NCBI GenBank assembly: GCA_019115485.1
Contig: DXDM01000043.1
Coordinates: 1 to 64,000, forward strand
Direction of reading: 5' to 3'
From: Candidatus Barnesiella excrementavium
Lineage (GTDB): Bacteria; Bacteroidota; Bacteroidia; Bacteroidales; Barnesiellaceae
DNA: 64,000 nucleotides
Part shown: in pieces, positions 1 to 64,000 of the stretch
Position numbering within the stretch: position 1 is the first letter of the stretch
Layout: each line of letters begins with the position of its first letter
Program-made: the position numbers and the translations under genes
The notes under the pieces: model-generated
Database searches by the model: none
Told to the model about the DNA's origin: nothing
What the model saw: the letters and a program-made list of their open reading frames with translations, nothing else

Positions 1-346
1 CTCGCCCCGTTCCCTCCTCCCGGCTAGCCCTCTCCCTGCCCGGTAAAGGCGGGGTTTTGCGACTTTTCTATCTTTTCCCCATATACGCTCCTCTCCGTCA
101 TTTTTCTCACAGCTTTCTCCCATAGGCAGGCCAGGCTTCGCGATGCACAGGCCTCTGTTAACTGGACCCCGCATCGAGTGCAGGGGCCAGTTAAGCATCG
201 CAGTTCGGTGTGACAGAGGTGGATTGTTGTAGCCTTTGTGGAACTGGGTTTGTATCTTAAATGGGTGGAATAGAAAAAGTAAAAATTGCTTTTATTTCTC
301 GAATTTAAGTTGTATCTTTGCCCCGCTTAAATAGGGAATCGACTAT
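1..346. other. Intergenic region before tRNA-Ser
   Basis: No open reading frame with protein-like composition is visible. Positions 140-219 hold nested and overlapping inverted repeats (separate entry). A TATCTTTG box at 313-320 fits the Bacteroidetes -7 element and would start transcription a few bases before the tRNA at 347. The first 130 bases are C/T-rich and show nothing I recognise. Confidence 0.6.
140..219. ncRNA. Candidate structured RNA or palindromic element
   Basis: A long hairpin spans 158-194: TTAACTGG then CCCC then GCA on the left pair with TGC, GGGG and CCAGTTAA on the right, with single bulged A bases at 166 and 182 and a five-base loop. It is enclosed by GCGATGC (140-146) and GCATCGC (195-201). 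A second outer pairing, CCTCTGT (152-158) with ACAGAGG (213-219), crosses the first, so the two are either alternatives or a pseudoknot. No family is recognised, and neither strand nor transcription is known. It could equally be a dispersed palindromic repeat. Confidence 0.35.
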
Positions 347-432
<86 letters not shown>

Positions 433-438
433 AATAAA

Positions 439-476
439 GGTGTAAATCAAGCATGTGCGAGATTTACACCTTTTTT
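439..476 (+). terminator. Intrinsic terminator of tRNA-Ser
   Basis: GGTGTAAATC (439-448) pairs perfectly with GATTTACACC (461-470), followed by six T residues (471-476). Confidence 0.9.
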
Positions 477-860
477 ATATCCAAGAGTAGAATGTCTGAG
501 GGGGGGGCGGTATGGTGGTTTCAGGTTGGCGATTGGGGTATCCATGATGTTACCTCTTTTTTTATGCGTAGTGTACGCAATTCGCTGGTTTGTGCCTATT
601 TTGCGTATCAAAGGTTTTATGACAGCAGGCATATGAAGGCATATATTCTGATTCTGTTATTTTGACTTCCTGGAATTTCTGCTTTTGGCGAAATAGAAAA
701 CGGCTATCAAGATTGTCATGAATGCCATAAAGTCCTGCATCGAGGAGCAAGTGGCTTTTTATACCCCGTACAAGATTCTCTGTTGTATATGGAAGAAGGG
801 ATAAAAGAGCTGGGTTATCTCTTCTATCCCTTCGGGTATATATGCTGATGGCATAATGTA
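477..860. other. Intergenic region, no gene seen
   Basis: Short frames here lack a credible start and codon pattern. The only structure seen is a hairpin at 795-833: GAAGGGATA pairs with TATCCCTTC, with an inner AGAG/CTCT. It lies 28 nt beyond the stop of the minus-strand lipoprotein gene and may be its terminator, although the T tract is poor. Confidence 0.5.
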
Positions 861-3161
861 TCAGTAGATATATTCGACGTCCGACTTCTTGAACCGCAGG
901 ATTCGGGTGTCGTAGCTGCTGGCTCCGTTTTTGGTCATGTAGAGGTTGCCCATGCCTCCGTTCATATACCACCCTTCGCCGGTGGGTGAGTATACCCCGA
1001 AGAGGATATTGTTGTAGTGGCCGGAGTGCAGGATACCGGTGTCGTTCCATTGTGCCGCTGGCCCGTACCATACGAGCGGTTCATGTTCGGGAAAGTCGGG
1101 GCTCGACATCGCGATATAGATGAGATTCGAGATGGTCATGGATCCCACCGGTATGTTGTTCTTGCGCAGTTGCTGACGTTTTACTTTTGAGTGTCCGTTC
1201 CACGGATTTTTCAGGATATGGGTACCGTTGTACATCATCCAGATGTAGTCGGTGGCATCGAACAGTCGGTTGAACTCTTCCATCGAGGGGAGCTCGTACC
1301 CGTCGGGCGAGAGGGTCGTGGGCGGCAGTTTGTTGATGTGTTCTTTTTCGTCCCGAGTGAACCGGTCCAGTACGATGACACTGTCCTTTTCCAGGACTTG
1401 CATACCTTGTCCGCTATTGCCTTGATAGGCCCACCCCCAAAGTTTGTAATACTCTTCGGGTGTACAGTCGGTCAGATACTGGAAGAGGGTCTTGTTGGCT
1501 TGTACCGCCGGGTCGGCCGAGGAGAGTATCTGGTCGTCGAAAGATTTTGAGTTCTTGATGGCATTGTACTTGCACCACCAGACGCCATGCAGGAAGGTTA
1601 CCGGCAGGCCATAGTTGCGGCGAATCACGGTGTACTCTTCCCGGTCCGATTGGTCGCCTTTATTCCGGATTACGAGGGTGGCCGACTGTCTCCGTCCGTT
1701 AGCCGTGGGGTCGTTGGGGCGCCAGCCTCCCAATACCCGCCAGGTATTGCTGCCGTTCTCGTTGTCGATTCTTATCCAGGGGTCTTCCTCCTCGGCAAAT
1801 TCGACGAGCATCTCTTTCTCGGCGGGGAGTGTAAAGATACCGAATTCGTTATCGATATAGCGGTTGAAATCGTGGGTGTAGGTATCTATCCCAAAATTCA
1901 AGATTCCTTCACTGGTCGTCGGGTTTCCCGTCATGCTTATTTGAATATGGTCTTCGGGATAGGAGTTGTTCAATCCTTTCCGATGAAAATAGACATTGAG
2001 GTCGACGGTTTTCATATTGGGGGAGTAGAGTTTCTTGCGGATTCGGAACAGGTTAATCCCGGCCAGCGAAGTTGCCGTCTTGTTTTTCAACTCTGTGAGA
2101 GAGACCGGCTCTACGGTCAGCGAGGGGTCGGCTACGGGGAAGACTTCCAGTTCGCTGTCGCTCTTGATGGCTACGATGAAGTCGGTGGCCAGGTGAGGCA
2201 ATATGAGCCGGGTTCCCCCTTGGGCAACGGTTGCATAAGGGGGCAGCTGGGTCAGTGTCGAGTCGATGGTCAGCCGGTCGTCTATGCCCGGTTTCAAGTT
2301 TGTATCGCCACCATCTTTCCACTCTTCGACGGTCAACTGTACATCGGCATCGATTACATCTTTGCGCAGGGTTATGGAGTAGACCGTGTTGCGCGATATC
2401 TTCTTCGGCAAATCTGTTTCGAGCGAGTATTCCTTCCCGTCGATCGAGGCATTCAAGGCTACTTTCAAACCGGGATTCTGCTGTTCATACAGGTACAGGA
2501 TTCCCGATTCGCTCCCGGTGTAGGGTTGCTCGGGAGCAAGGACAATATTGGTTGCCGGGCTGTTCTCGGGAGAGATTACCGCGGGTTGCGGGAAGAGATA
2601 GGCCTCCGTCAACACCTGTTTGAAGGTGATGTTTTTCACTTCGGCACTCCCGGCTACGGCAATTCTTAAATCGAATCGGGCTGCCACCCGTTTCAAGGAT
2701 ACCGGGATTAGATGGTCCGATGCTGTGTGGTCCGACAGCGCAATCACTCCCGTATATACACTCTCGGCAGTTCCGTCGGCCGAGTGTATGAGGGTCTCTT
2801 GCCACTGCGCCTCCGACAGACCGGGTGCGGGCGACTGGAAGTCGGGGAGCCGCGAAGCGTTGGCCACGATATAGAGGTTCCCCGACAGAGCCTCAAACTG
2901 AAATTCATATTTGCGCTCGGCACGTTTCACGCCGCTATACGCTTTGACAAACACCCCTTCGTCAAACAGGTAGGCCTGGATATCGTCAATCCGGTTGTCA
3001 TTCGTATCGTCTGCCTGGTTCTCTGAAAAAAGAGGGGATATCTCCGCACAAATGATCCTGTCTGTACTCCCGAGATGACTCTCCGCTGCAAATTGGTCGT
3101 CGCATGATAGGCAGATCAGGAAAGCCGGTATAAAAAGCAAAATTGAAACTATTTTCCTCAT
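861..3161 (-). CDS. Fimbrillin-associated (Mfa2/DUF4906-like) surface lipoprotein
   Basis: About 766 residues. The start at 3161 is chosen because it begins a lipoprotein signal peptide ending in the lipobox LICLSC; the frame extends 10 residues further upstream without adding signal features. The N-terminal half resembles Mfa2/FimB-type fimbrial assembly proteins (a DDIQAYLFDEG segment and beta-rich repeats) and shares RKDVID...VEEW with the next gene upstream. The C-terminal part, roughly residues 520-640, has WWCKYN, then WAYQG, then SPDGYELPSMEEF, a pattern like the Fibrobacter succinogenes major paralogous (FISUMP, lectin-like) domain. It is the last gene of a four-lipoprotein operon and probably a surface or fimbria-tip adhesin. 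Domain names are by eye; substrate unknown. Confidence 0.75.
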   Translation of the reverse strand: MRKIVSILLFIPAFLICLSCDDQFAAESHLGSTDRIICAEISPLFSENQADDTNDNRIDDIQAYLFDEGVFVKAYSGVKRAERKYEFQFEALSGNLYIVANASRLPDFQSPAPGLSEAQWQETLIHSADGTAESVYTGVIALSDHTASDHLIPVSLKRVAARFDLRIAVAGSAEVKNITFKQVLTEAYLFPQPAVISPENSPATNIVLAPEQPYTGSESGILYLYEQQNPGLKVALNASIDGKEYSLETDLPKKISRNTVYSITLRKDVIDADVQLTVEEWKDGGDTNLKPGIDDRLTIDSTLTQLPPYATVAQGGTRLILPHLATDFIVAIKSDSELEVFPVADPSLTVEPVSLTELKNKTATSLAGINLFRIRKKLYSPNMKTVDLNVYFHRKGLNNSYPEDHIQISMTGNPTTSEGILNFGIDTYTHDFNRYIDNEFGIFTLPAEKEMLVEFAEEEDPWIRIDNENGSNTWRVLGGWRPNDPTANGRRQSATLVIRNKGDQSDREEYTVIRRNYGLPVTFLHGVWWCKYNAIKNSKSFDDQILSSADPAVQANKTLFQYLTDCTPEEYYKLWGWAYQGNSGQGMQVLEKDSVIVLDRFTRDEKEHINKLPPTTLSPDGYELPSMEEFNRLFDATDYIWMMYNGTHILKNPWNGHSKVKRQQLRKNNIPVGSMTISNLIYIAMSSPDFPEHEPLVWYGPAAQWNDTGILHSGHYNNILFGVYSPTGEGWYMNGGMGNLYMTKNGASSYDTRILRFKKSDVEYIY

Positions 3162-3233
3162 GATTTCTATTTCTTCTTTTGTGTATAACAAGATAAATGC
3201 GGGAGATATCCCATCTTAAATTTTACCTCCCGT

Positions 3234-4136
3234 TTAGTTGATCGAGAGTCGGGCTTGGGGCACAAGTTCGGTGTCGGTACCCTCTTCCCATTCGTCAAAA
3301 GTGATATCGACCGTTACATCGATTACATCTTTGCGCACGGTAATCGTGTAGATTGTATTGCGCTTGATGTCCCCTTGAAATGCTTTGGTCAGGGTGTGGG
3401 GCTTGCCGTCGATGACGACATCTACGCTGATTTCGAGGTTGCCCTGAGCCTGCTCATAGGCATAGAACACGGCTGAGGTATTGGTGGTGAGCGGAGAGTC
3501 GAAAGAGACGGTCATATCGTTGACCGAGCTCTCTTGCGTGGCGTATTCGCTCGTGGCCGGGAAAAGAGAGCCCGATTGAGCCGCATTCTTCAAGGTAATG
3601 CTGTTTACCGAGGTTACCCCCGCGGTTTTCAGATTGAGGTCGAAACGGGCAACCCCTCTTTTCAGGCTCACGGGGAATACCGTTTGCGAGTTGCTCATGT
3701 CGTCGAGACTCAAACTTCCCGAGTAGAAATGTACCGGGGTGTTGTCCTTCATTGTCATGCATTTTTTCAGCCACTCTTCCTCGGTAATCTCCTGGCTTTT
3801 CAGTTCTGCCAGATCGATTTGTTCGAGGGTGTTGGCCAACACGTATAACGTTCCGGCATGTTTATCGATCTGTATGTCAAAGCTGCTGGCCGAGGGAACA
3901 AGGTCGGTGTAGATTCGGGTCATCTTCCCGCCCTCGAATATACAGGCCTGTATGTCGTTTATGGTAGTTTCACCTTCCAAGGTCTGTCCGACGCCTTCGT
4001 ACCGGGTGATGGAGGTCCTTACCGTACGGTTGCCCTCGCCGTCGGGTAACGTCGGTGTCGTAGAATCATCGTTGGTACATGAAGCGAATACACCTAAGGA
4101 GATAAATGCTGCAAAAAAAAGATCTGTTCTCATCAT
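3234..4136 (-). CDS. Short Mfa2/FimB-like fimbrial lipoprotein
   Basis: About 300 residues. Start chosen at 4136 (a second ATG follows at 4133) because it gives a compact signal peptide ending in the lipobox VFASC; the longer frame to 4184 would overlap the stop of the preceding gene. It matches the N-terminal half of both neighbours (NDIQACIFEGG, then VSLKRGVARFDL, then RKDVIDVTVDITFDEW) but lacks their C-terminal lectin-like half. Fimbrial anchor/assembly proteins of the FimB/Mfa2 group have this size and arrangement. It is the third gene of the operon, with the upstream gene ending 50 nt before this start. Its role as a fimbrial anchor or minor subunit is inferred. Confidence 0.75.
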   Translation of the reverse strand: MMRTDLFFAAFISLGVFASCTNDDSTTPTLPDGEGNRTVRTSITRYEGVGQTLEGETTINDIQACIFEGGKMTRIYTDLVPSASSFDIQIDKHAGTLYVLANTLEQIDLAELKSQEITEEEWLKKCMTMKDNTPVHFYSGSLSLDDMSNSQTVFPVSLKRGVARFDLNLKTAGVTSVNSITLKNAAQSGSLFPATSEYATQESSVNDMTVSFDSPLTTNTSAVFYAYEQAQGNLEISVDVVIDGKPHTLTKAFQGDIKRNTIYTITVRKDVIDVTVDITFDEWEEGTDTELVPQARLSIN

Positions 4137-4186
4137 TGTGCTTTGGTTAAAATTCAACATTTGGTTTAATGGTTTATTAATCAATA

Positions 4187-6448
4187 TCAGTCATAAGTAT
4201 ATTCTACGGGAGTCTTGATACAGCGTATCACCCGTGTCTTGGTCGAGTTGTTGGCGGTATATTTGATCCAGTTTTCATTGGGCTTTTGCTGGCTGGCATA
4301 CCCTTCCATGACCCACGTTTGGCTGCTGCTGCCATAGGTGGCCAGGAGCAGGTTCATGCGGGAGATGTTCCCCGGGGTGGTATTCCATTGATGGCCCAGA
4401 CCGTTCAGTACATAGTGGACTCCGTCGATTTCGAAATCGTAGAACGATATGACCCCGTAGTTGTGACCCAGGAAATTGACATCTCGTTCCACAATCGTAA
4501 TCCGTATCGTTTGTCCTTTGCTGTTTTGATAGCTTCTTGAACCTACGCCTCCCAGATTGAAATTCCCGTTTTTGGAGAAGGCCAGGTAGTCGTCATAGTC
4601 GGGAATCTGGTATCCACGGGGAGCCATCTCGGTCGGCGGCAACACCCCGAAGTTTTGGGCGCTTGCCGCTACGCCTTCGTGATAGAATACGCTGTCGTTG
4701 TGGCTGAGGGGGAGCCCCTGTTGGTTTCCACCCTGGTATTGGTCACCCAGCAGCGCCAGGAGTTCATCTTCGGGAGCAGCGGTCAGATAGGAGAGCAGTT
4801 CCTCGTGAGAGGCCGGGTCGTCGGGAATCGTCACCTGATCTTCAAAAGACTTGACATTCCCCCGCAAATTGTATTTGCACCACCAGGTCTCACCTATTTT
4901 CACCACGGGCAATCCCCAGTTGATTCTGCGGATTGTATAAGACTCCCGGTTCGTTCCGTCTTCGTCCGAGATGACCAGCCGTCCCTCCTGTGTTCTTCCG
5001 TCGGCTTTGGGATCGTTAGGTTTCCAGCCGCCGACAATTCGATAGCTCCTGCCCGATACCCGGGAGCGGGAAGCCGTTTCGGATTCTGTTTCCGACGCTT
5101 GCAGCCAGGCCGATTCATCGGCGTCGAATTCCACACGGAGCATCTTGCCGGCCGGCAAATGGATTATACCCAGTTCGCCTTCGATATAGTCGTTGAAATC
5201 GCAAGTCGCATCGTCGTCGAAATGAATCGCCCCGTCGACCTCTATCGGATTGGCCTCGATAACCAGCACGATTCGCCCCAGGTTGGTGGCCGCTCTGTCC
5301 TGAATGTCCAGGTGAATCCTTTCGGCCGTTCTACCGGGCATGCGCGAACGGCTGCGGACGGCGACGTCGGCTATTTTCTCCAAAGCCGATCGGCTTACCT
5401 TGAAATCCCGGGTTATCTCTACCCCCGAGACCGAGCCGTCGACGGTTACCGTGGCGTCGGCTTCGGCCAGCAGCGCCAGCCTGAAATCGCACCCGTGATA
5501 GGGCACAAAGACGGTATCGCGCGTCTCGTTCACCCTGACTCCGTCGGAAAGGTTCGAGTTTTCCACATCGACCAGGCCCCTGAGCGACGGCGTCGTTTCG
5601 GTCGACGCCCCCGTGCCCCAACCCTCCGATTCGATGACGAGTTGCATGTCGGCCCCTTTGCCCTCTATTTTCAGGGTATATATTTCGTTCCTCCGAATTA
5701 CGGAAGGCAGTTTCGCTTTCAGCAGGTGACGGCCACCCCCGAACTGGATAGTGGCTTCGACCAGGAGCGACGGGTGGGTCTGCTCGGCCAGATACAGCAG
5801 CGTTTCGCTCCTGTTTTCGAGAGGCGTGTCGGCATACTCCTTTGTAAAACGGAATGTCGACGCCGATGCCGGTGTTTCAACAGTCTCTCGCGACAGGGCA
5901 TAACCTCTGTCGGCCAGGTTGTGAATGACCACCTGTTGCACCTGTACCCCTTTTTCGAGCGATTCGATATCGACCCGGGCTATCGCTCGGGTCATCGGGA
6001 CAACCGCCGAAGTCGATTCCCCCAGAGTGGTCTTGCCGGTCATCAGTATGCCGTGGCCGTTCATCTCGTCCACGCTCCCTTCGATGGCGAGAAAATCGTC
6101 CAGGGTCGAGTGGCCGGGGTCAAGTGTTTCGAGCCCCCTCAATAGTTGCGCATTGGCCAATATGTGCAGTGTACCCGTGAACGAGGAAGGAGCAAACGTG
6201 TATAGCTGGGTACCCGCTTTCTTTGACGGTGTAATCACCTCTTCCAGTATACCGTCGACAAACCGATAGCCGGTTACCCGGTTGATGACCGATTCCTCGT
6301 CGCTCCCCGAAACCTTGTCGGTGGCTAGCCTTACGGTTATCGCGTTGGGATTTCCCGACTCCGGGAGATGGCGCTCCTCATTGCAGCCCGTCATTACCCC
6401 GAGCAGGAGCATTGATAGGGTCAGGCAGGTCAATATGTTTGTATTCAT
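4187..6448 (-). CDS. Fimbrillin-associated (Mfa2/DUF4906-like) surface lipoprotein with lectin-like C-terminus
   Basis: 753 residues starting with a lipoprotein signal peptide and lipobox GVMTGC. Architecture parallels the 861-3161 protein: an N-terminal fimbrillin-like region (NRVTGYRFVDG, then MTRAIARVDIESL), a middle beta-rich region, a shared YRIVGGWKPNDPKADGR segment, then the C-terminal WWCKYN (about residue 521) and APRGYQIPDYDDY (about 609), resembling a FISUMP-type domain. The two long proteins are clear paralogues inside one operon. The gene begins 15 nt after the metzincin lipoprotein and ends about 50 nt before the short lipoprotein. Probably cell-surface exposed; ligand unknown. 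Confidence 0.75.
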   Translation of the reverse strand: MNTNILTCLTLSMLLLGVMTGCNEERHLPESGNPNAITVRLATDKVSGSDEESVINRVTGYRFVDGILEEVITPSKKAGTQLYTFAPSSFTGTLHILANAQLLRGLETLDPGHSTLDDFLAIEGSVDEMNGHGILMTGKTTLGESTSAVVPMTRAIARVDIESLEKGVQVQQVVIHNLADRGYALSRETVETPASASTFRFTKEYADTPLENRSETLLYLAEQTHPSLLVEATIQFGGGRHLLKAKLPSVIRRNEIYTLKIEGKGADMQLVIESEGWGTGASTETTPSLRGLVDVENSNLSDGVRVNETRDTVFVPYHGCDFRLALLAEADATVTVDGSVSGVEITRDFKVSRSALEKIADVAVRSRSRMPGRTAERIHLDIQDRAATNLGRIVLVIEANPIEVDGAIHFDDDATCDFNDYIEGELGIIHLPAGKMLRVEFDADESAWLQASETESETASRSRVSGRSYRIVGGWKPNDPKADGRTQEGRLVISDEDGTNRESYTIRRINWGLPVVKIGETWWCKYNLRGNVKSFEDQVTIPDDPASHEELLSYLTAAPEDELLALLGDQYQGGNQQGLPLSHNDSVFYHEGVAASAQNFGVLPPTEMAPRGYQIPDYDDYLAFSKNGNFNLGGVGSRSYQNSKGQTIRITIVERDVNFLGHNYGVISFYDFEIDGVHYVLNGLGHQWNTTPGNISRMNLLLATYGSSSQTWVMEGYASQQKPNENWIKYTANNSTKTRVIRCIKTPVEYTYD

Positions 6449-6463
6449 TTCCTATATCGATGA

Positions 6464-8368
6464 TTATTGTGGATATAAATTGGGATTTGTGCTGCTGTTG
6501 AGATAACTGGGAGAGTCGATGGGCATCTCGTGGAGGTGATTGACATAAAAGTGGTTCATCAGCTCCTGTGCCCAGGGACCATAGGTGAAGGCACTGCTGT
6601 GGCTGTATCCCATCACGTGACCCAGCTCGTGAAACATGATTTCGCAGGCATAGGTATTGTTGTAGTGGGTCAGCCAGCCCTTCTGCCATACGCCGTAGGA
6701 AGAACCTCCCCCCAGTCCGATAACACCGTTCCCCGGATATACCAGACCCACGTTCAGCGTGCGTTCCTGTCTCATCTGCCTCAACACGACGTCGGGTGAT
6801 ACCTTGTCGTTGACCCCTCCGTTCCCATACAGCCGGTCTTCATTGGCTCTTAAAATCTCTTCATGCTCGGGCATGTCGATCATGTAGGTAAAATTCAGGA
6901 AGAAGGCCACCGCTTCGCGGCAATGCACGGGGCGGATACCCATCCAGTTTCCCACAGGTCCTCCGTCGGGCCTCGTGGGATCCCCGTCGAAGAGGTGGAA
7001 TCGTATGTTCCAGCCATGTATGATACCTTTGAGTTTTTCCAAATAGGGGTCGTCGGACTCTATCTTGAACTCGATGCCCGAGAAATCGTCGGCCTGCATC
7101 ATGGGTATTTTGACAATCTTGCCCGACTCGGAGCGAAAATACCATTCTTTCTTTATCAAGGGAACCTCTTCGTAGAAATCGGCAAAGGGAGGAATGTGGT
7201 CGAAGTAGGCCAGGTCTACATATTCATTCCCGGCAGCCGGGATACGCGCTCTCACCAAAACGTTGTTCAGCTCCCGGGGCGAGTAGAACCGGGCATGAAG
7301 TTGACCATCGGGTGTAATGGAGAGTTGCAGCGGTTTTGACGTATTGAAGTTGCGCAACGTCTTATCCGTGTAGATGGTATGTGGTTCGTCGTCTTGCAGA
7401 ATCAGAGTGTGTTGCCCCTCGGCATACGCCCGGTCGGTGATGAACATGGTACCTATTTCATCGTCGGGGTGTACGACCTGAATCTCGACCTGGCCGATAC
7501 AGTTGCCGGTAACGGAATCCAGTTCGAAGGTGTATGAACGTCGTGTTGCATTGCCCCGATAATCTCGGGTAAGCAGGGTGGCATCGCCTGTGACCGACCC
7601 GCCCTGGATTGTGGGCATGAATAAGTATTCCGTCTGTTCCGACAGGTCCAGCACCTTCATTTCACCATTGCTTGCTCCCGAGTACAAGCCTTCGCCCGAG
7701 AGCCGGGTGTAAAATCGGCTGTTGCTGTTTAACGTGACCGTGTTGGAGGTGACCGCGGTTCTGATGTAGGGATTGTTGTAGGAGAAGCTGAAATCCATTC
7801 TTCCCACCATGCGGCGTTGTACAATTCGCTCGGGAATCTCGGCAATCACTTCATGCCCCGATGCCGTGGATACCTCTCTCACGGTAAAGGGAGTTGCCGA
7901 GTAGAAATATTCACCGTCCAGAGGCTTGGCCAATCCTTCGGGAAACGAGAGCCACACCTCCGAGATATGGTTAATCGGGTGTATGGTTGCTTGATCGGCA
8001 GCCGGGTCGCCCTTCATGCCCAGAATCAGAATGCGGTAAGCGCCTGCGTGCAGACCCTCCAAGCGCATGTTCGAGGTGCTCTTGTCGTATAACCCTTTGA
8101 CACCGCTCACCTTGTCGCCGGCTTCGTCTACGACCACGAACTCTACCCGGTCATAATTCGACAAGGTTTGGCGAGCCGATGCCGGGCCCGGTTGGAACTC
8201 CCCGGTTAAACTTTCGGCCGACCGGGGTTCTGCGTACTCTTCATGTGCCAGCAGGAACGAAAAATCGCCCGCATCGTGCCCGGGAGTCACTGAATCCCAA
8301 TGCTCCTCTTTGGCACAGGCAGAGAGAATCAACATACTTGTCAGAAGGAGATAAATGGTATGCCTCAT
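6464..8368 (-). CDS. Surface lipoprotein with C-terminal metzincin-type zinc protease motif
   Basis: 634 residues. Lipoprotein signal peptide with lipobox ILSAC. The N-terminal half is fimbrillin-associated in character (repetitive beta-rich segments, ILILGMKG, then RMVGRMDFSFSY). The C-terminus carries HELGHVMGYSH at residues 580-590, a full HExxHxxGxxH zinc site with E581 as the expected general base and H580, H584 and H590 as ligands. The ELMN stretch ending near residue 605 could be the Met-turn. The 44 residues after the motif are fewer than in most metzincins, so the fold is compact or slightly truncated. First gene of the lipoprotein operon, just downstream of the putative promoter and Crp/Fnr-like palindrome. 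Proteolytic activity is inferred from the motif; substrate unknown. Confidence 0.8.
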   Translation of the reverse strand: MRHTIYLLLTSMLILSACAKEEHWDSVTPGHDAGDFSFLLAHEEYAEPRSAESLTGEFQPGPASARQTLSNYDRVEFVVVDEAGDKVSGVKGLYDKSTSNMRLEGLHAGAYRILILGMKGDPAADQATIHPINHISEVWLSFPEGLAKPLDGEYFYSATPFTVREVSTASGHEVIAEIPERIVQRRMVGRMDFSFSYNNPYIRTAVTSNTVTLNSNSRFYTRLSGEGLYSGASNGEMKVLDLSEQTEYLFMPTIQGGSVTGDATLLTRDYRGNATRRSYTFELDSVTGNCIGQVEIQVVHPDDEIGTMFITDRAYAEGQHTLILQDDEPHTIYTDKTLRNFNTSKPLQLSITPDGQLHARFYSPRELNNVLVRARIPAAGNEYVDLAYFDHIPPFADFYEEVPLIKKEWYFRSESGKIVKIPMMQADDFSGIEFKIESDDPYLEKLKGIIHGWNIRFHLFDGDPTRPDGGPVGNWMGIRPVHCREAVAFFLNFTYMIDMPEHEEILRANEDRLYGNGGVNDKVSPDVVLRQMRQERTLNVGLVYPGNGVIGLGGGSSYGVWQKGWLTHYNNTYACEIMFHELGHVMGYSHSSAFTYGPWAQELMNHFYVNHLHEMPIDSPSYLNSSTNPNLYPQ

Positions 8369-8544
8369 TGTGTGGATACTTTTTTAGTATATGTTTGGTT
8401 ATCGCTATATTCTTGGCGGAAAAAAAAATCTAAACAGAACAAAATAGGTAAATTTGAGCGTTGATATCTCGGGACGCTGCTGACTGTTGAGGAAGAGTCG
8501 GATTGTTGTATCCCCAGGAACTGATTAAATCCTTTTGACCGGTG

Positions 8545-8588
8545 CAAAGGTATCAGCCTGTATGTTCATAATCGGTAACAAATGTTAC
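8545..8588 (-). promoter_or_regulatory. Promoter of lipoprotein operon with Crp/Fnr-like palindrome
   Basis: Reading the minus strand, a TACCTTTG -7 box lies at 8552-8545, giving an expected start near 8540. A perfect 14-bp palindrome, GTAACAAATGTTAC, lies at 8575-8588, centred about 41 bases upstream of that start. This is the class II activator position typical of Crp/Fnr proteins, and the gene for such a protein begins 46 nt away on the other strand. No convincing -33 box is seen, which fits activator dependence. Regulation by the neighbouring protein is inferred. Confidence 0.55.
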
Positions 8589-8633
8589 GCCGGGACAAAA
8601 ACGATGAAATAAGGAGTGGTAGAGTCTGCCAAG

Positions 8634-9245
8634 ATGAATGCTGATATTTATGAAATGCCTCTGTTCAAGGGGGGAAACAAAGTGAATATAGAGAAAATCA
8701 TGCATGATTTTCCCAGCCGATATGTGCACTATAAGAAGGGCGAAATCATTGCCATGCAGGGGAACGCCTGCCGGTCGTTGTATATCCTGTGCCAAGGCAG
8801 CGTCTATGCAAAGATGATTAGTGAGGAGGGGAAGGAGCTGACCTTGGACACCTTGTCGGCTCCCGATGTACTGGCTTCGGCTTTTGTATTCAGTTCCGAA
8901 GGCACATTCCCCGTTACCATCTTGGCGAACAGTGACTGCGACCTGTGGATTGTCAGCAAAGAGAGTCTGTTGAGAATCATCGAGTCCGAACCTTTGGTCC
9001 TGCGCAATTATCTCACGGTCATATCGGATCACAGTATGTTCCTGAGCAAGCGGCTGAACGAGTTTGCCTTGCAGACACTCTCGTCGCGAATCCTGAGTTA
9101 TATCGAACAGAACGGAAGCATACAGAACCTGCAAGAAGCCGCCTTTATTCTTGGCGTTGCCCGTCCCTCCCTTTCCAGGGCCATACTGCAACTGGTCGGT
9201 CAAGGGGTGTTGAAAAAGGAGAACAGAGGATATGTACTTGTTTAA
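8634..9245 (+). CDS. Crp/Fnr-family transcriptional regulator
   Basis: About 203 residues from the ATG at 8634; a GTG at 8616 is in frame but overlaps the AAGGAG sequence, so the ATG is preferred. The N-terminal cyclic-nucleotide-binding-type barrel runs from about residue 20 to 120 (HYKKGEIIAMQG, then LYILCQGSV). The C-terminal winged helix contains LGVARPSLSRAI, the recognition-helix region of Crp/Fnr proteins. No cysteine cluster for an Fe-S centre is visible, so it is not a classical oxygen-sensing Fnr. It is divergent from the lipoprotein operon, with a 14-bp palindrome in the shared intergenic region, suggesting it controls that operon and perhaps itself. Confidence 0.88.
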   Translation: MNADIYEMPLFKGGNKVNIEKIMHDFPSRYVHYKKGEIIAMQGNACRSLYILCQGSVYAKMISEEGKELTLDTLSAPDVLASAFVFSSEGTFPVTILANSDCDLWIVSKESLLRIIESEPLVLRNYLTVISDHSMFLSKRLNEFALQTLSSRILSYIEQNGSIQNLQEAAFILGVARPSLSRAILQLVGQGVLKKENRGYVLV

Positions 9246-9257
9246 GCGAGTGTAATT

Positions 9258-9299
9258 GTCGCAAGAGGTCTCCCATCGCGGAACCCCTCTTGCGACTTT
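9258..9299. terminator. Terminator between convergent genes
   Basis: GTCGCAAGAGG (9258-9268) pairs with CCTCTTGCGAC (9286-9296), followed by TTTATT. It lies between the stop of the Crp/Fnr gene and the stop of the convergent gene at 9314. Confidence 0.75.
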
Positions 9300-9313
9300 A
9301 TTCAATCGACAGA

Positions 9314-10042
9314 TTACAGATTTTCCAACTGTTCAGTTGCCGTGTAGTAATCCAGCAATACTTTGATGGTTTGTGCCGTTGGGCGTTTTTCTGACGGAGT
9401 ATATGGGTTGCATTGTGAAAACAGAATGAGAGAGTCTTTGATATGGGTCTCTTTGAACTCCGGACCAATGCGTTGAGTTGAGTCTAATAACCCGATTACC
9501 CGATATAAGTCACCTGTTTTCAGGCTTTTGACAAATTGTAAATTGTATCCCATCCAGATGATACCCTCGTTTGCTAATTTCCCCCAATAGGCTGCTGATT
9601 CTTTGTTGGCGACGATTATGATTTGGGGCTTTATCACATCTTCAATGATGTGTTGTGTCAAGTTCAGCTGATCGACAATAAATGGTATACCCATTGGATT
9701 GGTGAGAATGTCATGTCTGAGAAAATCCTGCTTTTGTTCACGGAAATAGAACAAATCCAAATAAGCCGATTCTGCGCGAAAGTCATGATTGGCATCTAAG
9801 AGCATCTTTTTTATGGGTTGCCAATAACGGGATTGGGGAACTCGATCGAAGAGAATGTCGTCGAATTTGAAACTCTTGTTGGGTTGCTCTTGTGGATTGA
9901 ATGAAGGATTGATGCCTGTAATCAGGATCTTTTTCTGGCTCTCATTTTCTGAATAATCGAAGCCTCTATCCTTAATTTGGGCAGGTAGTGTAGCGATATA
10001 GTCTTGTGACCATATTTCGCAAAGTCGTTTGTTTGTTTCCAT
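9314..10042 (-). CDS. UDG-superfamily-like protein of unknown function
   Basis: 242 residues, no signal peptide. KILITGINPSF (residues about 38-48) resembles motif A of Mug/family-2 uracil-DNA glycosylases (GINPG). Later segments YLDLFYFRE and QLNLTQHIIEDVIKPQ align by eye with NLLYARE and QLELTYDTIRRLSPV of the 10919-11773 protein, so the two are diverged relatives. No clear glycosylase motif B is seen, so enzyme activity is uncertain. It is the last gene of a three-gene minus-strand cluster of low GC content; the 72-nt gap to the preceding gene allows co-transcription. A defence or DNA-repair role is possible but is inference. Confidence 0.6.
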   Translation of the reverse strand: METNKRLCEIWSQDYIATLPAQIKDRGFDYSENESQKKILITGINPSFNPQEQPNKSFKFDDILFDRVPQSRYWQPIKKMLLDANHDFRAESAYLDLFYFREQKQDFLRHDILTNPMGIPFIVDQLNLTQHIIEDVIKPQIIIVANKESAAYWGKLANEGIIWMGYNLQFVKSLKTGDLYRVIGLLDSTQRIGPEFKETHIKDSLILFSQCNPYTPSEKRPTAQTIKVLLDYYTATEQLENL

Positions 10043-10114
10043 ACGGATTTGTTTTAACGGGTTGGGTTTACTTATTATACGTTATACAGGGCCCGATTTG
10101 TCGGGTGTGTAATG

Positions 10115-10906
10115 TTATCGTTTGAGGGCTGTTAGTATCGATTTGATTGAAGTATATAATCTTAAATCGGCTAATGCGTTATCTTCCGTTGTTGATGTGA
10201 GTGTTTTTAGCTTCATCGACAGGATATTTTCTGCTTGAATCTCTGTCAACTGAAATTCTTCCATCAACTTATTTCGAGCGACCAATAGACTATTCGATTG
10301 TCTGATTGTAAGGATAGCTTTATGCAGATTATTTTCAACGCCTACAATTTTTAATAATCCCGAGGTTTTCTCAATTTGTTGATCTATCATTGCAATTTCA
10401 TGGTCAAGTCGATTCATTAGATACCATGCCAGTGAATGTTCCAACTTGAAATGAAAAACGCATAAAGTCGGTTCTTCTGACTCTTCATCGTAATTGACAC
10501 GTAACGAGGTATTGGCTGCCGATAGTTTCATTTCCAACTTTTGTTCATCGCTATTGTCTTCGTCAAGGAAAAACTTGTCAAAGTCAATATCATTAAATAA
10601 GTCGTTAAGGTAATCATCGTCAAGGCCATCATCGTTAAGGCCATCATCGTCAGAGTCATCATCGTTATCTTTGTGTTTGAAATCTTCCGACTCTCTGTAT
10701 TCCACGAATATTTTTTTTGCTTTTTCCAGGAACGATCGCTTTTCATCCGGTTCTAAATGCGATAAGTCGTTCTCGATTTCTGCCAACTGGATCTCTATAT
10801 CTTGCCAATGATTAAGGATAAATGAATAATCCTCTTGAAGCCGGGGAATTTTAATGACGGCACGTCCGTTGTCATCGAAATCCAATATATTTGAAATGTT
10901 TTCCAT
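10115..10906 (-). CDS. Asp-rich protein with GyrA/ParC exit-gate-like C-terminus
   Basis: 263 residues, no signal peptide. Residues about 1-70 are helical and charged. Residues about 70-125 are extremely acidic (runs of Asp with a five-residue repeat xDDGL). The C-terminus, about 165-241, resembles the coiled coil and dimer-gate segment of DNA gyrase A/ParC: EEFQLTEIQAENILSMKL matches the GyrA consensus around FGLSEIQAxAILDMRL, and the preceding helix GLLKIVGVENNLHKAI matches the GyrA LIALDNIDEVI region. No catalytic tyrosine domain is present. It sits between two UDG-like genes and starts 12 nt after the upstream stop. Base composition is markedly AT-rich. It could be a partner, decoy or inhibitor of type II topoisomerase, but function is unknown. 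Confidence 0.65.
   Translation of the reverse strand: MENISNILDFDDNGRAVIKIPRLQEDYSFILNHWQDIEIQLAEIENDLSHLEPDEKRSFLEKAKKIFVEYRESEDFKHKDNDDDSDDDGLNDDGLDDDYLNDLFNDIDFDKFFLDEDNSDEQKLEMKLSAANTSLRVNYDEESEEPTLCVFHFKLEHSLAWYLMNRLDHEIAMIDQQIEKTSGLLKIVGVENNLHKAILTIRQSNSLLVARNKLMEEFQLTEIQAENILSMKLKTLTSTTEDNALADLRLYTSIKSILTALKR
10607..10666. repeat. 15-bp tandem repeat coding for an acidic stretch
   Basis: Four tandem 15-bp units (10607-10621, 10622-10636, 10637-10651, 10652-10666) of the form AAGGCCATCATCGTT on the plus strand. The middle two differ only in the last base and the outer two are diverged. They encode the five-residue Asp/Gly/Leu repeat in the 10115-10906 protein. Unit length is a multiple of three, so copy-number change would alter length without breaking the frame. 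Confidence 0.85.
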
Positions 10907-10918
10907 ATATTGCGTTTG

Positions 10919-11773
10919 TTAAATTGCCTGGCGAATAGCTCGAATGAGTCTCTCTCGTGACTGGTAGTTCATATCCATAATGTCTTCACTGAAAAAAACC
11001 GGAATAGATGTTCCGCGCAATATGTAATGTCCATGGGTTTCACTATGGGGGTCTATCCAACGATTTTTCTCGAAAATGAGTTGATAGCAGTATTCGCTGA
11101 AAAATACTATGGCGACAGGGCTTAATCTCCGAATCGTGTCATAAGTCAATTCCAGTTGTTCACGAATGAAATCACTGTTTGTATTTAGTAGAGCCTCCCG
11201 GTTGTTTTCACGGGCATAAAGCAGGTTAATGTGTGTATAGGGATATCCGACTCTGTCGGCTATTTTCTCCAACTCTTTAAAGTACAAGGGAGCCCCTGGT
11301 CGTTTGTATAGGCTGTTGTATAAGAGTGCGGTCCCTTTTTTACTCGTTATCATAGTGCTATCGTCGTCGGGCGTATAGGAAGGATTTATCCCAACAAACA
11401 GAATGCTCTCTTGTTCTCCTTCGGCAGAAAAAATAGGACGGCGTTCGAGAATACGGTCGTCGACTCTATGGCGATATTTATTCCATATGAAGTTCAGTCG
11501 CTGTTCGATCCTGTCATAGTCGTTAAGGTCAATGGTGGTAGAAATGTCGTCTGAAACAGATTGACGTTTGGGTTCCATCGTGACAGTATGAGATGCAGTT
11601 TCCATGCTATTATTCTGTGCCTGTTTGACTTCTGATGTAGTATCAGTTTCATTTTTCCTGATTGGTTTAGGTGTGCGCAGTTTCTTTAATCTTCTATATC
11701 GAATTGTTTTTAATGTGAAGAAGAATAGCCAAATGACAAGAATAAAGAAAATCAATTCTCTTATTAACCCCAT
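10919..11773 (-). CDS. Membrane-anchored UDG-superfamily-like protein
   Basis: 284 residues from the ATG at 11773, preceded by AGGAG with an 8-nt spacer; an upstream TTG in frame at 11791 is less likely. One N-terminal membrane segment (about residues 6-24, IRELIFFILVIWLFFF...) is followed by a basic stretch, then a linker and a soluble domain. ILFVGINPSYTP at about 124-135 matches the motif of the 9314-10042 protein and the Mug-type GINPG motif. LLYARENN and QLELTYDTI are further shared segments. The soluble domain should lie in the cytoplasm. First gene of the three-gene cluster, preceded by a 470-bp leader with inverted repeats. Function unknown. Confidence 0.6.
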   Translation of the reverse strand: MGLIRELIFFILVIWLFFFTLKTIRYRRLKKLRTPKPIRKNETDTTSEVKQAQNNSMETASHTVTMEPKRQSVSDDISTTIDLNDYDRIEQRLNFIWNKYRHRVDDRILERRPIFSAEGEQESILFVGINPSYTPDDDSTMITSKKGTALLYNSLYKRPGAPLYFKELEKIADRVGYPYTHINLLYARENNREALLNTNSDFIREQLELTYDTIRRLSPVAIVFFSEYCYQLIFEKNRWIDPHSETHGHYILRGTSIPVFFSEDIMDMNYQSRERLIRAIRQAI

Positions 11774-11939
11774 GGCCAAGACTCCTGCCAAAAGAGGAAT
11801 AAGAATAAAAGAAATGTTTTTCCCATGGTTGTATAATTATTAAGTCAATGCTCCCAGTTGTCAATTTAAAAAAGAAAGTGTGGAGCTTTTTCGTCTATTC
11901 AACAAGAGGTTCTGACAAAACCTGAATACAAATAAACGG

Positions 11940-12156
11940 AAACAATCCCCACACCTGTATCATAGCGTATGGAATACAACGCATGCAGATACAGATGATA
12001 GCCGTTGTCGTTATCCTTGTATTCGTTGAAACTGTCAGATTTCTTGTTAAGGATAGTGCGAGAACACTTTCATCTATTATGTCCAGCCGTTCATGTGTTG
12101 AACGACAAGGCGATATAGTGAAAATTTTTTAAAGGGCAGCATCGTGGGGATTGTTT
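11940..12156. repeat. 13-bp inverted repeat enclosing 217 bp
   Basis: AAACAATCCCCAC at 11940-11952 and its exact reverse complement at 12144-12156. This could be the closing stem of a leader RNA or the ends of a small non-autonomous element. No target-site duplication was identified. Confidence 0.5.
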
Positions 12157-12190
12157 TATTTTAATACCATTAATCAGGTTCGACGACAAA

Positions 12191-12235
12191 GTTACAGGGG
12201 GTATGCGAAATAATATTTCGCATACCCCCTGTAAC
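12191..12235. repeat. 45-bp perfect palindrome (candidate operator or terminator)
   Basis: Arms of 21 bp (12191-12211 and 12215-12235) are exact reverse complements around a three-base centre. It lies 8 bp beyond the stop of the WYL regulator gene and overlaps a TAACTTTG -7 box reading toward the three-gene cluster. No T tract fits a terminator on either strand (only TTT on the minus side). An operator for the WYL protein or a transcription boundary are the two plausible roles. Confidence 0.6.
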
Positions 12236-12243
12236 TAAAAAAA

Positions 12244-13167
12244 TTATTGGTAAAGGTCGGTCAGTCGATGTGATTTCTGTTTTAAGATTTCCCGGAGAGA
12301 GGTGGGTTCTAAGACTTCGAGTTGTTCGGCATGAAGAAATATTTCCTGCACAAAATCAAAGGCCGGAATCAGCCAATATTCAAAAACCGTATAATCCGAG
12401 GTCTGTTCTTTTATTTCCTGGCTGTAATGGAGAGGTTGGGATATGAGGTATTGAGGAAGTTCCTGATAGGCTTTCAAAACGATGCGACATGGTTTCTCGG
12501 TATATCCATCGGTCGAAATGCCGTAGAATGGGGCGAAATATTCTTGGGGGGCGAAATTGGGGGGATAGGTGAAGTGGGTCGATGTAAGTTCGCAACGATT
12601 GAACCGATCCAACGCATAGATGCGGAATTTCTTGTTTGTACTATGTCGACAAAGCAGGTACCACCTGCGTTTGAACATCTTCAAACACAACGGTTCAACC
12701 AATATCCCTTGCCGTGCCATGCTGCCAATATGGAATGACTTGTAGTCGATACACAGTACCGTATTGTCTCTTAAAGCCTTTGTAATCGGGCTTAAATATT
12801 GGGTGCCTGCGTCTGACGCTTCCAATATTATTTTGTCAGAGATATTTTTACAGTTTGTTATCAATTCTTCCGTAGCTATACTGCTCAATAGCCATTCGAT
12901 GTGCCGGTATTGAGAGTCATTGGCTGTCTCGATTTTATAATGACTGTTTGCTCCTGAGCGTACACACTTGATTTGTATATCCAATTGGTCGGCTATAGCA
13001 TAACAGTGATTGAGAAATGTCCTTCGGGAAATATCGGTTTCGCCACAGTCTTTGTAGTGAGAACTCCTTTGCCATTCGGCGTTGATTTCGGCAAGAGTAA
13101 GTCCCGAAGGGTTACGCCGTAATAACTCAATCAACCATAGGTATCGTTTAATAAGAAGGGTTGCCAT
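12244..13167 (-). CDS. WYL-domain transcriptional regulator
   Basis: 307 residues. The N-terminal winged-helix part (about 1-70: KRYLWLIELLRRNPSGLTLAEI) is followed by a WYL domain, roughly 120-220, with VEPLCLKMFKRRWYLLCRH containing the WYL triplet and RIYALDRF after it. The C-terminal WCX-like part runs to the end. WYL proteins bind nucleic-acid ligands and often control phage-defence or DNA-repair loci. It lies 44 nt downstream of the beta-mannosidase gene on the same strand but in a lower-GC stretch, and directly before the palindrome and the UDG-like/GyrA-like cluster, which it probably regulates. Confidence 0.88.
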   Translation of the reverse strand: MATLLIKRYLWLIELLRRNPSGLTLAEINAEWQRSSHYKDCGETDISRRTFLNHCYAIADQLDIQIKCVRSGANSHYKIETANDSQYRHIEWLLSSIATEELITNCKNISDKIILEASDAGTQYLSPITKALRDNTVLCIDYKSFHIGSMARQGILVEPLCLKMFKRRWYLLCRHSTNKKFRIYALDRFNRCELTSTHFTYPPNFAPQEYFAPFYGISTDGYTEKPCRIVLKAYQELPQYLISQPLHYSQEIKEQTSDYTVFEYWLIPAFDFVQEIFLHAEQLEVLEPTSLREILKQKSHRLTDLYQ

Positions 13168-13211
13168 TCGCTTATTGATTATGGGGGAATTATTTGAATG
13201 TATGTACGATT

Positions 13212-15803
13212 TTATTTCGTGTCCCCCTCATACGTGTCGGTTAGGGTGTGTATTCTGATGCGGGCTACCGCCTCGGGGGTGATGTCTGTCCCGTCGATGG
13301 TCACTACCTTGCGCTCGCCCGGCAGCAGGTCGAAGAAATTGTCGGAGAAGTTGGCCCCTTGGGAGGGTATCTCGATGAATACGTCTTTGGCCAGGCAGTC
13401 TGTGGTGAGGGTGAGCGTGATGCCCTGGGGTGTCGTCTCGATGGTTGAGGTCAGATGAGGTCGGGGCAGGTTCAGCTCTTTGGGTACGGCGAGGAACTTG
13501 TGGCCGTTGAATAGGGTTTCACCCCGATGCTCTATCCGCAAAGTGAGGATTACCTCGTTTTTCTTCCACTCGCCCAGCAGGTCGGCAAGGCTGAGGGTTG
13601 TGACGCGTCGGGTGGTATTGGGCTCTATGTCGCACGCGAAGCTGAGGGCGTTTAGCTCCTTCCCGTAGAAATCTTGCAGACCGATGGTGACGCGGGCCTG
13701 GTCAATCCGGTCGAGTCGGTCGGAGAGGGTGTAGACCGATAGGCTGTCGCCCTGGACGGTGGTCGAGAGTATCAGGGGGGCAAAGGCGTCGCGGGCATGG
13801 TAGTAGAGGGCTTTCTTGTTCTTGTAGTAGTCGATGGCCGACCACGAGATGGCGGGCCAGCTGTCGTTGAGTTGCCAGTAGAGCGACCCCATGCATACGG
13901 GGCGTTGTCGCCGGTTGGTCTCTATGCCGTGGGCGATGCCGTGCCCTTGCAGCAGCAGTCCCAGGTAGACAAAGTCGTCGAAGGTGCGGGGCATGCGGTA
14001 GTAGTTCTGCATGTACTCTTGTATCAGTTCGTTGCCGATGCTGCTCTTCTGGCGGTGGGTCATCACCTCGGAGTCGATGTGCAGGTCGTCGGGCCCGGCA
14101 AAGGTGCGCAGGGTCTTCATCTCGGGGAAGGACTCGAACCCGAATTCGCTGACGAACCGCAGGGAGAGGGTGTCCATGGTGTCGAACATCTCCCGGCCGT
14201 ACCAGATGCCCCAATAGTGGATATCGCCCTGGGTCTGTGTGGTGGGGCGTCCCCAGTTGGCCGAGTCGGGCGACGTGTGTATGTAGCTGCGTTGCGGGTC
14301 GTAGCGGCGCACGCACTCGGCGAGGGTGTCGCGGAAGAGGGTGTGGTAGTTGTGTCGCATCTGTTCAAAGGTCTCGGCTGGATAGCGATGGTTCCACCCC
14401 CAGTATTTGATTCCCTCGTAGATTTCGTTGTTGCCGCACCACAGGGCCAGCGAGGGGTGGTTGCGCAGCCGCCTGATGTTGTAGCGGGCTTCGCGGGAGA
14501 CGTTGTCGAGAAAGGCCGTGTCGCCAGGGTAGGTCGAGCAGGCAAACATGAAATCCTGCCAGACGAGTATACCGTAGCGGTCGGCCAACCGATAGAAAAG
14601 CTCCTCCTCATACACGCCGCCTCCCCACACCCGCACCATGTTCATGTGCGACTCCTTCATGTCGCGGAACAGACGCTCGTAGTCGGCGGGGGTAACCCGG
14701 GTGAGTATGATGTCCTGAGGTATGTAGTTGCTTCCTTTGGCAAAGAGCGGACGGCCGTTCACCCGGAAGTAGAAGTTGCGTCCCAACTTGTCCGGTTCGT
14801 TGATGAACTCGATGGTGCGTATCCCCGTCTGGTAGCGGCGGCTCGACAACTGTTTGTCCCCTTTCACGAGGGCTATCTCCACGTCGTAGAGGTGAGCCTC
14901 GCCCCAGCCATTGGGTTGCCAGAGTTTCGGGTGAGCCACCTCGGCCGGTAGGGTGATGCGATTCTCGCCCGGTTGCAGAGTGTACTCCTGGCACCAGCGG
15001 GCCACCTCGTTTCCCGCGTGGGAGAGGGTGAATTGCACTTCGACCGATTCGACGGGTCGGCTGTTCTCGTTGACGACGAGCAGGTCGGTCGAGAGTTCGG
15101 CCCGGTTGTTGTCGACGTGCAGGGTGCGGGTGAAGGCATCATCGATGCGTACTCCGTTGTAGAAGAGCAGCTGGGCCGGTCGCCAAATGCCGCAACCCAC
15201 CAGGCGGATACCCCAGTCCCACCCGTAGTGGTAGGGAGCTTTGCGGGCATAGACACTCAGGTGGGGCGTGCTGCGGTCGTTGTCGGCGGGGTAGTCGATG
15301 CCCGTTTGCCGGTATATCGGTTCCACCGCTTTGAGCGGCGATGTAAAGTGGACGGTCAGGGTATTCTCTCCCGTGATGAGCAGCGGCTTCACCTCCTTCT
15401 CCCAGGCCACGAACATGTTGTCGGTCTGCATGACCGGCTTCCCGTTCAGGAAGATGCGGGCAAAGGTGTCGAGTCCCTCGAAGATGAGGTGGGCGTGAGA
15501 GTATCGGTCACGGGTAGAGCTGTCGACGGTAAAGGTGGTCGTGTAGCACCAGTCCTTCTCTTCGACCCATTTCACCTTCTCCTCGTTCTTTCCGTAGAAA
15601 GGGTCGTCGAGCAGTCCGTTGCGCAGCAGGTCGGCATGCACTGTACCCGGCACCGTAGCGGGATAGGAGCGGGATTCCCCTTCGGGACCGAAGCTCCACC
15701 CTTGGTCGAGCGTGATCACACGGGAGTCGTCGAGGTGTTGCGGAAAGGTCGGTTGCATGAGGAACAGGAAGATTATCAGCAGAATAACTATACGGTAGTT
15801 CAT
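13212..15803 (-). CDS. Beta-mannosidase, glycoside hydrolase family 2
   Basis: 863 residues with an N-terminal signal peptide (VILLIIFLFLMQ). Typical GH2 beta-mannosidase layout: N-terminal jelly-roll, immunoglobulin-like domains, then the TIM barrel containing RVWGGGVYEEE, WQDFMFACSTYPG and LWCGNNEIYEG. E460 (in the NNE motif) is the expected acid/base and E553 (in FVSEFGFES) the expected nucleophile. SLYWQLNDSWPAISWS near the end of the barrel is also characteristic. It should remove terminal beta-mannose from mannan or N-glycan oligosaccharides in the periplasm. A TACCTTTG box (15836-15829, minus strand) lies 26 nt before the start. No SusCD pair is adjacent, so it is not in an obvious polysaccharide locus. 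Confidence 0.95.
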   Translation of the reverse strand: MNYRIVILLIIFLFLMQPTFPQHLDDSRVITLDQGWSFGPEGESRSYPATVPGTVHADLLRNGLLDDPFYGKNEEKVKWVEEKDWCYTTTFTVDSSTRDRYSHAHLIFEGLDTFARIFLNGKPVMQTDNMFVAWEKEVKPLLITGENTLTVHFTSPLKAVEPIYRQTGIDYPADNDRSTPHLSVYARKAPYHYGWDWGIRLVGCGIWRPAQLLFYNGVRIDDAFTRTLHVDNNRAELSTDLLVVNENSRPVESVEVQFTLSHAGNEVARWCQEYTLQPGENRITLPAEVAHPKLWQPNGWGEAHLYDVEIALVKGDKQLSSRRYQTGIRTIEFINEPDKLGRNFYFRVNGRPLFAKGSNYIPQDIILTRVTPADYERLFRDMKESHMNMVRVWGGGVYEEELFYRLADRYGILVWQDFMFACSTYPGDTAFLDNVSREARYNIRRLRNHPSLALWCGNNEIYEGIKYWGWNHRYPAETFEQMRHNYHTLFRDTLAECVRRYDPQRSYIHTSPDSANWGRPTTQTQGDIHYWGIWYGREMFDTMDTLSLRFVSEFGFESFPEMKTLRTFAGPDDLHIDSEVMTHRQKSSIGNELIQEYMQNYYRMPRTFDDFVYLGLLLQGHGIAHGIETNRRQRPVCMGSLYWQLNDSWPAISWSAIDYYKNKKALYYHARDAFAPLILSTTVQGDSLSVYTLSDRLDRIDQARVTIGLQDFYGKELNALSFACDIEPNTTRRVTTLSLADLLGEWKKNEVILTLRIEHRGETLFNGHKFLAVPKELNLPRPHLTSTIETTPQGITLTLTTDCLAKDVFIEIPSQGANFSDNFFDLLPGERKVVTIDGTDITPEAVARIRIHTLTDTYEGDTK

Positions 15804-15828
15804 GGTATATGCGTTGTTCGGTCTTGTT

Positions 15829-15836
15829 CAAAGGTA
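15829..15836 (-). promoter_or_regulatory. -7 promoter box of the beta-mannosidase gene
   Basis: TACCTTTG on the minus strand, 26 nt before the start codon. No clear -33 element is seen. Confidence 0.5.
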
Positions 15837-15878
15837 CGCAAAAAGTTCGGAGGAAGCGACCGCCTTGAAATTTTTTCA

Positions 15879-15910
15879 TTTGATTTTTCAAAAATAAGCC
15901 TGTATCTTTG
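15879..15910 (+). promoter_or_regulatory. Bacteroidetes-type promoter of the tetR gene
   Basis: TTTG at 15879-15882 and TATCTTTG at 15903-15910 are separated by 20 nt, an excellent match to the -33/-7 consensus. Expected start near 15916, about 18 nt before the ATG. Confidence 0.75.
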
Positions 15911-15933
15911 ATAGTATTATAGGAAAAGAGAAA

Positions 15934-16548
15934 ATGAAAACAAACAGAGAGGAGATCTTGCAGAGTGCCTTGCAACTGTTCATGTCGATGAATTATGAGC
16001 GGGTGAGCCTGCAAATGATTACCCGCATGGTGGGACTGACCAAGACGGGAATCTTCAATTATTATCCTACCAAACTCGATTTGTTTGTGGCTGTGGCCGA
16101 CAAATATCTGTTCAACGCCCAGGACCCGAAGCGCAAGTATGAGGAGTCGGACGGTACGCTGTCCGATTTTATCGATAAGTACGTGGCCGGAGTAGAGCGT
16201 ACGATGGCCGAGATTGTGCGATTGGGCAATGTGCGGCAGGAAGCCATGCCCGGTCAGTCGGCCAATGCGGGTTATTTCCATCTCTTCCAGCAGGTACTCT
16301 TCTATTATCCTGACGGCAAGGCCAAGTTGCATGCCTGGATTGAATCGGAGTACGACCATTGGCGTAGTGTTATCCGTCGGGCTATCGAATGCGGCGAAAT
16401 CAATCGGGAGACCGATGTGGAGGAGGCGGTGGCCCAGTTCCGCCTCACGTTTGTGGGCATGTCGTTCGAAATGTCGTTTTACGAAGGGCTCGATGTGAAT
16501 CGATTGGCCGTACACTTCCGGTATATTTATAATCAGTTGAAGCGCTAA
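15934..16548 (+). CDS. TetR/AcrR-family transcriptional regulator
   Basis: 204 residues. The N-terminal helix-turn-helix (ILQSALQLFMSMNYERVSL, then MVGLTKTGIFNYYPTK, about residues 8-50) is typical of TetR proteins, followed by a helical ligand-binding domain that I cannot assign. It is transcribed toward the 16655-17134 membrane-protein gene. Two copies of a TGACC-N4-GGTCA type site follow its stop codon and bracket the promoter of that next gene, so repression of the neighbour is likely. The ligand is unknown. Confidence 0.92.
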   Translation: MKTNREEILQSALQLFMSMNYERVSLQMITRMVGLTKTGIFNYYPTKLDLFVAVADKYLFNAQDPKRKYEESDGTLSDFIDKYVAGVERTMAEIVRLGNVRQEAMPGQSANAGYFHLFQQVLFYYPDGKAKLHAWIESEYDHWRSVIRRAIECGEINRETDVEEAVAQFRLTFVGMSFEMSFYEGLDVNRLAVHFRYIYNQLKR

Positions 16549-16572
16549 TCGCAGGAGAGAATCATAAAAAAA

Positions 16573-16602
16573 TAAAAATATGACCAGTCGGTCATATTTT
16601 TA
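16573..16602. promoter_or_regulatory. Probable TetR operator O1
   Basis: A palindrome with 13-bp arms (16573-16585 and 16590-16602) centred on AGTC; the core is TGACCAGTCGGTCA. This core is the common operator form for TetR/AcrR proteins, and the site lies 24 nt after the tetR stop codon, over the expected -33 region of the next gene. Confidence 0.75.
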
Positions 16603-16614
16603 TTTTTTTTGTTC

Positions 16615-16649
16615 TATCTTTGCTCCTGTTAAAAATGACCAAGCGGTAA
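16615..16649 (+). promoter_or_regulatory. Promoter and second TetR operator O2
   Basis: The TATCTTTG -7 box at 16615-16622 is followed by TGACCAAGCGGTAA at 16636-16649, a degenerate copy of the upstream operator. O2 lies between the expected transcription start (about 16628) and the ATG at 16655. Binding at both sites would bracket the promoter. Confidence 0.65.
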
Positions 16650-16654
16650 TATTT

Positions 16655-17134
16655 ATGGAACAGGAGCGATTTGCAAGTGTCCAAAAGACCTTCAACTACA
16701 CCCCCGGGAGCATCTTTACCAACCAATGGTCCAACCTGGCATTCGGTATCGGTATGATTGTTGTCCCGGCCATTTGCCCTTTTGGGTTGCGCATTCGTCG
16801 GTTGCACATCTTGTCGCCTTCGGTACTCTCGACTATTCTCATTATCGGTGGTATTGTGTTGTTGGTGTTTACCGGGTTGGCCATGCGCAAGGCCCGGGCT
16901 CTCATTCGGGACGGGGCCACGATTACGGTCGACGGTAATCGGGTGACCTACCCGACCGTCAAGTCGGGGCGGGTCGAGTATGATACCTTCTCCATCAGCG
17001 ACATCGAGTACATCAAGTACGACGCAAAGGAGAACCAGTGTAAGGTGAGCTTGCCCGACCGATATCTGGTATTCGAAACCCCCTATTTCGACTCGCAGGA
17101 CGAATATGAGGAGTTTCGAGCTCTGCTCGGTTAA
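16655..17134 (+). CDS. Small membrane protein with PH-like cytosolic domain
   Basis: 159 residues from the ATG at 16655, chosen because the longer upstream frame would run through the promoter and both operators. Two hydrophobic segments (about residues 28-44 and 55-76, the latter LSTILIIGGIVLLVFTGL) form a hairpin. A C-terminal domain with a beta-rich pattern (GATITVDGNRVTYP, then VSLPDRYLVFETPYF) resembles bacterial PH-like domains. No family is firmly recognised. It is the presumed target of the adjacent TetR regulator and may be a membrane stress or drug-response component. Confidence 0.7.
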   Translation: MEQERFASVQKTFNYTPGSIFTNQWSNLAFGIGMIVVPAICPFGLRIRRLHILSPSVLSTILIIGGIVLLVFTGLAMRKARALIRDGATITVDGNRVTYPTVKSGRVEYDTFSISDIEYIKYDAKENQCKVSLPDRYLVFETPYFDSQDEYEEFRALLG

Positions 17135-17163
17135 AGCATTAATCCATTAAACTTATCTATATC

Positions 17164-17844
17164 ATGATTGCAAAAACTATGAAAATCGTAACGGCTCTGG
17201 CGATTGCCGTGGCTGTGTTGGCGTCCTGCTCGTCGGGCAATGATTTGGGAATGGCTTCGCAAGAGGCGGTAGCCAAGGTAAAGGAACTCGTAAAAAGCCA
17301 GGTACCCGCCGATGCGAAAGTCTATCGGGTAGAGTGGAGGGAGGATCGTGGCGACCGTAAGCTCGAGAATGTGTTGAGCGAGGTTTCCGTGTTCTATATT
17401 ACCCCCGATAATAACGACTATCTACTGGTACTGAATCGGGACAGAGGTGACTTCAAAGCCGGAGGACCCTCGGAGAGCCGCGGTCAGACTTATGCTTATG
17501 AACAAACTACCGCGCTTGACCTGAATGCCATCGATGCCGCGACATTGCAACAGTGGGGCGAAGAGGGTGACAAACTGCTGCAAGCCGAGGAAGAGGGTGA
17601 CCAGTATGAATTGAAGTCGGTCGAGAATTTCACCTTCTACACCCTTCCGGTCGAGCTGAGTCGAGTAGAGCGCTGGAATACCGATGGCTCCTACAAGGCC
17701 GACAGCCAAAAGCAGTATGCCTATTTCTCGCTGAACTACACGAAAAAAGGAGAAAAGTCCGAAATGAACGGCCGGCTTCTCACGACCAATTACTACACCG
17801 TGCCGTTCCGGGTGAACGAGTCGGGACAAGTCGAATTCGAATAG
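17164..17844 (+). CDS. Lipoprotein of unknown function
   Basis: 226 residues. Signal peptide with lipobox VLASC; an internal ATG at 17179 gives the same mature protein and is an equally good start. The mature protein is charged and soluble (VKELVKSQVPADAKVYRVEW, then VENFTFYTLPVEL). No domain is recognised. It follows the PH-like protein by 29 nt and may share its transcript. Periplasmic or outer-membrane-attached location is expected. Confidence 0.7.
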   Translation: MIAKTMKIVTALAIAVAVLASCSSGNDLGMASQEAVAKVKELVKSQVPADAKVYRVEWREDRGDRKLENVLSEVSVFYITPDNNDYLLVLNRDRGDFKAGGPSESRGQTYAYEQTTALDLNAIDAATLQQWGEEGDKLLQAEEEGDQYELKSVENFTFYTLPVELSRVERWNTDGSYKADSQKQYAYFSLNYTKKGEKSEMNGRLLTTNYYTVPFRVNESGQVEFE

Positions 17845-17915
17845 TTCGTAACAAGCATTATGGGGTTGCACGGAGAGAGTTCCCGTCGTGGTTTGAAATC
17901 TCAACATAGAAAGTC

Positions 17916-18551
17916 ATGAAAAAGAGTCTTTGGTTTGTATTTCCCATGCTGATTCTGTGTGTAGGGTGCAAAACATCGGCGGTGTTCCAGCCGATAACGG
18001 CGGTGGAGGAGATGGACTACGATATGAACCCTGAGGTGTTGGAGTTACATAAGAAGTTCAAACCGCTCGAACGTCCGCAGGTGCGGTACACCGTTGAGCG
18101 GGCGGTCAAGACGGCCGACTCGTGCTGGGTGCTGGTGCGTATAGCCATTCCCTACAAGTCGATATGGAAAAAGGAGCTCTATTCGGTCGATATGGTTTTT
18201 CATGTACCCGAGGGGGTGATGGAGTTGGGTAGTCTTTCGCTCGATTCGAGAAGCCGCAAGAAAGAGACCGATTCTGATTCCGGCGAATTCCCTCCGGTCG
18301 ACATAGAGACTCGGGCGCACCACGTCGAGTATCTTTATTACTCTGTCAAGTTTGCCTATGACGAGCGTATGGAACGAAATGCCGAGATATTGTTGATGCC
18401 TTGTCTTTCCAATGAGCGTTATCTCTTTGGGTACGAAGCTACGGTGTTACCGCTCTATTGGATTGACGATGAGGCCGGAGGAATGTTTTGGAGCGAGTGT
18501 GCCGGTTTGTCTCAGCAGGCTCTGCTTGAAGTGTCCCCGGTAAAAAGATGA
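17916..18551 (+). CDS. Lipoprotein of unknown function
   Basis: 211 residues, lipoprotein signal with lipobox LCVGC. The mature part is beta-rich and contains paired aromatic segments (VDMVFHVPEGVMEL, then VEYLYYSVKFAYDERM). No family is recognised. Its stop overlaps the start of the next gene by 4 nt (ATGA at 18548-18551), so the two are translationally coupled. Confidence 0.7.
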   Translation: MKKSLWFVFPMLILCVGCKTSAVFQPITAVEEMDYDMNPEVLELHKKFKPLERPQVRYTVERAVKTADSCWVLVRIAIPYKSIWKKELYSVDMVFHVPEGVMELGSLSLDSRSRKKETDSDSGEFPPVDIETRAHHVEYLYYSVKFAYDERMERNAEILLMPCLSNERYLFGYEATVLPLYWIDDEAGGMFWSECAGLSQQALLEVSPVKR

Positions 18552-19711
18552 GGCGTATGAAGCGGTGTATAGTCGTTGTGTGTCTGGTTGCCTTGGTGGT
18601 GTTTGCACGGGCCGAAGAGTCCGACTCGGCCATCATCGCCAATTTTTGGGACGATGCTTCCGAACTTTATCAGAGAATCTATTCGTCCCGGATACTTCCC
18701 ACAGATTCGGTTGGGGCTTCGGTAGACTGCAAACTCTCGGTTAGGGCCGACAGTCTGCGGGTAGGCAGTGCCGTCGTGCTTGTGTTGGAGTGCGACCGCC
18801 GGCCCGATGTCGAGCCTCCTGTTCTCGTGGCCAACGGCCAGTCGATACGTCTCCGCAGCAACAGCAGCTCGACCGTTTACAGCAATGGAGAGAAGCGCTC
18901 GTGTTATCGCTATTTCTATCCGCTGCGACTCGAGACCGACGGACACTACGAGTTTTGGTGCAAAGACCTTTCGTTCGACAGCATTGCTTACGACCAGGGA
19001 ATGGTGATTCTCGATATTCCCCCGTCGGGTTATACTGTAAACTCCTGCTTCGAGCCTCCCTCCTCTCCGGCAAACAGGGTGTGGATAGTGCTGGGAGTCG
19101 TGGCCTTTTGTGTCGTAGCAGAGTGGCTGTTGTTCAGGTTATGTTTCCATAAGGAGGGAGATGAACCGCTGGCCGACTTTGTGCTGCGCACACGGCATTT
19201 GCCGCTTACGACTAGTTGGGGCATGACTCACTATGCCCTGCCCTCTTTGATGGCGTTTGTCGCGTTCTGTATGCTGCTGTTCAATCTTTTTTCCCTGATT
19301 TATGGCTGGGGTGTATTATTGCCCATATGGGCTTTGTGCATACCGTTACTGTTGGCGTTGCTGCTGTTTCGTGTGCAGCGCAACCGGCTTGATTTCGAGG
19401 AGGTGCCGACCCGCCTTTCGGTCGAGGAGATAGGAACCCTTTTTATCGAGTTGGCCGAAGAGCATGAGTGGACCATCGACCATCTGGGTCATGATTGTAT
19501 TGTGGCTCATACCAATCCCTCAATGTGGAGTCCGACCTGGGGCGAACAGATATTTGTCGTCTATGACAGCGGTCGGATGTGGCTCAACAGCGTGAATAAC
19601 CTTGACCGGCGTAGTTCGATTGTCTCCTTCGGTTATACCCGCCGCAATGTCCGTTGGGTAGTCGAAGCTATCCGGACCCGCGAACAGCAGATAGGCAGGA
19701 AGTCGGTCTGA
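18548..19711 (+). CDS. Membrane protein with periplasmic N-domain, unknown function
   Basis: 387 residues. N-terminal signal segment (RCIVVVCLVALVVFARA), then a periplasmic beta-rich domain to about residue 170, a membrane span (VWIVLGVVAFCVVAEWLLF), two further spans around 230-275, and a cytosolic C-terminal domain (RLSVEEIGTLFIELAEEHEW onward). The periplasmic domain could be immunoglobulin-like. No named family is recognised. The start overlaps the upstream lipoprotein stop, suggesting a two-component envelope unit. Confidence 0.7.
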   Translation: MRRMKRCIVVVCLVALVVFARAEESDSAIIANFWDDASELYQRIYSSRILPTDSVGASVDCKLSVRADSLRVGSAVVLVLECDRRPDVEPPVLVANGQSIRLRSNSSSTVYSNGEKRSCYRYFYPLRLETDGHYEFWCKDLSFDSIAYDQGMVILDIPPSGYTVNSCFEPPSSPANRVWIVLGVVAFCVVAEWLLFRLCFHKEGDEPLADFVLRTRHLPLTTSWGMTHYALPSLMAFVAFCMLLFNLFSLIYGWGVLLPIWALCIPLLLALLLFRVQRNRLDFEEVPTRLSVEEIGTLFIELAEEHEWTIDHLGHDCIVAHTNPSMWSPTWGEQIFVVYDSGRMWLNSVNNLDRRSSIVSFGYTRRNVRWVVEAIRTREQQIGRKSV

Positions 19712-19831
19712 TAACAGGAAACGGGAGCGAAGACTTTCATGGCATTTTCCTCCTCTTTTTCTCCTTCCCGTCCGTGCGGACAGATAATATTTGAGCCGGC
19801 CGGTCGTTCTTATATATATACGATTGTAACT

Positions 19832-20986
19832 ATGCAAAATATTTATGATGTCCGCCAAAAAGGAAAGTTGATATTTCTGTTGATATCGGTCCTGCTGGTT
19901 GGCGGTGTGTTGTATGTCTCGAACGATCTGGTGAAAGACCTTTCGGCCGAGGAGCGCAAGAAGATGGAGATATGGGCCGAGGCTACTCGCGAATTGGCCA
20001 GCGACAAGACCGAAATGAGCATGGAGCTCATCTTGAAGGTAATCCAGAGCAACACCTCGATACCGGCTATCCTGGTCGACGGGAACGGCGAGATAAACCA
20101 GTATGTCAATCTGAATCTGCCCGAGAAAGACCCCGACAAGTTCCTGCAACGGAAACTTTCCCGGTTGAAGGGGAGTTCGAATGTCATCGAAATCAACCTG
20201 GGCGACAACGAAAAACAGTATCTCTACTACGACGACTCCATTCTGTTGAAGCGCCTTTCGTTCTACCCTTACGTGCAGTTGGGGGTGATGGTGCTGTTTG
20301 TGCTCATCGTCTACTTTGCACTCATCAGCACGAAAAAAGCCGAGCAGAACAAGGTGTGGGTGGGATTGTCGAAAGAGACGGCCCACCAGTTGGGTACGCC
20401 CATCTCGTCGCTCATGGCCTGGGTGGACCTGCTGGAAGCCTCGGGCGTAGACCCCGCGTTGCTGTCGGATATGAATAAAGATGTGAAGCGGCTGTCGGTC
20501 ATTGCCGAGCGTTTCTCCAAGATAGGCTCCAAACCCGAGATGGAGCTGGTCTACATCAACGAGGTGCTCGAGAATGCCACCGAGTACATGCGCCGCCGGG
20601 TGTCCAGCAAGGTGCAGATTGTGACCCATCTCCCGGCCGATGCCGAGGGGGCTATGGTGTGTCTGTCGCTGTTCGAGTGGGTTATCGAGAATCTGTGCAA
20701 GAATGCGGTCGATGCCATGAACGGCGAAGGCCGTATCGATGTCTACCTCACCTCAGAGAAGCAGCAGCTCTATATCGACATCAAGGACACGGGCAAGGGA
20801 ATCGCCCGCAAGAACTTCAAGACTGTGTTCAATCCGGGCTATACCACCAAGAAACGGGGGTGGGGGCTGGGGCTTACGCTGGCCAAGCGCATCATCGAGG
20901 AGTATCACGACGGCCGCATCTTTGTCAAGGAGTCGGAGATAGGCAAGGGCACCACCTTCCGCATCGAGTTGAAACGGGTGGTGTAA
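19832..20986 (+). CDS. Orphan membrane histidine kinase
   Basis: 384 residues; start at 19832 gives a transmembrane segment directly at the N-terminus (LIFLLISVLLVGGVLYV), while the upstream extension to 19739 looks non-coding. A periplasmic sensor of about 130 residues and a second span (YVQLGVMVLFVLIVYFALIS) follow. The H-box is ETAHQLGTPISSL, with Gln instead of the usual Glu after His and Gly instead of Arg before TP. The ATPase part has the N-box NLCKNAVDAM, the G1 box DTGKGI and the G2 box GWGLGLTLAKRI, so catalysis looks intact. No response regulator gene is adjacent. The signal is unknown. Confidence 0.88.
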   Translation: MQNIYDVRQKGKLIFLLISVLLVGGVLYVSNDLVKDLSAEERKKMEIWAEATRELASDKTEMSMELILKVIQSNTSIPAILVDGNGEINQYVNLNLPEKDPDKFLQRKLSRLKGSSNVIEINLGDNEKQYLYYDDSILLKRLSFYPYVQLGVMVLFVLIVYFALISTKKAEQNKVWVGLSKETAHQLGTPISSLMAWVDLLEASGVDPALLSDMNKDVKRLSVIAERFSKIGSKPEMELVYINEVLENATEYMRRRVSSKVQIVTHLPADAEGAMVCLSLFEWVIENLCKNAVDAMNGEGRIDVYLTSEKQQLYIDIKDTGKGIARKNFKTVFNPGYTTKKRGWGLGLTLAKRIIEEYHDGRIFVKESEIGKGTTFRIELKRVV

Positions 20987-21101
20987 ATCCAGGAAAGAAA
21001 TCGGCCGCCGATGACATCTGTCGGCACGTCGCAAGCCGATGACAAAAGGACGGTACCAATAGACGAAAAATTTAAATATGAAATAAAAACTCCCGAAAAG
21101 A

Positions 21102-21133
21102 TTGTCGTATAACGATTATTTTTTATACCTTTG
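21102..21133 (+). promoter_or_regulatory. Promoter of the yceD-rpmF-fabH operon
   Basis: TTG at 21102-21104, 21 nt, then TACCTTTG at 21126-21133; the ATG at 21151 follows 17 nt later. Confidence 0.7.
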
Positions 21134-21150
21134 CGCAGTTTTAACGACAA

Positions 21151-21750
21151 ATGGCTTTGGGACGATTTAGCGCTTATAAATTACCGCTCAAAAGTATGCC
21201 GATAGGTACTCAGGACTTTGAGTATGTGTTGGATAATGAGTTCTTTAAGAATATCGAAGGTGAAGATGTTCAAAAAGGAAAGGTAAATGTGAAGCTCACC
21301 GTAAAGCGGAGTGCGGCCGCCTTTGAATTGGATTTCGATTTGGAAGGCGTCATTCAAATTCCGTGTGATCGCTGTCTCGACGACATGGATCACGAGGTGA
21401 AAACCCACGAGACGCTCTACGTGAAATTCGGTGCCGAATACAGCGAAGAGAGCGATAATGTGGTAATTATCCCCGAGAGCGACGGCGAGTTGAATATCGC
21501 CTGGTTCTTGTATGAGTTCGTGGCGCTGACAATCCCCTTGAAGCACGTGCACCCGGCAGGGAAGTGCAACAAGACGATGAGCGCCAAGTTGCGCAAACAC
21601 ACGGCCCGCTCGCTTAACGACAGCGACGACGAGGGTATCGGCTCGTATGACGATGAGGATATCGTAGATGAGGTACCCGGCGCCGGCGAGGAGATGACCG
21701 ATCCCCGGTGGGACGAGTTGAAGAAAATAATAGAAGATGATAATAATTAA
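21151..21750 (+). CDS. yceD: YceD/DUF177 family protein
   Basis: 199 residues. Contains the family hallmark IPCDRCLDDM followed by HETLYVKFG, then the conserved PLKHVHPAGKC segment. YceD proteins precede rpmF in most bacteria and are linked to 23S rRNA or ribosome maturation in plants and Escherichia coli. The C-terminus is strongly acidic (DDEGIGSYDDEDIVDE). First gene of the operon; rpmF starts 11 nt after its stop. Confidence 0.88.
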   Translation: MALGRFSAYKLPLKSMPIGTQDFEYVLDNEFFKNIEGEDVQKGKVNVKLTVKRSAAAFELDFDLEGVIQIPCDRCLDDMDHEVKTHETLYVKFGAEYSEESDNVVIIPESDGELNIAWFLYEFVALTIPLKHVHPAGKCNKTMSAKLRKHTARSLNDSDDEGIGSYDDEDIVDEVPGAGEEMTDPRWDELKKIIEDDNN

Positions 21751-21761
21751 ATAAAAGAAAA

Positions 21762-21947
21762 ATGGCACATCCTAAAAGAAAACAATCTAAAACGAGAACA
21801 GCCAAAAGAAGAACTCACGACAAAGCAGTAGCTCCTACTTTGGCAGTTTGCCCCAACTGTGGTGCTTGGCATGTATATCACACCGTATGTGGCGAGTGTG
21901 GCTATTACAGAGGAAAATTGGCAATCGAAAAAGAGGCAGCCGTCTAA
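21762..21947 (+). CDS. rpmF: 50S ribosomal protein L32
   Basis: 61 residues, the usual length. MAHPKRKQSKTRTAKRRTHD is the typical L32 N-terminus, and the two CxxC pairs (CPNCGAWH, CGECGYY) form the zinc-binding form of L32. Located between yceD and fabH as in most bacteria. Confidence 0.97.
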   Translation: MAHPKRKQSKTRTAKRRTHDKAVAPTLAVCPNCGAWHVYHTVCGECGYYRGKLAIEKEAAV

Positions 21948-22016
21948 GTTTTTCGACAAGTATGTAAAGCCCTAAGTCTCTTAGGGCATTTTTTCACACA
22001 CTAAGCCAATTTGATT

Positions 22017-23006
22017 ATGAATGCGAAAATTACGGGAATAGCCTCGTATGTTCCTGATTATGTGCTTACCAACGATGAGTTGTCGCACATGGTCGATACC
22101 AACGACGAGTGGATTACGACACGCGTGGGTATCAAGGAACGGAGAATTTTGAAGGGAGAAGGAACCGGCTCGTCCGACCTGGGCGAAAAAGCTGTCGCCG
22201 AACTTTTGAAAAAGACCGGCGTCAAGCCCGAAGAGGTAGATCTGTTGATCTGCGCCACTTCCAATCCCGACTATCGCTTCCCCTCTACGGCCTCGATCGT
22301 ATTGGAGAAACTGGGAATAAAAACCGCCTACGGTTATGACATTCAAGCTGCCTGCGCCGGATTTATCGTAGCCTTGCAGTCGGGTGCCGCCTACATCAAG
22401 AGCGGTTTGTACAAACACGTAATCGTGCTGGCAGCCGAGAAGATGTCGTCGATGGTCAACTACAAGGACCGTTCGACCTGTCCGCTCTTTGGCGACGCTG
22501 CGGCTTGCGTGATGCTCGAACCTACCGAAGAACCGGTGGGCATCGTGGACGCCGTACTTCATACCGACGGCATGGGATTGCCCCACTTGCTGATGAAGGC
22601 CGGCGGTGCCGTTCACCCCGCTTCGCACGAGACGGTCGACAACGATGAGCACTATGTATATCAAGAGGGTCGCGCCGTGTACAAACACGCCGTAACCGAC
22701 ATGCTCACCTCGTCGGAGAGCGTCATGGAGCGTAACGGACTGACGGTCGACACGATTGACTACTTTATCCCTCATCAGGCCAACCTGCGTATCATCGAGG
22801 CCATCGCCGATCGTATGAAACTGCCTGCCGAGAAACTGCTGGTCAATATCCAGAAATACGGCAACACGAGTGCAGCCTCCATTCCTTTGTGCATGGCCGA
22901 GTTTGAAAACAAGTTCAAAACCGGTGACAAGCTGGTACTCACGGCCTTCGGAGCCGGATTTACCTGGGGCGCTCTCTACCTCGTGTGGGGATACGACGCG
23001 AAATAA
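22017..23006 (+). CDS. fabH: 3-oxoacyl-ACP synthase III
   Basis: 329 residues from the ATG at 22017 (an in-frame TTG at 22011 is less likely). It condenses acetyl-CoA with malonyl-ACP to start fatty acid synthesis. Catalytic triad: C113 in ACAGF, H253 in PHQAN and N283 in YGNTSAA. KMSSMVNYKDRSTCPLFGDA and GAGFTWGAL are family signatures. Third gene of the yceD-rpmF-fabH operon, followed by a terminator and then era. Confidence 0.96.
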   Translation: MNAKITGIASYVPDYVLTNDELSHMVDTNDEWITTRVGIKERRILKGEGTGSSDLGEKAVAELLKKTGVKPEEVDLLICATSNPDYRFPSTASIVLEKLGIKTAYGYDIQAACAGFIVALQSGAAYIKSGLYKHVIVLAAEKMSSMVNYKDRSTCPLFGDAAACVMLEPTEEPVGIVDAVLHTDGMGLPHLLMKAGGAVHPASHETVDNDEHYVYQEGRAVYKHAVTDMLTSSESVMERNGLTVDTIDYFIPHQANLRIIEAIADRMKLPAEKLLVNIQKYGNTSAASIPLCMAEFENKFKTGDKLVLTAFGAGFTWGALYLVWGYDAK

Positions 23007-23025
23007 ACCTTGCGAGAATAAGACA

Positions 23026-23062
23026 AAGACGCATCACTTGTACATCAAGCGATGCGTCTTTT
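23026..23062 (+). terminator. Terminator after fabH
   Basis: AAGACGCATC (23026-23035) pairs with GATGCGTCTT (23051-23060), followed by a short T run. The outer AAGACA/TGTCTT bases extend the stem. Confidence 0.8.
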
Positions 23063-23173
23063 CTTGTCTTTGAACAAAAGCGGTCGGCGGTTGTTTCGTC
23101 AGGTAGAATATTTTCACTACCTTTGCGAAGGATAGCAGACACTTATCGTCTTGTGGACTAATAAAATAGAATT

Positions 23174-24061
23174 ATGCATAAAGCCGGTTTCGTAAATATC
23201 GTGGGGAATCCCAATGTGGGAAAATCTACGTTGATGAACTCGTTGGTGGGCGAGCGCATCTCGATTATCACGTCGAAGGCACAGACCACCCGCCATCGCA
23301 TCATGGGCATCGTCAACACCGACGACATGCAGATTGTCTATTCCGATACACCGGGCGTACTCGTCCCCAACTACAAGTTGCAGGAGTCGATGTTGAATTT
23401 CTCGCAGTCGGCTCTGGTCGATGCCGACATCTTGCTCTATGTGACCGACGTGATAGAGACCCCCACCAAAAACCAGTCGTTTCTCGACAAGGTGGCCGAG
23501 GAGACGGTGCCCGTGCTGGTGGTTATCAACAAGATAGACCTGTTGCAGGGCGGGCAGGAGTCGCTCGAAAAGCTGGTCGAGGAGTGGAAACGTCTGTTGC
23601 CGAAGGCCGAGGTTATCCCCGTGTCGGCCCAGTACAAGTTCAATCTCGACTATCTGTTGAAGCGCATTCAGGAGCTGTTGCCCCCGTCGCCGCCCTTCTT
23701 CGACAAAGATGCGCTCACCGACAAGCCCGCGCGCTTTTTCGTCACCGAAATCATTCGCGAGAAAATCCTGCTCACCTACGACAAGGAGATACCCTATGCC
23801 TGCGAGGTAGCCGTCGAGCAGTTCAAAGAGGAGGAGGGGCGCATACACATCATGGCGGTCATCTATGTCGAGCGCGATTCGCAAAAGGGCATCGTCATCG
23901 GCAAGGGCGGAGCCGCTTTGAAAAAGGTGGGCATGCTGGCCCGCAAGGACATCGAAGCCTTCTTCGACAAGAAGGTCTACCTCGAACTCTACGTCAAGGT
24001 CGAGAAAGACTGGCGTAGCCGAGAGAATAAACTGAGAGGATTTGGATACATACCCGAGTAA
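23174..24061 (+). CDS. era: GTPase Era
   Basis: 295 residues, the normal size. The G1 motif is GNPNVGKS at residues 11-18, G3 is DTPG and G4 is NKID; the C-terminal KH RNA-binding domain contains GIVIGKGGAALKKVG. Era binds the 3' end of 16S rRNA and checks 30S maturation. A TACCTTTG box at 23118-23125 lies upstream. der follows after 40 nt, as usual in Bacteroidetes. Confidence 0.96.
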   Translation: MHKAGFVNIVGNPNVGKSTLMNSLVGERISIITSKAQTTRHRIMGIVNTDDMQIVYSDTPGVLVPNYKLQESMLNFSQSALVDADILLYVTDVIETPTKNQSFLDKVAEETVPVLVVINKIDLLQGGQESLEKLVEEWKRLLPKAEVIPVSAQYKFNLDYLLKRIQELLPPSPPFFDKDALTDKPARFFVTEIIREKILLTYDKEIPYACEVAVEQFKEEEGRIHIMAVIYVERDSQKGIVIGKGGAALKKVGMLARKDIEAFFDKKVYLELYVKVEKDWRSRENKLRGFGYIPE

Positions 24062-24101
24062 AACCCGAAGGCTGTGACAGCCGTAAAAAGAAAGAGTAAT
24101 T

Positions 24102-25415
24102 ATGGGAAATATAGTAGCAATAGTAGGACGCCCCAATGTAGGAAAGTCGACCCTGTTCAACCGCCTGACGCAGACCCGCAAGGCCATCGTCAACGAAGAG
24201 GCCGGCACGACACGCGACCGCCAGTATGGCAAGGTCGAGTGGTGCGGACAGGAGTTCTCCATCATCGACACCGGCGGTTGGGTGGTCAATTCGGAAGATA
24301 TTTTTGAAGAAGAGATTAACAAGCAGGTGGCCCTGGCCATCGAAGAGGCCGACGTTATCTTGTTCATGGTCGATGTCAAGACCGGAGCTGTCGACCTCGA
24401 CGACCACGTGGCCGCCATCTTGCGCCGTTCGTCCAAGCCGGTGATTCTGGTGGCCAACAAGGCCGACTCCAACGAGTGGCAGTACAACGCCGCCGAGTTC
24501 TATTCGTTCGGACTGGGCGACCCCTTCTGCGTCTCGGCTGCCAGCGGTTCGGGCACGGGCGATCTGCTCGACGAGATTCTGAAACGCTTCACCAAGAAGT
24601 CGGAGCCCGAAATCGAGGCCGATATTCCCCGCTTTGCCGTCGTGGGGCGGCCCAATGCCGGCAAGTCGTCGATTATCAACGCCTTTATCGGCGAGGAGCG
24701 CTACATCGTGACCGACATAGCCGGGACCACGCGCGACTCGATTTATACCCGTTACGACAAGTTCGGATTCGACTTCTACCTGGTCGATACGGCCGGAATC
24801 CGCAAGAAAGGCAAGGTGACCGAGGACCTCGAATACTATTCGGTCATTCGGTCGATACGCGCCATCGAAGCCTCCGACGTCTGCATTTTGATGATCGATG
24901 CCACCCGCGGTATCGAGGGGCAGGACCTCAACATCTTCTCCCTCATACAGAAAAACAAGAAGGGACTGGTGGTGTGCGTCAACAAGTGGGATTTGGTCGA
25001 GGACAAGTCGAACAAGGCCATTCAGACCTTCGAGAACGCCATACGGGCACGCCTCGCTCCGTTTGTCGATTTCCCCATCGTCTATGCATCGGCCCTGACC
25101 AAGCAGCGCATCTTCAAGGTGCTCGAAAGCGCCGTGCAGGTCTACAAGAACCGGCAGCGCAAGATACCCACCTCGAAACTTAACGAGGTGATGCTCAGTG
25201 CCATCGAGAACTATCCGCCCCCCGCACACAAAGGCAAGTATGTGAAGATCAAGTATGTGACCATGTTGCGGGAGACCTATGTGCCCACCTTCGTCTTCTT
25301 CTGCAACCTGCCTCAGTGGGTGAAGGATCCCTATAAGCGCTATCTTGAAAACAAGATTCGCGAGACGTGGAATTTCAGCGGCACGCCCATCAACATCTTC
25401 ATGCGCGAGAAATAA
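24102..25415 (+). CDS. der: GTPase Der (EngA)
   Basis: 437 residues with two tandem G domains: GRPNVGKS at residues 9-16, and a second with GRPNAGKSS near residue 185, each followed by DTGGW or [10 protein letters not shown] and an NK(W)D box. The C-terminal KH-like domain ends at FMREK. Der acts in 50S subunit assembly. Likely co-transcribed with era, and followed by a terminator. Confidence 0.96.
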
Positions 25416-25442
25416 AAGAGAAAAATAGACCCTCTGTCACCA

Positions 25443-25481
25443 CAGCCCCGGAGTTTTTACAAGATTCCGGGGCTGATTGTT
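25443..25481 (+). terminator. Terminator after der
   Basis: CAGCCCCGGA (25443-25452) pairs with TCCGGGGCTG (25466-25475), followed by ATTGTTTT. Confidence 0.85.
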
Positions 25482-25572
25482 TTCAAGGCTGGTGAAAGAT
25501 GACTATATTTGTGAAACCCTCGCCCGTGAAGGGCAGGCGGCCAATAACCTTTTAATCCATACGACTGTGAAG

Positions 25573-26475
25573 ATGATTCAACCTCCCTTTTTGATTCCCG
25601 GCGACGGACTCGCCATTGTGTCGCCGGCCAGTATAATCAACCCCGATTATGTGAAAGGCGCCGTAGCCCGGCTCGAAAGTTGGCCGGTAGGTGTATCGGT
25701 TTCGCTCCATTGCCTGGGGCGGTCGGGTGTCTATTCGGGCACCGTTGAGGAGCGTCTCGACGATTTGCGCACGGCTCTCTACAATCCCGAGGTGAAGGCC
25801 ATTCTGTGCAGTCGTGGCGGTTACGGCACGGTGCATCTGCTCGATTCGCTGGCCTCCGATGTGGCTCATAGCCCCAAGTGGATTATCGGGTTCAGCGACA
25901 TCTCGGCGCTGCATGCCCTGTGTGTGAGCCGGGGCATCATGTCGCTGCATGCACCCATGTGCAAGCACCTCACGGCCGAGCCGGCCGACGACCGCTGCAC
26001 GCAGTACCTGCGGCAGATTCTCTTTGGCGAGATACCCCATTACCACGAAAAGCCTCACCCCCTGAACCGTTGTGGTGAGGCTCGGGGTATGCTGGTGGGC
26101 GGCAATATGGCTGTGCTGTGTGCTCTGATAGGGACCCCCTACGACATCTTTCGCCCCGGGACGGTGCTCTTTATCGAGGATATTGCCGAGGCTCCCTACA
26201 AAATCGAGCGCATGCTCTACCAGTTGAAACTGTCGGGGCGGCTCGCCTCGCTGGCCGGGCTGATTGTAGGGCGCTTCACCGAGTATACCGAGAACGAGGG
26301 GCTGGGAGGAACGCTTTATGAACTCATCGCCCGCCTGGTCGAGGAGTATGACTACCCCGTCTGCTTCGACTTCCCCGTGGGTCATGTGCCCGACAATTTG
26401 CCTCTCATTGAGGGGGCAGAGGTATCCTTCTCGGTCGGTAACAGTTCGGTCGACCTCTCTTTTTGTATAAAATAG
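25573..26475 (+). CDS. ldcA: LD-carboxypeptidase, peptidase family S66
   Basis: 300 residues from the ATG at 25573, which gives the usual family N-terminus PPFLIPGDGLAIVSPAS; the frame extends upstream to 25477 without homology. S66 enzymes remove the terminal D-alanine from muropeptide tetrapeptides during peptidoglycan recycling. SRGGYGTVHLLD, GFSDISALHA (nucleophilic Ser region), FIEDIAEAPYKIERML (Glu region) and FPVGHVPDN (His region) are the expected signatures. No signal peptide, so cytoplasmic. Confidence 0.92.
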   Translation: MIQPPFLIPGDGLAIVSPASIINPDYVKGAVARLESWPVGVSVSLHCLGRSGVYSGTVEERLDDLRTALYNPEVKAILCSRGGYGTVHLLDSLASDVAHSPKWIIGFSDISALHALCVSRGIMSLHAPMCKHLTAEPADDRCTQYLRQILFGEIPHYHEKPHPLNRCGEARGMLVGGNMAVLCALIGTPYDIFRPGTVLFIEDIAEAPYKIERMLYQLKLSGRLASLAGLIVGRFTEYTENEGLGGTLYELIARLVEEYDYPVCFDFPVGHVPDNLPLIEGAEVSFSVGNSSVDLSFCIK

Positions 26476-26483
26476 GCGGGATA

Positions 26484-26515
26484 TTTGCGTGTTTTTGTCA
26501 GAATGCTTACTTTTG
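26484..26515 (+). promoter_or_regulatory. Promoter of the M28 gene, possibly leaderless
   Basis: TTTG at 26484-26487, 20 nt, then TACTTTTG at 26508-26515. The first ATG of the gene is only 4 nt beyond the -7 box, so the transcription start would fall at or next to the start codon. Confidence 0.55.
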
Positions 26516-26518
26516 AAC

Positions 26519-27511
26519 ATGATGAAAACGCTGAACCTTCAACTGGGATTTCTGATTCTGATTATAGGGCTGGTCGCCTGTTCTGCCAAATCGGGGAAGA
26601 GTAGTGAAACAAACGATGCCGGGCGCGACTCGGTAGAGGTTCCCGTGTTCGATGCCGACAGCGCCTATGCCTATGTTGAGCGTCAGGTCGCGTTTGGATA
26701 CCGCGTCCCCAATACCCCGGCTCACCGGGTTACCGCCGACTATCTGGCTGCCGAGCTGGCCCGTCACGGAGCTACGGTCGAGGTGCAGGAGGGTACCGTT
26801 ACCGCCTACGACGGTAGCGAGTTGGCCATTCGCAACATTATCGGGTCGTTCTCGCCCGAGAAGAAGAACCGCATTTTGCTCTTTGCCCACTGGGATACCC
26901 GCCCTTATGCCGATAACGATGCCGACAAAAGCAAGCATCGCCAGCCCATTGCCGGTGCCGACGACGGTGCGAGCGGGGTGGGAGTGTTGCTCGAAATTGC
27001 CCGTCAGCTGGGGCAGAAGCTCCCCGATGCGGGGGTCGACATCGCCTTTTTCGACGCTGAGGATTACGGGACTCCCTATTGGAGCGACTCGAACGACGAG
27101 GACAGTTGGGCACTGGGTACGCAATATTGGACCCGCCGTCCGCACAAACCCGGTTACCGGGCCCGCTTCGGCATTCTGCTCGACATGGTGGGTGGCTCGG
27201 GAGCCCGCTTCTGCCGCGAAATGTTCTCGGAGTATTACGCCTCGGGCATCGTGAAACAGGTGTGGGAGACAGCCCGCCGCTTGGGATACGGCAACTACTT
27301 TGTCGACGAGAAAGGCGGCTACGTGACCGACGACCACGTATATGTGAACCGCTATGGCATACCCAGTATCGACATCATTGCCTGCTCGCGTGAGACGGTA
27401 ACGGGCTTCCCGCCCTACTGGCACACCGTGGACGACACGATGAAGAATATCGACCGCGCTACCTTGAAGGCGGTGGGGCAAACCGTGTTGACGGTCATCT
27501 ATGAAGAGTGA
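26519..27511 (+). CDS. Glutaminyl-peptide cyclotransferase-like M28 lipoprotein
   Basis: About 330 residues starting at tandem ATGs (26519, 26522), with a lipoprotein signal and lipobox GLVAC. The M28 zinc-enzyme pattern is present: AHWDTRPYAD, then GADDGASGVG, FFDAEDYG, LLDMVGG and HTVDDTMKNID. Bacteroidetes homologues of this layout convert N-terminal glutamine of exported proteins to pyroglutamate; an aminopeptidase role is the alternative. Exported and lipid-anchored, so it acts on periplasmic or surface proteins after signal peptide cleavage. The sufE start codon lies 17 nt after its stop. Confidence 0.88.
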   Translation: MMKTLNLQLGFLILIIGLVACSAKSGKSSETNDAGRDSVEVPVFDADSAYAYVERQVAFGYRVPNTPAHRVTADYLAAELARHGATVEVQEGTVTAYDGSELAIRNIIGSFSPEKKNRILLFAHWDTRPYADNDADKSKHRQPIAGADDGASGVGVLLEIARQLGQKLPDAGVDIAFFDAEDYGTPYWSDSNDEDSWALGTQYWTRRPHKPGYRARFGILLDMVGGSGARFCREMFSEYYASGIVKQVWETARRLGYGNYFVDEKGGYVTDDHVYVNRYGIPSIDIIACSRETVTGFPPYWHTVDDTMKNIDRATLKAVGQTVLTVIYEE

Positions 27512-27528
27512 TTGATAAAACTACCCAT

Positions 27529-27954
27529 ATGAAAACTATCGACGAAATACAGGACGAAATTATAGACGAGTTTTCGGTCTTCGACGACTGGATGGATAAA
27601 TATGCCTTATTGATTGATTTGGGCAATAGCCTGCCTCCCATCGAGGAGAAATACAAAATCAACGAGAATCTGATTGAAGGGTGCCAGAGCCGGGTGTGGC
27701 TGCAAGCCGACTACCGCGACGGACGCATCTGGTTCGAGGCCGAGAGCGACGCCATCATCGTGAAGGGCATCGTGTCGCTGCTGGTACGGGTACTTTCGGG
27801 CCGTACCCCCGACGAGATTCTCAATGCCAACCTCTATTTTATCGACCGGATAGGTCTCACCGAGCACCTGTCGCCCACCCGCTCCAACGGGCTGGTGGCC
27901 ATGGTCAAGCAGATGCGCATGTATGCCCTGGCCTTCAAAGTGAAAAACAACTAA
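27529..27954 (+). CDS. sufE: SufE-like cysteine desulfurase activator
   Basis: 141 residues from the ATG at 27529; a GTG at 27508 in frame overlaps the preceding stop and is less likely. IEEKYKINENLIEGCQSRVW contains the sulfur-accepting Cys in the GCQSxVW motif, and GIVSLLVRVLSGRTPDEI is conserved in the family. It accepts sulfur from SufS/CsdA for iron-sulfur cluster assembly. No other suf genes are adjacent. Confidence 0.93.
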   Translation: MKTIDEIQDEIIDEFSVFDDWMDKYALLIDLGNSLPPIEEKYKINENLIEGCQSRVWLQADYRDGRIWFEAESDAIIVKGIVSLLVRVLSGRTPDEILNANLYFIDRIGLTEHLSPTRSNGLVAMVKQMRMYALAFKVKNN

Positions 27955-27982
27955 ATTATTCAATACTAAAAATCAAAACATT

Positions 27983-29542
27983 ATGTTTAAAGGACATCCT
28001 AAGGGTTTGATAGCAGCGGCCCTCTCCAACATGGGCGAGCGCTTCGGCTATTACATTATGAATGCCGTATTGGTGCTGTTTCTCTGTTCCAAATTCGGAT
28101 TGAGTGAAGAGACGTCGGGTACCATATATTCGTTCTTCTATGCAGGTATCTATCTGCTGGCTCTGGTAGGCGGTATCATTGCCGACCGTACCCAGAATTA
28201 CAAAGGCACGATTAAGACCGGATTGGTAATCATGGCCGTCGGTTATGTGCTGTTGTCGATTCCTATCCTGGCTACCAGCGGCAATGTGGCCTGGTTGCTC
28301 CCGCTCACCTGCTTTGCCTTGTTCCTCATCGCCTTCGGTAACGGTCTGTTCAAGGGTAATTTGCAAGCTATCGTAGGGCAGCTCTACGACGATTTCGAGG
28401 CCGAGGCTGCCAAGCAGGGCCCCGAAGCGTTGAAACTTGCCAAGGACAAACGCGATAGCGGTTTCCAGATATTCTACGTCTTCATCAACGTGGGCGGACT
28501 GATTGCTCCGTTTGTGGCCCCGCTGCTGCGCGAGTGGTGGTTGGGTGTGAACGGTATGTCGTACAATGCTCAGCTCCCGGCCCTGTGTCACCAGTTTATC
28601 AACAACGGCGCCCAGATGAGCCAGGCCGCTCTCGACAACCTCAATAATCTGATGGCCTCGGTGGGCGGTAATGTGACCGACCTGACCGTTGCCTGTCAAA
28701 ACTATCTCCAAATCTTCAACGAGGGTATCCACTATTCGTTCATCGCCTCGGTGGTTGCCATGCTCATTTCGCTGGTTATCTTCGTCGCTTACCAACGTCG
28801 TTTCCCCACTCCGGGCAAGAAGACCAAGGTCGAGTCGCAATCCTATACCGCCGAAGAGAAGCGGGCTATGGCCAAGGAGATTCGTCAACGCATGGCCGCC
28901 CTTTTTGCCGTGTTGGGTGTGGTTATCTTCTTCTGGTTCTCGTTCCATCAAAATGGTATGTCGCTCTCGTTCTTCGCCCGCGACTTTGTCGATTCGAGTG
29001 CCGTGGCTCCCGAGATATGGCAGGCCATCAACCCCTTCTTCGTAATTACCCTCACCCCCATCGTCATGGCCCTGTTCGCCTGGTTGGCCCGTCGGGGGAA
29101 AGAGATATCCACGCCGCGCAAGATTGCCATCGGTATGTTCATCGCCGGTCTGGCCTTCCTCTTCCTGGCCATCTTCTCGGCCGTGAAAGGTTACCCCTCG
29201 GCCGACGAGTTCAAGCTCTTGCCCGTAGCCGAGCAGATGGCCGACAAGGCACACTGGTGGGTATTGATTGTCACCTACTTCTTCCTGACGGTAGCCGAGC
29301 TGTTCATCTCGCCGCTGGGATTATCGTTCGTTTCGAAAGTAGCCCCCAAGCACCTGTTGGGTCTCTGTCAGGGACTGTGGCTGGGAGCAACCGCCGTAGG
29401 TAACCTGCTGTTGTGGGTAGGTCCGCTCATGTACAACGCCTGGCCCATCTGGCAATGCTGGACGGTCTTCCTCGTCGTATGTCTCGTTTCGATGGGCGTG
29501 ATGCTGGGTATGCTCCGGTGGTTGGAGCGGGTAGCCAAGTAA
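27983..29542 (+). CDS. POT-family proton-dependent oligopeptide transporter
   Basis: 519 residues with about 12-14 membrane spans. The N-terminus carries MGERFGYYIMNAVLVLFL, the ExxERF-type motif of POT/PTR transporters, and the first loop has IIADRTQNYKGTI. FFFWFSFHQNGMSL and SPLGLSFVSKVAPKHLLGL are further family features. It imports di- and tripeptides by proton symport across the inner membrane. Ends at a strong terminator. Confidence 0.93.
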   Translation: MFKGHPKGLIAAALSNMGERFGYYIMNAVLVLFLCSKFGLSEETSGTIYSFFYAGIYLLALVGGIIADRTQNYKGTIKTGLVIMAVGYVLLSIPILATSGNVAWLLPLTCFALFLIAFGNGLFKGNLQAIVGQLYDDFEAEAAKQGPEALKLAKDKRDSGFQIFYVFINVGGLIAPFVAPLLREWWLGVNGMSYNAQLPALCHQFINNGAQMSQAALDNLNNLMASVGGNVTDLTVACQNYLQIFNEGIHYSFIASVVAMLISLVIFVAYQRRFPTPGKKTKVESQSYTAEEKRAMAKEIRQRMAALFAVLGVVIFFWFSFHQNGMSLSFFARDFVDSSAVAPEIWQAINPFFVITLTPIVMALFAWLARRGKEISTPRKIAIGMFIAGLAFLFLAIFSAVKGYPSADEFKLLPVAEQMADKAHWWVLIVTYFFLTVAELFISPLGLSFVSKVAPKHLLGLCQGLWLGATAVGNLLLWVGPLMYNAWPIWQCWTVFLVVCLVSMGVMLGMLRWLERVAK

Positions 29543-29588
29543 TCGGCTCCGTGCGTCGAATAGAACATGGTTCAACAATATAAAAGGC

Positions 29589-29626
29589 AAGGCTCCCGGG
29601 GTATCCCGGGAGCCTTGTTGTGTTTT
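29589..29626 (+). terminator. Terminator after the POT transporter gene
   Basis: AAGGCTCCCGGG (29589-29600) and CCCGGGAGCCTT (29605-29616) form a perfect 12-bp stem with a GTAT loop, followed by a T-rich tail. Confidence 0.9.
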
Positions 29627-29715
29627 TCAAGAATGAGGGAGACCTGTTTTTAATTTTGCGAGGTGCCTATTTTTCTCTACATTTGCAGGTAAAGACCTCT
29701 TTCCCCTGTCTCAAA

Positions 29716-31122
29716 ATGATAAAGACCCGGTATTACATATGGCCTGTTTTTGTGTTTTTCGCTCTGATTTCCTGTGTGGGGAAGAGCGACCGGCTAGACT
29801 GGGCACAATCCTGTTTTGACAAGGGTATAGCTTTTGAGGAGGCGAGTATGTTCGATTCGGCAGCCGTCTGCTACCTTTCGGCTATCGGTAGCCTCGATCC
29901 CGACGAAGAGGTTTATGCAGAGGCTTTGGGGGCCTATTACAACCGCATTGCCCTGTTGCTGTTCAAAAGCGAAATCAACAAGGAGGCCGAAAAGATGTTT
30001 GAGAAGGCGATTGCCTATAACTCGCGGTTGAGCGAGAAGTCGCAACTCTCTGAATCGTATCGCGGTTTGTGGAAGTGCTATTGTGTCGACAAGGGGGGAA
30101 TACTCGATTCTACCCTGTTGAAAACGGTGCGGTTGATTCCCGATATTCGAGATAAGGAGGAGCTGTTCAAGGCCAAGAATGCCTTGGCTTATTATTTTCT
30201 GATGTCGGGCGATTATGCTTCGGCCATGCAATACAGTTCTGAATTGGAAGCCCTTTCGCCCGACACGGTATCTTATTATAAAAGTTGTCTGGTGAGGGGG
30301 AGTATCTTTTATGCGTCGGGTCAACTCGATTCGGCTCTTATCTATACCCGCAAGGCTGCATGCAGCGACTACATCTATACTCGGGCGTCGGCCTATGAGA
30401 ACCTCTACGAGATGACCGGCGACAACCTCTATCGAGATCGTTATGACCAGTTGAACGATTCCATTGCGGGCCTGATGAAACCGGCCAAGGTCAATACCGC
30501 CTTTTACGGCGAGCTCATTCACAACATGGATATGGAGTATGCCCGTAAGATTCATACCTTTTTGTGGCTGGGAGGAATAGGTGCGTTGATTGTCGTTGTG
30601 GTGATCGTAGTTGTTCTGTTGCTTTATTTTAGACGGAGGAACGTTGCACTTCGCTCCGGGTTGGAGTCTGAATCTCAAACTCCCGGGATAGTTGGGGGCA
30701 CGTCTGAGGCTCCATTGGAGATGGAGAAGAAGAGCGAGACGTTGCAACGGGAGATTGTGGAACAAATCAAGATGGTGACGGCACAGAAAAACAAACGTTT
30801 TGTCAAATCAGAGGTCTTTAAACAGACGGTGGTCCATATCGAGGGCGGCACCGTTTTCCTGACCCCGGCATTGCGCGACAGTCTGTTCGAGTCGTTGCGG
30901 AAAGAGTATGCCCTGCTGCATAGACTGCTGACGACCTATTTTTCATTCTCCGACGAGGAGTTCTATTTCTTCTGTTTGAGCTCGCTAGGATTGAGTACCA
31001 AAGAGTGTGCCGCTTGTCGGTGTGTATCGATGTCGGCCATTCGGGTATTGCGCAAGCGGGTAAACGACAAGATGCGGCGATACATTACCATCGATGCACT
31101 TTTTCAAGCCGTAAAGTTGTAA
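29716..31122 (+). CDS. Membrane TPR protein with cytosolic helix-turn-helix
   Basis: 468 residues from the ATG at 29716; the longer frame to 29620 would run through the TACATTTG promoter box at 29688-29695. The N-terminus is a signal segment ending LISC (possible lipobox), followed by tetratricopeptide-like helices to about residue 270. A membrane span (GGIGALIVVVVIVVVLLLYF, about 293-312) leads to a cytosolic domain ending in a helix-turn-helix (LGLSTKECAACRCVSMSAIRVLRKRV). This layout, periplasmic TPR plus membrane plus cytosolic DNA-binding helix, is common among Bacteroidetes transmembrane regulators. Its target may be the T9SS-exported protein downstream. Confidence 0.75.
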   Translation: MIKTRYYIWPVFVFFALISCVGKSDRLDWAQSCFDKGIAFEEASMFDSAAVCYLSAIGSLDPDEEVYAEALGAYYNRIALLLFKSEINKEAEKMFEKAIAYNSRLSEKSQLSESYRGLWKCYCVDKGGILDSTLLKTVRLIPDIRDKEELFKAKNALAYYFLMSGDYASAMQYSSELEALSPDTVSYYKSCLVRGSIFYASGQLDSALIYTRKAACSDYIYTRASAYENLYEMTGDNLYRDRYDQLNDSIAGLMKPAKVNTAFYGELIHNMDMEYARKIHTFLWLGGIGALIVVVVIVVVLLLYFRRRNVALRSGLESESQTPGIVGGTSEAPLEMEKKSETLQREIVEQIKMVTAQKNKRFVKSEVFKQTVVHIEGGTVFLTPALRDSLFESLRKEYALLHRLLTTYFSFSDEEFYFFCLSSLGLSTKECAACRCVSMSAIRVLRKRVNDKMRRYITIDALFQAVKL

Positions 31123-31284
31123 TCGAGGGGGTGCAAGTAACGCTTTCTTCGGCTAAGCAGTTGATTCATAGGGCGTAATAAAATATGCGAATGTAATGCA
31201 ATCTGCTTAATATTTTTCGTTTTTGTTTGTAATTTTGTGAAGAATTAAAACAAATAAGGTTGTATAACTAATCATTTATCACCC

Positions 31285-33129
31285 ATGAAGAAAATTTACT
31301 CCCTGTTTCTCTTTTGTTTCCTGACCCTTGTTTCGGTAGCGGCACAAACAACCATCTATGCCTACCGCACGTGGCAGGAAAGTAATTCTACGAATGTCAA
31401 GAAGGGGCCGGTCAAATTTTCATCGGCCAATCCCTCCGAGGTAGAACTCATTGCCGACCAGTCTCGGCTCGGCTCGGTCTATGCCGGAGCCTACTATAAT
31501 TACAAGTGGTATGCCCAGGTGACCCAGCCCGGTACCCAGTCGGCTCTCGAAGGGCTTTATACCATCGATTTGAACGACGGCACCCGCACCCTCATCTCGA
31601 CCAAGGGAGCCCATCTGGTCGAGATGACCTACGACTATGCCTCCTCAACCATGTATGGGGTGAGCAATAATGCCGAGGAGCTGATGATTATCGATATTCA
31701 CACGGGCGAGACGACGTCGGTAGGAACTTTTCAGGAGGGTGAGACGGCTGTCTATATTCTGGCTTTGGCGTGTGATGTAGAGGGTACGATGTATGGTATC
31801 TCGACCAGCGATAACCTCTATACCATCGATAAGGCCACGGCCGCCTGTACGCTGGTGGGCCCGACCGGTGTCGATGCCGCTTTCACCCAAAGCATGGACT
31901 TCGACCGCAACAGCGGTGTGCTGTATTGGTTGAATAATGCCGACTACACGCTTTACACCGTCGATACCACGACAGGCCAGGCTACCGCCGTCGGTACCGT
32001 GGGTGAATTGGGTGACGAGAGTTTGAACAGTATGTTTATCCCCTATATCCACGTAGCGCCCGGAGCCCCCGATCGGGTGACCGAACGCCGTGTAGAGCCC
32101 CAAGGTACGAGTGTGCGGGTAGTATGGAAGAATCCAACTATCGATGCACAAGGCAATCCGTTGACTCAGTTGACGGGGATAAAAGTCTATCGGAATAATG
32201 AACTGGTAGCTACCGTAACTGCCGGGAACGACCAGATAGGAACCTTGATGGAGTATACCGATACCAATTTGTCCGATGGATTGTACAGCTATCGTTTAGT
32301 CCCAGTCAATGCTCAGGGCGACGGTGGTGCCGATAGTGATGACTTGCAGGTATATGTAGGCGACGATGCTCCGGGTACCGTAGTCGATTTTACCGTGACT
32401 CAGGGCGACAGCGAAGCCTTGTTGAACTGGAAGGCTCCCGAAACCGGCAAGTATGGCGGTACGTTCGACCCGGCCAGCATTACCGGCTATGTCATTACCC
32501 GCTCCGACGGTACGACGTCCGAGACCATTGCTCAGCCGGCTTCGGCCACGACATACGCCGATACCCCGGGATTTGGTACCTATACCTATTCGATTTATGC
32601 CGAGAACAACGTGGGGAAGGGTACCGAAGTTTCGGCCGACCCCATCATCGTGAAGCCGGCCGACTGGATTCTCATGGTCACGGGTGAGGTGGTTATCGAG
32701 TCGGGGAAGACTTACCATTTCTACGACGTGTCGGGTCCCGATGCCTATTATCCCAACTCGCGCAACGATACGTTGACGATTCGTCCCGAAAATCCTGGTG
32801 GTCTGGTACATGTCTCGTTTCCCATCGGTTATTCGGCTGGGACATTGTGGCCCGATGTGAAGCTGCTCTTTACCGATGTGACTTCGGGCATGACCCGGGT
32901 GGTAAGACCGGCTTCGGTGCAGGCCTATCCCAATCCGGTGAGCGGACTTCTGCATATCGATGGTGACGGGCTTTCGCAAGTCGAGTTGTATAACTGTGCC
33001 GGTCAACGGGTTTATGTATCGGGACCTGTCACATCGATTGACATGACGGCCTGTCCGGCGGGTATCTATTATCTGAAAATAGTCACCGATGAGGGCGTTT
33101 CGACGGTGAAAAAGATAGTTAAGAACTGA
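31285..33129 (+). CDS. Secreted FN3-domain protein with T9SS sorting domain
   Basis: 614 residues. Signal peptide (LFLFCFLTLVSVAAQ). Residues about 20-260 form a repetitive region with YTIDLNDGTRTLI-like strands that may be a propeller. Two fibronectin III-like domains follow (APDRVTERRVEPQGTSVRVV and APGTVVDFTVTQGDSEALL). The C-terminal 70 residues (AYPNPVSGLLHI to the VKKIVK end) match the type A T9SS sorting signal, so the protein should be exported by type IX secretion. A TAATTTTG box at 31230-31237 is the likely -7 element. Function is unknown; adhesion or glycan binding are possible. Confidence 0.82.
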   Translation: MKKIYSLFLFCFLTLVSVAAQTTIYAYRTWQESNSTNVKKGPVKFSSANPSEVELIADQSRLGSVYAGAYYNYKWYAQVTQPGTQSALEGLYTIDLNDGTRTLISTKGAHLVEMTYDYASSTMYGVSNNAEELMIIDIHTGETTSVGTFQEGETAVYILALACDVEGTMYGISTSDNLYTIDKATAACTLVGPTGVDAAFTQSMDFDRNSGVLYWLNNADYTLYTVDTTTGQATAVGTVGELGDESLNSMFIPYIHVAPGAPDRVTERRVEPQGTSVRVVWKNPTIDAQGNPLTQLTGIKVYRNNELVATVTAGNDQIGTLMEYTDTNLSDGLYSYRLVPVNAQGDGGADSDDLQVYVGDDAPGTVVDFTVTQGDSEALLNWKAPETGKYGGTFDPASITGYVITRSDGTTSETIAQPASATTYADTPGFGTYTYSIYAENNVGKGTEVSADPIIVKPADWILMVTGEVVIESGKTYHFYDVSGPDAYYPNSRNDTLTIRPENPGGLVHVSFPIGYSAGTLWPDVKLLFTDVTSGMTRVVRPASVQAYPNPVSGLLHIDGDGLSQVELYNCAGQRVYVSGPVTSIDMTACPAGIYYLKIVTDEGVSTVKKIVKN

Positions 33130-33149
33130 CAACCGGGAGGTTGCAAGGA

Positions 33150-33198
33150 ACGAAGAGGCTCATGGCCCTTACGGGGGCAGAGCCTCTTCGTGTTTTTT
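33150..33198 (+). terminator. Terminator after the FN3/T9SS gene
   Basis: ACGAAGAGGCTC (33150-33161) pairs with GAGCCTCTTCGT (33180-33191), followed by a run of T residues to 33198. Confidence 0.9.
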
Positions 33199-33247
33199 CT
33201 CTTCTCTTGATGGAATGCAGGTTGGATTGCATTTGTCAGATTCGATT

Positions 33248-34114
33248 TCAGTAGGCAATTACCTTCCCTTTCTTTAACCGGAATTTCAGCGGGGATATCC
33301 CGTTTTTCTTGACGAAGAATTTGCCGAACACCGACTGGTCCGAGAAACCCAGTTGCGAGGCAATCTCTTTAATGTCGAGGTCGGTACATTCGAGCAGACG
33401 GCGGGCGTCGGCCGAGAGAAGTTCCGAGATGTGAAACCGTACGGTGTTGCCGGTGGTGTGCTTCACGATGCGGGAGAGGTAGGTGGTCGAGATGTTCAGC
33501 TCGTCGGCATAGAAGGCTATGTCGTGGTGCTGCCGGTAGTTCTCGACCAGCAGTTTTCTGAACTTGCGGTATATCTCGCCCGACCGTTTGACATAGACCG
33601 GCGTGTAACGGTTGTATTGTACGAAGATGTCGGCCGTTTGCAACAGCAGGAGGCTGCACAGATGGTGTATGATGCCGTTGGTATAGAGTTTGAAACCTTG
33701 CAGTTCGTGAGCGAAGAGGGCAAAGGTCTGTTGCAGATATCGGCTCTTGTCGGGTTTCAGGGGCAGGAAGGGGAGCCGGTCTCTGCGGATAAACTCGGCC
33801 AGCTGGTTGTAGAGGGGCTGTCCAGCCGGTTGCCGGTCGAAGTATTCGGGGGTGATGTAGATGCAGGTAAACTCAAAGTCGCAGTCCATTTCGTGGATTG
33901 TGGCTTTCAGGCTGGGGGTAAGAACAAGCAACATCTCTTTTTTCAATCGATAGCACCGATGGGTATCGGAGATGGAGGCTGTTCCATTTTTGACGAAAAT
34001 AAAAAAGAATCCCTCAGCAATGGCCAAACTGTCGTTGCCCGAAAACCCTCTTCCATCGCCAAATGCTCCGGTCTGAGGGATTTTGTTCAAGGTGTCGAAG
34101 AGGAAGATTTCCAT
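33248..34114 (-). CDS. AraC-family transcriptional regulator
   Basis: 288 residues. N-terminal cupin-like sensing domain (FFFIFVKNGTASISDTHRCY, then MLLVLTPSL) and a C-terminal double helix-turn-helix, about residues 190-285 (FYADELNISTTYLSRIVKH, then IKEIASQLGFSDQSVFGKFF), the AraC signature. A strong promoter lies just upstream and the divergent membrane-protein gene starts 124 nt away, making it a likely target. The ligand is unknown. Confidence 0.93.
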   Translation of the reverse strand: MEIFLFDTLNKIPQTGAFGDGRGFSGNDSLAIAEGFFFIFVKNGTASISDTHRCYRLKKEMLLVLTPSLKATIHEMDCDFEFTCIYITPEYFDRQPAGQPLYNQLAEFIRRDRLPFLPLKPDKSRYLQQTFALFAHELQGFKLYTNGIIHHLCSLLLLQTADIFVQYNRYTPVYVKRSGEIYRKFRKLLVENYRQHHDIAFYADELNISTTYLSRIVKHTTGNTVRFHISELLSADARRLLECTDLDIKEIASQLGFSDQSVFGKFFVKKNGISPLKFRLKKGKVIAY

Positions 34115-34137
34115 CTCGGTTTTTCTACAAAGGTAAC

Positions 34138-34169
34138 AACTGTTTCGTTTTTAACCAAAATCGGTTCTC
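34138..34169 (-). promoter_or_regulatory. Promoter of the araC-family gene
   Basis: On the minus strand, TTTTG (ending about 34166), 20 nt, then TACCTTTG (34145-34138). The expected start is about 18 nt before the ATG at 34114. Confidence 0.7.
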
Positions 34170-34237
34170 CTTTTCTCACCGGGAATCGGTGAAATAGCGC
34201 GAACTTTGCACCGGTTTTTAAAAAGGTATTACACAGT

Positions 34238-34918
34238 ATGATGAATGTTTATTCGTTGAGGCGTTGCTTGTTGTTTGTCGTTTCGCTGTTTATCAACGCC
34301 TTGGGTATCGATTTTATTACGAAAGCGCTGTTGGGGACTTCGCCCATTACCGGAGTCAACTACGTGTTGAGTCTGTTCACGCCGCTCACGATGGGGCAAT
34401 GGACCATTATTGTCAATATCCTGTTCATGTTGTTTGAACTGCCGTTTATGACGCACGAGTCGTTCAAGGAAGATCTGCGTCCCTATTTGTTGCAGATACC
34501 CATTTCGCTCGGGTTCGGTATCTTTATCGACTGGGGCATGAACATGCTGTTTTGGGTAGACCCCGTGAATTTTGTGCAGCAACTGCTCTATCTCTTGATT
34601 GGGTGCTGCGTGCTGGCCATGGGTATTACGCTCGAAATGAAGGTGAATGTGGCCATGACGGCCGGTGAGTTCTTTGTGAAGGTGATTGCCCAGCGGTTGA
34701 AGCACCCCTTTGGTTACGTCAAGTTGGGTTTCGACGTGACGCTGGTGATGCTCGCCTGCGTGATGTCGTTCCTCTTTTCGTCGACCATTACCGGCGTGGG
34801 ACTGGGCACGGTGGTTTCGGCCTTGCTTGTAGGCCCTATCGTGCATGCCGTGAGTCCTTTTTATCACGTGCTCGACCGGTGGTTGTTTGTGCCCGCCGCT
34901 TCGGAGGTCAGAAAATAG
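34238..34918 (+). CDS. YitT/YczE-type integral membrane protein
   Basis: 226 residues with about five hydrophobic spans ([18 protein letters not shown], then [29 protein letters not shown] and [13 protein letters not shown]). The [17 protein letters not shown] segment resembles the YczE/YitT family, whose substrate is not known. It is divergent from the AraC regulator. Its 3' end overlaps the 3' end of rnhB by 11 bp on the opposite strand. Confidence 0.75.
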
Positions 34919-35504
34919 AGAGTTGTCGCTCGAGCAACTGAAACGATAGTCGATGATAGGGCGACGGCCCGTATTGGGCGATGGCCGCCCGGTGAGCCTT
35001 GGTAGGATACCCCTTGTTTGACTTCCAGTCATACAGGGGGTATTTTTCGTGCAATTCGTTCATGTAGTCGTCGCGGTAGGTCTTGGCCAGAATAGAGGCT
35101 GCCGCGATGGCTTCGTATTTGCCGTCGCCCTTCACCACGCAGGTGTGGGTGATACCGGGGTAGGGCTTGAAGCGGTTGCCGTCGATGAGCAGATGCTGGG
35201 GAGTAACCGTGAGTTGCTCGATGGCCCGGTGCATGGCCAGGAACGAGGCGTTGAGAATGTTGATGCGGTCGATTTCCTCGGGAGTGACGATGCCTACGGC
35301 CCAGGCCAGTGCCGCCTCTTCGATGAGGGGACGCAGGGCGTAACGCTGTTTCTCGGATAGTTTCTTTGAGTCGTTGAGCAGTTCGTTGCGGAAGTCGGGC
35401 GGCAAGATGACTGCTGCTGCATAGACCGCCCCCGCCAGACAGCCGCGACCCGCCTCGTCGCAGCCCGCCTCGACCACTCCGCCATTCATGTAGGGTAACA
35501 GCAT
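34908..35504 (-). CDS. rnhB: Ribonuclease HII
   Basis: 198 residues from the ATG at 35504, a normal length; the frame to 35564 would overlap the upstream gene. [17 protein letters not shown] carries the first two acidic active-site residues, LLIDGNRF the third Asp, and [13 protein letters not shown] plus [10 protein letters not shown] are further conserved blocks. It cuts RNA in RNA-DNA hybrids and single ribonucleotides. The start lies 8 nt after the DUF4831 gene stop, so the two are co-transcribed. Confidence 0.95.
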
Positions 35505-35512
35505 AGGGCCTT

Positions 35513-36580
35513 TTATTTGCCTAATTGACGGATAGCCCCGGTTTGGGGATAGAAGGTGACGCAAGAGGGGTTCTTCTTGTCGGTGAAGAGCAAGGGGTCG
35601 AGCCCGAAGATGACACCGAACTGGGCCACGGGGACTTCGCCCTTGAAGAGGGCCTTCTTGCCGTCGGTGAGGGTCACTTCGGCCTTCCCGGGAATGGCGT
35701 AGGGCACGGCATTCTTGGGCATCTTCTTCACGTTGCCCTTGTTGTCGACGGGGAGTTGTCCCTCCTCGGTAATTTTGAGGGTGAGGTAGATGGGGGCACC
35801 GCTCAGGTTGTCGGCAGCCACCACGCCGTAGAGGTCGGAGATGCGGAATACCACCTCGTTGGTAGTCTCCTCGACGGGCAGGTAGTCGATGTGTTTCACC
35901 ACCGTCTCGGTTTGGGTCGTACCCATGAAGAGGGCCGTGAGGGCAGCCTCCTGTTCGTCGAGTTGTTGAATGACGAGTTTGAACGATTCACCGTCGGCCG
36001 GAAGTTCATCGACCTCGCCGGTCACCAGATTCAGTCGGCTTTCGCGTATGCGGTAGAGTTGCTTGGCTGCCACCTCGGCCATCTTGGCGGTCGAGGCCGA
36101 CATGAGCAGCTCTTCGGAGTAGACCTTGGCGTAGTCGTTGTGGTCGAGGGGCGATTTCTTCTTGGCTTTGGGTTCCGTGGGTACAATCGAGTCGACCACC
36201 GGGTCGGTGTTGATTGAGAGCAGGAGCCCGTTCTCATCAAGCACGATATAACCGTTGCTGCCCGATTTGAACTGCATGAGGTATTCTTCCTCGGGGTCGG
36301 GCACGCCGTAAGGGTTGACCTTGACCGAAGTGAGGCTCCACTCCTCGGAGTCCTGGGTGATGGCTCCCGGTATGCCCAGGTATTTCTCGGCATACTGGTA
36401 GTAGGGACCGGCCTTGCGGGTGGTTTTTGTGGCCACGACTTCGAGGTCGAGGTGGGTTTGCGGCAGGGAGAATACCAGTCCGTATTCGTTATGTTTGTCG
36501 GCGGTGAGTCTCTTCGTCTCCTGGGCGAATCCTGCACTCGTCGTTAAGAGCAGACAGAGGGATAAAAAGGCATATTTCAT
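35513..36580 (-). CDS. DUF4831-family exported protein
   Basis: 355 residues from the ATG at 36580, which begins a clean signal peptide ([17 protein letters not shown]). The mature part ([19 protein letters not shown], then [13 protein letters not shown]) matches the Bacteroidetes DUF4831 family, of unknown function. The cysteine-poor, beta-rich mature protein is probably periplasmic. A TATCTTTG box on the minus strand lies at 36703-36696. It lies between nnr and rnhB on the same strand. Confidence 0.85.
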
Positions 36581-36723
36581 AAGATTCCTGTGGGTTTTAC
36601 GGGTTATCCCGAGGGCACTGGCGGTACCATGGAGGCTGTCGGCAAGGGGCCTTGCGCTCCTCTTTTCTCCTCTTCCCCCGTGCACTCGATTTATGCAAAG
36701 ATATAAAATGTTTTTACATTTTG

Positions 36724-38250
36724 TTATATTCGGTTGGCTTTTATCTGTTTAAAGGCCTGTCCCAGATGAGCCACGATGTCGCCGGCGGTGACATACTCCT
36801 CGCCCTCTTCACGCGAGGCGATGTCGCCGGCAGTCCCATGCAGGAATACGCCGATGATGGCCGCCTCTTCGGGGGGATAGCCCTGGGCCAGCAGCGAGCC
36901 GATGATGCCGGTGAGCACGTCGCCGCTGCCTGCCGTAGCCATGCCGGGATTACCCGTCGAGTTGAAGTGTATCGAGCCGTCGGGCAGGGCGACGGCGGTG
37001 TGGGATCCCTTCAACACGACGATGATGTCGTACTTGGTAGCCACGTGGGTGGCGCATTTCAGCCGGGCGGCATCGTCGTTCATGGGGCCGAACATGCGTT
37101 CCAGCTCGTGGCTGTGCGGGGTGAGTATGGTGCGTGAGGGCAGATAGCGCAAGATGCTCTGTTCCTGGGCGATGCAGTTGAGGGCGTCGGCGTCGAGCAC
37201 GAGCGGTTGTTTCAACTCTTTGAGCAGGTGCATGAGGGCCGATACCGAGGTGGCGTTGCAACCCATGCCCGGGCCTGCGGCCAGGGCGGTGTAGCGGGGG
37301 TGAGCCGGAATCTCCTCGATGTGCTCCTCGCCTTTGTCGGGCGAGAATATCGCTTCGGGTACGGCCGTTTGCAAAATGAGGTTGGCGCAACGGGGGGCGT
37401 GGACCGACACCAGTCCGGCACCGCTGTGCAGCGCAGCCCGGGCCGCCAGTACGGCGGCTCCCATCATGCTGTATTGTCCGGCTGCCAGCAGCAGGTGTCC
37501 GTAGTCGCGTTTGTCGGAGAATTTCGCCCGGGAGTGTAACCGGCAAGCCACGTCGTCGACGGTCGTGAGGTAGTAGCCGGTTTCGGTCTCGGCTATGGCC
37601 CGGGGGTGCAGCCCGATGTCGAGCACCTTCACCTGGCCGGTGTATCGGGCATTCTCGGCAAAGAAGAAGGCCAGCTTGGGCGTTTGCAGGGTGAGGGTCA
37701 AGGCGGCCTGAATCACCCGGTCGGGCGAGGCGTCGGGATTCTGTTCCCCGAACAGACCCGATGGAATGTCGATGGAGATGACAAAGGCCCCCGACTCGTT
37801 GATATACCGTACCAGCGAGGCAAATCCACCCGAGAGCGGTTCGCGCAGCCCGGCGCCGAAGAGCCCGTCGACAACCACATCGTCGGGCTGGATAACCGGT
37901 GGGGTGAATTGGCTGCTGATTTCATAGAAATCGGGGCACCCCTTCTCCTTCAACCGGTCCCGGTTGCGGGCACAGTCGGCCGAAAGGTGGTGGTTGGGCA
38001 TTGTGTTGAACAGGTAGACAACAGGCCGGTAGCCCAGTTCGGTGAGCAGCCGGGCCGTGGCCAGGGCGTCGCCCCCGTTGTTGCCGGGGCCGGCAAAGAT
38101 ATAGAGGTGACGTTCGGGCGAAATGGTTTTGCTTATCTCTTCGGTAAGCGTCTGGGCCGCGCGCTCCATCAAGTCGATGGAGGCGATGGGTTCGTATTCG
38201 ATAGTCAGCTGGTCGAGCAGCTTGGTCGATTGAGTGGTAAACAGTTTCAT
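36724..38250 (-). CDS. nnr: Bifunctional NAD(P)H-hydrate epimerase/dehydratase
   Basis: 508 residues from the ATG at 38250. The N-terminal YjeF_N epimerase domain (about 1-215: FAGPGNNGGDALATARLL) interconverts R and S forms of NAD(P)HX; the C-terminal kinase-like dehydratase domain (about 225-500: AGPGMGCN, then LDADALN and AGSGDVLTGIIG) restores NAD(P)H using ADP. Both active-site blocks look intact. A strong promoter is present upstream. Confidence 0.95.
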   Translation of the reverse strand: MKLFTTQSTKLLDQLTIEYEPIASIDLMERAAQTLTEEISKTISPERHLYIFAGPGNNGGDALATARLLTELGYRPVVYLFNTMPNHHLSADCARNRDRLKEKGCPDFYEISSQFTPPVIQPDDVVVDGLFGAGLREPLSGGFASLVRYINESGAFVISIDIPSGLFGEQNPDASPDRVIQAALTLTLQTPKLAFFFAENARYTGQVKVLDIGLHPRAIAETETGYYLTTVDDVACRLHSRAKFSDKRDYGHLLLAAGQYSMMGAAVLAARAALHSGAGLVSVHAPRCANLILQTAVPEAIFSPDKGEEHIEEIPAHPRYTALAAGPGMGCNATSVSALMHLLKELKQPLVLDADALNCIAQEQSILRYLPSRTILTPHSHELERMFGPMNDDAARLKCATHVATKYDIIVVLKGSHTAVALPDGSIHFNSTGNPGMATAGSGDVLTGIIGSLLAQGYPPEEAAIIGVFLHGTAGDIASREEGEEYVTAGDIVAHLGQAFKQIKANRI

Positions 38251-38300
38251 GATTTTTTTCTCCGTTTTTGCCCCGGCCCGACGGCCGGACAGGCAATATG

Positions 38301-38332
38301 CAAAAATAGTGAAAGGCGGGGGCAAAGACAAA
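38301..38332 (-). promoter_or_regulatory. Promoter of nnr
   Basis: On the minus strand TTTG (38332-38329), 20 nt, then TATTTTTG (38308-38301). The expected transcript starts about 45 nt before the ATG. Confidence 0.7.
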
Positions 38333-38531
38333 CAGAAAACGAAGTTTTCAAGTCCAGCTCTGATTGAGCCGATTCCTCTCTTGTCCGGAAACAGGAAGAA
38401 AAATGGAGACCGGGAGATATTTTATTTTTCCGGCTCGCCGACCGGGGAATCCGATTCTGCAAAAATATAGTTCGTTGTTATCGGAGTTTTTGTGATTTAT
38501 TATAACTTTGTGCAATATTCAAGTATAACCA

Positions 38532-39074
38532 ATGGACACAAAAATTCAGATTAAGGACCGTTTTTTCACTCCATACATATCGAGGGAAAAGATTGCCGAG
38601 GCGGTGGCTCGGGTAGCCTCGCAGATGAACGAAGAGCTGGCGGGGAAGAACCCTCTCTTCTTGTGCGTACTGAACGGTGCGTTTGTCTTTGCCGCCGATT
38701 TGTTTCGCGAGATTACGGTCGATGCCGAGATTTCGTTTATCCGCATGAAATCGTATGAGGGCATGCAGTCGACCGGCCAGGTGAAAGAACTGTACGGTTT
38801 GCAACAGGATATTACCGGCCGCACGGTAGTGGTGGTCGAGGATATTGTCGACACGGGTTTCACGATACAGCAGTTGATACAGAAACTCAACAACCATAAT
38901 CCCAAAGAGGTGAAGGTGGCCACGTTGCTCTTCAAGCCCGAGTCGTTGAAATGCGACGTGAAACCCGATTACGTGGCGCTCGAAATTCCCCCCGCCTTTA
39001 TCGTGGGCTATGGTCTCGATTACGACGAGCAAGGGCGTAACTTGAAAGACATTTACGTCGTTGCCGAAGATTGA
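38532..39074 (+). CDS. hpt: Hypoxanthine phosphoribosyltransferase
   Basis: 180 residues. The PRPP-binding signature [13 protein letters not shown] and the early [16 protein letters not shown] segment identify it; [19 protein letters not shown] is the base-binding C-terminal part. It salvages hypoxanthine and guanine. A TAACTTTG -7 box at 38503-38510 gives a very short leader. adk follows after 42 nt. Confidence 0.95.
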
Positions 39075-39116
39075 ATACACCAAAGGTTGAAATAGGATAG
39101 ATAATATAAGGTAAAA

Positions 39117-39689
39117 ATGTTGAATGTAGTAATTTTTGGCGCTCCGGGTTCGGGCAAAGGAACTCAGAGTGAAAAACTGATTAACGAGTATGGCTTGTTC
39201 CATATCTCGACGGGTGATGTGTTGCGCGAGCAGATTGCCAAAGGTACCGAACTGGGCAAGACGGCCGATTCGTATATCTCGAAAGGCCAGTTGATTCCCG
39301 ACGACCTGATGGTCGATATTCTGGCCCACGTGCTCGATTCGCACGAGGAGTGCAAGAAGGGTGTGATATTCGACGGATTCCCCCGCACCATAGCCCAGGC
39401 CGAGGCTTTGACCCGCATGCTGGCCGAGCGTCAGGCTCAGGTCAATGTCGTTTTGGGCCTCGAAGTCGAGGAGCAGGAGCTGATCGACCGTCTGCTGAAA
39501 CGCGGACAGGTTTCGGGTCGCAGCGACGACAACCTGGAAACGATACAGAAACGCCTCGACGTATATCACAACCAAACCAGACCGCTCAAAGATTTCTACC
39601 AAAAAGAGAACAAATACCGGGCAATCCCCGGCATGGGCAGCGTAGATGATATTTTCGAGAGCATCAAGAGTGTAATCGGTAGCTTGTAA
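39117..39689 (+). CDS. adk: Adenylate kinase
   Basis: 190 residues, the short-lid form. P-loop GAPGSGKGTQ at residues 8-17; STGDVLREQIAKGTELG, the FDGFPRTIAQAEAL AMP-binding block and RSDDN in the lid follow. It interconverts AMP, ADP and ATP. It follows hpt and ends at a strong hairpin. Confidence 0.96.
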   Translation: MLNVVIFGAPGSGKGTQSEKLINEYGLFHISTGDVLREQIAKGTELGKTADSYISKGQLIPDDLMVDILAHVLDSHEECKKGVIFDGFPRTIAQAEALTRMLAERQAQVNVVLGLEVEEQELIDRLLKRGQVSGRSDDNLETIQKRLDVYHNQTRPLKDFYQKENKYRAIPGMGSVDDIFESIKSVIGSL

Positions 39690-39710
39690 TCGGAAATCTA
39701 TATAGGAGAA

Positions 39711-39746
39711 AGAGAGGGGGTGTACAGTCTTGTACACCCCCTCTCT
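39711..39746 (+). terminator. Terminator after adk
   Basis: A perfect 16-bp stem (39711-39726 with 39731-39746) with loop GTCT. The following T tract is short, so efficiency is uncertain. Confidence 0.75.
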
Positions 39747-39789
39747 CTTGTTCGGTACCACAGGCTTAGAGAAGGAATATCCGGGCAGA

Positions 39790-39829
39790 CGGAATAAATA
39801 AAGGGCGGTCCCGTTGCGGGGCCGCCCTT
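39790..39829 (-). terminator. Terminator of the LRR gene
   Basis: AAGGGCGG (39801-39808) pairs with CCGCCCTT (39822-39829), with an inner CCC/GGG. Read on the minus strand it is followed by a T-rich stretch. Confidence 0.75.
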
Positions 39830-39851
39830 GTCAAGTGGTGCTGTTTGGAGA

Positions 39852-41888
39852 TTATTTTACCACTTTGAAAGTCTTGACGGTGTTACCCGAAGTAACGCGC
39901 ACGATGTAGAGTCCACCGGCTGCGGGTTGGAACAATACCGACCCTTGGGCGCTATCGACACGGTCGAGCAGGTGACCGGTAGTGTTGAACAGTTCGACGG
40001 TACAGTCGCTCAACGAACCCAGTACCACTTGCAGGTGACCTGCGTTTTGAGCCACGAAGCATTCGTCGCTTCCAATCTGTTCGATGCCGGTTTGTATGCT
40101 GCCGGTGTAGTGGAGCACGATTTTCTGGTTGCGGTCGCCGTCGGTGTTCTCGACAATGCCTGCGGGAATGGTCACATAGTACTCTTTGCCGCTTTCCAGA
40201 GCGATGGGTTGAACACCCTCTTGATACTCATCGGCCGGGAACACGTTTACCTTCTGGCCACTGGCATAGGCCATCCAGCCCCCTTCGTTTACGACAGGTT
40301 CGCCAGTGAGCTCCTGACCCTTTACCATCGTTACTGCGGGGAATTGTTCCAACAGTGTGACGTTGGTGGCGAAGGTGATTTCGAGAGTGCCGAGCGATTC
40401 CAGCGCCGAGTCGTTGGCCGGGAGCACGCTCTCGGGAGCCAGCACGCCGGTGGCCGACTCGACAATATTGTCGAATTGGTAGCCCCATTCGCTATCTTCA
40501 TAGTCCGAAAGGGTTCCTTTGGGTACGTAGACCGTTACCTGTGAAGCCTCGATGTTGCCGAAGGGGTGGTCGTAACCCTCGTAATAGTTCAACATGGGAG
40601 GGGTGGCCCCCAGGCAGAATACCTCGGTGAGGGCCGTGCAACCGTTGAAGGCGTAAGCCTCGATGGTACGTACACCAGCCGGAATCGTTACCGATTTCAG
40701 CGCTTCGCATTGGGCGAAAGTCCCTTCGTATACGGCTGTGATGTTTTCGGGGAGAACCAGCGTGGGAAGTTGCGTTTTGGCAAAAGCCTGGTCGCCGAGG
40801 AGAACTACCGACGAGGGGAAGTTGATTTCGGCCAGTGCCGACTCGGAGAAGGCGTTGTCGTCGAAGGCACGCAGACCTTCGGGGACGGTCACCTTTTGCA
40901 CCTGGGCATGCGAGAAGGCACCCTCGCCTACACCCAGGCAGCCTTCGGCAATGGTGTATTCGGTGGCGTCGGCCTGGCCGGGATAGGCCATGAGCACACG
41001 ACCGTCGGCCGAGTAGAGCACTCCATCGACTGCTTTGCAGGCGGTATTACCGGCCTCTACGACAAAGGCCGTGACGCCCGTGTTGGAGAAGGCGGCATCG
41101 CCAACCTCCGATACACCGGCCGGAATGGTTACCGATGTGAGCGACGTGTTGTCGAGGAAGGCATATTGGCCTATTGTCCTGAGGCTGGCCGGGAGGTTGA
41201 TGGAGGCCAACTTGGCACACTCCCTGAAAGCGCCCTCGGCCAGAGAGTCAACCCCTTCGCCCAGCGTGACTTGGGCCAGGTTGGGGCAGAGCTGGAAGGC
41301 ATTGGTGCCAATCGACTTGCAGCTGCCGGGAATGGTTATCTTGCTGAGACCTGCTTTGTAAAAAGCGCCGCTGCCTATTGAGGTGATGTCGCCGGTAAAG
41401 GAGATGCTGGTCAGGCTTGTGTTGTTGTAGAAACAGTTTTGAGGAATCTCGGTCACGCCGGCCGGAATAGCCAGCGAGGTGAGTTTGCTGTTCGAGGCCA
41501 GGGCGTAGCTGCCCAGCGAGGTGAGGTTCTCCGACAGAACTACCTCTTCCAGATCGTAGTTGGAGTAGATGGCACTGCTTTTTAATGCCGTTACCGTGTT
41601 GGGCATTTCGATTCGGGTGATATCCGATGTCCAGTAGAAGGCATCTTCTTCGATCGAGGTGACTGTGTAGTCTTTTCCTTCATAGGAGACGGTCGCAGGG
41701 ATTACCACATCGGTAACCTTGGCTTCGCCTTCTCCGTAGGTTTCGTTGAAGCCCGATACACCCACTGTGTTCTCGCCGGTTACGGTGTATTGGATTCTGT
41801 TTGCCTCAAATGTCGTGGCCTCCTGGGCGCTTGACGCAAAAGGACAGAGTGTCGCTAAGGCGACAAAAAAGGTAACAAATTTCTTCAT
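39852..41888 (-). CDS. BspA-like leucine-rich-repeat protein with T9SS tail
   Basis: 678 residues from the ATG at 41888, which begins a signal peptide (FVTFFVALATLCPFASSAQ). Residues about 60-460 are LRR_5/BspA-type repeats (TSIEEDAFYW, IPAGVTEIPQNCFYNN and many similar units). A domain with SALESLGTLEITFATNV and YYVTIPAGIVENTDG resembles an Ig-like SbsA (Big_5) fold. The last 70 residues (LFNTTGHLLDRV to FKVVK) are a T9SS sorting domain. BspA proteins mediate adhesion to host matrix or other bacteria. It sits on the opposite strand between adk and obg. A TACCTTTG box (41926-41919, minus) is its likely -7 element. Confidence 0.88.
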   Translation of the reverse strand: MKKFVTFFVALATLCPFASSAQEATTFEANRIQYTVTGENTVGVSGFNETYGEGEAKVTDVVIPATVSYEGKDYTVTSIEEDAFYWTSDITRIEMPNTVTALKSSAIYSNYDLEEVVLSENLTSLGSYALASNSKLTSLAIPAGVTEIPQNCFYNNTSLTSISFTGDITSIGSGAFYKAGLSKITIPGSCKSIGTNAFQLCPNLAQVTLGEGVDSLAEGAFRECAKLASINLPASLRTIGQYAFLDNTSLTSVTIPAGVSEVGDAAFSNTGVTAFVVEAGNTACKAVDGVLYSADGRVLMAYPGQADATEYTIAEGCLGVGEGAFSHAQVQKVTVPEGLRAFDDNAFSESALAEINFPSSVVLLGDQAFAKTQLPTLVLPENITAVYEGTFAQCEALKSVTIPAGVRTIEAYAFNGCTALTEVFCLGATPPMLNYYEGYDHPFGNIEASQVTVYVPKGTLSDYEDSEWGYQFDNIVESATGVLAPESVLPANDSALESLGTLEITFATNVTLLEQFPAVTMVKGQELTGEPVVNEGGWMAYASGQKVNVFPADEYQEGVQPIALESGKEYYVTIPAGIVENTDGDRNQKIVLHYTGSIQTGIEQIGSDECFVAQNAGHLQVVLGSLSDCTVELFNTTGHLLDRVDSAQGSVLFQPAAGGLYIVRVTSGNTVKTFKVVK

Positions 41889-42101
41889 AGATGTTCTGTT
41901 TTTTTTGTAAATCGGGTGCAAAGGTACATAATCTCTCGAAATGTGAAAGTTTATACATAAAATCTTTATTAAAAATAGTTATTGTGAATTTTTATTTAAT
42001 TTGTTGATTTGCGTCTGTATAAAATGCTTTTCTGTACGAGCCTTTCTCAATACCTGTCGTTCCCGAAATTTGCGATAAACGGGAAGAGATGAACCCATTC
42101 G

Positions 42102-42132
42102 TTGGTCGAGTGTTACCTTTTCGTTATTTTTG
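42102..42132 (+). promoter_or_regulatory. Promoter of obg-pgeF
   Basis: TTG at 42102-42104, 20 nt, then TATTTTTG at 42125-42132, with the ATG 28 nt later. It provides a separate start for obg downstream of the inserted LRR gene. Confidence 0.7.
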
Positions 42133-42160
42133 CAACCACAATCTTAAAAGTATATAGTAT

Positions 42161-43297
42161 ATGGCAGAGTCGAATTTTGTAGATTATGTGAAGATACTTT
42201 GTCGCTCGGGCAAAGGAGGAGCCGGAGCCATGCACCTGTATCGGGCCAAGTATGTGCCCAAGGGCGGACCCGACGGCGGCGACGGTGGCCGGGGCGGAAA
42301 TATCTATTTGCGGGCCAACCGCAACTTGTGGACTCTGCTGCACTTGAAATATTCGCGGCACGTCTTTGCCGGCAACGGTTCGCCGGGCGGTGCCAATCGC
42401 AGTTTCGGCAAGGACGGCGAGGACAAGACCATCGAGGTGCCTTGCGGGACGGCGGTGTTCGATGCTGATACGGGCGAATTCCTGTGCGAGGTGACGCACG
42501 ACGGTGAGGAACTCGTGCTCCTGAAAGGGGGCCGGGGCGGTCTGGGCAACTGGCATTTCAAGTCGGCCACCAACCAGACACCGCGCTATGCCCAACCCGG
42601 CGAACCGGCCATCGAGCGCACGGTGATTCTCGAATTGAAGCTGTTGGCCGATGTGGGTCTGGTGGGTTTCCCCAATGCCGGTAAGTCGACTTTGCTCTCT
42701 ACCATTTCGGCAGCCCGTCCCAAGATTGCCGACTATCCCTTCACGACGCTCGAACCCAACCTGGGTATAGTCTCCTATCGCGACAACCGCTCGTTTGTCA
42801 TGGCCGATATCCCCGGCATTATCGAGGGGGCCAGCGAGGGCAAGGGGTTGGGCCTGCGTTTCCTGCGCCACGTCGAGCGCAATGCGGTGCTTCTGTTCAT
42901 GGTGCCTGCCGATGCCGACAGTATCCGCGGCGAGTATGAGATTCTGCTGCGTGAGTTGACGGCCTTCAATCCCGATTTGCAGGACAAGCAGCGCGTGCTG
43001 GCCGTGACCAAGTGCGACATGCTCGACGACGAACTGCTCGAAGCCTTGAAGAGCGACCTGCCCGATATTCCCACGGTCTTCATCTCGTCGGTCACGGGGC
43101 AGGGAATTACCGAGTTGAAGGATCTCCTGTGGACTCAGCTCAACGATGAGGCCAACCGGGTGATGACCCTGACACACCGCAATCTCGACGACCGTCACCG
43201 GGTGGCCGAAGAGGATAACTTCGACACGAGTGCCGGGCTTGACGATGAGGCCGACGACTTGGCCGACGTTGATAATTTCGACGAAGAGGATTGGTGA
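42161..43297 (+). CDS. obg: GTPase ObgE/CgtA
   Basis: 378 residues. Glycine-rich Obg fold at the N-terminus ([12 protein letters not shown], then [13 protein letters not shown]), G domain with GFPNAGKST and DIPG, and a short acidic tail ([17 protein letters not shown]) in place of a longer C-terminal domain. It functions in late 50S assembly and stress signalling. The stop codon overlaps the pgeF start by one base (TGATG). Confidence 0.96.
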
Positions 43298-44103
43298 TGA
43301 TTCTGCACACGACCGATACTTTCCGATGGTACTCTTTTTCGCTGTTCGACTCCCTGCCGGGTGTCGTCACCTTTGTGACTACACGCGGCGGCGCGGTGGC
43401 GGACGACCCTTTCTCGACCGATAATCTGGGCGAGTATACCGACGATGCTCCCGACCGGGTGGCCGTCAATCGGCAGCGGTTGCACGATGCCCTGGGGTAT
43501 GACCGGCTTGCGGCTCCCCATCAGGTGCATGGGGTAGAGGTTGCCGAGGTTACAACCGACATGCTGTCCGGTTCCGAGCGTGAATGGCGCAAGCGGCTCG
43601 ATGGGGCCGATGCCGTGATGACCGATTGTCCCGGTGTAGCCGTGGCGGTGTCGACGGCCGACTGTGTGCCGGTGTTGCTCTGCGACCCCGAGCATCGGGC
43701 CTGTGCGGCCGTGCATGCCGGTTGGCGAGGTATGGCCGCTCATATCGTGCGCGAGGCGGTAGCGTCGATGGTCCGGCGTTACGGCACGAATCCCGCTTGC
43801 CTGTTGGCCGCCGTGGGCCCCTCGATCGGTCCCGACCGTTTCGAGGTGGGCGATGAGGTGGTCGAGGCTTTTCTGTCTGCCGGGTTTGACGAGGCCGCCG
43901 TGGTGCGGCGCTATCCGTCGCGGCGGGCGCATGTCGACCTGTGGGTCGCTGCTGTCGAGGAGCTCACGGCCTGTGGTGTGGAGCTGTCGCACATCGAGGT
44001 GGCCGGTATCTGCACGCAGACCCATAGCGACGAGTTCTTCTCGGCTCGGGCCTTGGGCACCCGTTCGGGCCGCTTCCTTACCGGAATCTATTTTCAGTCA
44101 TAA
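43297..44103 (+). CDS. pgeF: Peptidoglycan editing factor PgeF (YfiH family)
   Basis: 268 residues from the ATG at 43297, overlapping the obg stop. The family motifs PHQVHGVEVAEV, STADCVPVLLCD, AAVHAGWRGMAAHIV and CTQTHSDEFFSAR are present, including the Cys/His residues that bind zinc or copper. Homologues were formerly annotated as laccase-like; PgeF removes misincorporated residues from peptidoglycan precursors in Escherichia coli. Ends at a strong terminator. Confidence 0.93.
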   Translation: MILHTTDTFRWYSFSLFDSLPGVVTFVTTRGGAVADDPFSTDNLGEYTDDAPDRVAVNRQRLHDALGYDRLAAPHQVHGVEVAEVTTDMLSGSEREWRKRLDGADAVMTDCPGVAVAVSTADCVPVLLCDPEHRACAAVHAGWRGMAAHIVREAVASMVRRYGTNPACLLAAVGPSIGPDRFEVGDEVVEAFLSAGFDEAAVVRRYPSRRAHVDLWVAAVEELTACGVELSHIEVAGICTQTHSDEFFSARALGTRSGRFLTGIYFQS

Positions 44104-44106
44104 AGG

Positions 44107-44141
44107 AAAAGGACCCTCGGGAGAAAGCCGAGAGTCCTTTT
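44107..44141 (+). terminator. Terminator after pgeF
   Basis: AAAAGGACCCTCGG (44107-44120) pairs with CCGAGAGTCCTTTT (44128-44141), with one mismatch. Confidence 0.8.
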
Positions 44142-44215
44142 GACCGCATCAGTACTTGTTCCAGCGGTCTGTCGTCCCCCTTTTTGTGCTGTCAGTCTCA
44201 GCAGGGACATCTTAT

Positions 44216-45946
44216 TTAGAGAGCCCACTCTGAGGGTGTACACTGTTCTTTTACTTCGGCGGGCACGCTCGGGAAGAAGGTAAATCCGGTTTGTTGCTCG
44301 ATATATTCCACCGATTTGCAGTAATCCGTATTGAACGTTTCGGGATAATCGCTGCGGTGTTCGAGCCAGAAGCCGATGGCTTTCAGTTCGCTGGCGTCAC
44401 ATTTACCCACGGGTTTGCCGCTGTTGCCCGAGCGGGTGCGCAGAATCACCTTGAAGTAGTGGGTGGGTACGGCACACTGCTTTGCATTGGGGTCGTAGCT
44501 GTCGAGGTAGTTCCCGTCGGAGGTCGAGGTGTAGTCTTCGCCAAAATAACAGCCTGTCACCACGTAGAGCGTGTCGTTGCACATGTTGTTGCGGACCTTG
44601 CTTTCGAGCGATTCCCAGATACCACTGTTGAAGGTGCCGTCTTGCGGAGTCATGTTCGAGGCGTAGAAGGTCTGGGCGTTCAGCTCGTAGTTGATTGTGC
44701 GGTCGCCCGATGGAATCTGATGCCCGCGTGAATAGTCCTGGTAGTAGCAGTAGGGATTGCCATAGAGCAAAGCCTGGAAGGCCGCGTCGATGAGCGGGTC
44801 GGCCGCCCAAGCCTCGGTGCGGCCGCTTGAACCCCGATAGCATTCGTGCAGCGGATAGGCTACCCACAGGGCGGCATGCTTCTCCCGGTCGAAAAGCATT
44901 GTATAGTTGCGTACTGTTTTACCTTCAAGAGAGCCGGTGTGGGTAATCACGTAGTCGTTGCTCTCGTAGAGCGGCAACTCGGGCAGCGGATAGACGGTGT
45001 TGTCGAAGGCGATAATCTGGCTCGACGGGTCGCCGTCGGTCAGTCGCACATCGTCGATGCGCATCATCTTGGCACCGTTGGCGGTACTGAACCGTATGCC
45101 GAGGGTACCGTCGGCTGCCACATCTTGCAGCGAAAACGAGCAGGTAGTGAGTTCCCAGTCCTGGGTGAGCGGGCGGGTGTAGTCGAGTTGTACCCACGAC
45201 GAGCCGTTACCCACCTCGACAATCAGGTCGGCATAGTCGAACTGCTTGTTTTCCGAGCTGCCGAATTGCAGGATAAAGTCACGTTCCTGTTCCACCCGGA
45301 TACCGTTGATGGCGACAAAACTACTGCTGCTGTTGAAATAGAGATTGTTTTTGCCCGAGGCGTAGGGTTTGTAGTCGGCCTTGGGAGAGTAGTCCGAGTT
45401 CCAGTCGCTTCGCACCGATACACTCTTTTGATCGTAGCTCTCGTTGCCTTGACCGGTACCCGTAGCGTTTTTCCAGCCGTCGAACTGGTCGAGATAGGGC
45501 CAATAGGTATTTTTTACGGCCTCCTCTTTATCGAAATCGTTGTTGTAAATAACCGTTCGCTCGATTGTGGGAGCGGCTCTCGATATGGTTACTTCGCGCG
45601 AAACCACCTCTTCGTCATTCTGCGGAACGGTCGAAATGGTGAGTTTGCAGGTTATCCCTACGGGAGCGTCGGTAATCTGTATTTGAGATTCGCCGCTGGT
45701 ACCTTCGTTCTTGTCTATTTTTAAAGCGGTATTATCGGTCTCTGCCTTCCAGTTGGCATTGGTGATGACGGTGATGATATTTTTTGTGGCATCATTTTCG
45801 TCGAATGCCAAGGTTTGAGGCGACACGGTGAGTGTAACTTCTTCGGTCGGGGTTGCCGGGATTTCGGGCTCGGTCTGTTCCTTCTCTTCGCAGGCGCAGA
45901 AAAGAGTCAGCAAAAGAGCCAACGGGTAGATGTGTGTTTTTTTCAT
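44216..45946 (-). CDS. BACON-domain lipoprotein with NUC1-type endonuclease domain
   Basis: 576 residues. Lipobox LFCAC. Residues about 35-125 resemble a BACON domain (LTVSPQTLAFDENDATKNI, then TNANWKAETDN). The middle part (about 130-330) is beta-rich and carbohydrate-binding-like (FILQFGSS, then MMRIDDVRLTDG). The C-terminal part matches DNA/RNA non-specific endonucleases: ALWVAYPLH, SRGHQIPSGDR with His409 as the expected catalytic base, and FYASNMTPQDGTFNSGIW. Ser406 replaces the first Asp of the DRGH motif. A surface nuclease could scavenge DNA for nucleotides. Minus strand, monocistronic, facing the pgeF terminator. Confidence 0.85.
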   Translation of the reverse strand: MKKTHIYPLALLLTLFCACEEKEQTEPEIPATPTEEVTLTVSPQTLAFDENDATKNIITVITNANWKAETDNTALKIDKNEGTSGESQIQITDAPVGITCKLTISTVPQNDEEVVSREVTISRAAPTIERTVIYNNDFDKEEAVKNTYWPYLDQFDGWKNATGTGQGNESYDQKSVSVRSDWNSDYSPKADYKPYASGKNNLYFNSSSSFVAINGIRVEQERDFILQFGSSENKQFDYADLIVEVGNGSSWVQLDYTRPLTQDWELTTCSFSLQDVAADGTLGIRFSTANGAKMMRIDDVRLTDGDPSSQIIAFDNTVYPLPELPLYESNDYVITHTGSLEGKTVRNYTMLFDREKHAALWVAYPLHECYRGSSGRTEAWAADPLIDAAFQALLYGNPYCYYQDYSRGHQIPSGDRTINYELNAQTFYASNMTPQDGTFNSGIWESLESKVRNNMCNDTLYVVTGCYFGEDYTSTSDGNYLDSYDPNAKQCAVPTHYFKVILRTRSGNSGKPVGKCDASELKAIGFWLEHRSDYPETFNTDYCKSVEYIEQQTGFTFFPSVPAEVKEQCTPSEWAL

Positions 45947-46360
45947 TATAGTGAAGTGATTCGATAAAAGTGATTCGATAAATTTGCGAATAAAAGTAAG
46001 TGAGAGCGCGAGATGAAAGCGAGCAATGCGTCAAATTTTGAGGTCAACGCGTCAAAAATTGGCGGGTTGCCGCATCGGTTCAGGAGAGCACTCGTGATTT
46101 TGGTAAAATAAATAGATTATAATCAGCTATTTACTGCTCGTTGGCCTGATATTGGTTTATTGTTTGGAGGAAAATAATTCCATGAGTATGTAAAAAGTAT
46201 GACGGAGTGTACTTTGAAGTGGACTTGAACCCGGATAGGGGTACCGGTTAGGGATCTGTGAGGGGCGATATGAACACAGAGTTGCATACAGGCAGGTCAT
46301 TTTTATTATCTTTGTAACCGCATCTTGTTGTAATTTGCAGGAAAAATAGAAATAGGAGGA
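45947..46360. other. Intergenic region between divergent genes
   Basis: No gene is seen. It holds two perfect 14-bp tandem units (45954-45981) next to the nuclease start codon, and a TATCTTTG box at 46307-46314 with TTG at 46282-46284 (22-nt gap) as the probable promoter of the HAD gene. The stretch 46019-46070 has two similar GCGTCAAA blocks. No promoter for the nuclease gene could be picked with confidence. Confidence 0.5.
45954..45981. repeat. 14-bp direct tandem repeat in the nuclease leader
   Basis: AAGTGATTCGATAA occurs twice in perfect tandem (45954-45967, 45968-45981), 8 nt upstream of the nuclease start codon on the coding strand. Confidence 0.8.
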
Positions 46361-47074
46361 ATGGGCCGTTTGGTGTGTCAGACATTGTTTATCGATTTGG
46401 ACGACACGATATGGGATTTCAGGGCAAACTCCATGTCGTCGTTGCGGCAGGTCTACGGGGAGTTTTCGCTCGACCGGGTGTTTCCCCGCTATGAGCAGTT
46501 CCAGTCGCTTTATATGGAGGCCAACCATGCGTTGTGGGAGGAGTATCACCACAACCGGGTGACGAAAGATTTTCTGATTGTCGAGCGTTTTGCCCGTCCG
46601 TTGCGGCAGGCGGGCAGTGCGTTGAGCAACGATATGGATTTTATCATGTCGCTCAATCGTCGTTATCTTGATGTGCTGGCCTGTCAGAAGAGGCTGGTTC
46701 CGGGAGCTGTCGACCTGCTCGACTACCTTACGGGCAAGGGTTATCCGCTCTATATCCTGAGCAACGGCTTTGCCGAGGTTCAGTCGCGCAAGTTGCATTC
46801 AAGCGGTATCGACCGTTATTTCAAACGACTGATTCTCTCTGACGAGATAGGTATTACCAAGCCCGACCGCCGGCTCTTCGACTATGCCTTGCAGGTAGTG
46901 GGGGCCGATGCGGCCGATACCCTTATCGTGGGCGACAACTACGATGCCGACATCTTGGGGGCGATGCATGCGGGTTGGCGGGCCATCTATTTCAATCGCG
47001 ACAGGTTACCCGTGACCGGGGAGCAACCCGATTATGAAGTATCTGAATTGGCTCAGTTGAAATCGATTCTGTAA
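46361..47074 (+). CDS. YjjG-type HAD-superfamily nucleotidase
   Basis: 237 residues preceded by GGAGGA. HAD motif I is FIDLDDTIWDF, motif II ILSNGF, motif III ITKPD and motif IV IVGDNYDADILGA. Members of this subgroup dephosphorylate (non-canonical) pyrimidine nucleotides. Cytoplasmic, single gene, convergent with the acetyltransferase. Confidence 0.9.
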   Translation: MGRLVCQTLFIDLDDTIWDFRANSMSSLRQVYGEFSLDRVFPRYEQFQSLYMEANHALWEEYHHNRVTKDFLIVERFARPLRQAGSALSNDMDFIMSLNRRYLDVLACQKRLVPGAVDLLDYLTGKGYPLYILSNGFAEVQSRKLHSSGIDRYFKRLILSDEIGITKPDRRLFDYALQVVGADAADTLIVGDNYDADILGAMHAGWRAIYFNRDRLPVTGEQPDYEVSELAQLKSIL

Positions 47075-47151
47075 ATTACTTGTGAAGAGGCTCTTGCGGT
47101 TCGGGCGGTAACGACAGTCGCAGCGAGTTTCACTCCTCCCTATTATCTTTC

Positions 47152-47778
47152 TCAGCGATTCTGTTTTCGGGAGCGGCGTGTCTGCTCTTCCTGCCAGCTG
47201 TAAGAGCGCTGACGGTCGGCCTCGGTGACGGGGCGAATGACGTGACAGGGGTTTCCGCCGGCAATGACGTTGGCCGGTATGTCGCCCGTCACCACGCTGC
47301 CTGCGGCGATGATGCTGTTGTCGCCGATGGTCACGCCCGGGGTGATGGTCACCCCGCCGCAAATCCACACGTTGTTGCCGATGGTGATGGGCCAGGCATA
47401 TTCGAGCCATTGGTTGCGGCGCTCCACGTCGATGGGGTGTCCGGCGGTGTAGAGTCCCACGTTGGGGGCGATGAGCACGTTGTCGCCGATGGTGATGGGA
47501 GCCTCATCGAGCATCACGCAGTTGTAGTTGGCAAAGAAATTCTCGCCCACGTGAATGTTGTGACCGTAGTCGCACAGGAAGGGCGAGACGATATTGAAGT
47601 GCCGGGGAGCGGTTCCCAGAATCTCGCGGAGCAGCTGCTCCCGCTCCCGGGCTTGCGAAGGGAGCAGGCGGTAGTTGAGTTCAAAAAGTTTGTTGCGGGT
47701 CGTTTGCAGTTTCACCAGCAGTTCGGGAGCGGAGGCATCGTAGAGCAGTCCGGACTCCATCTTTTCTTGTTCGGTCAT
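47152..47778 (-). CDS. Sugar O-acetyltransferase (maltose acetyltransferase type)
   Basis: 208 residues. The N-terminal Mac domain (about 5-60: EKMESGLLYDASAPELL) is followed by left-handed beta-helix hexapeptide repeats (ITIGDNVLIAPNVGLYT, then ITIGNNVWICGGVTITPG). AGHPID contains the catalytic His. It acetylates maltose, galactoside or related sugars using acetyl-CoA; the exact acceptor is uncertain. The start lies 7 nt after the YigZ-family gene stop, so they are co-transcribed. Confidence 0.92.
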   Translation of the reverse strand: MTEQEKMESGLLYDASAPELLVKLQTTRNKLFELNYRLLPSQAREREQLLREILGTAPRHFNIVSPFLCDYGHNIHVGENFFANYNCVMLDEAPITIGDNVLIAPNVGLYTAGHPIDVERRNQWLEYAWPITIGNNVWICGGVTITPGVTIGDNSIIAAGSVVTGDIPANVIAGGNPCHVIRPVTEADRQRSYSWQEEQTRRSRKQNR

Positions 47779-47785
47779 CGTCGGG

Positions 47786-48388
47786 TCAGGTTTCGGTAAA
47801 AAAGTGCAGGCCGTCGATTTTCGACAGCCGGTTTTTCAAGTTTTCCATGCGGGATCGGCGTATGCGCAGGGTCATCTCGCAATCCATGTCGAAAAGTTGC
47901 GAGACGATGGCGGGTCCCTCCTCCTTGACGACGCGCATCACCTCGTTCATGAGCGGGTATTCAAAGCCGAAGCGCACCTCGTCCTCGACCTGCCGCTCCA
48001 CGATTTCGTTGGCGGCAATGGCCTCGGCGGCCGCTTCGCGGTAGGCGACAATCAGTCCGCTCGTGCCCAGTTTGATGCCGCCGAAATAGCGCACCACGAC
48101 GATGAGAATGTCGGTGAGACCAGCCGAGTTGATTTGACCGAGTATCGGTTTCCCGGCCGTTCCCGAGGGTTCGCCGTTGTCGTTCGAGCGGAACTGGGTA
48201 CGTTCGGGGCCCAGCATGTAGGCCCAGCACACGTGGCGGGCGTCGTAGTACTCCTTCTGGTATTTTTCGAGCGCCTGTTTCACCTCGTCGACCGTTGTGA
48301 CGGGTATGGCGAAGGCGAGGAACTTACTCATCTTCTCCTTGTAAATTCCCTCCGAGGTGCGCGATATGGTCAGGTAGGTGTCGTCCAT
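47786..48388 (-). CDS. YigZ/IMPACT family protein
   Basis: 200 residues from the ATG at 48388. SNDNGEPSGTAGKPIL, VVVRYFGGIKLGTSGL and VCWAYMLG are the family signatures of the UPF0029 domain. IMPACT-type proteins are linked to translation control and RNA binding, but the bacterial role is unclear. The start codon lies at the foot of the cydB terminator hairpin. Confidence 0.92.
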   Translation of the reverse strand: MDDTYLTISRTSEGIYKEKMSKFLAFAIPVTTVDEVKQALEKYQKEYYDARHVCWAYMLGPERTQFRSNDNGEPSGTAGKPILGQINSAGLTDILIVVVRYFGGIKLGTSGLIVAYREAAAEAIAANEIVERQVEDEVRFGFEYPLMNEVMRVVKEEGPAIVSQLFDMDCEMTLRIRRSRMENLKNRLSKIDGLHFFTET

Positions 48389-48394
48389 ACACAA

Positions 48395-48430
48395 AAAAAG
48401 AGCTTACTCGTGCAAAAGTAAGCTCTTTTT
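48395..48430. terminator. Terminator between cydB and the YigZ-family gene
   Basis: AAAAAGAGCTTACT (48395-48408) and AGTAAGCTCTTTTT (48417-48430) form a perfect stem. It faces the cydB stop on the minus strand and works in either direction by sequence. Confidence 0.9.
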
Positions 48431-48446
48431 GGTGAATACGCAAGAA

Positions 48447-49598
48447 TCAATATTTGTGCTCGTTGCTCTCCATCTCACCGGCGGTGATGGGTTTCTTGTC
48501 CATGGCACGCCAGACGTAGAAGATGTAGGCCAGCACAAAGGGAATGAGCAGCGATACGACGCTCATCGTTTTCAGGGTGAAAAGGCTCGACGAACTGTTG
48601 TAGATGGTAAGCGAGCTCTGCATGTCGGCAGCCGAGGGGTAGTAGGGGGTGTTGTTGTAGCCTGCGATGAAGAAGAGGCTGAGTACCACCAGCACGGTGC
48701 CGATGCCCGAGAACCAGATGCCCCGCGTGTAGTGTTGCCCGAATACCGAGCGAATGAGGGCGTAGAGCACCAGCACGACTCCCACGAGGAACATGAAGGC
48801 TACCCACGGCATCTCGACGAGGTTGTGGAAATACTTGCAGGCGCGGGGGAATACCTCGCCGGTGAGCGGGTTGGTCTCGTAGCCGGTGGCCAGCAGGGTA
48901 GCGGTCACGAACGAGAGGAAGAAGAGCACGAAGACGATGCCGTTGACCAGCACCTGTTTGCGCGAACGCTCGAACAGGGTGTCGTCCTTGATGTTGTTCA
49001 TGAAGTAGAGGGCACCTTGCGTGCGGGCCAGGCAGAGGACCGTGACGCCCAGCAGCAGGTTGCGCACGTCGAGCAGCGCTTCCAGGCCGTGCCAGTCGTT
49101 GGTCCAGCTGCTGATGACCGGCGAGCCCGGTGTGGTGAGGTTGCCTTTCTCGACCACGAAATCGGCTCCGGTAAAGAAGGTGCCTACGGCCACACCCAGC
49201 AGCACGGGACCCACGATGCCGTTGATGAGCAGGAAGGTGTCGTAGGTTTTTTTGCCCAGGAAGTTGCCGCTCTTGGAACGGTATTCATACGATACGGCTT
49301 GAATGATGAAGCTGAACAGAATGGCCATCCACAGCCAGTAGGCTCCGCCGAAGCTGGTCGAGTAGAAGAGCGGGAAGGAGGCGAAGAAGGCTCCGCCGAA
49401 AACCACGAGGGTGGTAAAGGTGAACTCCCACTTGCGGCCCAGCGAGTTGACCATCATACTTTTCTCGATTTCGTTTTTCCCCATCGTGGCCAGTAGCGAC
49501 TGTCCGCCCTGCACGAAGAGCAGGAATACCAGTATTGAGCCCAGCAGCGAGATGAGAAACCACCAGTAGTGCTGGTAGAATATTTCGTTCATTTCCAT
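48447..49598 (-). CDS. cydB: Cytochrome bd oxidase subunit II
   Basis: 383 residues with eight or so membrane spans. FYQHYWWFLISLLGSILVFL and the FVQGGQSLLA segment are typical CydB starts; GAYWLWMAILF and SYEYRSKSGN are conserved. It forms the quinol oxidase with CydA, reducing oxygen to water at very low oxygen levels. It begins 5 nt after the cydA stop and ends at a strong terminator. Confidence 0.95.
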   Translation of the reverse strand: MEMNEIFYQHYWWFLISLLGSILVFLLFVQGGQSLLATMGKNEIEKSMMVNSLGRKWEFTFTTLVVFGGAFFASFPLFYSTSFGGAYWLWMAILFSFIIQAVSYEYRSKSGNFLGKKTYDTFLLINGIVGPVLLGVAVGTFFTGADFVVEKGNLTTPGSPVISSWTNDWHGLEALLDVRNLLLGVTVLCLARTQGALYFMNNIKDDTLFERSRKQVLVNGIVFVLFFLSFVTATLLATGYETNPLTGEVFPRACKYFHNLVEMPWVAFMFLVGVVLVLYALIRSVFGQHYTRGIWFSGIGTVLVVLSLFFIAGYNNTPYYPSAADMQSSLTIYNSSSSLFTLKTMSVVSLLIPFVLAYIFYVWRAMDKKPITAGEMESNEHKY

Positions 49599-49603
49599 AG
49601 TGC

Positions 49604-51160
49604 TTAGTTATTTTTTTCGGTTCCTTTTTTAATTTGTTTCAGCATGATGCCCACCTCGGCGATGAGCAGTATGGTAAAGAGGGCGGCAAAGAGCCAGAAG
49701 GTGGTCTGTACCGAGGCTACCTCGATTTTCGAGATGGCGGCGAAGGTGGGCATGATGTCCTGGATTACCCACGGCTGACGGCCCATCTCGGCGACAATCC
49801 ACCCCGCTTCGAGGCAGACGTATCCCAGCGGAATGGTGAGTATGGCTACCCACAGCATCCATTTGAGTTTGGGCAGTTTCTCCTTGTAGGAGAGTACCAG
49901 GACGAGTATGAAGAAGAGTATGAAATAGCCGCCCAGGATAATCATGATGTGGAACGAGTAGAAGACGAACGGCACGTGGGGAATGAGCTGTTCGACCGAG
50001 TCGACATAGCCGTAGCCGAAGTACTCGTAGTTGGCTTCGAGCCGGGCCCGGGCCTCGTCCATCGCCGTGGTGTCGTTGTTCTGCCGGGCCGTGTTGATGT
50101 CGGCCAGCGCGGCGATAGCCAGGCGGCCGCGTTCCATCTTCTCCTGAGCCGAGAGGGCGATAATCTCCTCGCCTTTGAGGTTCTTGTCGGGGTAACCGCC
50201 GTCGATAATGTCGTTGATGCCGGGCACGAAGCCGTCGACCTCGCGGGTGGCCAGTATCGAGAGCAGTTTGGGAATGGGTATGTCGAAGAGGAACTCCTTC
50301 TCGTTGTTGTTAAACTCCTTGGCCGGGTTGAGGATACCGAAGGCGATGAGCTCCTGCCCCTCCTTGCCGTGGTATACGCCCTCCATGGCGGCCAGTTTCA
50401 TGGGTTGCTTGTCGGCCACCTGGTAAGCCGAACCGTCGCCGGTGTAGGCCACGACGAGGGCGCCGACCAGACCTACCCATGCCCCTACGCGAATGCTCTG
50501 TTTGGCCAGAAAGTTCTCACGGTTTTTCAGCAGATACCACGAGCTGACACCCACCACGAAGATACCGCCCAGTACCCAGCCGGCCGATACCGAGTGGAAG
50601 AACTTGTTGATGGCTACCGGCGAGAGCACCAGTGCCCAGAAGTCGTCCATGACGTTGCGGGCAGTCTCGGGGTCGAACTTCATGCCCACGGGGTATTGCA
50701 TCCACGAGTTGGCCACCAGAATCCACAGGGCCGAAATCGAGGCACCTATGGCCGTGAGCCAGGTCGATGCCAGGTGGAAGCGCTTGCTCACCTTGTTCCA
50801 GCCGAAGAACATCACGGCAATGAAGGTCGCCTCCATGAAGAAGGCCATGATACCCTCGATGGCCAGCGGAGCTCCGAAGATGTCGCCCACGAACCAGCTG
50901 TAATTCGACCAGTTGGTGCCAAACTGAAATTCGAGAATGATACCGGTGGCCACCCCGATGGCGAAGTTGACGCCGAAGAGGGTCATCCAGTATTTGGTAA
51001 TGGTTTTCCAGCGTTCATCGCCGGTGCGGTAGTAGATGGTTTCCATGATACCGACGATGACGCCCAGCCCCAGCGTGAGGGGCACGAACAGCCAGTGGTA
51101 GATGGCGGTGAGGGCAAACTGTGCCCTCGACCAGTCGACGAGAGTGAAAAGATCGTTCAT
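49604..51160 (-). CDS. cydA: Cytochrome bd oxidase subunit I
   Basis: 518 residues. WSRAQFALTAIYHWLFVPLTLGL contains the first heme-ligand His (H22); NFAIGVATGIILEFQFGTNW, EGIMAFFMEATF and ANSWMQYPVGM are further CydA signatures. The Q-loop between spans 6 and 7 is of the larger sort (residues about 250-400). The start overlaps the stop of the preceding DUF4492 gene by 4 nt. Confidence 0.96.
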   Translation of the reverse strand: MNDLFTLVDWSRAQFALTAIYHWLFVPLTLGLGVIVGIMETIYYRTGDERWKTITKYWMTLFGVNFAIGVATGIILEFQFGTNWSNYSWFVGDIFGAPLAIEGIMAFFMEATFIAVMFFGWNKVSKRFHLASTWLTAIGASISALWILVANSWMQYPVGMKFDPETARNVMDDFWALVLSPVAINKFFHSVSAGWVLGGIFVVGVSSWYLLKNRENFLAKQSIRVGAWVGLVGALVVAYTGDGSAYQVADKQPMKLAAMEGVYHGKEGQELIAFGILNPAKEFNNNEKEFLFDIPIPKLLSILATREVDGFVPGINDIIDGGYPDKNLKGEEIIALSAQEKMERGRLAIAALADINTARQNNDTTAMDEARARLEANYEYFGYGYVDSVEQLIPHVPFVFYSFHIMIILGGYFILFFILVLVLSYKEKLPKLKWMLWVAILTIPLGYVCLEAGWIVAEMGRQPWVIQDIMPTFAAISKIEVASVQTTFWLFAALFTILLIAEVGIMLKQIKKGTEKNN

Positions 51161-51426
51161 AACTCTTGTGATTGATTGGGTTGAGAATTATTGGGATTGG
51201 TTAGATTTTCGATGACGGCATTGGCACGCTCCTCGTCGGTATCGAACTTCGTTTTCAGGATATTGGGGAAAAAGAAGAGTTTGAGGATAAAAAACATGAT
51301 GAACAGTTTGATGAGGATAATTGCCCACAGTGTTTTTCCCAAGGTCATTGCCCGAAATCCTTCGAGGTAGAATCGCCATACGCGCAGCACGACGTTGTCG
51401 TTTTTCAAGGTCTTGTTTTCTTCCAT
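51157..51426 (-). CDS. DUF4492-family small membrane protein
   Basis: 89 residues with one membrane span (TLWAIILIKLFIMFFILKLFFF). The VWRFYLEGFRAMTLGKTLW segment is typical of DUF4492 proteins, which precede cydA in many Bacteroidetes. Likely an assembly or accessory subunit of the bd oxidase. It overlaps cydA by 4 nt; a TAAATTTG box at 51493-51486 (minus) is the probable promoter -7. Confidence 0.88.
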   Translation of the reverse strand: MEENKTLKNDNVVLRVWRFYLEGFRAMTLGKTLWAIILIKLFIMFFILKLFFFPNILKTKFDTDEERANAVIENLTNPNNSQPNQSQEL

Positions 51427-51485
51427 GGTTTATCTTGTCGGTTGAAGAAAGATTCCGCAATATTCGCTAAAATTTGTGATTGATA

Positions 51486-51493
51486 CAAATTTA
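51486..51493 (-). promoter_or_regulatory. -7 promoter box of the cyd operon
   Basis: TAAATTTG on the minus strand, 59 nt before the DUF4492 start codon. No clear -33 element. Confidence 0.5.
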
Positions 51494-51605
51494 TAACCGT
51501 TATTTTTATCGTCCGAGCCATTGTTTTTTAGAAGTAACGATTGGGGTTGCGGTTTGGTTTGGAATAATTTTCAGGAAAAAATAGAACAGTATCAATAAAT
51601 TGTGT

Positions 51606-51613
51606 TACCTTTG
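51606..51613 (+). promoter_or_regulatory. -7 promoter box of the cobamide operon
   Basis: TACCTTTG directly before the riboswitch; transcription should start about 51620. Confidence 0.65.
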
Positions 51614-51617
51614 TCCC

Positions 51618-51795
51618 GCATTGGTTTCGAAACCCCGTCCGGGGCGTAGAATGAAAAGGGAATCGGGTGAGAATCCCGAACAGTCCCGCTGCTGTAAGCT
51701 CCTGTACAGGTGCCGAGAATACTTGAAAGCCACTGATTATGACGATTGGGAAGGCCTCGGTTACCGGAGTAAGTCAGAAGACCTGCCATGCGTTG
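51618..51795 (+). ncRNA. Cobalamin (B12) riboswitch
   Basis: All core blocks of the cobalamin aptamer are in order: GGTTTCGAAACCCC stem, AAAAGGGAA followed by GGTGAGAATCCCGAAC, GTCCCGCTGCTGTAAG, the B12 box GCCACTG...GGGAAGGC (51729-51754 region) and AGTCAGAAGACCTGCC at the 3' end. It lies 126 nt upstream of the TonB receptor gene, so B12 should repress the whole operon. A hairpin AGCT...AGCT after the aptamer (about 51803-51822) may form the expression platform. Confidence 0.95.
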
Positions 51796-51920
51796 TGTCA
51801 TTAGCTTTCGGGGGGTAGAGCTTGTGAATCTGCGGAACGGGTGCCACCGCACACGCCCGCCTGTTTACATGAAACTTATGGGCTGTAACTCTTTTCCCGA
51901 GGCTGTTAAAAGATAGTCCG

Positions 51921-53936
51921 ATGGAAAGACTTTGTCGCAGGGTATTGCTTGGAATTGTCACGATGATGGGGGCCGCTCTTGGGGGGCAGGCCGGGGCCGC
52001 CACGTCCTCGTCGCCCGACTCGATACAGACCCAGAGCCTGGGCGAGGTGATGGTTACGGCCAACCGGTACAGCGAGGTGATTCCCTCCCAGAAACTCTCG
52101 GGCAAGGAGTTGCAGGCGCTCAACAGCTTCTCGGTGGCCGATGCCATACGCTATTTCTCGGGTTTGCAAATCAAGGATTACGGCGGTGTGGGCGGTTTGA
52201 AAACCGTCAATATCCGCAGTATGGGTACCAACCACATGGGAGTCTACTACAACGGCATTCAGTTGGGCAACGCCCAGAACGGCCAGGTAGACCTGGGCAA
52301 GTTCTCGCTCGAGAATATCGAGGAGATTTCGCTTTATAACGGACAGAAGAGCGAGATATTCCAGTCGGCCCGCGAGTTCGGTTCGGCCGGTTCCATCTAC
52401 CTCACGACCCGCCGTCCCAAGTTCAAGCCGGGCGAGAAGTCGCACCTGAAAGCCTCGTTCAAGACCGGGTCGTTCGACCTGGTCAACCCCTCGGTGCTTT
52501 TTGAGTACAAACTCAGCGAGAGTGTGAGCATGACCTTCAACAGCGAGTGGACCAGTTCGAGCGGCAAATACAAGTTCCGCTACAAGCGGGTCACCCCCTC
52601 GGGCGAGGTGGCTTACGACACCACGGCCACCCGGCAGAACGGCGACATCGACGCCGTGCGTTTCGAGGGCGGCTTGCAGGGCTATCTGCCCAACGGATTC
52701 TGGAAAGCCTACGTCTACCATTACAGCTCCGAGCGGGGCATTCCCGGCGCCATTGTCAACAACGTGTGGCGCAACGGCGAGCGGCTGTGGGACCGCAACA
52801 CCTTCGTGCAGGGCGTCTACCAGCAGGATATTACCCGCAAGTACAGCATCAAGGTCAACGCCAAGTATGCCTTTGACTATACCCACTACATGAACAACGA
52901 CGACAAGCTGATGCGGGTCGACAACCATTACAAGCAGCGCGAGGTCTATTTCTCGTTGGCCAACAAGTATTCGATACTTCGCAACTGGGACGTGTCGGTG
53001 GCCTATGACTTGCAGTGGAACGGCCTGTCGGAGTACCTTTCGGCCAGCCGGTACACCCACTGGATTTCGGCTGCTACCGCCTTCTCGCTGGCCGACCGCT
53101 TGAAGATGCAGGCCAGCGTGCTGGCCACGCTGGTCGACGAGACCACCGAGGGGCAGACCAAGGCGCCCAACAAGAGCAAGGTGACTCCTGCCGTCTTCCT
53201 CTCGTATCAGCCTTTGAAAAGATACAATTGGGTGTTGCGTGCCTTCTACAAGCAAATCTACCGCATGCCTACCTTTAACGACCTCTATTATACCGACATG
53301 GGGAATGCGGTACTGAAACCCGAAAGTGCCACTCAGTACAATGTGGGCTTCACCTATGCCGTGGCTCCCAAGACGGGATTCCTCTCGGGCTTCCACACCG
53401 GGGTCGACGCCTACTACAACCTGGTGAACGACAAGATTATCGCCTATCCCAAGGGGCAGCAGTTCCGCTGGACCATGCTCAACCTGGGGAAGGTCGACAT
53501 ACGGGGCATCGACGTGCAGGCCACGGCCACCTTCCGCCTGCCCTTCGAGATAGGGCTCATGACCAAGGTGCAGTATACCTACCAGCAGGCTATCGACATC
53601 ACCAGCCCCAGCGACAACTACTACCGCGACCAGATTCCTTATATCCCCTGGCACAGCGGCTCGGCCATCTTGGGTCTCACCTACAAGGATTGGGGGCTCA
53701 ATTACAGCTTTGTCTATGTGGGCGAGCGCTACAACCAGCAGGAGAATATCGAATATAACTATGTGCAACCGTGGTACACGAGCGACATTTCGCTGGTGAA
53801 ATCGTTCAAGATCAAGGCCGTCGCGTTGAAGGTGACGGCCGAGGTCAACAACCTGTTCGACCAGGCCTACGACGTGGTGCTCAACTACCCGATGCCCATG
53901 CGCAATTATCGGTTCGGTATAGCGATTGAATTGTGA
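51921..53936 (+). CDS. btuB: BtuB-like TonB-dependent cobamide receptor
   Basis: 671 residues. Signal peptide (RVLLGIVTMMGAALGGQAGA). Plug domain about 35-150 with GEVMVTANRYSEVIPSQ and GLKTVNIRSMGTNHMGVYYN, then a 22-strand barrel ending in NYRFGIAIEL. Located just behind the cobalamin riboswitch, so the substrate is almost surely cobamide. It imports B12 across the outer membrane using TonB energy and pairs with the BtuG-like lipoprotein downstream, with which it shares a one-base start/stop overlap (TGATG). Confidence 0.95.
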   Translation: MERLCRRVLLGIVTMMGAALGGQAGAATSSSPDSIQTQSLGEVMVTANRYSEVIPSQKLSGKELQALNSFSVADAIRYFSGLQIKDYGGVGGLKTVNIRSMGTNHMGVYYNGIQLGNAQNGQVDLGKFSLENIEEISLYNGQKSEIFQSAREFGSAGSIYLTTRRPKFKPGEKSHLKASFKTGSFDLVNPSVLFEYKLSESVSMTFNSEWTSSSGKYKFRYKRVTPSGEVAYDTTATRQNGDIDAVRFEGGLQGYLPNGFWKAYVYHYSSERGIPGAIVNNVWRNGERLWDRNTFVQGVYQQDITRKYSIKVNAKYAFDYTHYMNNDDKLMRVDNHYKQREVYFSLANKYSILRNWDVSVAYDLQWNGLSEYLSASRYTHWISAATAFSLADRLKMQASVLATLVDETTEGQTKAPNKSKVTPAVFLSYQPLKRYNWVLRAFYKQIYRMPTFNDLYYTDMGNAVLKPESATQYNVGFTYAVAPKTGFLSGFHTGVDAYYNLVNDKIIAYPKGQQFRWTMLNLGKVDIRGIDVQATATFRLPFEIGLMTKVQYTYQQAIDITSPSDNYYRDQIPYIPWHSGSAILGLTYKDWGLNYSFVYVGERYNQQENIEYNYVQPWYTSDISLVKSFKIKAVALKVTAEVNNLFDQAYDVVLNYPMPMRNYRFGIAIEL

Positions 53937-55108
53937 TGATGAAACGACTGACTGCATATATGACCCTTGCCGTGGTGCTGGCGACGCTGGCTCTGGCCAC
54001 GTCGTGCCGCAAGGACGACGTGATTATTCTCACCGAGTATGAGCCGTTGCCGGGCATGCTCGACACCTCGTCGCCCTATGCCGGGCTCTACCTGCTCAAC
54101 GAGGGGAATATGGGGTCGAACAAATGTACGCTCGACTTTGTCGACTTCGAGCAGGGCGAATATGCCCGCAACCTCTATGCCGAGCGCAACCCCAACGTGG
54201 TCAAGGAGTTGGGCGACGTGGGCAACGACATACAGATTTACGGTTCCAGGCTCTATGCCGTAATCAACTGTTCGCACAAGGTCGAGGTGCTCGACGCCCG
54301 CACCTGCCGGCGCATCGGGCAGGTCGACATACCCAACTGCCGCTATGTGGCCTTCGACGGCGGCTATGCCTACGTCTCCTCCTACGTGGGGCCGGTAGGT
54401 ATCGACCCGAATGCCCAGCTCGGGGCCGTATTTCAGGTCGACACGGCCACGCTCGAAGTGACGGCCGAGGTGACGGTGGGCTATCAGCCCGACGAACTGG
54501 TGATACGCGACGGACTTATCTATGTGGCCAATTCGGGCGGTTACCGCAAACCCAACTACGACAACACGGTGTCGGTCGTCGACATCGCCACGATGACCCA
54601 GATACGCAAGATTTCCGTGGGGATAAACCTGCATCGCATTCGGGCCGACCGCTATGGCAATCTGTGGGTATCGTCGCGGGGCGACTACGGGTCGGTGCCT
54701 TCGCGCCTCTTCGTCTTGGAGGAGGACAGCCGCACGGGACGCATGGAGGTGAGCGATACGCTCGACATTCCGTGCAGTGAGATGGAGATTTGCGGCGATT
54801 CGCTCTACCTGTACAGTGTGGCGTGGAGCGACGTGTCGCAGGAGAACAGCGTGACCTATGGCATTATCGATGTGCGCACCCGGCAACTGGTCTCCGACAA
54901 CTTTATCAAGGACGGTACCGATGCCGACATCGACATTCCCTACGGCTTGAAGGTGAACCCTGCCAACGGCGACATCTATGTGACCGATGCCAAGAATTAC
55001 GTATCGAGCGGCAATCTGCTCTGTTACGGACGCGACGGGCGGTTGAAGTGGAAGGCCCGTACCGGCGACATTCCCGCTCACATGACTTTTTTGAAAAAAA
55101 CTAACTGA
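53936..55108 (+). CDS. btuG: BtuG-like surface B12-binding propeller lipoprotein
   Basis: About 390 residues; ATG at 53936 overlaps the btuB stop by one base, and a GTG at 53933 is a less likely start. Lipobox LATSC. The mature protein carries repeated YncE-like blades (SRLYAVINCSHKVEVLDART, then GLIYVANSGGYRKPN, TVSVVDIATMTQIRKI and GDIYVTDAKNY), a seven-bladed propeller as in Bacteroides BtuG, which binds cobamide at the surface with very high affinity and passes it to BtuB. Position next to btuB under a B12 riboswitch supports this. Confidence 0.9.
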   Translation: MMKRLTAYMTLAVVLATLALATSCRKDDVIILTEYEPLPGMLDTSSPYAGLYLLNEGNMGSNKCTLDFVDFEQGEYARNLYAERNPNVVKELGDVGNDIQIYGSRLYAVINCSHKVEVLDARTCRRIGQVDIPNCRYVAFDGGYAYVSSYVGPVGIDPNAQLGAVFQVDTATLEVTAEVTVGYQPDELVIRDGLIYVANSGGYRKPNYDNTVSVVDIATMTQIRKISVGINLHRIRADRYGNLWVSSRGDYGSVPSRLFVLEEDSRTGRMEVSDTLDIPCSEMEICGDSLYLYSVAWSDVSQENSVTYGIIDVRTRQLVSDNFIKDGTDADIDIPYGLKVNPANGDIYVTDAKNYVSSGNLLCYGRDGRLKWKARTGDIPAHMTFLKKTN

Positions 55109-55113
55109 TAGAT

Positions 55114-56316
55114 ATGAAACGGATTTTGTACTTTTTGCCGATTGTTTTTCTCGGGCTGCTGGCCTCCTGTCAGACCGACACCCCCTCGATGGTTTCGCTG
55201 GGGCTCGACGACACCTATGTGGTGGCGCGCATGCAGCGGTTGAACCTGCACCCCCAATTCACGGGCGAGCGGTATGAGTGGCGGCTCTCCTACGAATCGA
55301 CCGCGACCGATTCGATCGTGGCCACCACCCGCGACTATACCTTTGTCGCCTCCCAAACCGGCACCTACTGGTTGAAGCTGAACATCTACGATGCCGCCAA
55401 TCCCGTGGAGCATCTCATGCAGATTGTCGTGCGACAGGAAGAGGTGGCATACAGCCCCTACATCACGCGGGTCTACGAGTATCGTCCGGCTCCGGGACAG
55501 TTTGTCAACGAACTGCCCGAATACAACGAGGGCGATACCGAGGAGACCATGCGGCAGAAGGCCGAGGAGTGTCTGGCCTACAATGCCGGGTCGATGATTA
55601 CCCTGGGCGGTTATGGCGGTTATGTGGTTGTCGGTTTCGACCACACGATCGTGAACCGTCCCAATGAATACGACTTCAAGATATTGGGCAACGCCTCCTA
55701 CTCCTCGTCCGCTCAGGGTGCGACCGGCGGAAGCAGCGAACCCGGTATCGTGATGGTGTCGGTCGATGTCAACGGCAACGGCCAGCCCGACGACCCCTGG
55801 TATGAACTGGCCGGTAGCGAGTATGGCAAGGAGACGACGGTGAAGGACTACGAAATCACCTACTACCGTCCCGACGAGAACAAGACGCCCGAGCCCGGCA
55901 CCAGTTCCAGCATTACCGACGAGACCTACCTGCGCTGGACCGACAACCAGGGTGGCACGGGCTACATCTCGAAACTGACCTTCCACAAGCAGCCCTATTA
56001 TCCCCAGTGGCTCGCCTCCGAAACGATGACCTTCAAGGGTACTCGCCTGGCCGACAACGCCATCGACGAGAGCGGCAACGGTTCCTATTATGTGCTCTAT
56101 GCCTACGACTGGGGCTATGCCGACAACCACCCCAACGACAGCGAGAAATCCAGTTTCAAAATCGATTGGGCGGTCGATGCCGAGGGGAATCCCGTCACTT
56201 TGCCGGGCATCGACTTTGTGAAGATTTACACCGGAGTCAACCAGTTCAACGGCTGGTTGGGCGAGTGCTCGACCGAGGTTTCTGGGGTGACCGATTTGCA
56301 TCTCGAAGAACGTTGA
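55114..56316 (+). CDS. Surface lipoprotein of the cobamide locus
   Basis: 400 residues, lipobox LLASC. The first 110 residues look like a PKD or Ig-like fold (YEWRLSYESTATD, then GTYWLKLNIYDA), followed by a beta-rich domain (GYGGYVVVGFDHTIVN, GIVMVSVDVNGNGQPDDPWYELAG, FVKIYTGVNQFNGWLGE). Bacteroides B12 loci carry extra surface cobamide-binding lipoproteins (for example BtuH); whether this is one cannot be told by eye. It starts 5 nt after the btuG-like stop, so it is certainly under the same riboswitch. Confidence 0.75.
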   Translation: MKRILYFLPIVFLGLLASCQTDTPSMVSLGLDDTYVVARMQRLNLHPQFTGERYEWRLSYESTATDSIVATTRDYTFVASQTGTYWLKLNIYDAANPVEHLMQIVVRQEEVAYSPYITRVYEYRPAPGQFVNELPEYNEGDTEETMRQKAEECLAYNAGSMITLGGYGGYVVVGFDHTIVNRPNEYDFKILGNASYSSSAQGATGGSSEPGIVMVSVDVNGNGQPDDPWYELAGSEYGKETTVKDYEITYYRPDENKTPEPGTSSSITDETYLRWTDNQGGTGYISKLTFHKQPYYPQWLASETMTFKGTRLADNAIDESGNGSYYVLYAYDWGYADNHPNDSEKSSFKIDWAVDAEGNPVTLPGIDFVKIYTGVNQFNGWLGECSTEVSGVTDLHLEER

Positions 56317-56438
56317 GTTTGTCCCCGCGGTTCCGGGGGGGAGGTAGCTCTCGTTGGTTATCGGTCCGTCTTCGGGCCATGAAATACCGATTGTATAATA
56401 TAAAAACAAATACTATTAACTTTTAAAACTGATTGAAT

Positions 56439-57407
56439 ATGAAGAAACTTTTACTTGCGCTGGCCGTTTGCCTCTGCGGTGCCGTTTCGGCCGAGAATGT
56501 GGTGTTGGATTTGTCGAATCCGGGAGAGCCTATTGAGTATGATAAGAATGATGTATGGACCAGGGTCTATGACAATACTGCGACCGTCTATGCACAGAAA
56601 TTTTTATTCACTCATACCGTGAATGTGGAGTACCATTCGTACAATGGTTTTGTGGCCAGCAAAACGACCCTTATTACCGGGTCGGCTGGTACGGACGACC
56701 AGTTTGGCTGTATGGCCAAGGGAGGTGTGGCCGGTGAGGGTACTCCCTATCTGGTAGCCTATTGGGATTCTTATGCCGACTCAAATTCAGGCGAAAAGAG
56801 CTGTAAGGTATATCTCTCCTCACCCTATTATGCCGTTGGGTGCTATGTGTGCAGCAGTCCCTATGCCTACTATACCATACAAAAAGGTAATGGCTATGCC
56901 CGTAAATTCGAGCAGGGCGACTGGTTCAAGTTGGTTGCCCACGGTCTTGACGGACAGGATAAAGAGACAGGTACGGTGGAATACTATCTGGCCGACTATC
57001 GCTCGGATAATGCCGACGAGTGGACGCTTAACGACTCGTGGCAGTGGCTCGACCTGAGCTCGCTGGGCCAGGTGGCTTCTATCTACTTCACCATGGAGTC
57101 GAGCGATACGGGAGAGTGGGGTATGAATACGCCGAGTTATTTCTGCCTCGACAAACTCACGGTATCGACCGAGCTTTCATCGGTCGACAAGACCTTGGCA
57201 GCTGAGGTAAAAGCCTACTACGACCGGGCCAACGGTGTGGTTCGCGTAGAGTCGGCCGGTCCGGTAGAGGCCGCCGTGTACAGCCTGAACGGAACCCTCG
57301 TGCTGAAACAACTTGTCGACGGCAATGCCGCCCTCGATCTGAGTGCCTGTCCTTCGGGCGTTTACGTGGTACGTTGCGGCGGGTACAGCGTGAAGGTTGT
57401 CAAATAA
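56439..57407 (+). CDS. DUF4465 protein with T9SS tail, cobamide locus
   Basis: About 322 residues from the ATG at 56439. Type I signal peptide ending VSA. The mature domain (VVLDLSNPGEPIEYDKN, YNGFVASKTTL, DQFGCMAKGG, GTPYLVAYWD) fits the DUF4465 family, found in Bacteroidetes cobamide loci. The C-terminal 65 residues (VYSLNGTLVLKQ to YSVKVVK) are a T9SS type A-like sorting tail, so it reaches the surface by type IX secretion rather than as a lipoprotein. It lies 122 nt after the preceding gene, without an obvious own promoter. A near-copy follows immediately downstream. Confidence 0.8.
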   Translation: MKKLLLALAVCLCGAVSAENVVLDLSNPGEPIEYDKNDVWTRVYDNTATVYAQKFLFTHTVNVEYHSYNGFVASKTTLITGSAGTDDQFGCMAKGGVAGEGTPYLVAYWDSYADSNSGEKSCKVYLSSPYYAVGCYVCSSPYAYYTIQKGNGYARKFEQGDWFKLVAHGLDGQDKETGTVEYYLADYRSDNADEWTLNDSWQWLDLSSLGQVASIYFTMESSDTGEWGMNTPSYFCLDKLTVSTELSSVDKTLAAEVKAYYDRANGVVRVESAGPVEAAVYSLNGTLVLKQLVDGNAALDLSACPSGVYVVRCGGYSVKVVK

Positions 57408-57447
57408 GCAACGCGATAAACAAGTGTATGATAATTATTAGTTAAGT

Positions 57448-57509
57448 CCCTACTGCCATAGGGTGTGGCGCCTCCGGCGAAGTGATTCGACGGGGGCGCT
57501 TCTTTTTTA
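57448..57509 (+). terminator. Two-hairpin 3' element, copy 1
   Basis: Hairpin 1 is CCCTA (57448-57452) with TAGGG (57459-57463). Hairpin 2 is CGCCTCCG (57469-57476) with CGGGGGCG (57491-57498), then a G-A mismatch and CGAA/TTCG capped by a GTGA tetraloop. A T tract follows to 57509. Copy 2 downstream has the same design with paired base changes. Confidence 0.8.
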
Positions 57510-57699
57510 TCAGGCGGGGCGTTTTGCATGAAACGTCACCTCCCTTGTCCCATGAGAGGAAAAGGGGGCAGTGAAAAAATTTTTAAAGTCGAGTAGGGGG
57601 AAAACAGGTCAGGTGCGTTATCGTAATGTCACCGGCCTCGAAGGCGAGTGTGACGAGAGCGAATTCCCAAGTGATGAATCTGAAAAAGTGAATCTGCCA

Positions 57700-58657
57700 A
57701 TGAGAAAAATTTTACTTACCCTGGCCGTATGCCTGCTGTGTAGACATGATTGTGTTGGATTTGTCTAAGCCCGCAGAGGCTATTGAATATAACGAACAAG
57801 GCGTGTGGAACGATGTGTATACGAGTGAGACCTCCGTTCAGTCGCAAGTATTCCGGTTTTCACACGTTTCGTCGTCGACCTCTTACTACAATGGGTTTAT
57901 CGCCAGTCGATCGACGACCATACTCGAATCGGCCAGCTTCGACGACCAGTTTGGCTGTATGGCCCGAGGCGGCATGGCCGGTGAGGGTACCCCCTATCTG
58001 GTGGCCTATTGGGACGCCTATGCCGAATCGCTTACAATCGAACGCTGTTGTGAAATCACCTTTTCGGAACCTTATTATCCAGCCGGTTTCTATGTGTGCA
58101 ACAATCCTTATACCTACTATGCGATACAAAAGGGTAACTCGTATGCTGCTAAATTCGAGCAGGGAGCCTGGTTGAAACTGATTGTTCACGGTGTCGATGA
58201 GGCCGGGAACGAGACCGGTACGGTAGAATATTATCTGGCCGACTATCGTTCGGAAAAACCGGAAGAGTGGACCCTGAACAAATCGTGGGAATGGATTGAC
58301 CTGAGTTCCCTGGGTAAGGTGTCATTGCTTTATTTCTCCATGGAATCGACTGATATGGGTGAACGGAGCATGAAGACGCCGGCTTACTTTTGCCTTGACC
58401 GGCTTACCGTGATGACTGCGGCATCTGCGTCGGTCGATGAATCGCTGGCTGAAACTGGAAAACTCTATTACGACCGAGCCGCCGGAGCGGTGCGCATAGA
58501 GTCGGCCGAGCCGATGGAGGTCTCCGCCTACAATATGCGTGGAGCCCTGGTGATGCGGCAGCGTGTCGAAGGTACGGCCTCGCTCGACCTGAGCGGCACC
58601 CCCTCGGGTGTGTATATTGTGCGCTGCGGCGGGAAGAGTCTGAAAATTGTGAAATGA
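57700..58657 (+). pseudogene. Second DUF4465/T9SS gene, signal peptide frameshifted
   Basis: The signal peptide starts at 57700 (MRKILLTLAVCLL) but runs into a stop soon after, while the mature DUF4465 domain is open in another frame from an ATG at 57746. Aligned with the upstream copy, 11 bases are missing between the signal core and VLDLS, causing a shift. Without repair the product would start at 57746 (303 residues, no signal peptide) and stay in the cytoplasm. The mature part is well conserved (EYYLADYRS, DQFGCMA, GTPYLVAYWD, T9SS tail ending SLKIVK), so inactivation looks recent. Sequencing error or phase variation are alternatives. Confidence 0.75.
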
Positions 58658-58956
58658 CCATTATATATCGAATAGTGCAAGTGACTATTATAGAAGTGTA
58701 TATGTTTGATTAGTTAAAACCCTACTGCCATAGGGTTTGGGCGACTCCGGCGAAGTGATTCGACGGAGTCGTTTTTTTTGTATGATTTGTCGGATAGTCT
58801 GAATTTCTGTTCGGATATTCCTATTTAACACAATTTGGTTATAACCGCTCGTGCGTTAACATATATGATACACGAATTCCTATATATTTGCAACCGTGAA
58901 ACAGAGCACGATACGTCTCGTCGTCGTGTGATGTTCGGGATTAAAAAAGGAAAGTG
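58658..58956. other. Intergenic region after the DUF4465 pair
   Basis: Holds the copy-2 two-hairpin element and a TATATTTG -7 box at 58883-58890 ahead of the YugP-type gene. Nothing else is recognised. Confidence 0.55.
58720..58779 (+). terminator. Two-hairpin 3' element, copy 2
   Basis: CCCTA (58720-58724) with TAGGG (58731-58735), then CGACTCCG (58742-58749) with CGGAGTCG (58764-58771), a G-A mismatch, CGAA/TTCG and the same GTGA tetraloop. Compared with copy 1, C-G changed to A-T and T-G to T-A at matching positions, which keeps the stem. An eight-base T run ends it. Confidence 0.85.
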
Positions 58957-59637
58957 ATGATTTACGTATTATTTATAGCCATTATGTTGGTTAGCTTTGC
59001 CGTACAGCGTACGTTGCAAAGCAAGTTTGAACGTTATTCCAAGGTGCCCGTCCCCTATGGGCTCACGGGGCGCGACATCGCCATGCGCATGTTGCAGGAG
59101 AACGGAATCGACGATGTGAAGGTGACCCAGATCGACGGTCGCCTGACCGACCACTACAACCCCTCGACCCACACGGTCAACCTCAGCCGTGAGGTCTACT
59201 ATGGCAACAGTGTGGCTGCCGCGGCCGTGGCGGCTCACGAGTGCGGCCATGCCGTGCAGCATGCCCGGGCCTATTCGTTCCTGACCCTGCGGTCGGCGCT
59301 GGTACCCTTCGTGAGCTTTGCCTCGAACTGGGTACAGTGGATTTTGCTGATAGGTATCTTCACCATACAGGTCTACCCGGCCATCATGTTTATCGGCATT
59401 ATCCTGTTTGCCGCCACGACGTTGTTCAGCTTCATCACCCTGCCGGTCGAGATCAATGCCAGCCAGCGGGCGTTGGCCTGGCTCAACCAGTCGGGTGTGA
59501 CCGATGCCACCACGCACGACCAGGCACAAGATGCCTTGAAATGGGCCGCTTACACCTATGTGGTAGCCGCTCTTGGTTCGTTGGCCACGCTGGTATATTA
59601 TATCCTTATCTTCATGGGAGGCCGTCGCGATAATTAG
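58957..59637 (+). CDS. YugP-type membrane zinc metallopeptidase
   Basis: 226 residues from the ATG at 58957. N-terminal membrane span (IYVLFIAIMLVSFAVQ), HExxH zinc site as HECGH at residues 94-98, NLSREVYYGNSVAAAAVAAH before it, and two further spans near 115-160, then a last span near the C-terminus. The YugP family is found in many bacteria and its substrate is unknown. Monocistronic, with a good terminator. Confidence 0.9.
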   Translation: MIYVLFIAIMLVSFAVQRTLQSKFERYSKVPVPYGLTGRDIAMRMLQENGIDDVKVTQIDGRLTDHYNPSTHTVNLSREVYYGNSVAAAAVAAHECGHAVQHARAYSFLTLRSALVPFVSFASNWVQWILLIGIFTIQVYPAIMFIGIILFAATTLFSFITLPVEINASQRALAWLNQSGVTDATTHDQAQDALKWAAYTYVVAALGSLATLVYYILIFMGGRRDN

Positions 59638-59668
59638 CAGATTGACCGGAGTTTGCCGAAATAGTATA

Positions 59669-59704
59669 AAAACCGTTGTTTTAGTTTAAGCAACGGTTTT
59701 TTTT
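59669..59704 (+). terminator. Terminator after the YugP-type gene
   Basis: AAAACCGTTG (59669-59678) pairs with CAACGGTTTT (59691-59700), followed by TTTT. Confidence 0.9.
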
Positions 59705-59733
59705 ATAAAAAGAGCTATAAAAAGGGAACATGT

Positions 59734-59765
59734 TTTGGTAAGTATAAGCGATTTATCTAATTTTG
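59734..59765 (+). promoter_or_regulatory. Promoter of the DUF3575 operon
   Basis: TTTG at 59734-59737, 20 nt, then TAATTTTG at 59758-59765. The expected start gives a leader of about 70 nt before the ATG at 59844. Confidence 0.75.
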
Positions 59766-59843
59766 CTTCACTTTTTAATAGGGTTTAAAATTTCGAGTGC
59801 GAAATTTTTTGTTTGAGGGGATCGGAAACGATCGCATGTAAGT

Positions 59844-60392
59844 ATGAAAAAAAAATTATTTCGCTTATTTTTAATAGCGGGAGTAATCCTGAATGTTCAA
59901 TGGGTCAATGCACAGCGTGTCGCACTAAAAACTAACGTGATAGATTGGGCAACCTTGTCGCCGAACTTGGCATTGGAAATGCGTCTCAATCAACGATTGT
60001 CTTTGGATATCAGTGCAACGACACACCCGTTTTCATTTACCATTGCCGATGTGAAAGCCACACATATAAGGCTTCAACCCGAGTTGCGCTATTGGTTCAA
60101 CCGACCTATGGCTCATCATTTTGTAGGACTCAGTTTCTTGGGCGGGTTGTATAATGTGAAGGTCAACCGTCGATTCTACGAAGGCGATATCTGGGGAGCC
60201 GGTCTCTCGTATGGCTACGCATTCGTGTTGAGCCGGCACTGGAATCTGGAAGCTACGTTGGGCGTAGGCATGGCCCGGCTGAGGGCATTCAAGTACGGGG
60301 AAGACGAGCAGAAGCCCGATACGCCCAACTGGTACCGGTGGTCGCCGGTGCCCATTCGGTTGGGGCTCTCATTCTCCTATATATTCAAGTGA
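59844..60392 (+). CDS. DUF3575-family outer-membrane-like protein
   Basis: 182 residues. Signal peptide (LFRLFLIAGVILNVQWVNAQ), then VALKTNVIDWATLSPNLALE and a run of alternating strands that would form a small beta-barrel, ending SFSYIFK. DUF3575 proteins are frequent in Bacteroidetes fimbria-type loci. First gene of an operon: the next start lies 15 nt after its stop. Confidence 0.88.
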   Translation: MKKKLFRLFLIAGVILNVQWVNAQRVALKTNVIDWATLSPNLALEMRLNQRLSLDISATTHPFSFTIADVKATHIRLQPELRYWFNRPMAHHFVGLSFLGGLYNVKVNRRFYEGDIWGAGLSYGYAFVLSRHWNLEATLGVGMARLRAFKYGEDEQKPDTPNWYRWSPVPIRLGLSFSYIFK

Positions 60393-60407
60393 TTATAATT
60401 TGTAATT

Positions 60408-62435
60408 ATGCTGAGTTTGAATAAATTCCGCCCGTGGCTCTTCGCGGGTATATTTCTGTTGACAGTCGTTTTGCCGTTGTCGGCCCGTGAAATCAACGTG
60501 CGGGGTACGGTAACCAACCTCGACGACGAACCCCTGTACCGGGTGAGCATCTACAATGCGGCCACCAACAAGCTGGTGGGGGTTACCAACGAAGATGGAA
60601 AATATCTGGTGAAAATCGATTCGGAGGGCACCTTGCTCTTCTCGTCGCTGGGCTATGAAGAGAAGCAGGTGGCCGTGCGGGGCGAACTCACCGTCAACGT
60701 CGAACTTGAACCTTCGGCCGTAGCCTTGCAGGAGGTGGTGGTATCGGCCAAACGTATCACCGATAACGTCGTGCCCGAACCTACCGACATTGAGGTAAAG
60801 GGTAACTATTTCCACATCAAGACCCGGGTGAAGATTCCCAAGGAACTCTTTTCGACCGATGCCCGCATGATTATTCAGCCGGGTATTTACAACGTGACAC
60901 GGGGTGAGATGACATTCCTCGAACCGCTTGTTTTCGACGGGAAAGAGTATGCCATCACGCAGGAGCGCATGTATGACTACGACGTGAAACAGGACCCGCT
61001 GGCCCGCTATGTGAAAATCAAGGCTACCTCGTCGCGAAAGGACGACCTGGTGGGGTATAACGACTCGACCTACGTTGAGAATCCCAACGACGACTTCCGA
61101 TGCGACATGATGGTGGCGATGGAGAATTACAACCGGGTGCTCTATCGCGATACCTTCGTGATTGCCCGGGGGGTAATCAATCCGTTGCGGTTCCTGAAAT
61201 ACGAGATTCCCGGCAGTGCCGTGAAGAACGAGAGCTTCTTCCCCCAACCCGAGATGCAGTTGCGCGATACGCGGGGTGATGTGAACCTGACCTTCCCCGT
61301 AAATAAAAGTCAACTTAACCTCGATGATGGAGATAACCGACAGGAAATGAACCGGCTGGTGGCTCGCCTGCGGGAGGTCGAGAACGACCCCAATGCCCGG
61401 TTGAAGAGTTTCTCGATTGCCGGTACAGCCTCGCCCGAAGGTAACTATGAAAAGAACGAGCAGTTGGCCCGGGAGCGTATGTCGTCGGCCATGGAGCTTG
61501 TCTTGAAGGAGTTGAACGAGTCGACCCGGCGGCAGCTCGAAATCAGCACGAATGCTTCGGTCGAAACCTGGAACCGGGTGGTGGCTCTGCTGCGGGCCGA
61601 CGGGAAAGAGAAAGAGGCCGATGCCATTCAGTCCGTTATCGACAAGTATCCCGGCGACCCCAACCGCCAGTCGCGCGGGGTGGTGTCGCTGTCGTTTTAC
61701 CGGCCGTTGATTACCGAGCACTATCTGCCGCAGTTGCGTCGGGTCAGCTACGAACTGTTGTTCTCGCAGTACCGCTACCTCACCGACGAGGAGATAAGGG
61801 AGCTCTATCGTGAAAACAGCGCCGAGCTCACCCGCAACGAATTTTGGCGGTTGTACAACATGGCCGGTTCGCCGGCCGAGCGGGAGGCCATCTGCCGACG
61901 GGCCTTGGAGGTCTATCCCAAGTTCCTGGTGGCAGCGACCGACCTGGCGGCCATGCTTATCGAGCAGGGCAAGCCCGATGCCGAGTTACTTGTGCCCTAT
62001 CTCGAAATGAAGGAGATACCCGACGAGACACGCCTTAATCAGGTCATCGCCTGGTTGTCGGTAGGGAAATATGTGCAGGCCGATTCGCTGGCCGCCGAGC
62101 TTCCCGATACGGGCGCTTACCACAAGGCCAAGGTCTATTCGGCGGCCTTGAACGGACGCTACGAAGAGGTGATACAGGAGATTTCGGCCGAGTCGCCCTT
62201 CAACGAGGTGCTCATGTTGTTGGCCATCAAGGCCAACGACCAGGCTTGGGAGAAGGCCAAACTGTTGGGCAATTCGGCTCGTGAAAATTATATCAAGGCC
62301 GTAGCAGCCAATCGTGTCGACGAGGTGGTGCTGGCGCTCTCCTATCTGGAAAGTGCCCTCAAAAAAGACCCGTCGCTGCGCGATATAGCCAGCGTCGATG
62401 GCGATGTACTGGATTTGTTGCAAGAGGACGAATGA
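60408..62435 (+). CDS. Exported protein with carboxypeptidase-D regulatory, OmpA-like and TPR parts
   Basis: 675 residues. Signal peptide, then a CarboxypepD_reg-like domain (about 28-105: VRGTVTNLDDEPLYRVSIYN). The middle shows VNLTFPVNKSQLNLDDGDN with FSIAGTASPEGNYEKNEQLA (about 290-370), an OmpA-type peptidoglycan-binding pattern. The rest is helical and TPR-like (RALEVYPKFLVAATDLAAML onward). It is probably periplasmic, linking an outer-membrane structure to the cell wall. Its position between a DUF3575 protein and a repeated barrel protein resembles fimbrial-type loci, but function is not proven. Confidence 0.78.
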   Translation: MLSLNKFRPWLFAGIFLLTVVLPLSAREINVRGTVTNLDDEPLYRVSIYNAATNKLVGVTNEDGKYLVKIDSEGTLLFSSLGYEEKQVAVRGELTVNVELEPSAVALQEVVVSAKRITDNVVPEPTDIEVKGNYFHIKTRVKIPKELFSTDARMIIQPGIYNVTRGEMTFLEPLVFDGKEYAITQERMYDYDVKQDPLARYVKIKATSSRKDDLVGYNDSTYVENPNDDFRCDMMVAMENYNRVLYRDTFVIARGVINPLRFLKYEIPGSAVKNESFFPQPEMQLRDTRGDVNLTFPVNKSQLNLDDGDNRQEMNRLVARLREVENDPNARLKSFSIAGTASPEGNYEKNEQLARERMSSAMELVLKELNESTRRQLEISTNASVETWNRVVALLRADGKEKEADAIQSVIDKYPGDPNRQSRGVVSLSFYRPLITEHYLPQLRRVSYELLFSQYRYLTDEEIRELYRENSAELTRNEFWRLYNMAGSPAEREAICRRALEVYPKFLVAATDLAAMLIEQGKPDAELLVPYLEMKEIPDETRLNQVIAWLSVGKYVQADSLAAELPDTGAYHKAKVYSAALNGRYEEVIQEISAESPFNEVLMLLAIKANDQAWEKAKLLGNSARENYIKAVAANRVDEVVLALSYLESALKKDPSLRDIASVDGDVLDLLQEDE

Positions 62436-62447
62436 GAGGAGTAAGGT

Positions 62448-64000
62448 ATGAAAACGAAATATAGTATGAACGGTTTTGTGAACATGTTCCGATGTGTGGG
62501 GTTGGCTCTGGTTCTGTGTGCCGGGAGTGCAATGGCACAGGATTCGGGACAGCCGAAGGGAGAGGAGCAGGAACCCGAAAACGAAACCCAGTTCAACGGA
62601 TTGAACTACATGTTGCAGAGACCGGCCGGGAACGAGCGGTTTACCCGTAAAAAGTTCGGCGACCACCTCTTCTTCTCGGGCGAGGCCGGTATCACGATGG
62701 ACCGTTCGGCCGGTTCGCTGTTTGTCACGCCCGGGTTGGGTATGCGCACGGGTATTTCGGTGGGCGACTGGTTTACCCCGGTTCACGGTATGCGGTTGGG
62801 GCTGAATGCCGGTTTGCACAACGGCCAGGGGGGATACAATCCCTATTTCGTAGGCCTTTCGGCCGACTATCTGATGAACCTCACTTCGTTATTGCATAAA
62901 GACAATCCTTCCCGTATGTTCGAGCTGATAGGAATAGCCGGTGGCGAATATCAACTGTTGTATCGGCGGGGCGACTGGACCCATGCCGGTGGTTTCCGCC
63001 TGGGTTTGCAGACCCGCTTTAATTTCTCGCCACTCACCTTCTTCTACCTGGAACCCCGTGTGGGAATCTACTCCGACGGGATAGACGGGATAAAGACCTG
63101 GATGCGTTACGACTGGGAGGCTTCGCTCATGGCTGGTTTCGGTTACCGGCTGCTCTCGGCCCCTACGCGTCGGCACGAACCTTTCTGGGGGGCCGATCAG
63201 GGCTTTTTCGTTTCGGCTGCCGGAGGTGTGGCCTCTACGTTGACGAGCGCCTCGGGTATTCTGCTCGACCCGGGAGCCACGGCCATGGTCTCGGTCGGCG
63301 ACCAGTTTACGGCGGTTTCGTCGCTGCGGTTGTCGGGTGTGATGCGCTATTTGAAAACCGGCGAATTGTACGACAAGGCATCGTTCGGTTTGCAACTCGA
63401 TTATCTGTTCAACCTGCACTCGCTGTTTGGCGGGTACGATCCTGGTCGGGTATTTGAACTCTCGGGACTGGTGGGGGCCGGCTATCACTCGGTAGCGGTC
63501 GACGACCACCTGAACACCCGTTGGAGTGTAGGTGCCGGTCTGCATGGCGAGTTCCGCCTCAATGACCATTGGGGCCTTTTTCTGGAACCTCGGGTCGATG
63601 TCTTTACCAATGGGGCGTGGAGCGATGCTTTGAGTGCCGTCGACCCCATTCCGTCGCTGCTGGCCGGTTTCACCTATCGGCCGGTAGCTCCTTCGTTCGA
63701 CCGCTCGTCGGTCAAGGGTGATGAGTTTGACTTGCCCCGGGGTATCGGCGACCTCTACCTGACCTTGGGCGGCGGGTTTGCCGGGGTGATGAAGTCGTCG
63801 CTCTCCGAGCCGTTGCCCAACAAGGGGTATCGCCTGTTCGGCGGTTTGGGAACCTGGTGGAATGCCGTGTCGGGCACCCGCCTGCTGTTCAATTTCTCGT
63901 CGGTCGATGCCCCCTATTCGGCACACCGCACGCTGGCCGTGGGTGGCCAACTCGACTATCTGCTCAACATCTCGAACCTCTTTATGGGGTATGACCGCGA
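62448..64000 (+). CDS. Exported protein of repeated barrel-like modules (partial)
   Basis: Open from the ATG at 62448 to the window end: 517 complete codons with no stop seen. Signal peptide (CVGLALVLCAGSAMAQ). Three modules about 180 residues long start near residues 73, 252 and 436, each with a FF(V)S/LYLTxGG opening and a later Y-x-x-N-x-x-SL/NL block followed by FxGYD or PSRMFEL. The modules look like tandem outer-membrane beta-barrel units similar to DUF3575-type proteins. It begins 12 nt after the OmpA-like gene. The 3' end is missing, so the number of modules is unknown. Confidence 0.78.
   Translation, partial: MKTKYSMNGFVNMFRCVGLALVLCAGSAMAQDSGQPKGEEQEPENETQFNGLNYMLQRPAGNERFTRKKFGDHLFFSGEAGITMDRSAGSLFVTPGLGMRTGISVGDWFTPVHGMRLGLNAGLHNGQGGYNPYFVGLSADYLMNLTSLLHKDNPSRMFELIGIAGGEYQLLYRRGDWTHAGGFRLGLQTRFNFSPLTFFYLEPRVGIYSDGIDGIKTWMRYDWEASLMAGFGYRLLSAPTRRHEPFWGADQGFFVSAAGGVASTLTSASGILLDPGATAMVSVGDQFTAVSSLRLSGVMRYLKTGELYDKASFGLQLDYLFNLHSLFGGYDPGRVFELSGLVGAGYHSVAVDDHLNTRWSVGAGLHGEFRLNDHWGLFLEPRVDVFTNGAWSDALSAVDPIPSLLAGFTYRPVAPSFDRSSVKGDEFDLPRGIGDLYLTLGGGFAGVMKSSLSEPLPNKGYRLFGGLGTWWNAVSGTRLLFNFSSVDAPYSAHRTLAVGGQLDYLLNISNLFMGYDR

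Follow-up and report, generated by a model that had tools for sequence, protein, structure and literature searches.

The stretch analysed here (the window) comprises 64,000 nucleotides of contig DXDM01000043.1 of Candidatus Barnesiella excrementavium. Between positions 9314 and 13167 it carries four minus-strand genes, each confirmed at the position first given for it, which together with an inverted repeat occupy a block delimited by comparison with sister species:

9247..13223, no strand: inserted block, flanked on one side by a Crp/Fnr-like gene and on the other by a beta-mannosidase-like gene; limits from BLASTN against sister species
9314-10042, minus strand: P1, soluble protein of 242 aa placed in the UDG family by homology to P3; motif A GINPS, Asp in YLDLFYFRE
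10115-10906, minus strand: P2, 263 aa, with an acidic N-terminal region and a C-terminal GyrA/ParC exit-gate segment (about residues 163-248)
10919-11791, minus strand: P3, 290 aa, with an N-terminal hydrophobic helix, a flexible linker and a C-terminal domain of UDG fold (about residues 87-290) in its AlphaFold2 model
12190..12236, no strand: perfect 23-bp inverted repeat with a 1-nt spacer, immediately following the stop codon of the WYL gene and preceding P3
12244..13167, minus strand: WYL/WCX-domain transcriptional regulator of 307 aa (PF13280, E 5.4e-11)

The low GC content that a preliminary description had ascribed to this run is real: 41% for P1, 37% for P2, 41% for P3 and 43% for the WYL gene, against 53% for the window. 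When positions 8501-14000 were compared by BLASTN with three sister species (G003, G004 and G008), the flanking matches ended at 9246 and resumed from 13224. Between these flanks G004 has about 78 bp and G008 about 550 bp, while in G003 they are separated by about 1.4 kb that is unrelated. Depending on the species, the site is nearly empty, has a single small gene of another kind or carries a gene pair of TIR (ThsB-like) type, the TIR/ThsB-like gene being part of the cargo in G003. The segment 9247..13223 is an insertion at a variable cargo spot, and the finding that the site is filled in some sister genomes and empty in others indicates that the block is transferable, as had been proposed; since related species carry other defence-like genes at this position, it is probably an anti-virus module, one not yet described. 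An Rfam scan of 9200-13250 found no RNA.

The soluble domain of P3 is predicted to have a UDG fold, in agreement with the likeness first suspected from the sequence. In a Foldseek search the model returned only UDGs in its top rows (E 7.9e-6 to 4zby), and VIA-align superposed it on 4zbx with Z 12.1 and an rmsd of 3.5 over 163 residues, which makes the family 4 UDG 4zbx/4zby its best structural match (Z 12). PDB sequence searches with P1, P3 and T-type proteins (described below) found no relative, so the fold assignment rests on predicted models; no entry in PADLOC, Pfam or NCBIfam recognises P1 or P3. The hydrophobic helix visible at the N-terminus of the P3 model agrees with the membrane anchor claimed earlier for one of the UDG-like proteins. 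The start codon of P3 is uncertain: translation may begin later than the TTG at 11791, and starting from the in-frame ATG at 11773 the protein would have 284 aa. Pfam matches of P3 to Chordopox_G3, MAPEG and DUF4771 were below the cut-off, fell on the hydrophobic helix or linker, and were discarded.

P1 and P3, described from the outset as diverged relatives, are homologous beyond chance: BLASTP gives E 5e-6 for the pair, profile-profile comparison of the two families (hhalign) E 2e-20, and the P1-family profile recovers P3 within the genome with E 1e-16. Through this homology to the UDG-fold P3 family, P1 can also be assigned to the UDG superfamily, as had been supposed. Motif A (G-x-N-P-S) retains N-P-S in 9/9 P3-family and 8/9 P1-type proteins of the alignment, and a second putative pocket residue, in an (N/D)L segment, is Asn in 8/9 P3 and Asp in 9/9 P1 sequences. 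The G-x-N-P signature, with the Asn (N136 of P3 in the 290-aa frame, N45 of P1) that in Mug/TDG enzymes is catalytic and activates water, is present in both proteins; motif B (HPS/NPS type) is degenerate, its place being taken by PVFF[ST][ED]D in P3 and by a variable LF[ST]xx in P1, and for this reason neither was filed as a Mug/TDG member. Motif B is relaxed in TDG too. The proteins resemble Mug/TDG in fold and in motif A (G-[I/V/F/M]-N-P), and in overall shape are nearest to family 4; they differ in the form of motif B and, for P3, in the additional membrane anchor, and the four cysteines that hold the 4Fe-4S cluster of family 4 are wanting, P3 having a single Cys.

The distribution of homologues indicates which genes form the conserved unit. 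A genome-contig search with P3 alone found nothing, and alignment A1 yielded eight loci. Close homologues of P3 occur at seven other loci (L024-L030), in each of which a second UDG-fold gene lies immediately downstream: a P1-type gene in L025 and L027, 46-52% identical to P1, and a gene of another kind, called T-type here, in L024, L026, L028, L029 and L030, with L025 carrying both. No sequence relation of the T-type partner to P1 or P3 was detected; nevertheless, its model (mean pLDDT 73) gave TDG/Mug structures in all of the top 21 Foldseek rows (best E 3.3e-3) and Z 9.5 to 4zby in VIA, so that it is predicted to be a UDG-fold protein unrelated in sequence. The conserved unit is thus a pair of UDG-fold proteins. 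The preliminary description missed this point, as well as the sequence-unrelated kind of partner and the variable nature of the insertion site, and its three-gene unit is not supported: P3 and P1 co-occur in L025 and L027, but none of the other P3/P1 loci has P2, which the collections searched yielded only in the window, and the pair consequently exists elsewhere without it. At a more remote locus (L031), a distant P3 carries a C-terminal UvrB/UvrC motif and the neighbouring gene, of 245 aa, was not detected by the family profile.

Strong matches to P3 occur in 3/393 and matches to P1 in 6/393 Bacteroidales genomes, this one included, and P1 is absent from eight congeners. The suggested proximity to defence genes holds: beyond the TIR cargo at the insertion site, neighbours of homologue loci include type II and type III restriction-modification systems, AbiEi/AbiEii, STAND NB-ARC, HsdM and PDC-S26 PD-(D/E)XK genes. 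Used as queries against plasmids, phages and viral contigs, P1, P2, P3 and T-type proteins found no close copy; the sole match was a homologue of 24% identity, carried by a Runella plasmid and adjoining an MvaI/BcnI-family restriction-modification system. Relatives of P3 bear a coiled-coil or membrane module, and the anchor module seen in full-length relatives of P3 also forms the start of a protein at L089, the gene for which overlaps that of a PvuRts1I-like nuclease with an SRA reader. PvuRts1I-type enzymes act on hydroxymethylated cytosine; the L089 enzyme is a nuclease, not a glycosylase, and the association of its gene with a related anchor suggests a shared task with modified phage DNA.

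The expected WYL regulator lies inside the inserted block upstream of P3, and its domain scores 42.8 bits against a Pfam cut-off of 21.8 (PF13280). WYL regulators commonly control defence-type cargo, and WYL genes are found at 3/20 homologue loci, compared with about 0.16 expected from the WYL density of the genus. The 23-bp inverted repeat (-38 kcal/mol, z -9.4) is unique in the genome and is a terminator-like hairpin or possibly a regulator site; the only Bacteroidota -7 motif (TAnnTTTG kind) found upstream of P3 overlaps this hairpin. A WYL regulator next to defence-type cargo and close to a long inverted repeat recalls BrxR/CapW (PMC9122601, PMC9122588), although here the repeat follows the regulator gene and may be no more than its terminator.

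Taken with the Brig glycosylases, these data are best accounted for by a mobile anti-phage module whose core, P3 and P1, acts on modified or non-canonical phage bases, an interpretation that we consider about evenly balanced between right and wrong. Brig1 is a defence glycosylase of the UDG superfamily with 4ZBY as best structural match (PMC11078745), and it shares with P3 the superfamily, the defence-island setting and that same Sulfolobus family 4 UDG; the likeness of the module to Brig1-3 is one of fold and genome setting, not of sequence comparison. Brig3 works with BapA, encoded in the same operon, a glucosyl hydrolase of ASCH-type structure and not a UDG (PMC13160076), whereas the partner of P3 is a second UDG-fold protein, either P1-type or of the sequence-unrelated T-type. 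In the sections of these two reports drawn on here, Brig1 and Brig3 appear as single glycosylases with no mention of a membrane anchor, in contrast to the two UDG-fold proteins of the present locus, one of them membrane-anchored.

Under the Brig-like reading, P3 would be held at the inner membrane face, its anchor positioning the enzyme where DNA enters the cell, and together with soluble P1 would recognise a base that is modified or non-canonical in phage DNA, either as this comes in or as it replicates; the base would be flipped into the glycosylase pocket and excised, leaving abasic sites that would stop the phage from replicating, as with Brig glycosylases. The WYL regulator probably keeps the block repressed as long as there is no infection or DNA damage, and P2 may be an accessory gene of the present copy, its GyrA-type gate perhaps serving dimerisation. 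The degenerate motif B, the absence of P1 and P3 from PADLOC, Pfam and NCBIfam, the missing close phage or plasmid copies, the neighbour at L031 that the family profile did not recognise and the solitary P1-type homologues among housekeeping genes (L020, L022, L054), which a non-defence role fits as well, were counted against this reading.

Because motif B is degenerate, one or both proteins may bind bases without excision, and the pair could be a sensor, whether of modified bases, of abasic sites or of free nucleobases, with membrane-bound P3 acting as abortive effector or signalling to one. The P3 helix, the coiled-coil or membrane modules of relatives, and a relative at L043/L061 that has lost motif A (GLYCN) with its architecture retained all agree with such a role; nevertheless, the otherwise nearly invariant N-P-S of motif A would hardly be expected unless catalysis or the pocket constrained it, and the module has no recognised domain of known toxicity. 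We consider a sensor rather unlikely. Less probable still are accessory host enzymes of DNA repair or genome maintenance, hitch-hiking incidentally on mobile DNA into defence neighbourhoods: the solitary P1-type genes and the UvrB/UvrC motif of L031 would suit them, but the patchy spread of P3 and P1, the variable insertion site with TIR cargo in a sister species, and the recurrent restriction-modification, AbiE and STAND neighbours would not.

A further reading, which follows the suggestion of the preliminary description that the module may act on type II topoisomerase, places P2 at the centre, as an acidic, DNA-mimic-like decoy pairing through its exit gate with host or phage GyrA/ParC and modulating topoisomerase, the UDG-like proteins being helpers. 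Both features that the description saw in P2 are there. Asp and Glu make up 27/65 residues at 61-125 (42%), and the C-terminal half matches NCBIfam GyrA/ParC models (E 3.1e-10), Bacteroidales type II topoisomerase A frames (E up to 2.8e-11) and GyrA 4ddq in the PDB (E 2.4e-4), profile matches that settle the gate homology at the level of sequence. The PF00521 match is limited to model positions 286-403 of 432; residues from about 163 to 248 align with this C-terminal part at roughly 30-40% identity, and unlike GyrA/ParC the 263-aa protein matches neither the winged-helix/active-site-Tyr catalytic domain nor the C-terminal DNA-wrapping domain and has an acidic region fused to it. A dimer-forming gate segment of this kind, the acidic N-terminal half and the position of P2, which follows P3 after just 12 bp and is read the same way, would suit a central role. 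However, neither the 393-genome sample of the order nor the phage, plasmid and viral collections searched gave a P2 homologue outside the window; an effect on type II topoisomerase would thus depend on one orphan protein, and the idea is unsupported and, in our view, very improbable.

A more far-reaching form of the Brig-like reading, which we put forward tentatively and hold to be somewhat doubtful, is a new type of anti-phage system in which obligatory pairs of UDG-fold proteins, one member bound to the membrane by an exchangeable anchor, would jointly read and excise modified bases at the point of phage DNA entry, the two unrelated partner families being interchangeable and a captured GyrA gate being recruited here as an extra subunit. 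To our knowledge, the enzymes described to date as providing DNA-glycosylase immunity are few (Brig1-3). If the interpretation is correct, a two-component, membrane-linked glycosylase immunity in Bacteroidales would extend Brig-type defence to these bacteria and their phages, base-modified DNA would be predicted in the phages that select for the module, and the family would be a source of new glycosylases specific for certain bases, or of new base readers, whose substrate question is directly testable since the anchor module is shared with the locus of a PvuRts1I-like nuclease.

The four minus-strand genes of the preliminary description are all present, and their low GC content is confirmed (37–43% against a window mean of 53%), the adjoining beta-mannosidase-like gene having 60%. 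The block and its flanks are arranged as follows:

8616-9245, Crp/Fnr-like flanking gene
9314-10042, minus strand, P1 (diverged soluble homologue of P3), starting 72 bp after P2
10115-10906, minus strand, P2 (acidic, GyrA/ParC-gate protein), starting 12 bp after P3
10919-11791, minus strand, P3 (membrane-anchored uracil-DNA glycosylase (UDG)-fold protein), second in transcription order
12190-12236, perfect 23-bp inverted repeat with a 1-nt spacer, immediately past the WYL stop codon, within the 450-bp gap between the WYL gene and P3
12244-13167, minus strand, WYL regulator, first in transcription order
13212-15803, beta-mannosidase-like flanking gene

The flanking genes adjoin each other in three sister species, BLASTN places the block breakpoints at 9246 and 13224, and P1 is absent from eight other genomes of the genus. 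Between the same flanks, sister-species genomes hold about 78 bp (G004), about 550 bp containing one other gene (G008, flank proteins 92% identical) or about 1.4 kb with two genes (G003), the second of which codes for a protein with a TIR domain (E 1.9e-11 to PF13676, with ThsB_TIR above cut-off) and is ThsB-like by PADLOC models. Breakpoints and sister-species contents thus place the WYL gene inside the inserted block, and the differing contents, the TIR gene included, indicate a site that accepts varied defence-like cargo, in keeping with the mobility attributed to the module. At this same spot, one sister species (L074:3000-4264) carries a TIR (ThsB-like) gene whose 147-aa partner has no assigned family, possibly a new TIR pair, and the closest sister species (L073:2903-3412) encodes a 169-aa P-loop-like protein (GQSNSGKTQT) without a Pfam match. 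The inverted repeat occurs once in the genome; defence-island WYL regulators bind inverted repeats (PMC9122601), but the repeat of this block is on the opposite side of its regulator gene and may be a terminator.

P1 and P3 matched no Pfam model above cut-off, no NCBIfam or PADLOC model, and no PDB sequence at a meaningful score. The P3 structure model, built with eight relatives, is confident for the soluble domain at residues about 85-290. Among PDB structures, Foldseek ranks family 4 uracil-DNA glycosylases highest (4zby, E 7.9e-6); a second aligner returned UDG-superfamily entries throughout, among the matches listed (4zbx, Z 12.1, rmsd 3.5, 163 residues). P1 is homologous to P3 by BLASTP (E 5e-6) and profile-profile comparison (E 2e-20), and the P1-family profile retrieves P3 from the genome (E 1.1e-16), so the UDG assignment stands for P3 by predicted fold and for P1 by homology to it. 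The proposed membrane anchor corresponds to a hydrophobic N-terminal helix in the P3 model (residues about 3-36), followed by a basic stretch, KTIRYRRLKKLR; the positive-inside rule predicts a cytoplasmic UDG domain. In alignments, close P3 relatives share motif A as G-[IV]-N-P-S, whose N-P-S is invariant in the P3 family and kept in 8/9 P1-type proteins, and motif B is degenerate in P1 as well as P3. The strand that, by sequence pattern, would bear the base-contacting residue has Asn in P3 (HINLLYAREN, 8/9) and Asp in P1 (YLDLFYFRE, 9/9).

P3 has two close homologues (53% identity) and several more distant ones among the 393 Bacteroidales genomes searched; across 84,980 species genomes, seven close P3 loci and one remote locus were recovered, contigs from the first search among them. 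The gene immediately after P3 is P1-type in two loci (L025, where a type T gene follows, and L027) and type T in five (L024, in which the P3 frame is broken into two, L026, L028, L029 and L030). In sequence, type T is not detectably similar to either P1 or P3; its model matches TDG/Mug across the best 21 Foldseek rows and 4zby with Z 9.5. Since the next gene is always P1-type or of the UDG-fold type T, the conserved unit is, as modelled, a pair of UDG-fold proteins. In the remote copy (L031), AAA ATPase and WYL genes, in that order, precede those for a 245-aa protein and for a P3-like protein that carries a UVR motif at its C-terminus. An LNPK motif is present in the 245-aa protein, but the family profile did not detect this protein. 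Elsewhere, a P3-like fusion (L061:8009-9523) has a P1-type C-terminal domain that has lost motif A (GLYCN), possibly marking a non-catalytic copy by its sequence, with a type T gene next. At L059:7755-9558, anchor and UDG domain are split between genes, a 255-aa anchor-module protein without a UDG domain preceding a separate P1-type gene.

P2 does carry the GyrA-like gate that had been recognized: its segment at about residues 163-248 is matched by GyrA/ParC models (E 3.1e-10; PF00521 at 7.4e-7, slightly under the Pfam cut-off) and by frames for type II topoisomerase A from Bacteroidales (2.8e-11 at best), over the coiled-coil and exit gate and without the active-site domain, and residues 61-125 are 42% Asp/Glu. 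No second P2 copy was found: the matches listed for other genomes fall in long open frames, as is usual for complete topoisomerase subunits, and there was no match in phage, plasmid or viral collections. The expected three-gene unit is therefore not seen in the other loci recovered, where P3 pairs with P1 or T, and the suggested action on type II topoisomerase is unsupported.

Full-length P3 relatives (about 455-478 aa) open with a conserved module, GxxFKRELGKNxGKxVSNxxFGDxHSTPYRRV, followed by coiled-coil or membrane segments and the UDG domain; the window P3 retains the membrane helix alone. Used as the only query, the 41-residue anchor module retrieved three loci besides those of P3 type. 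One of them (L089:4324-6569) encodes a 456-aa protein that opens with the module (GRNAGKWVSNKVFGNTGWATPRRH; a modest match, 52% over 33 residues, E 3.8e-5); the gene for this protein overlaps the gene for a PvuRts1I-like nuclease (E 2e-32; SRA domain, E 6e-28). PvuRts1I-type enzymes cleave DNA with hydroxymethylated cytosine; by analogy, this arrangement may offer a clue to the substrate of the P3 module, and the anchor seems to be exchangeable among modified-DNA effectors. A free-standing 184-aa protein (L090:6308-6862) combines the same N-terminal module with a C-terminal hydrophobic helix, its gene adjoining mutS and a multicopper oxidase-like gene.

The homologue loci have defence genes as neighbours: a D12 methylase and type II enzyme before the pair and type III Mod/Res after it in Balneicella halophila (L018/L028), an NB-ARC STAND protein with TPRs (L029), AbiEi/AbiEii (L027), a WYL regulator and PDC-S26 PD-(D/E)XK protein adjoining a P1-type gene (L056), and HsdM, AAA and WYL genes at most about 8 kb from another (L055). 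WYL genes occur in 3/20 homologue loci (268 kb in all) against about 0.16 expected from the window's genus, where about 26 Mb contain 15 domain matches; the figure is rough because the loci belong to other genera. At L055:1747-5293, an AAA ATPase, WYL and 296-aa protein (family unassigned) adjoin HsdM, and the combination of AAA and WYL genes is found again in L031, ahead of UDG-like genes.

Among DNA-glycosylase phage defences, Brig1 takes alpha-glucosyl-5hmC out of T-even phage DNA and likewise has 4ZBY as its nearest structural match (PMC11078745), and Brig3 removes 5hmC and is encoded together with BapA, which strips glucose (PMC13160076). Compared by fold and by these descriptions, the present module differs in its UDG-fold protein pair and membrane anchor; UDG domains also appear in the legend to a figure of a 2026 survey of predicted systems (PMC13092281). 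By analogy, we think that the P3/P1 module may work like Brig1 and Brig3, although the particular glycosylase mechanism is proposed with evenly balanced confidence; that the module serves defence as such is more likely, and is predicted with good confidence. It is rated a candidate variant of glycosylase-type defence, in which the pair of UDG-fold proteins and the membrane anchor would be new.
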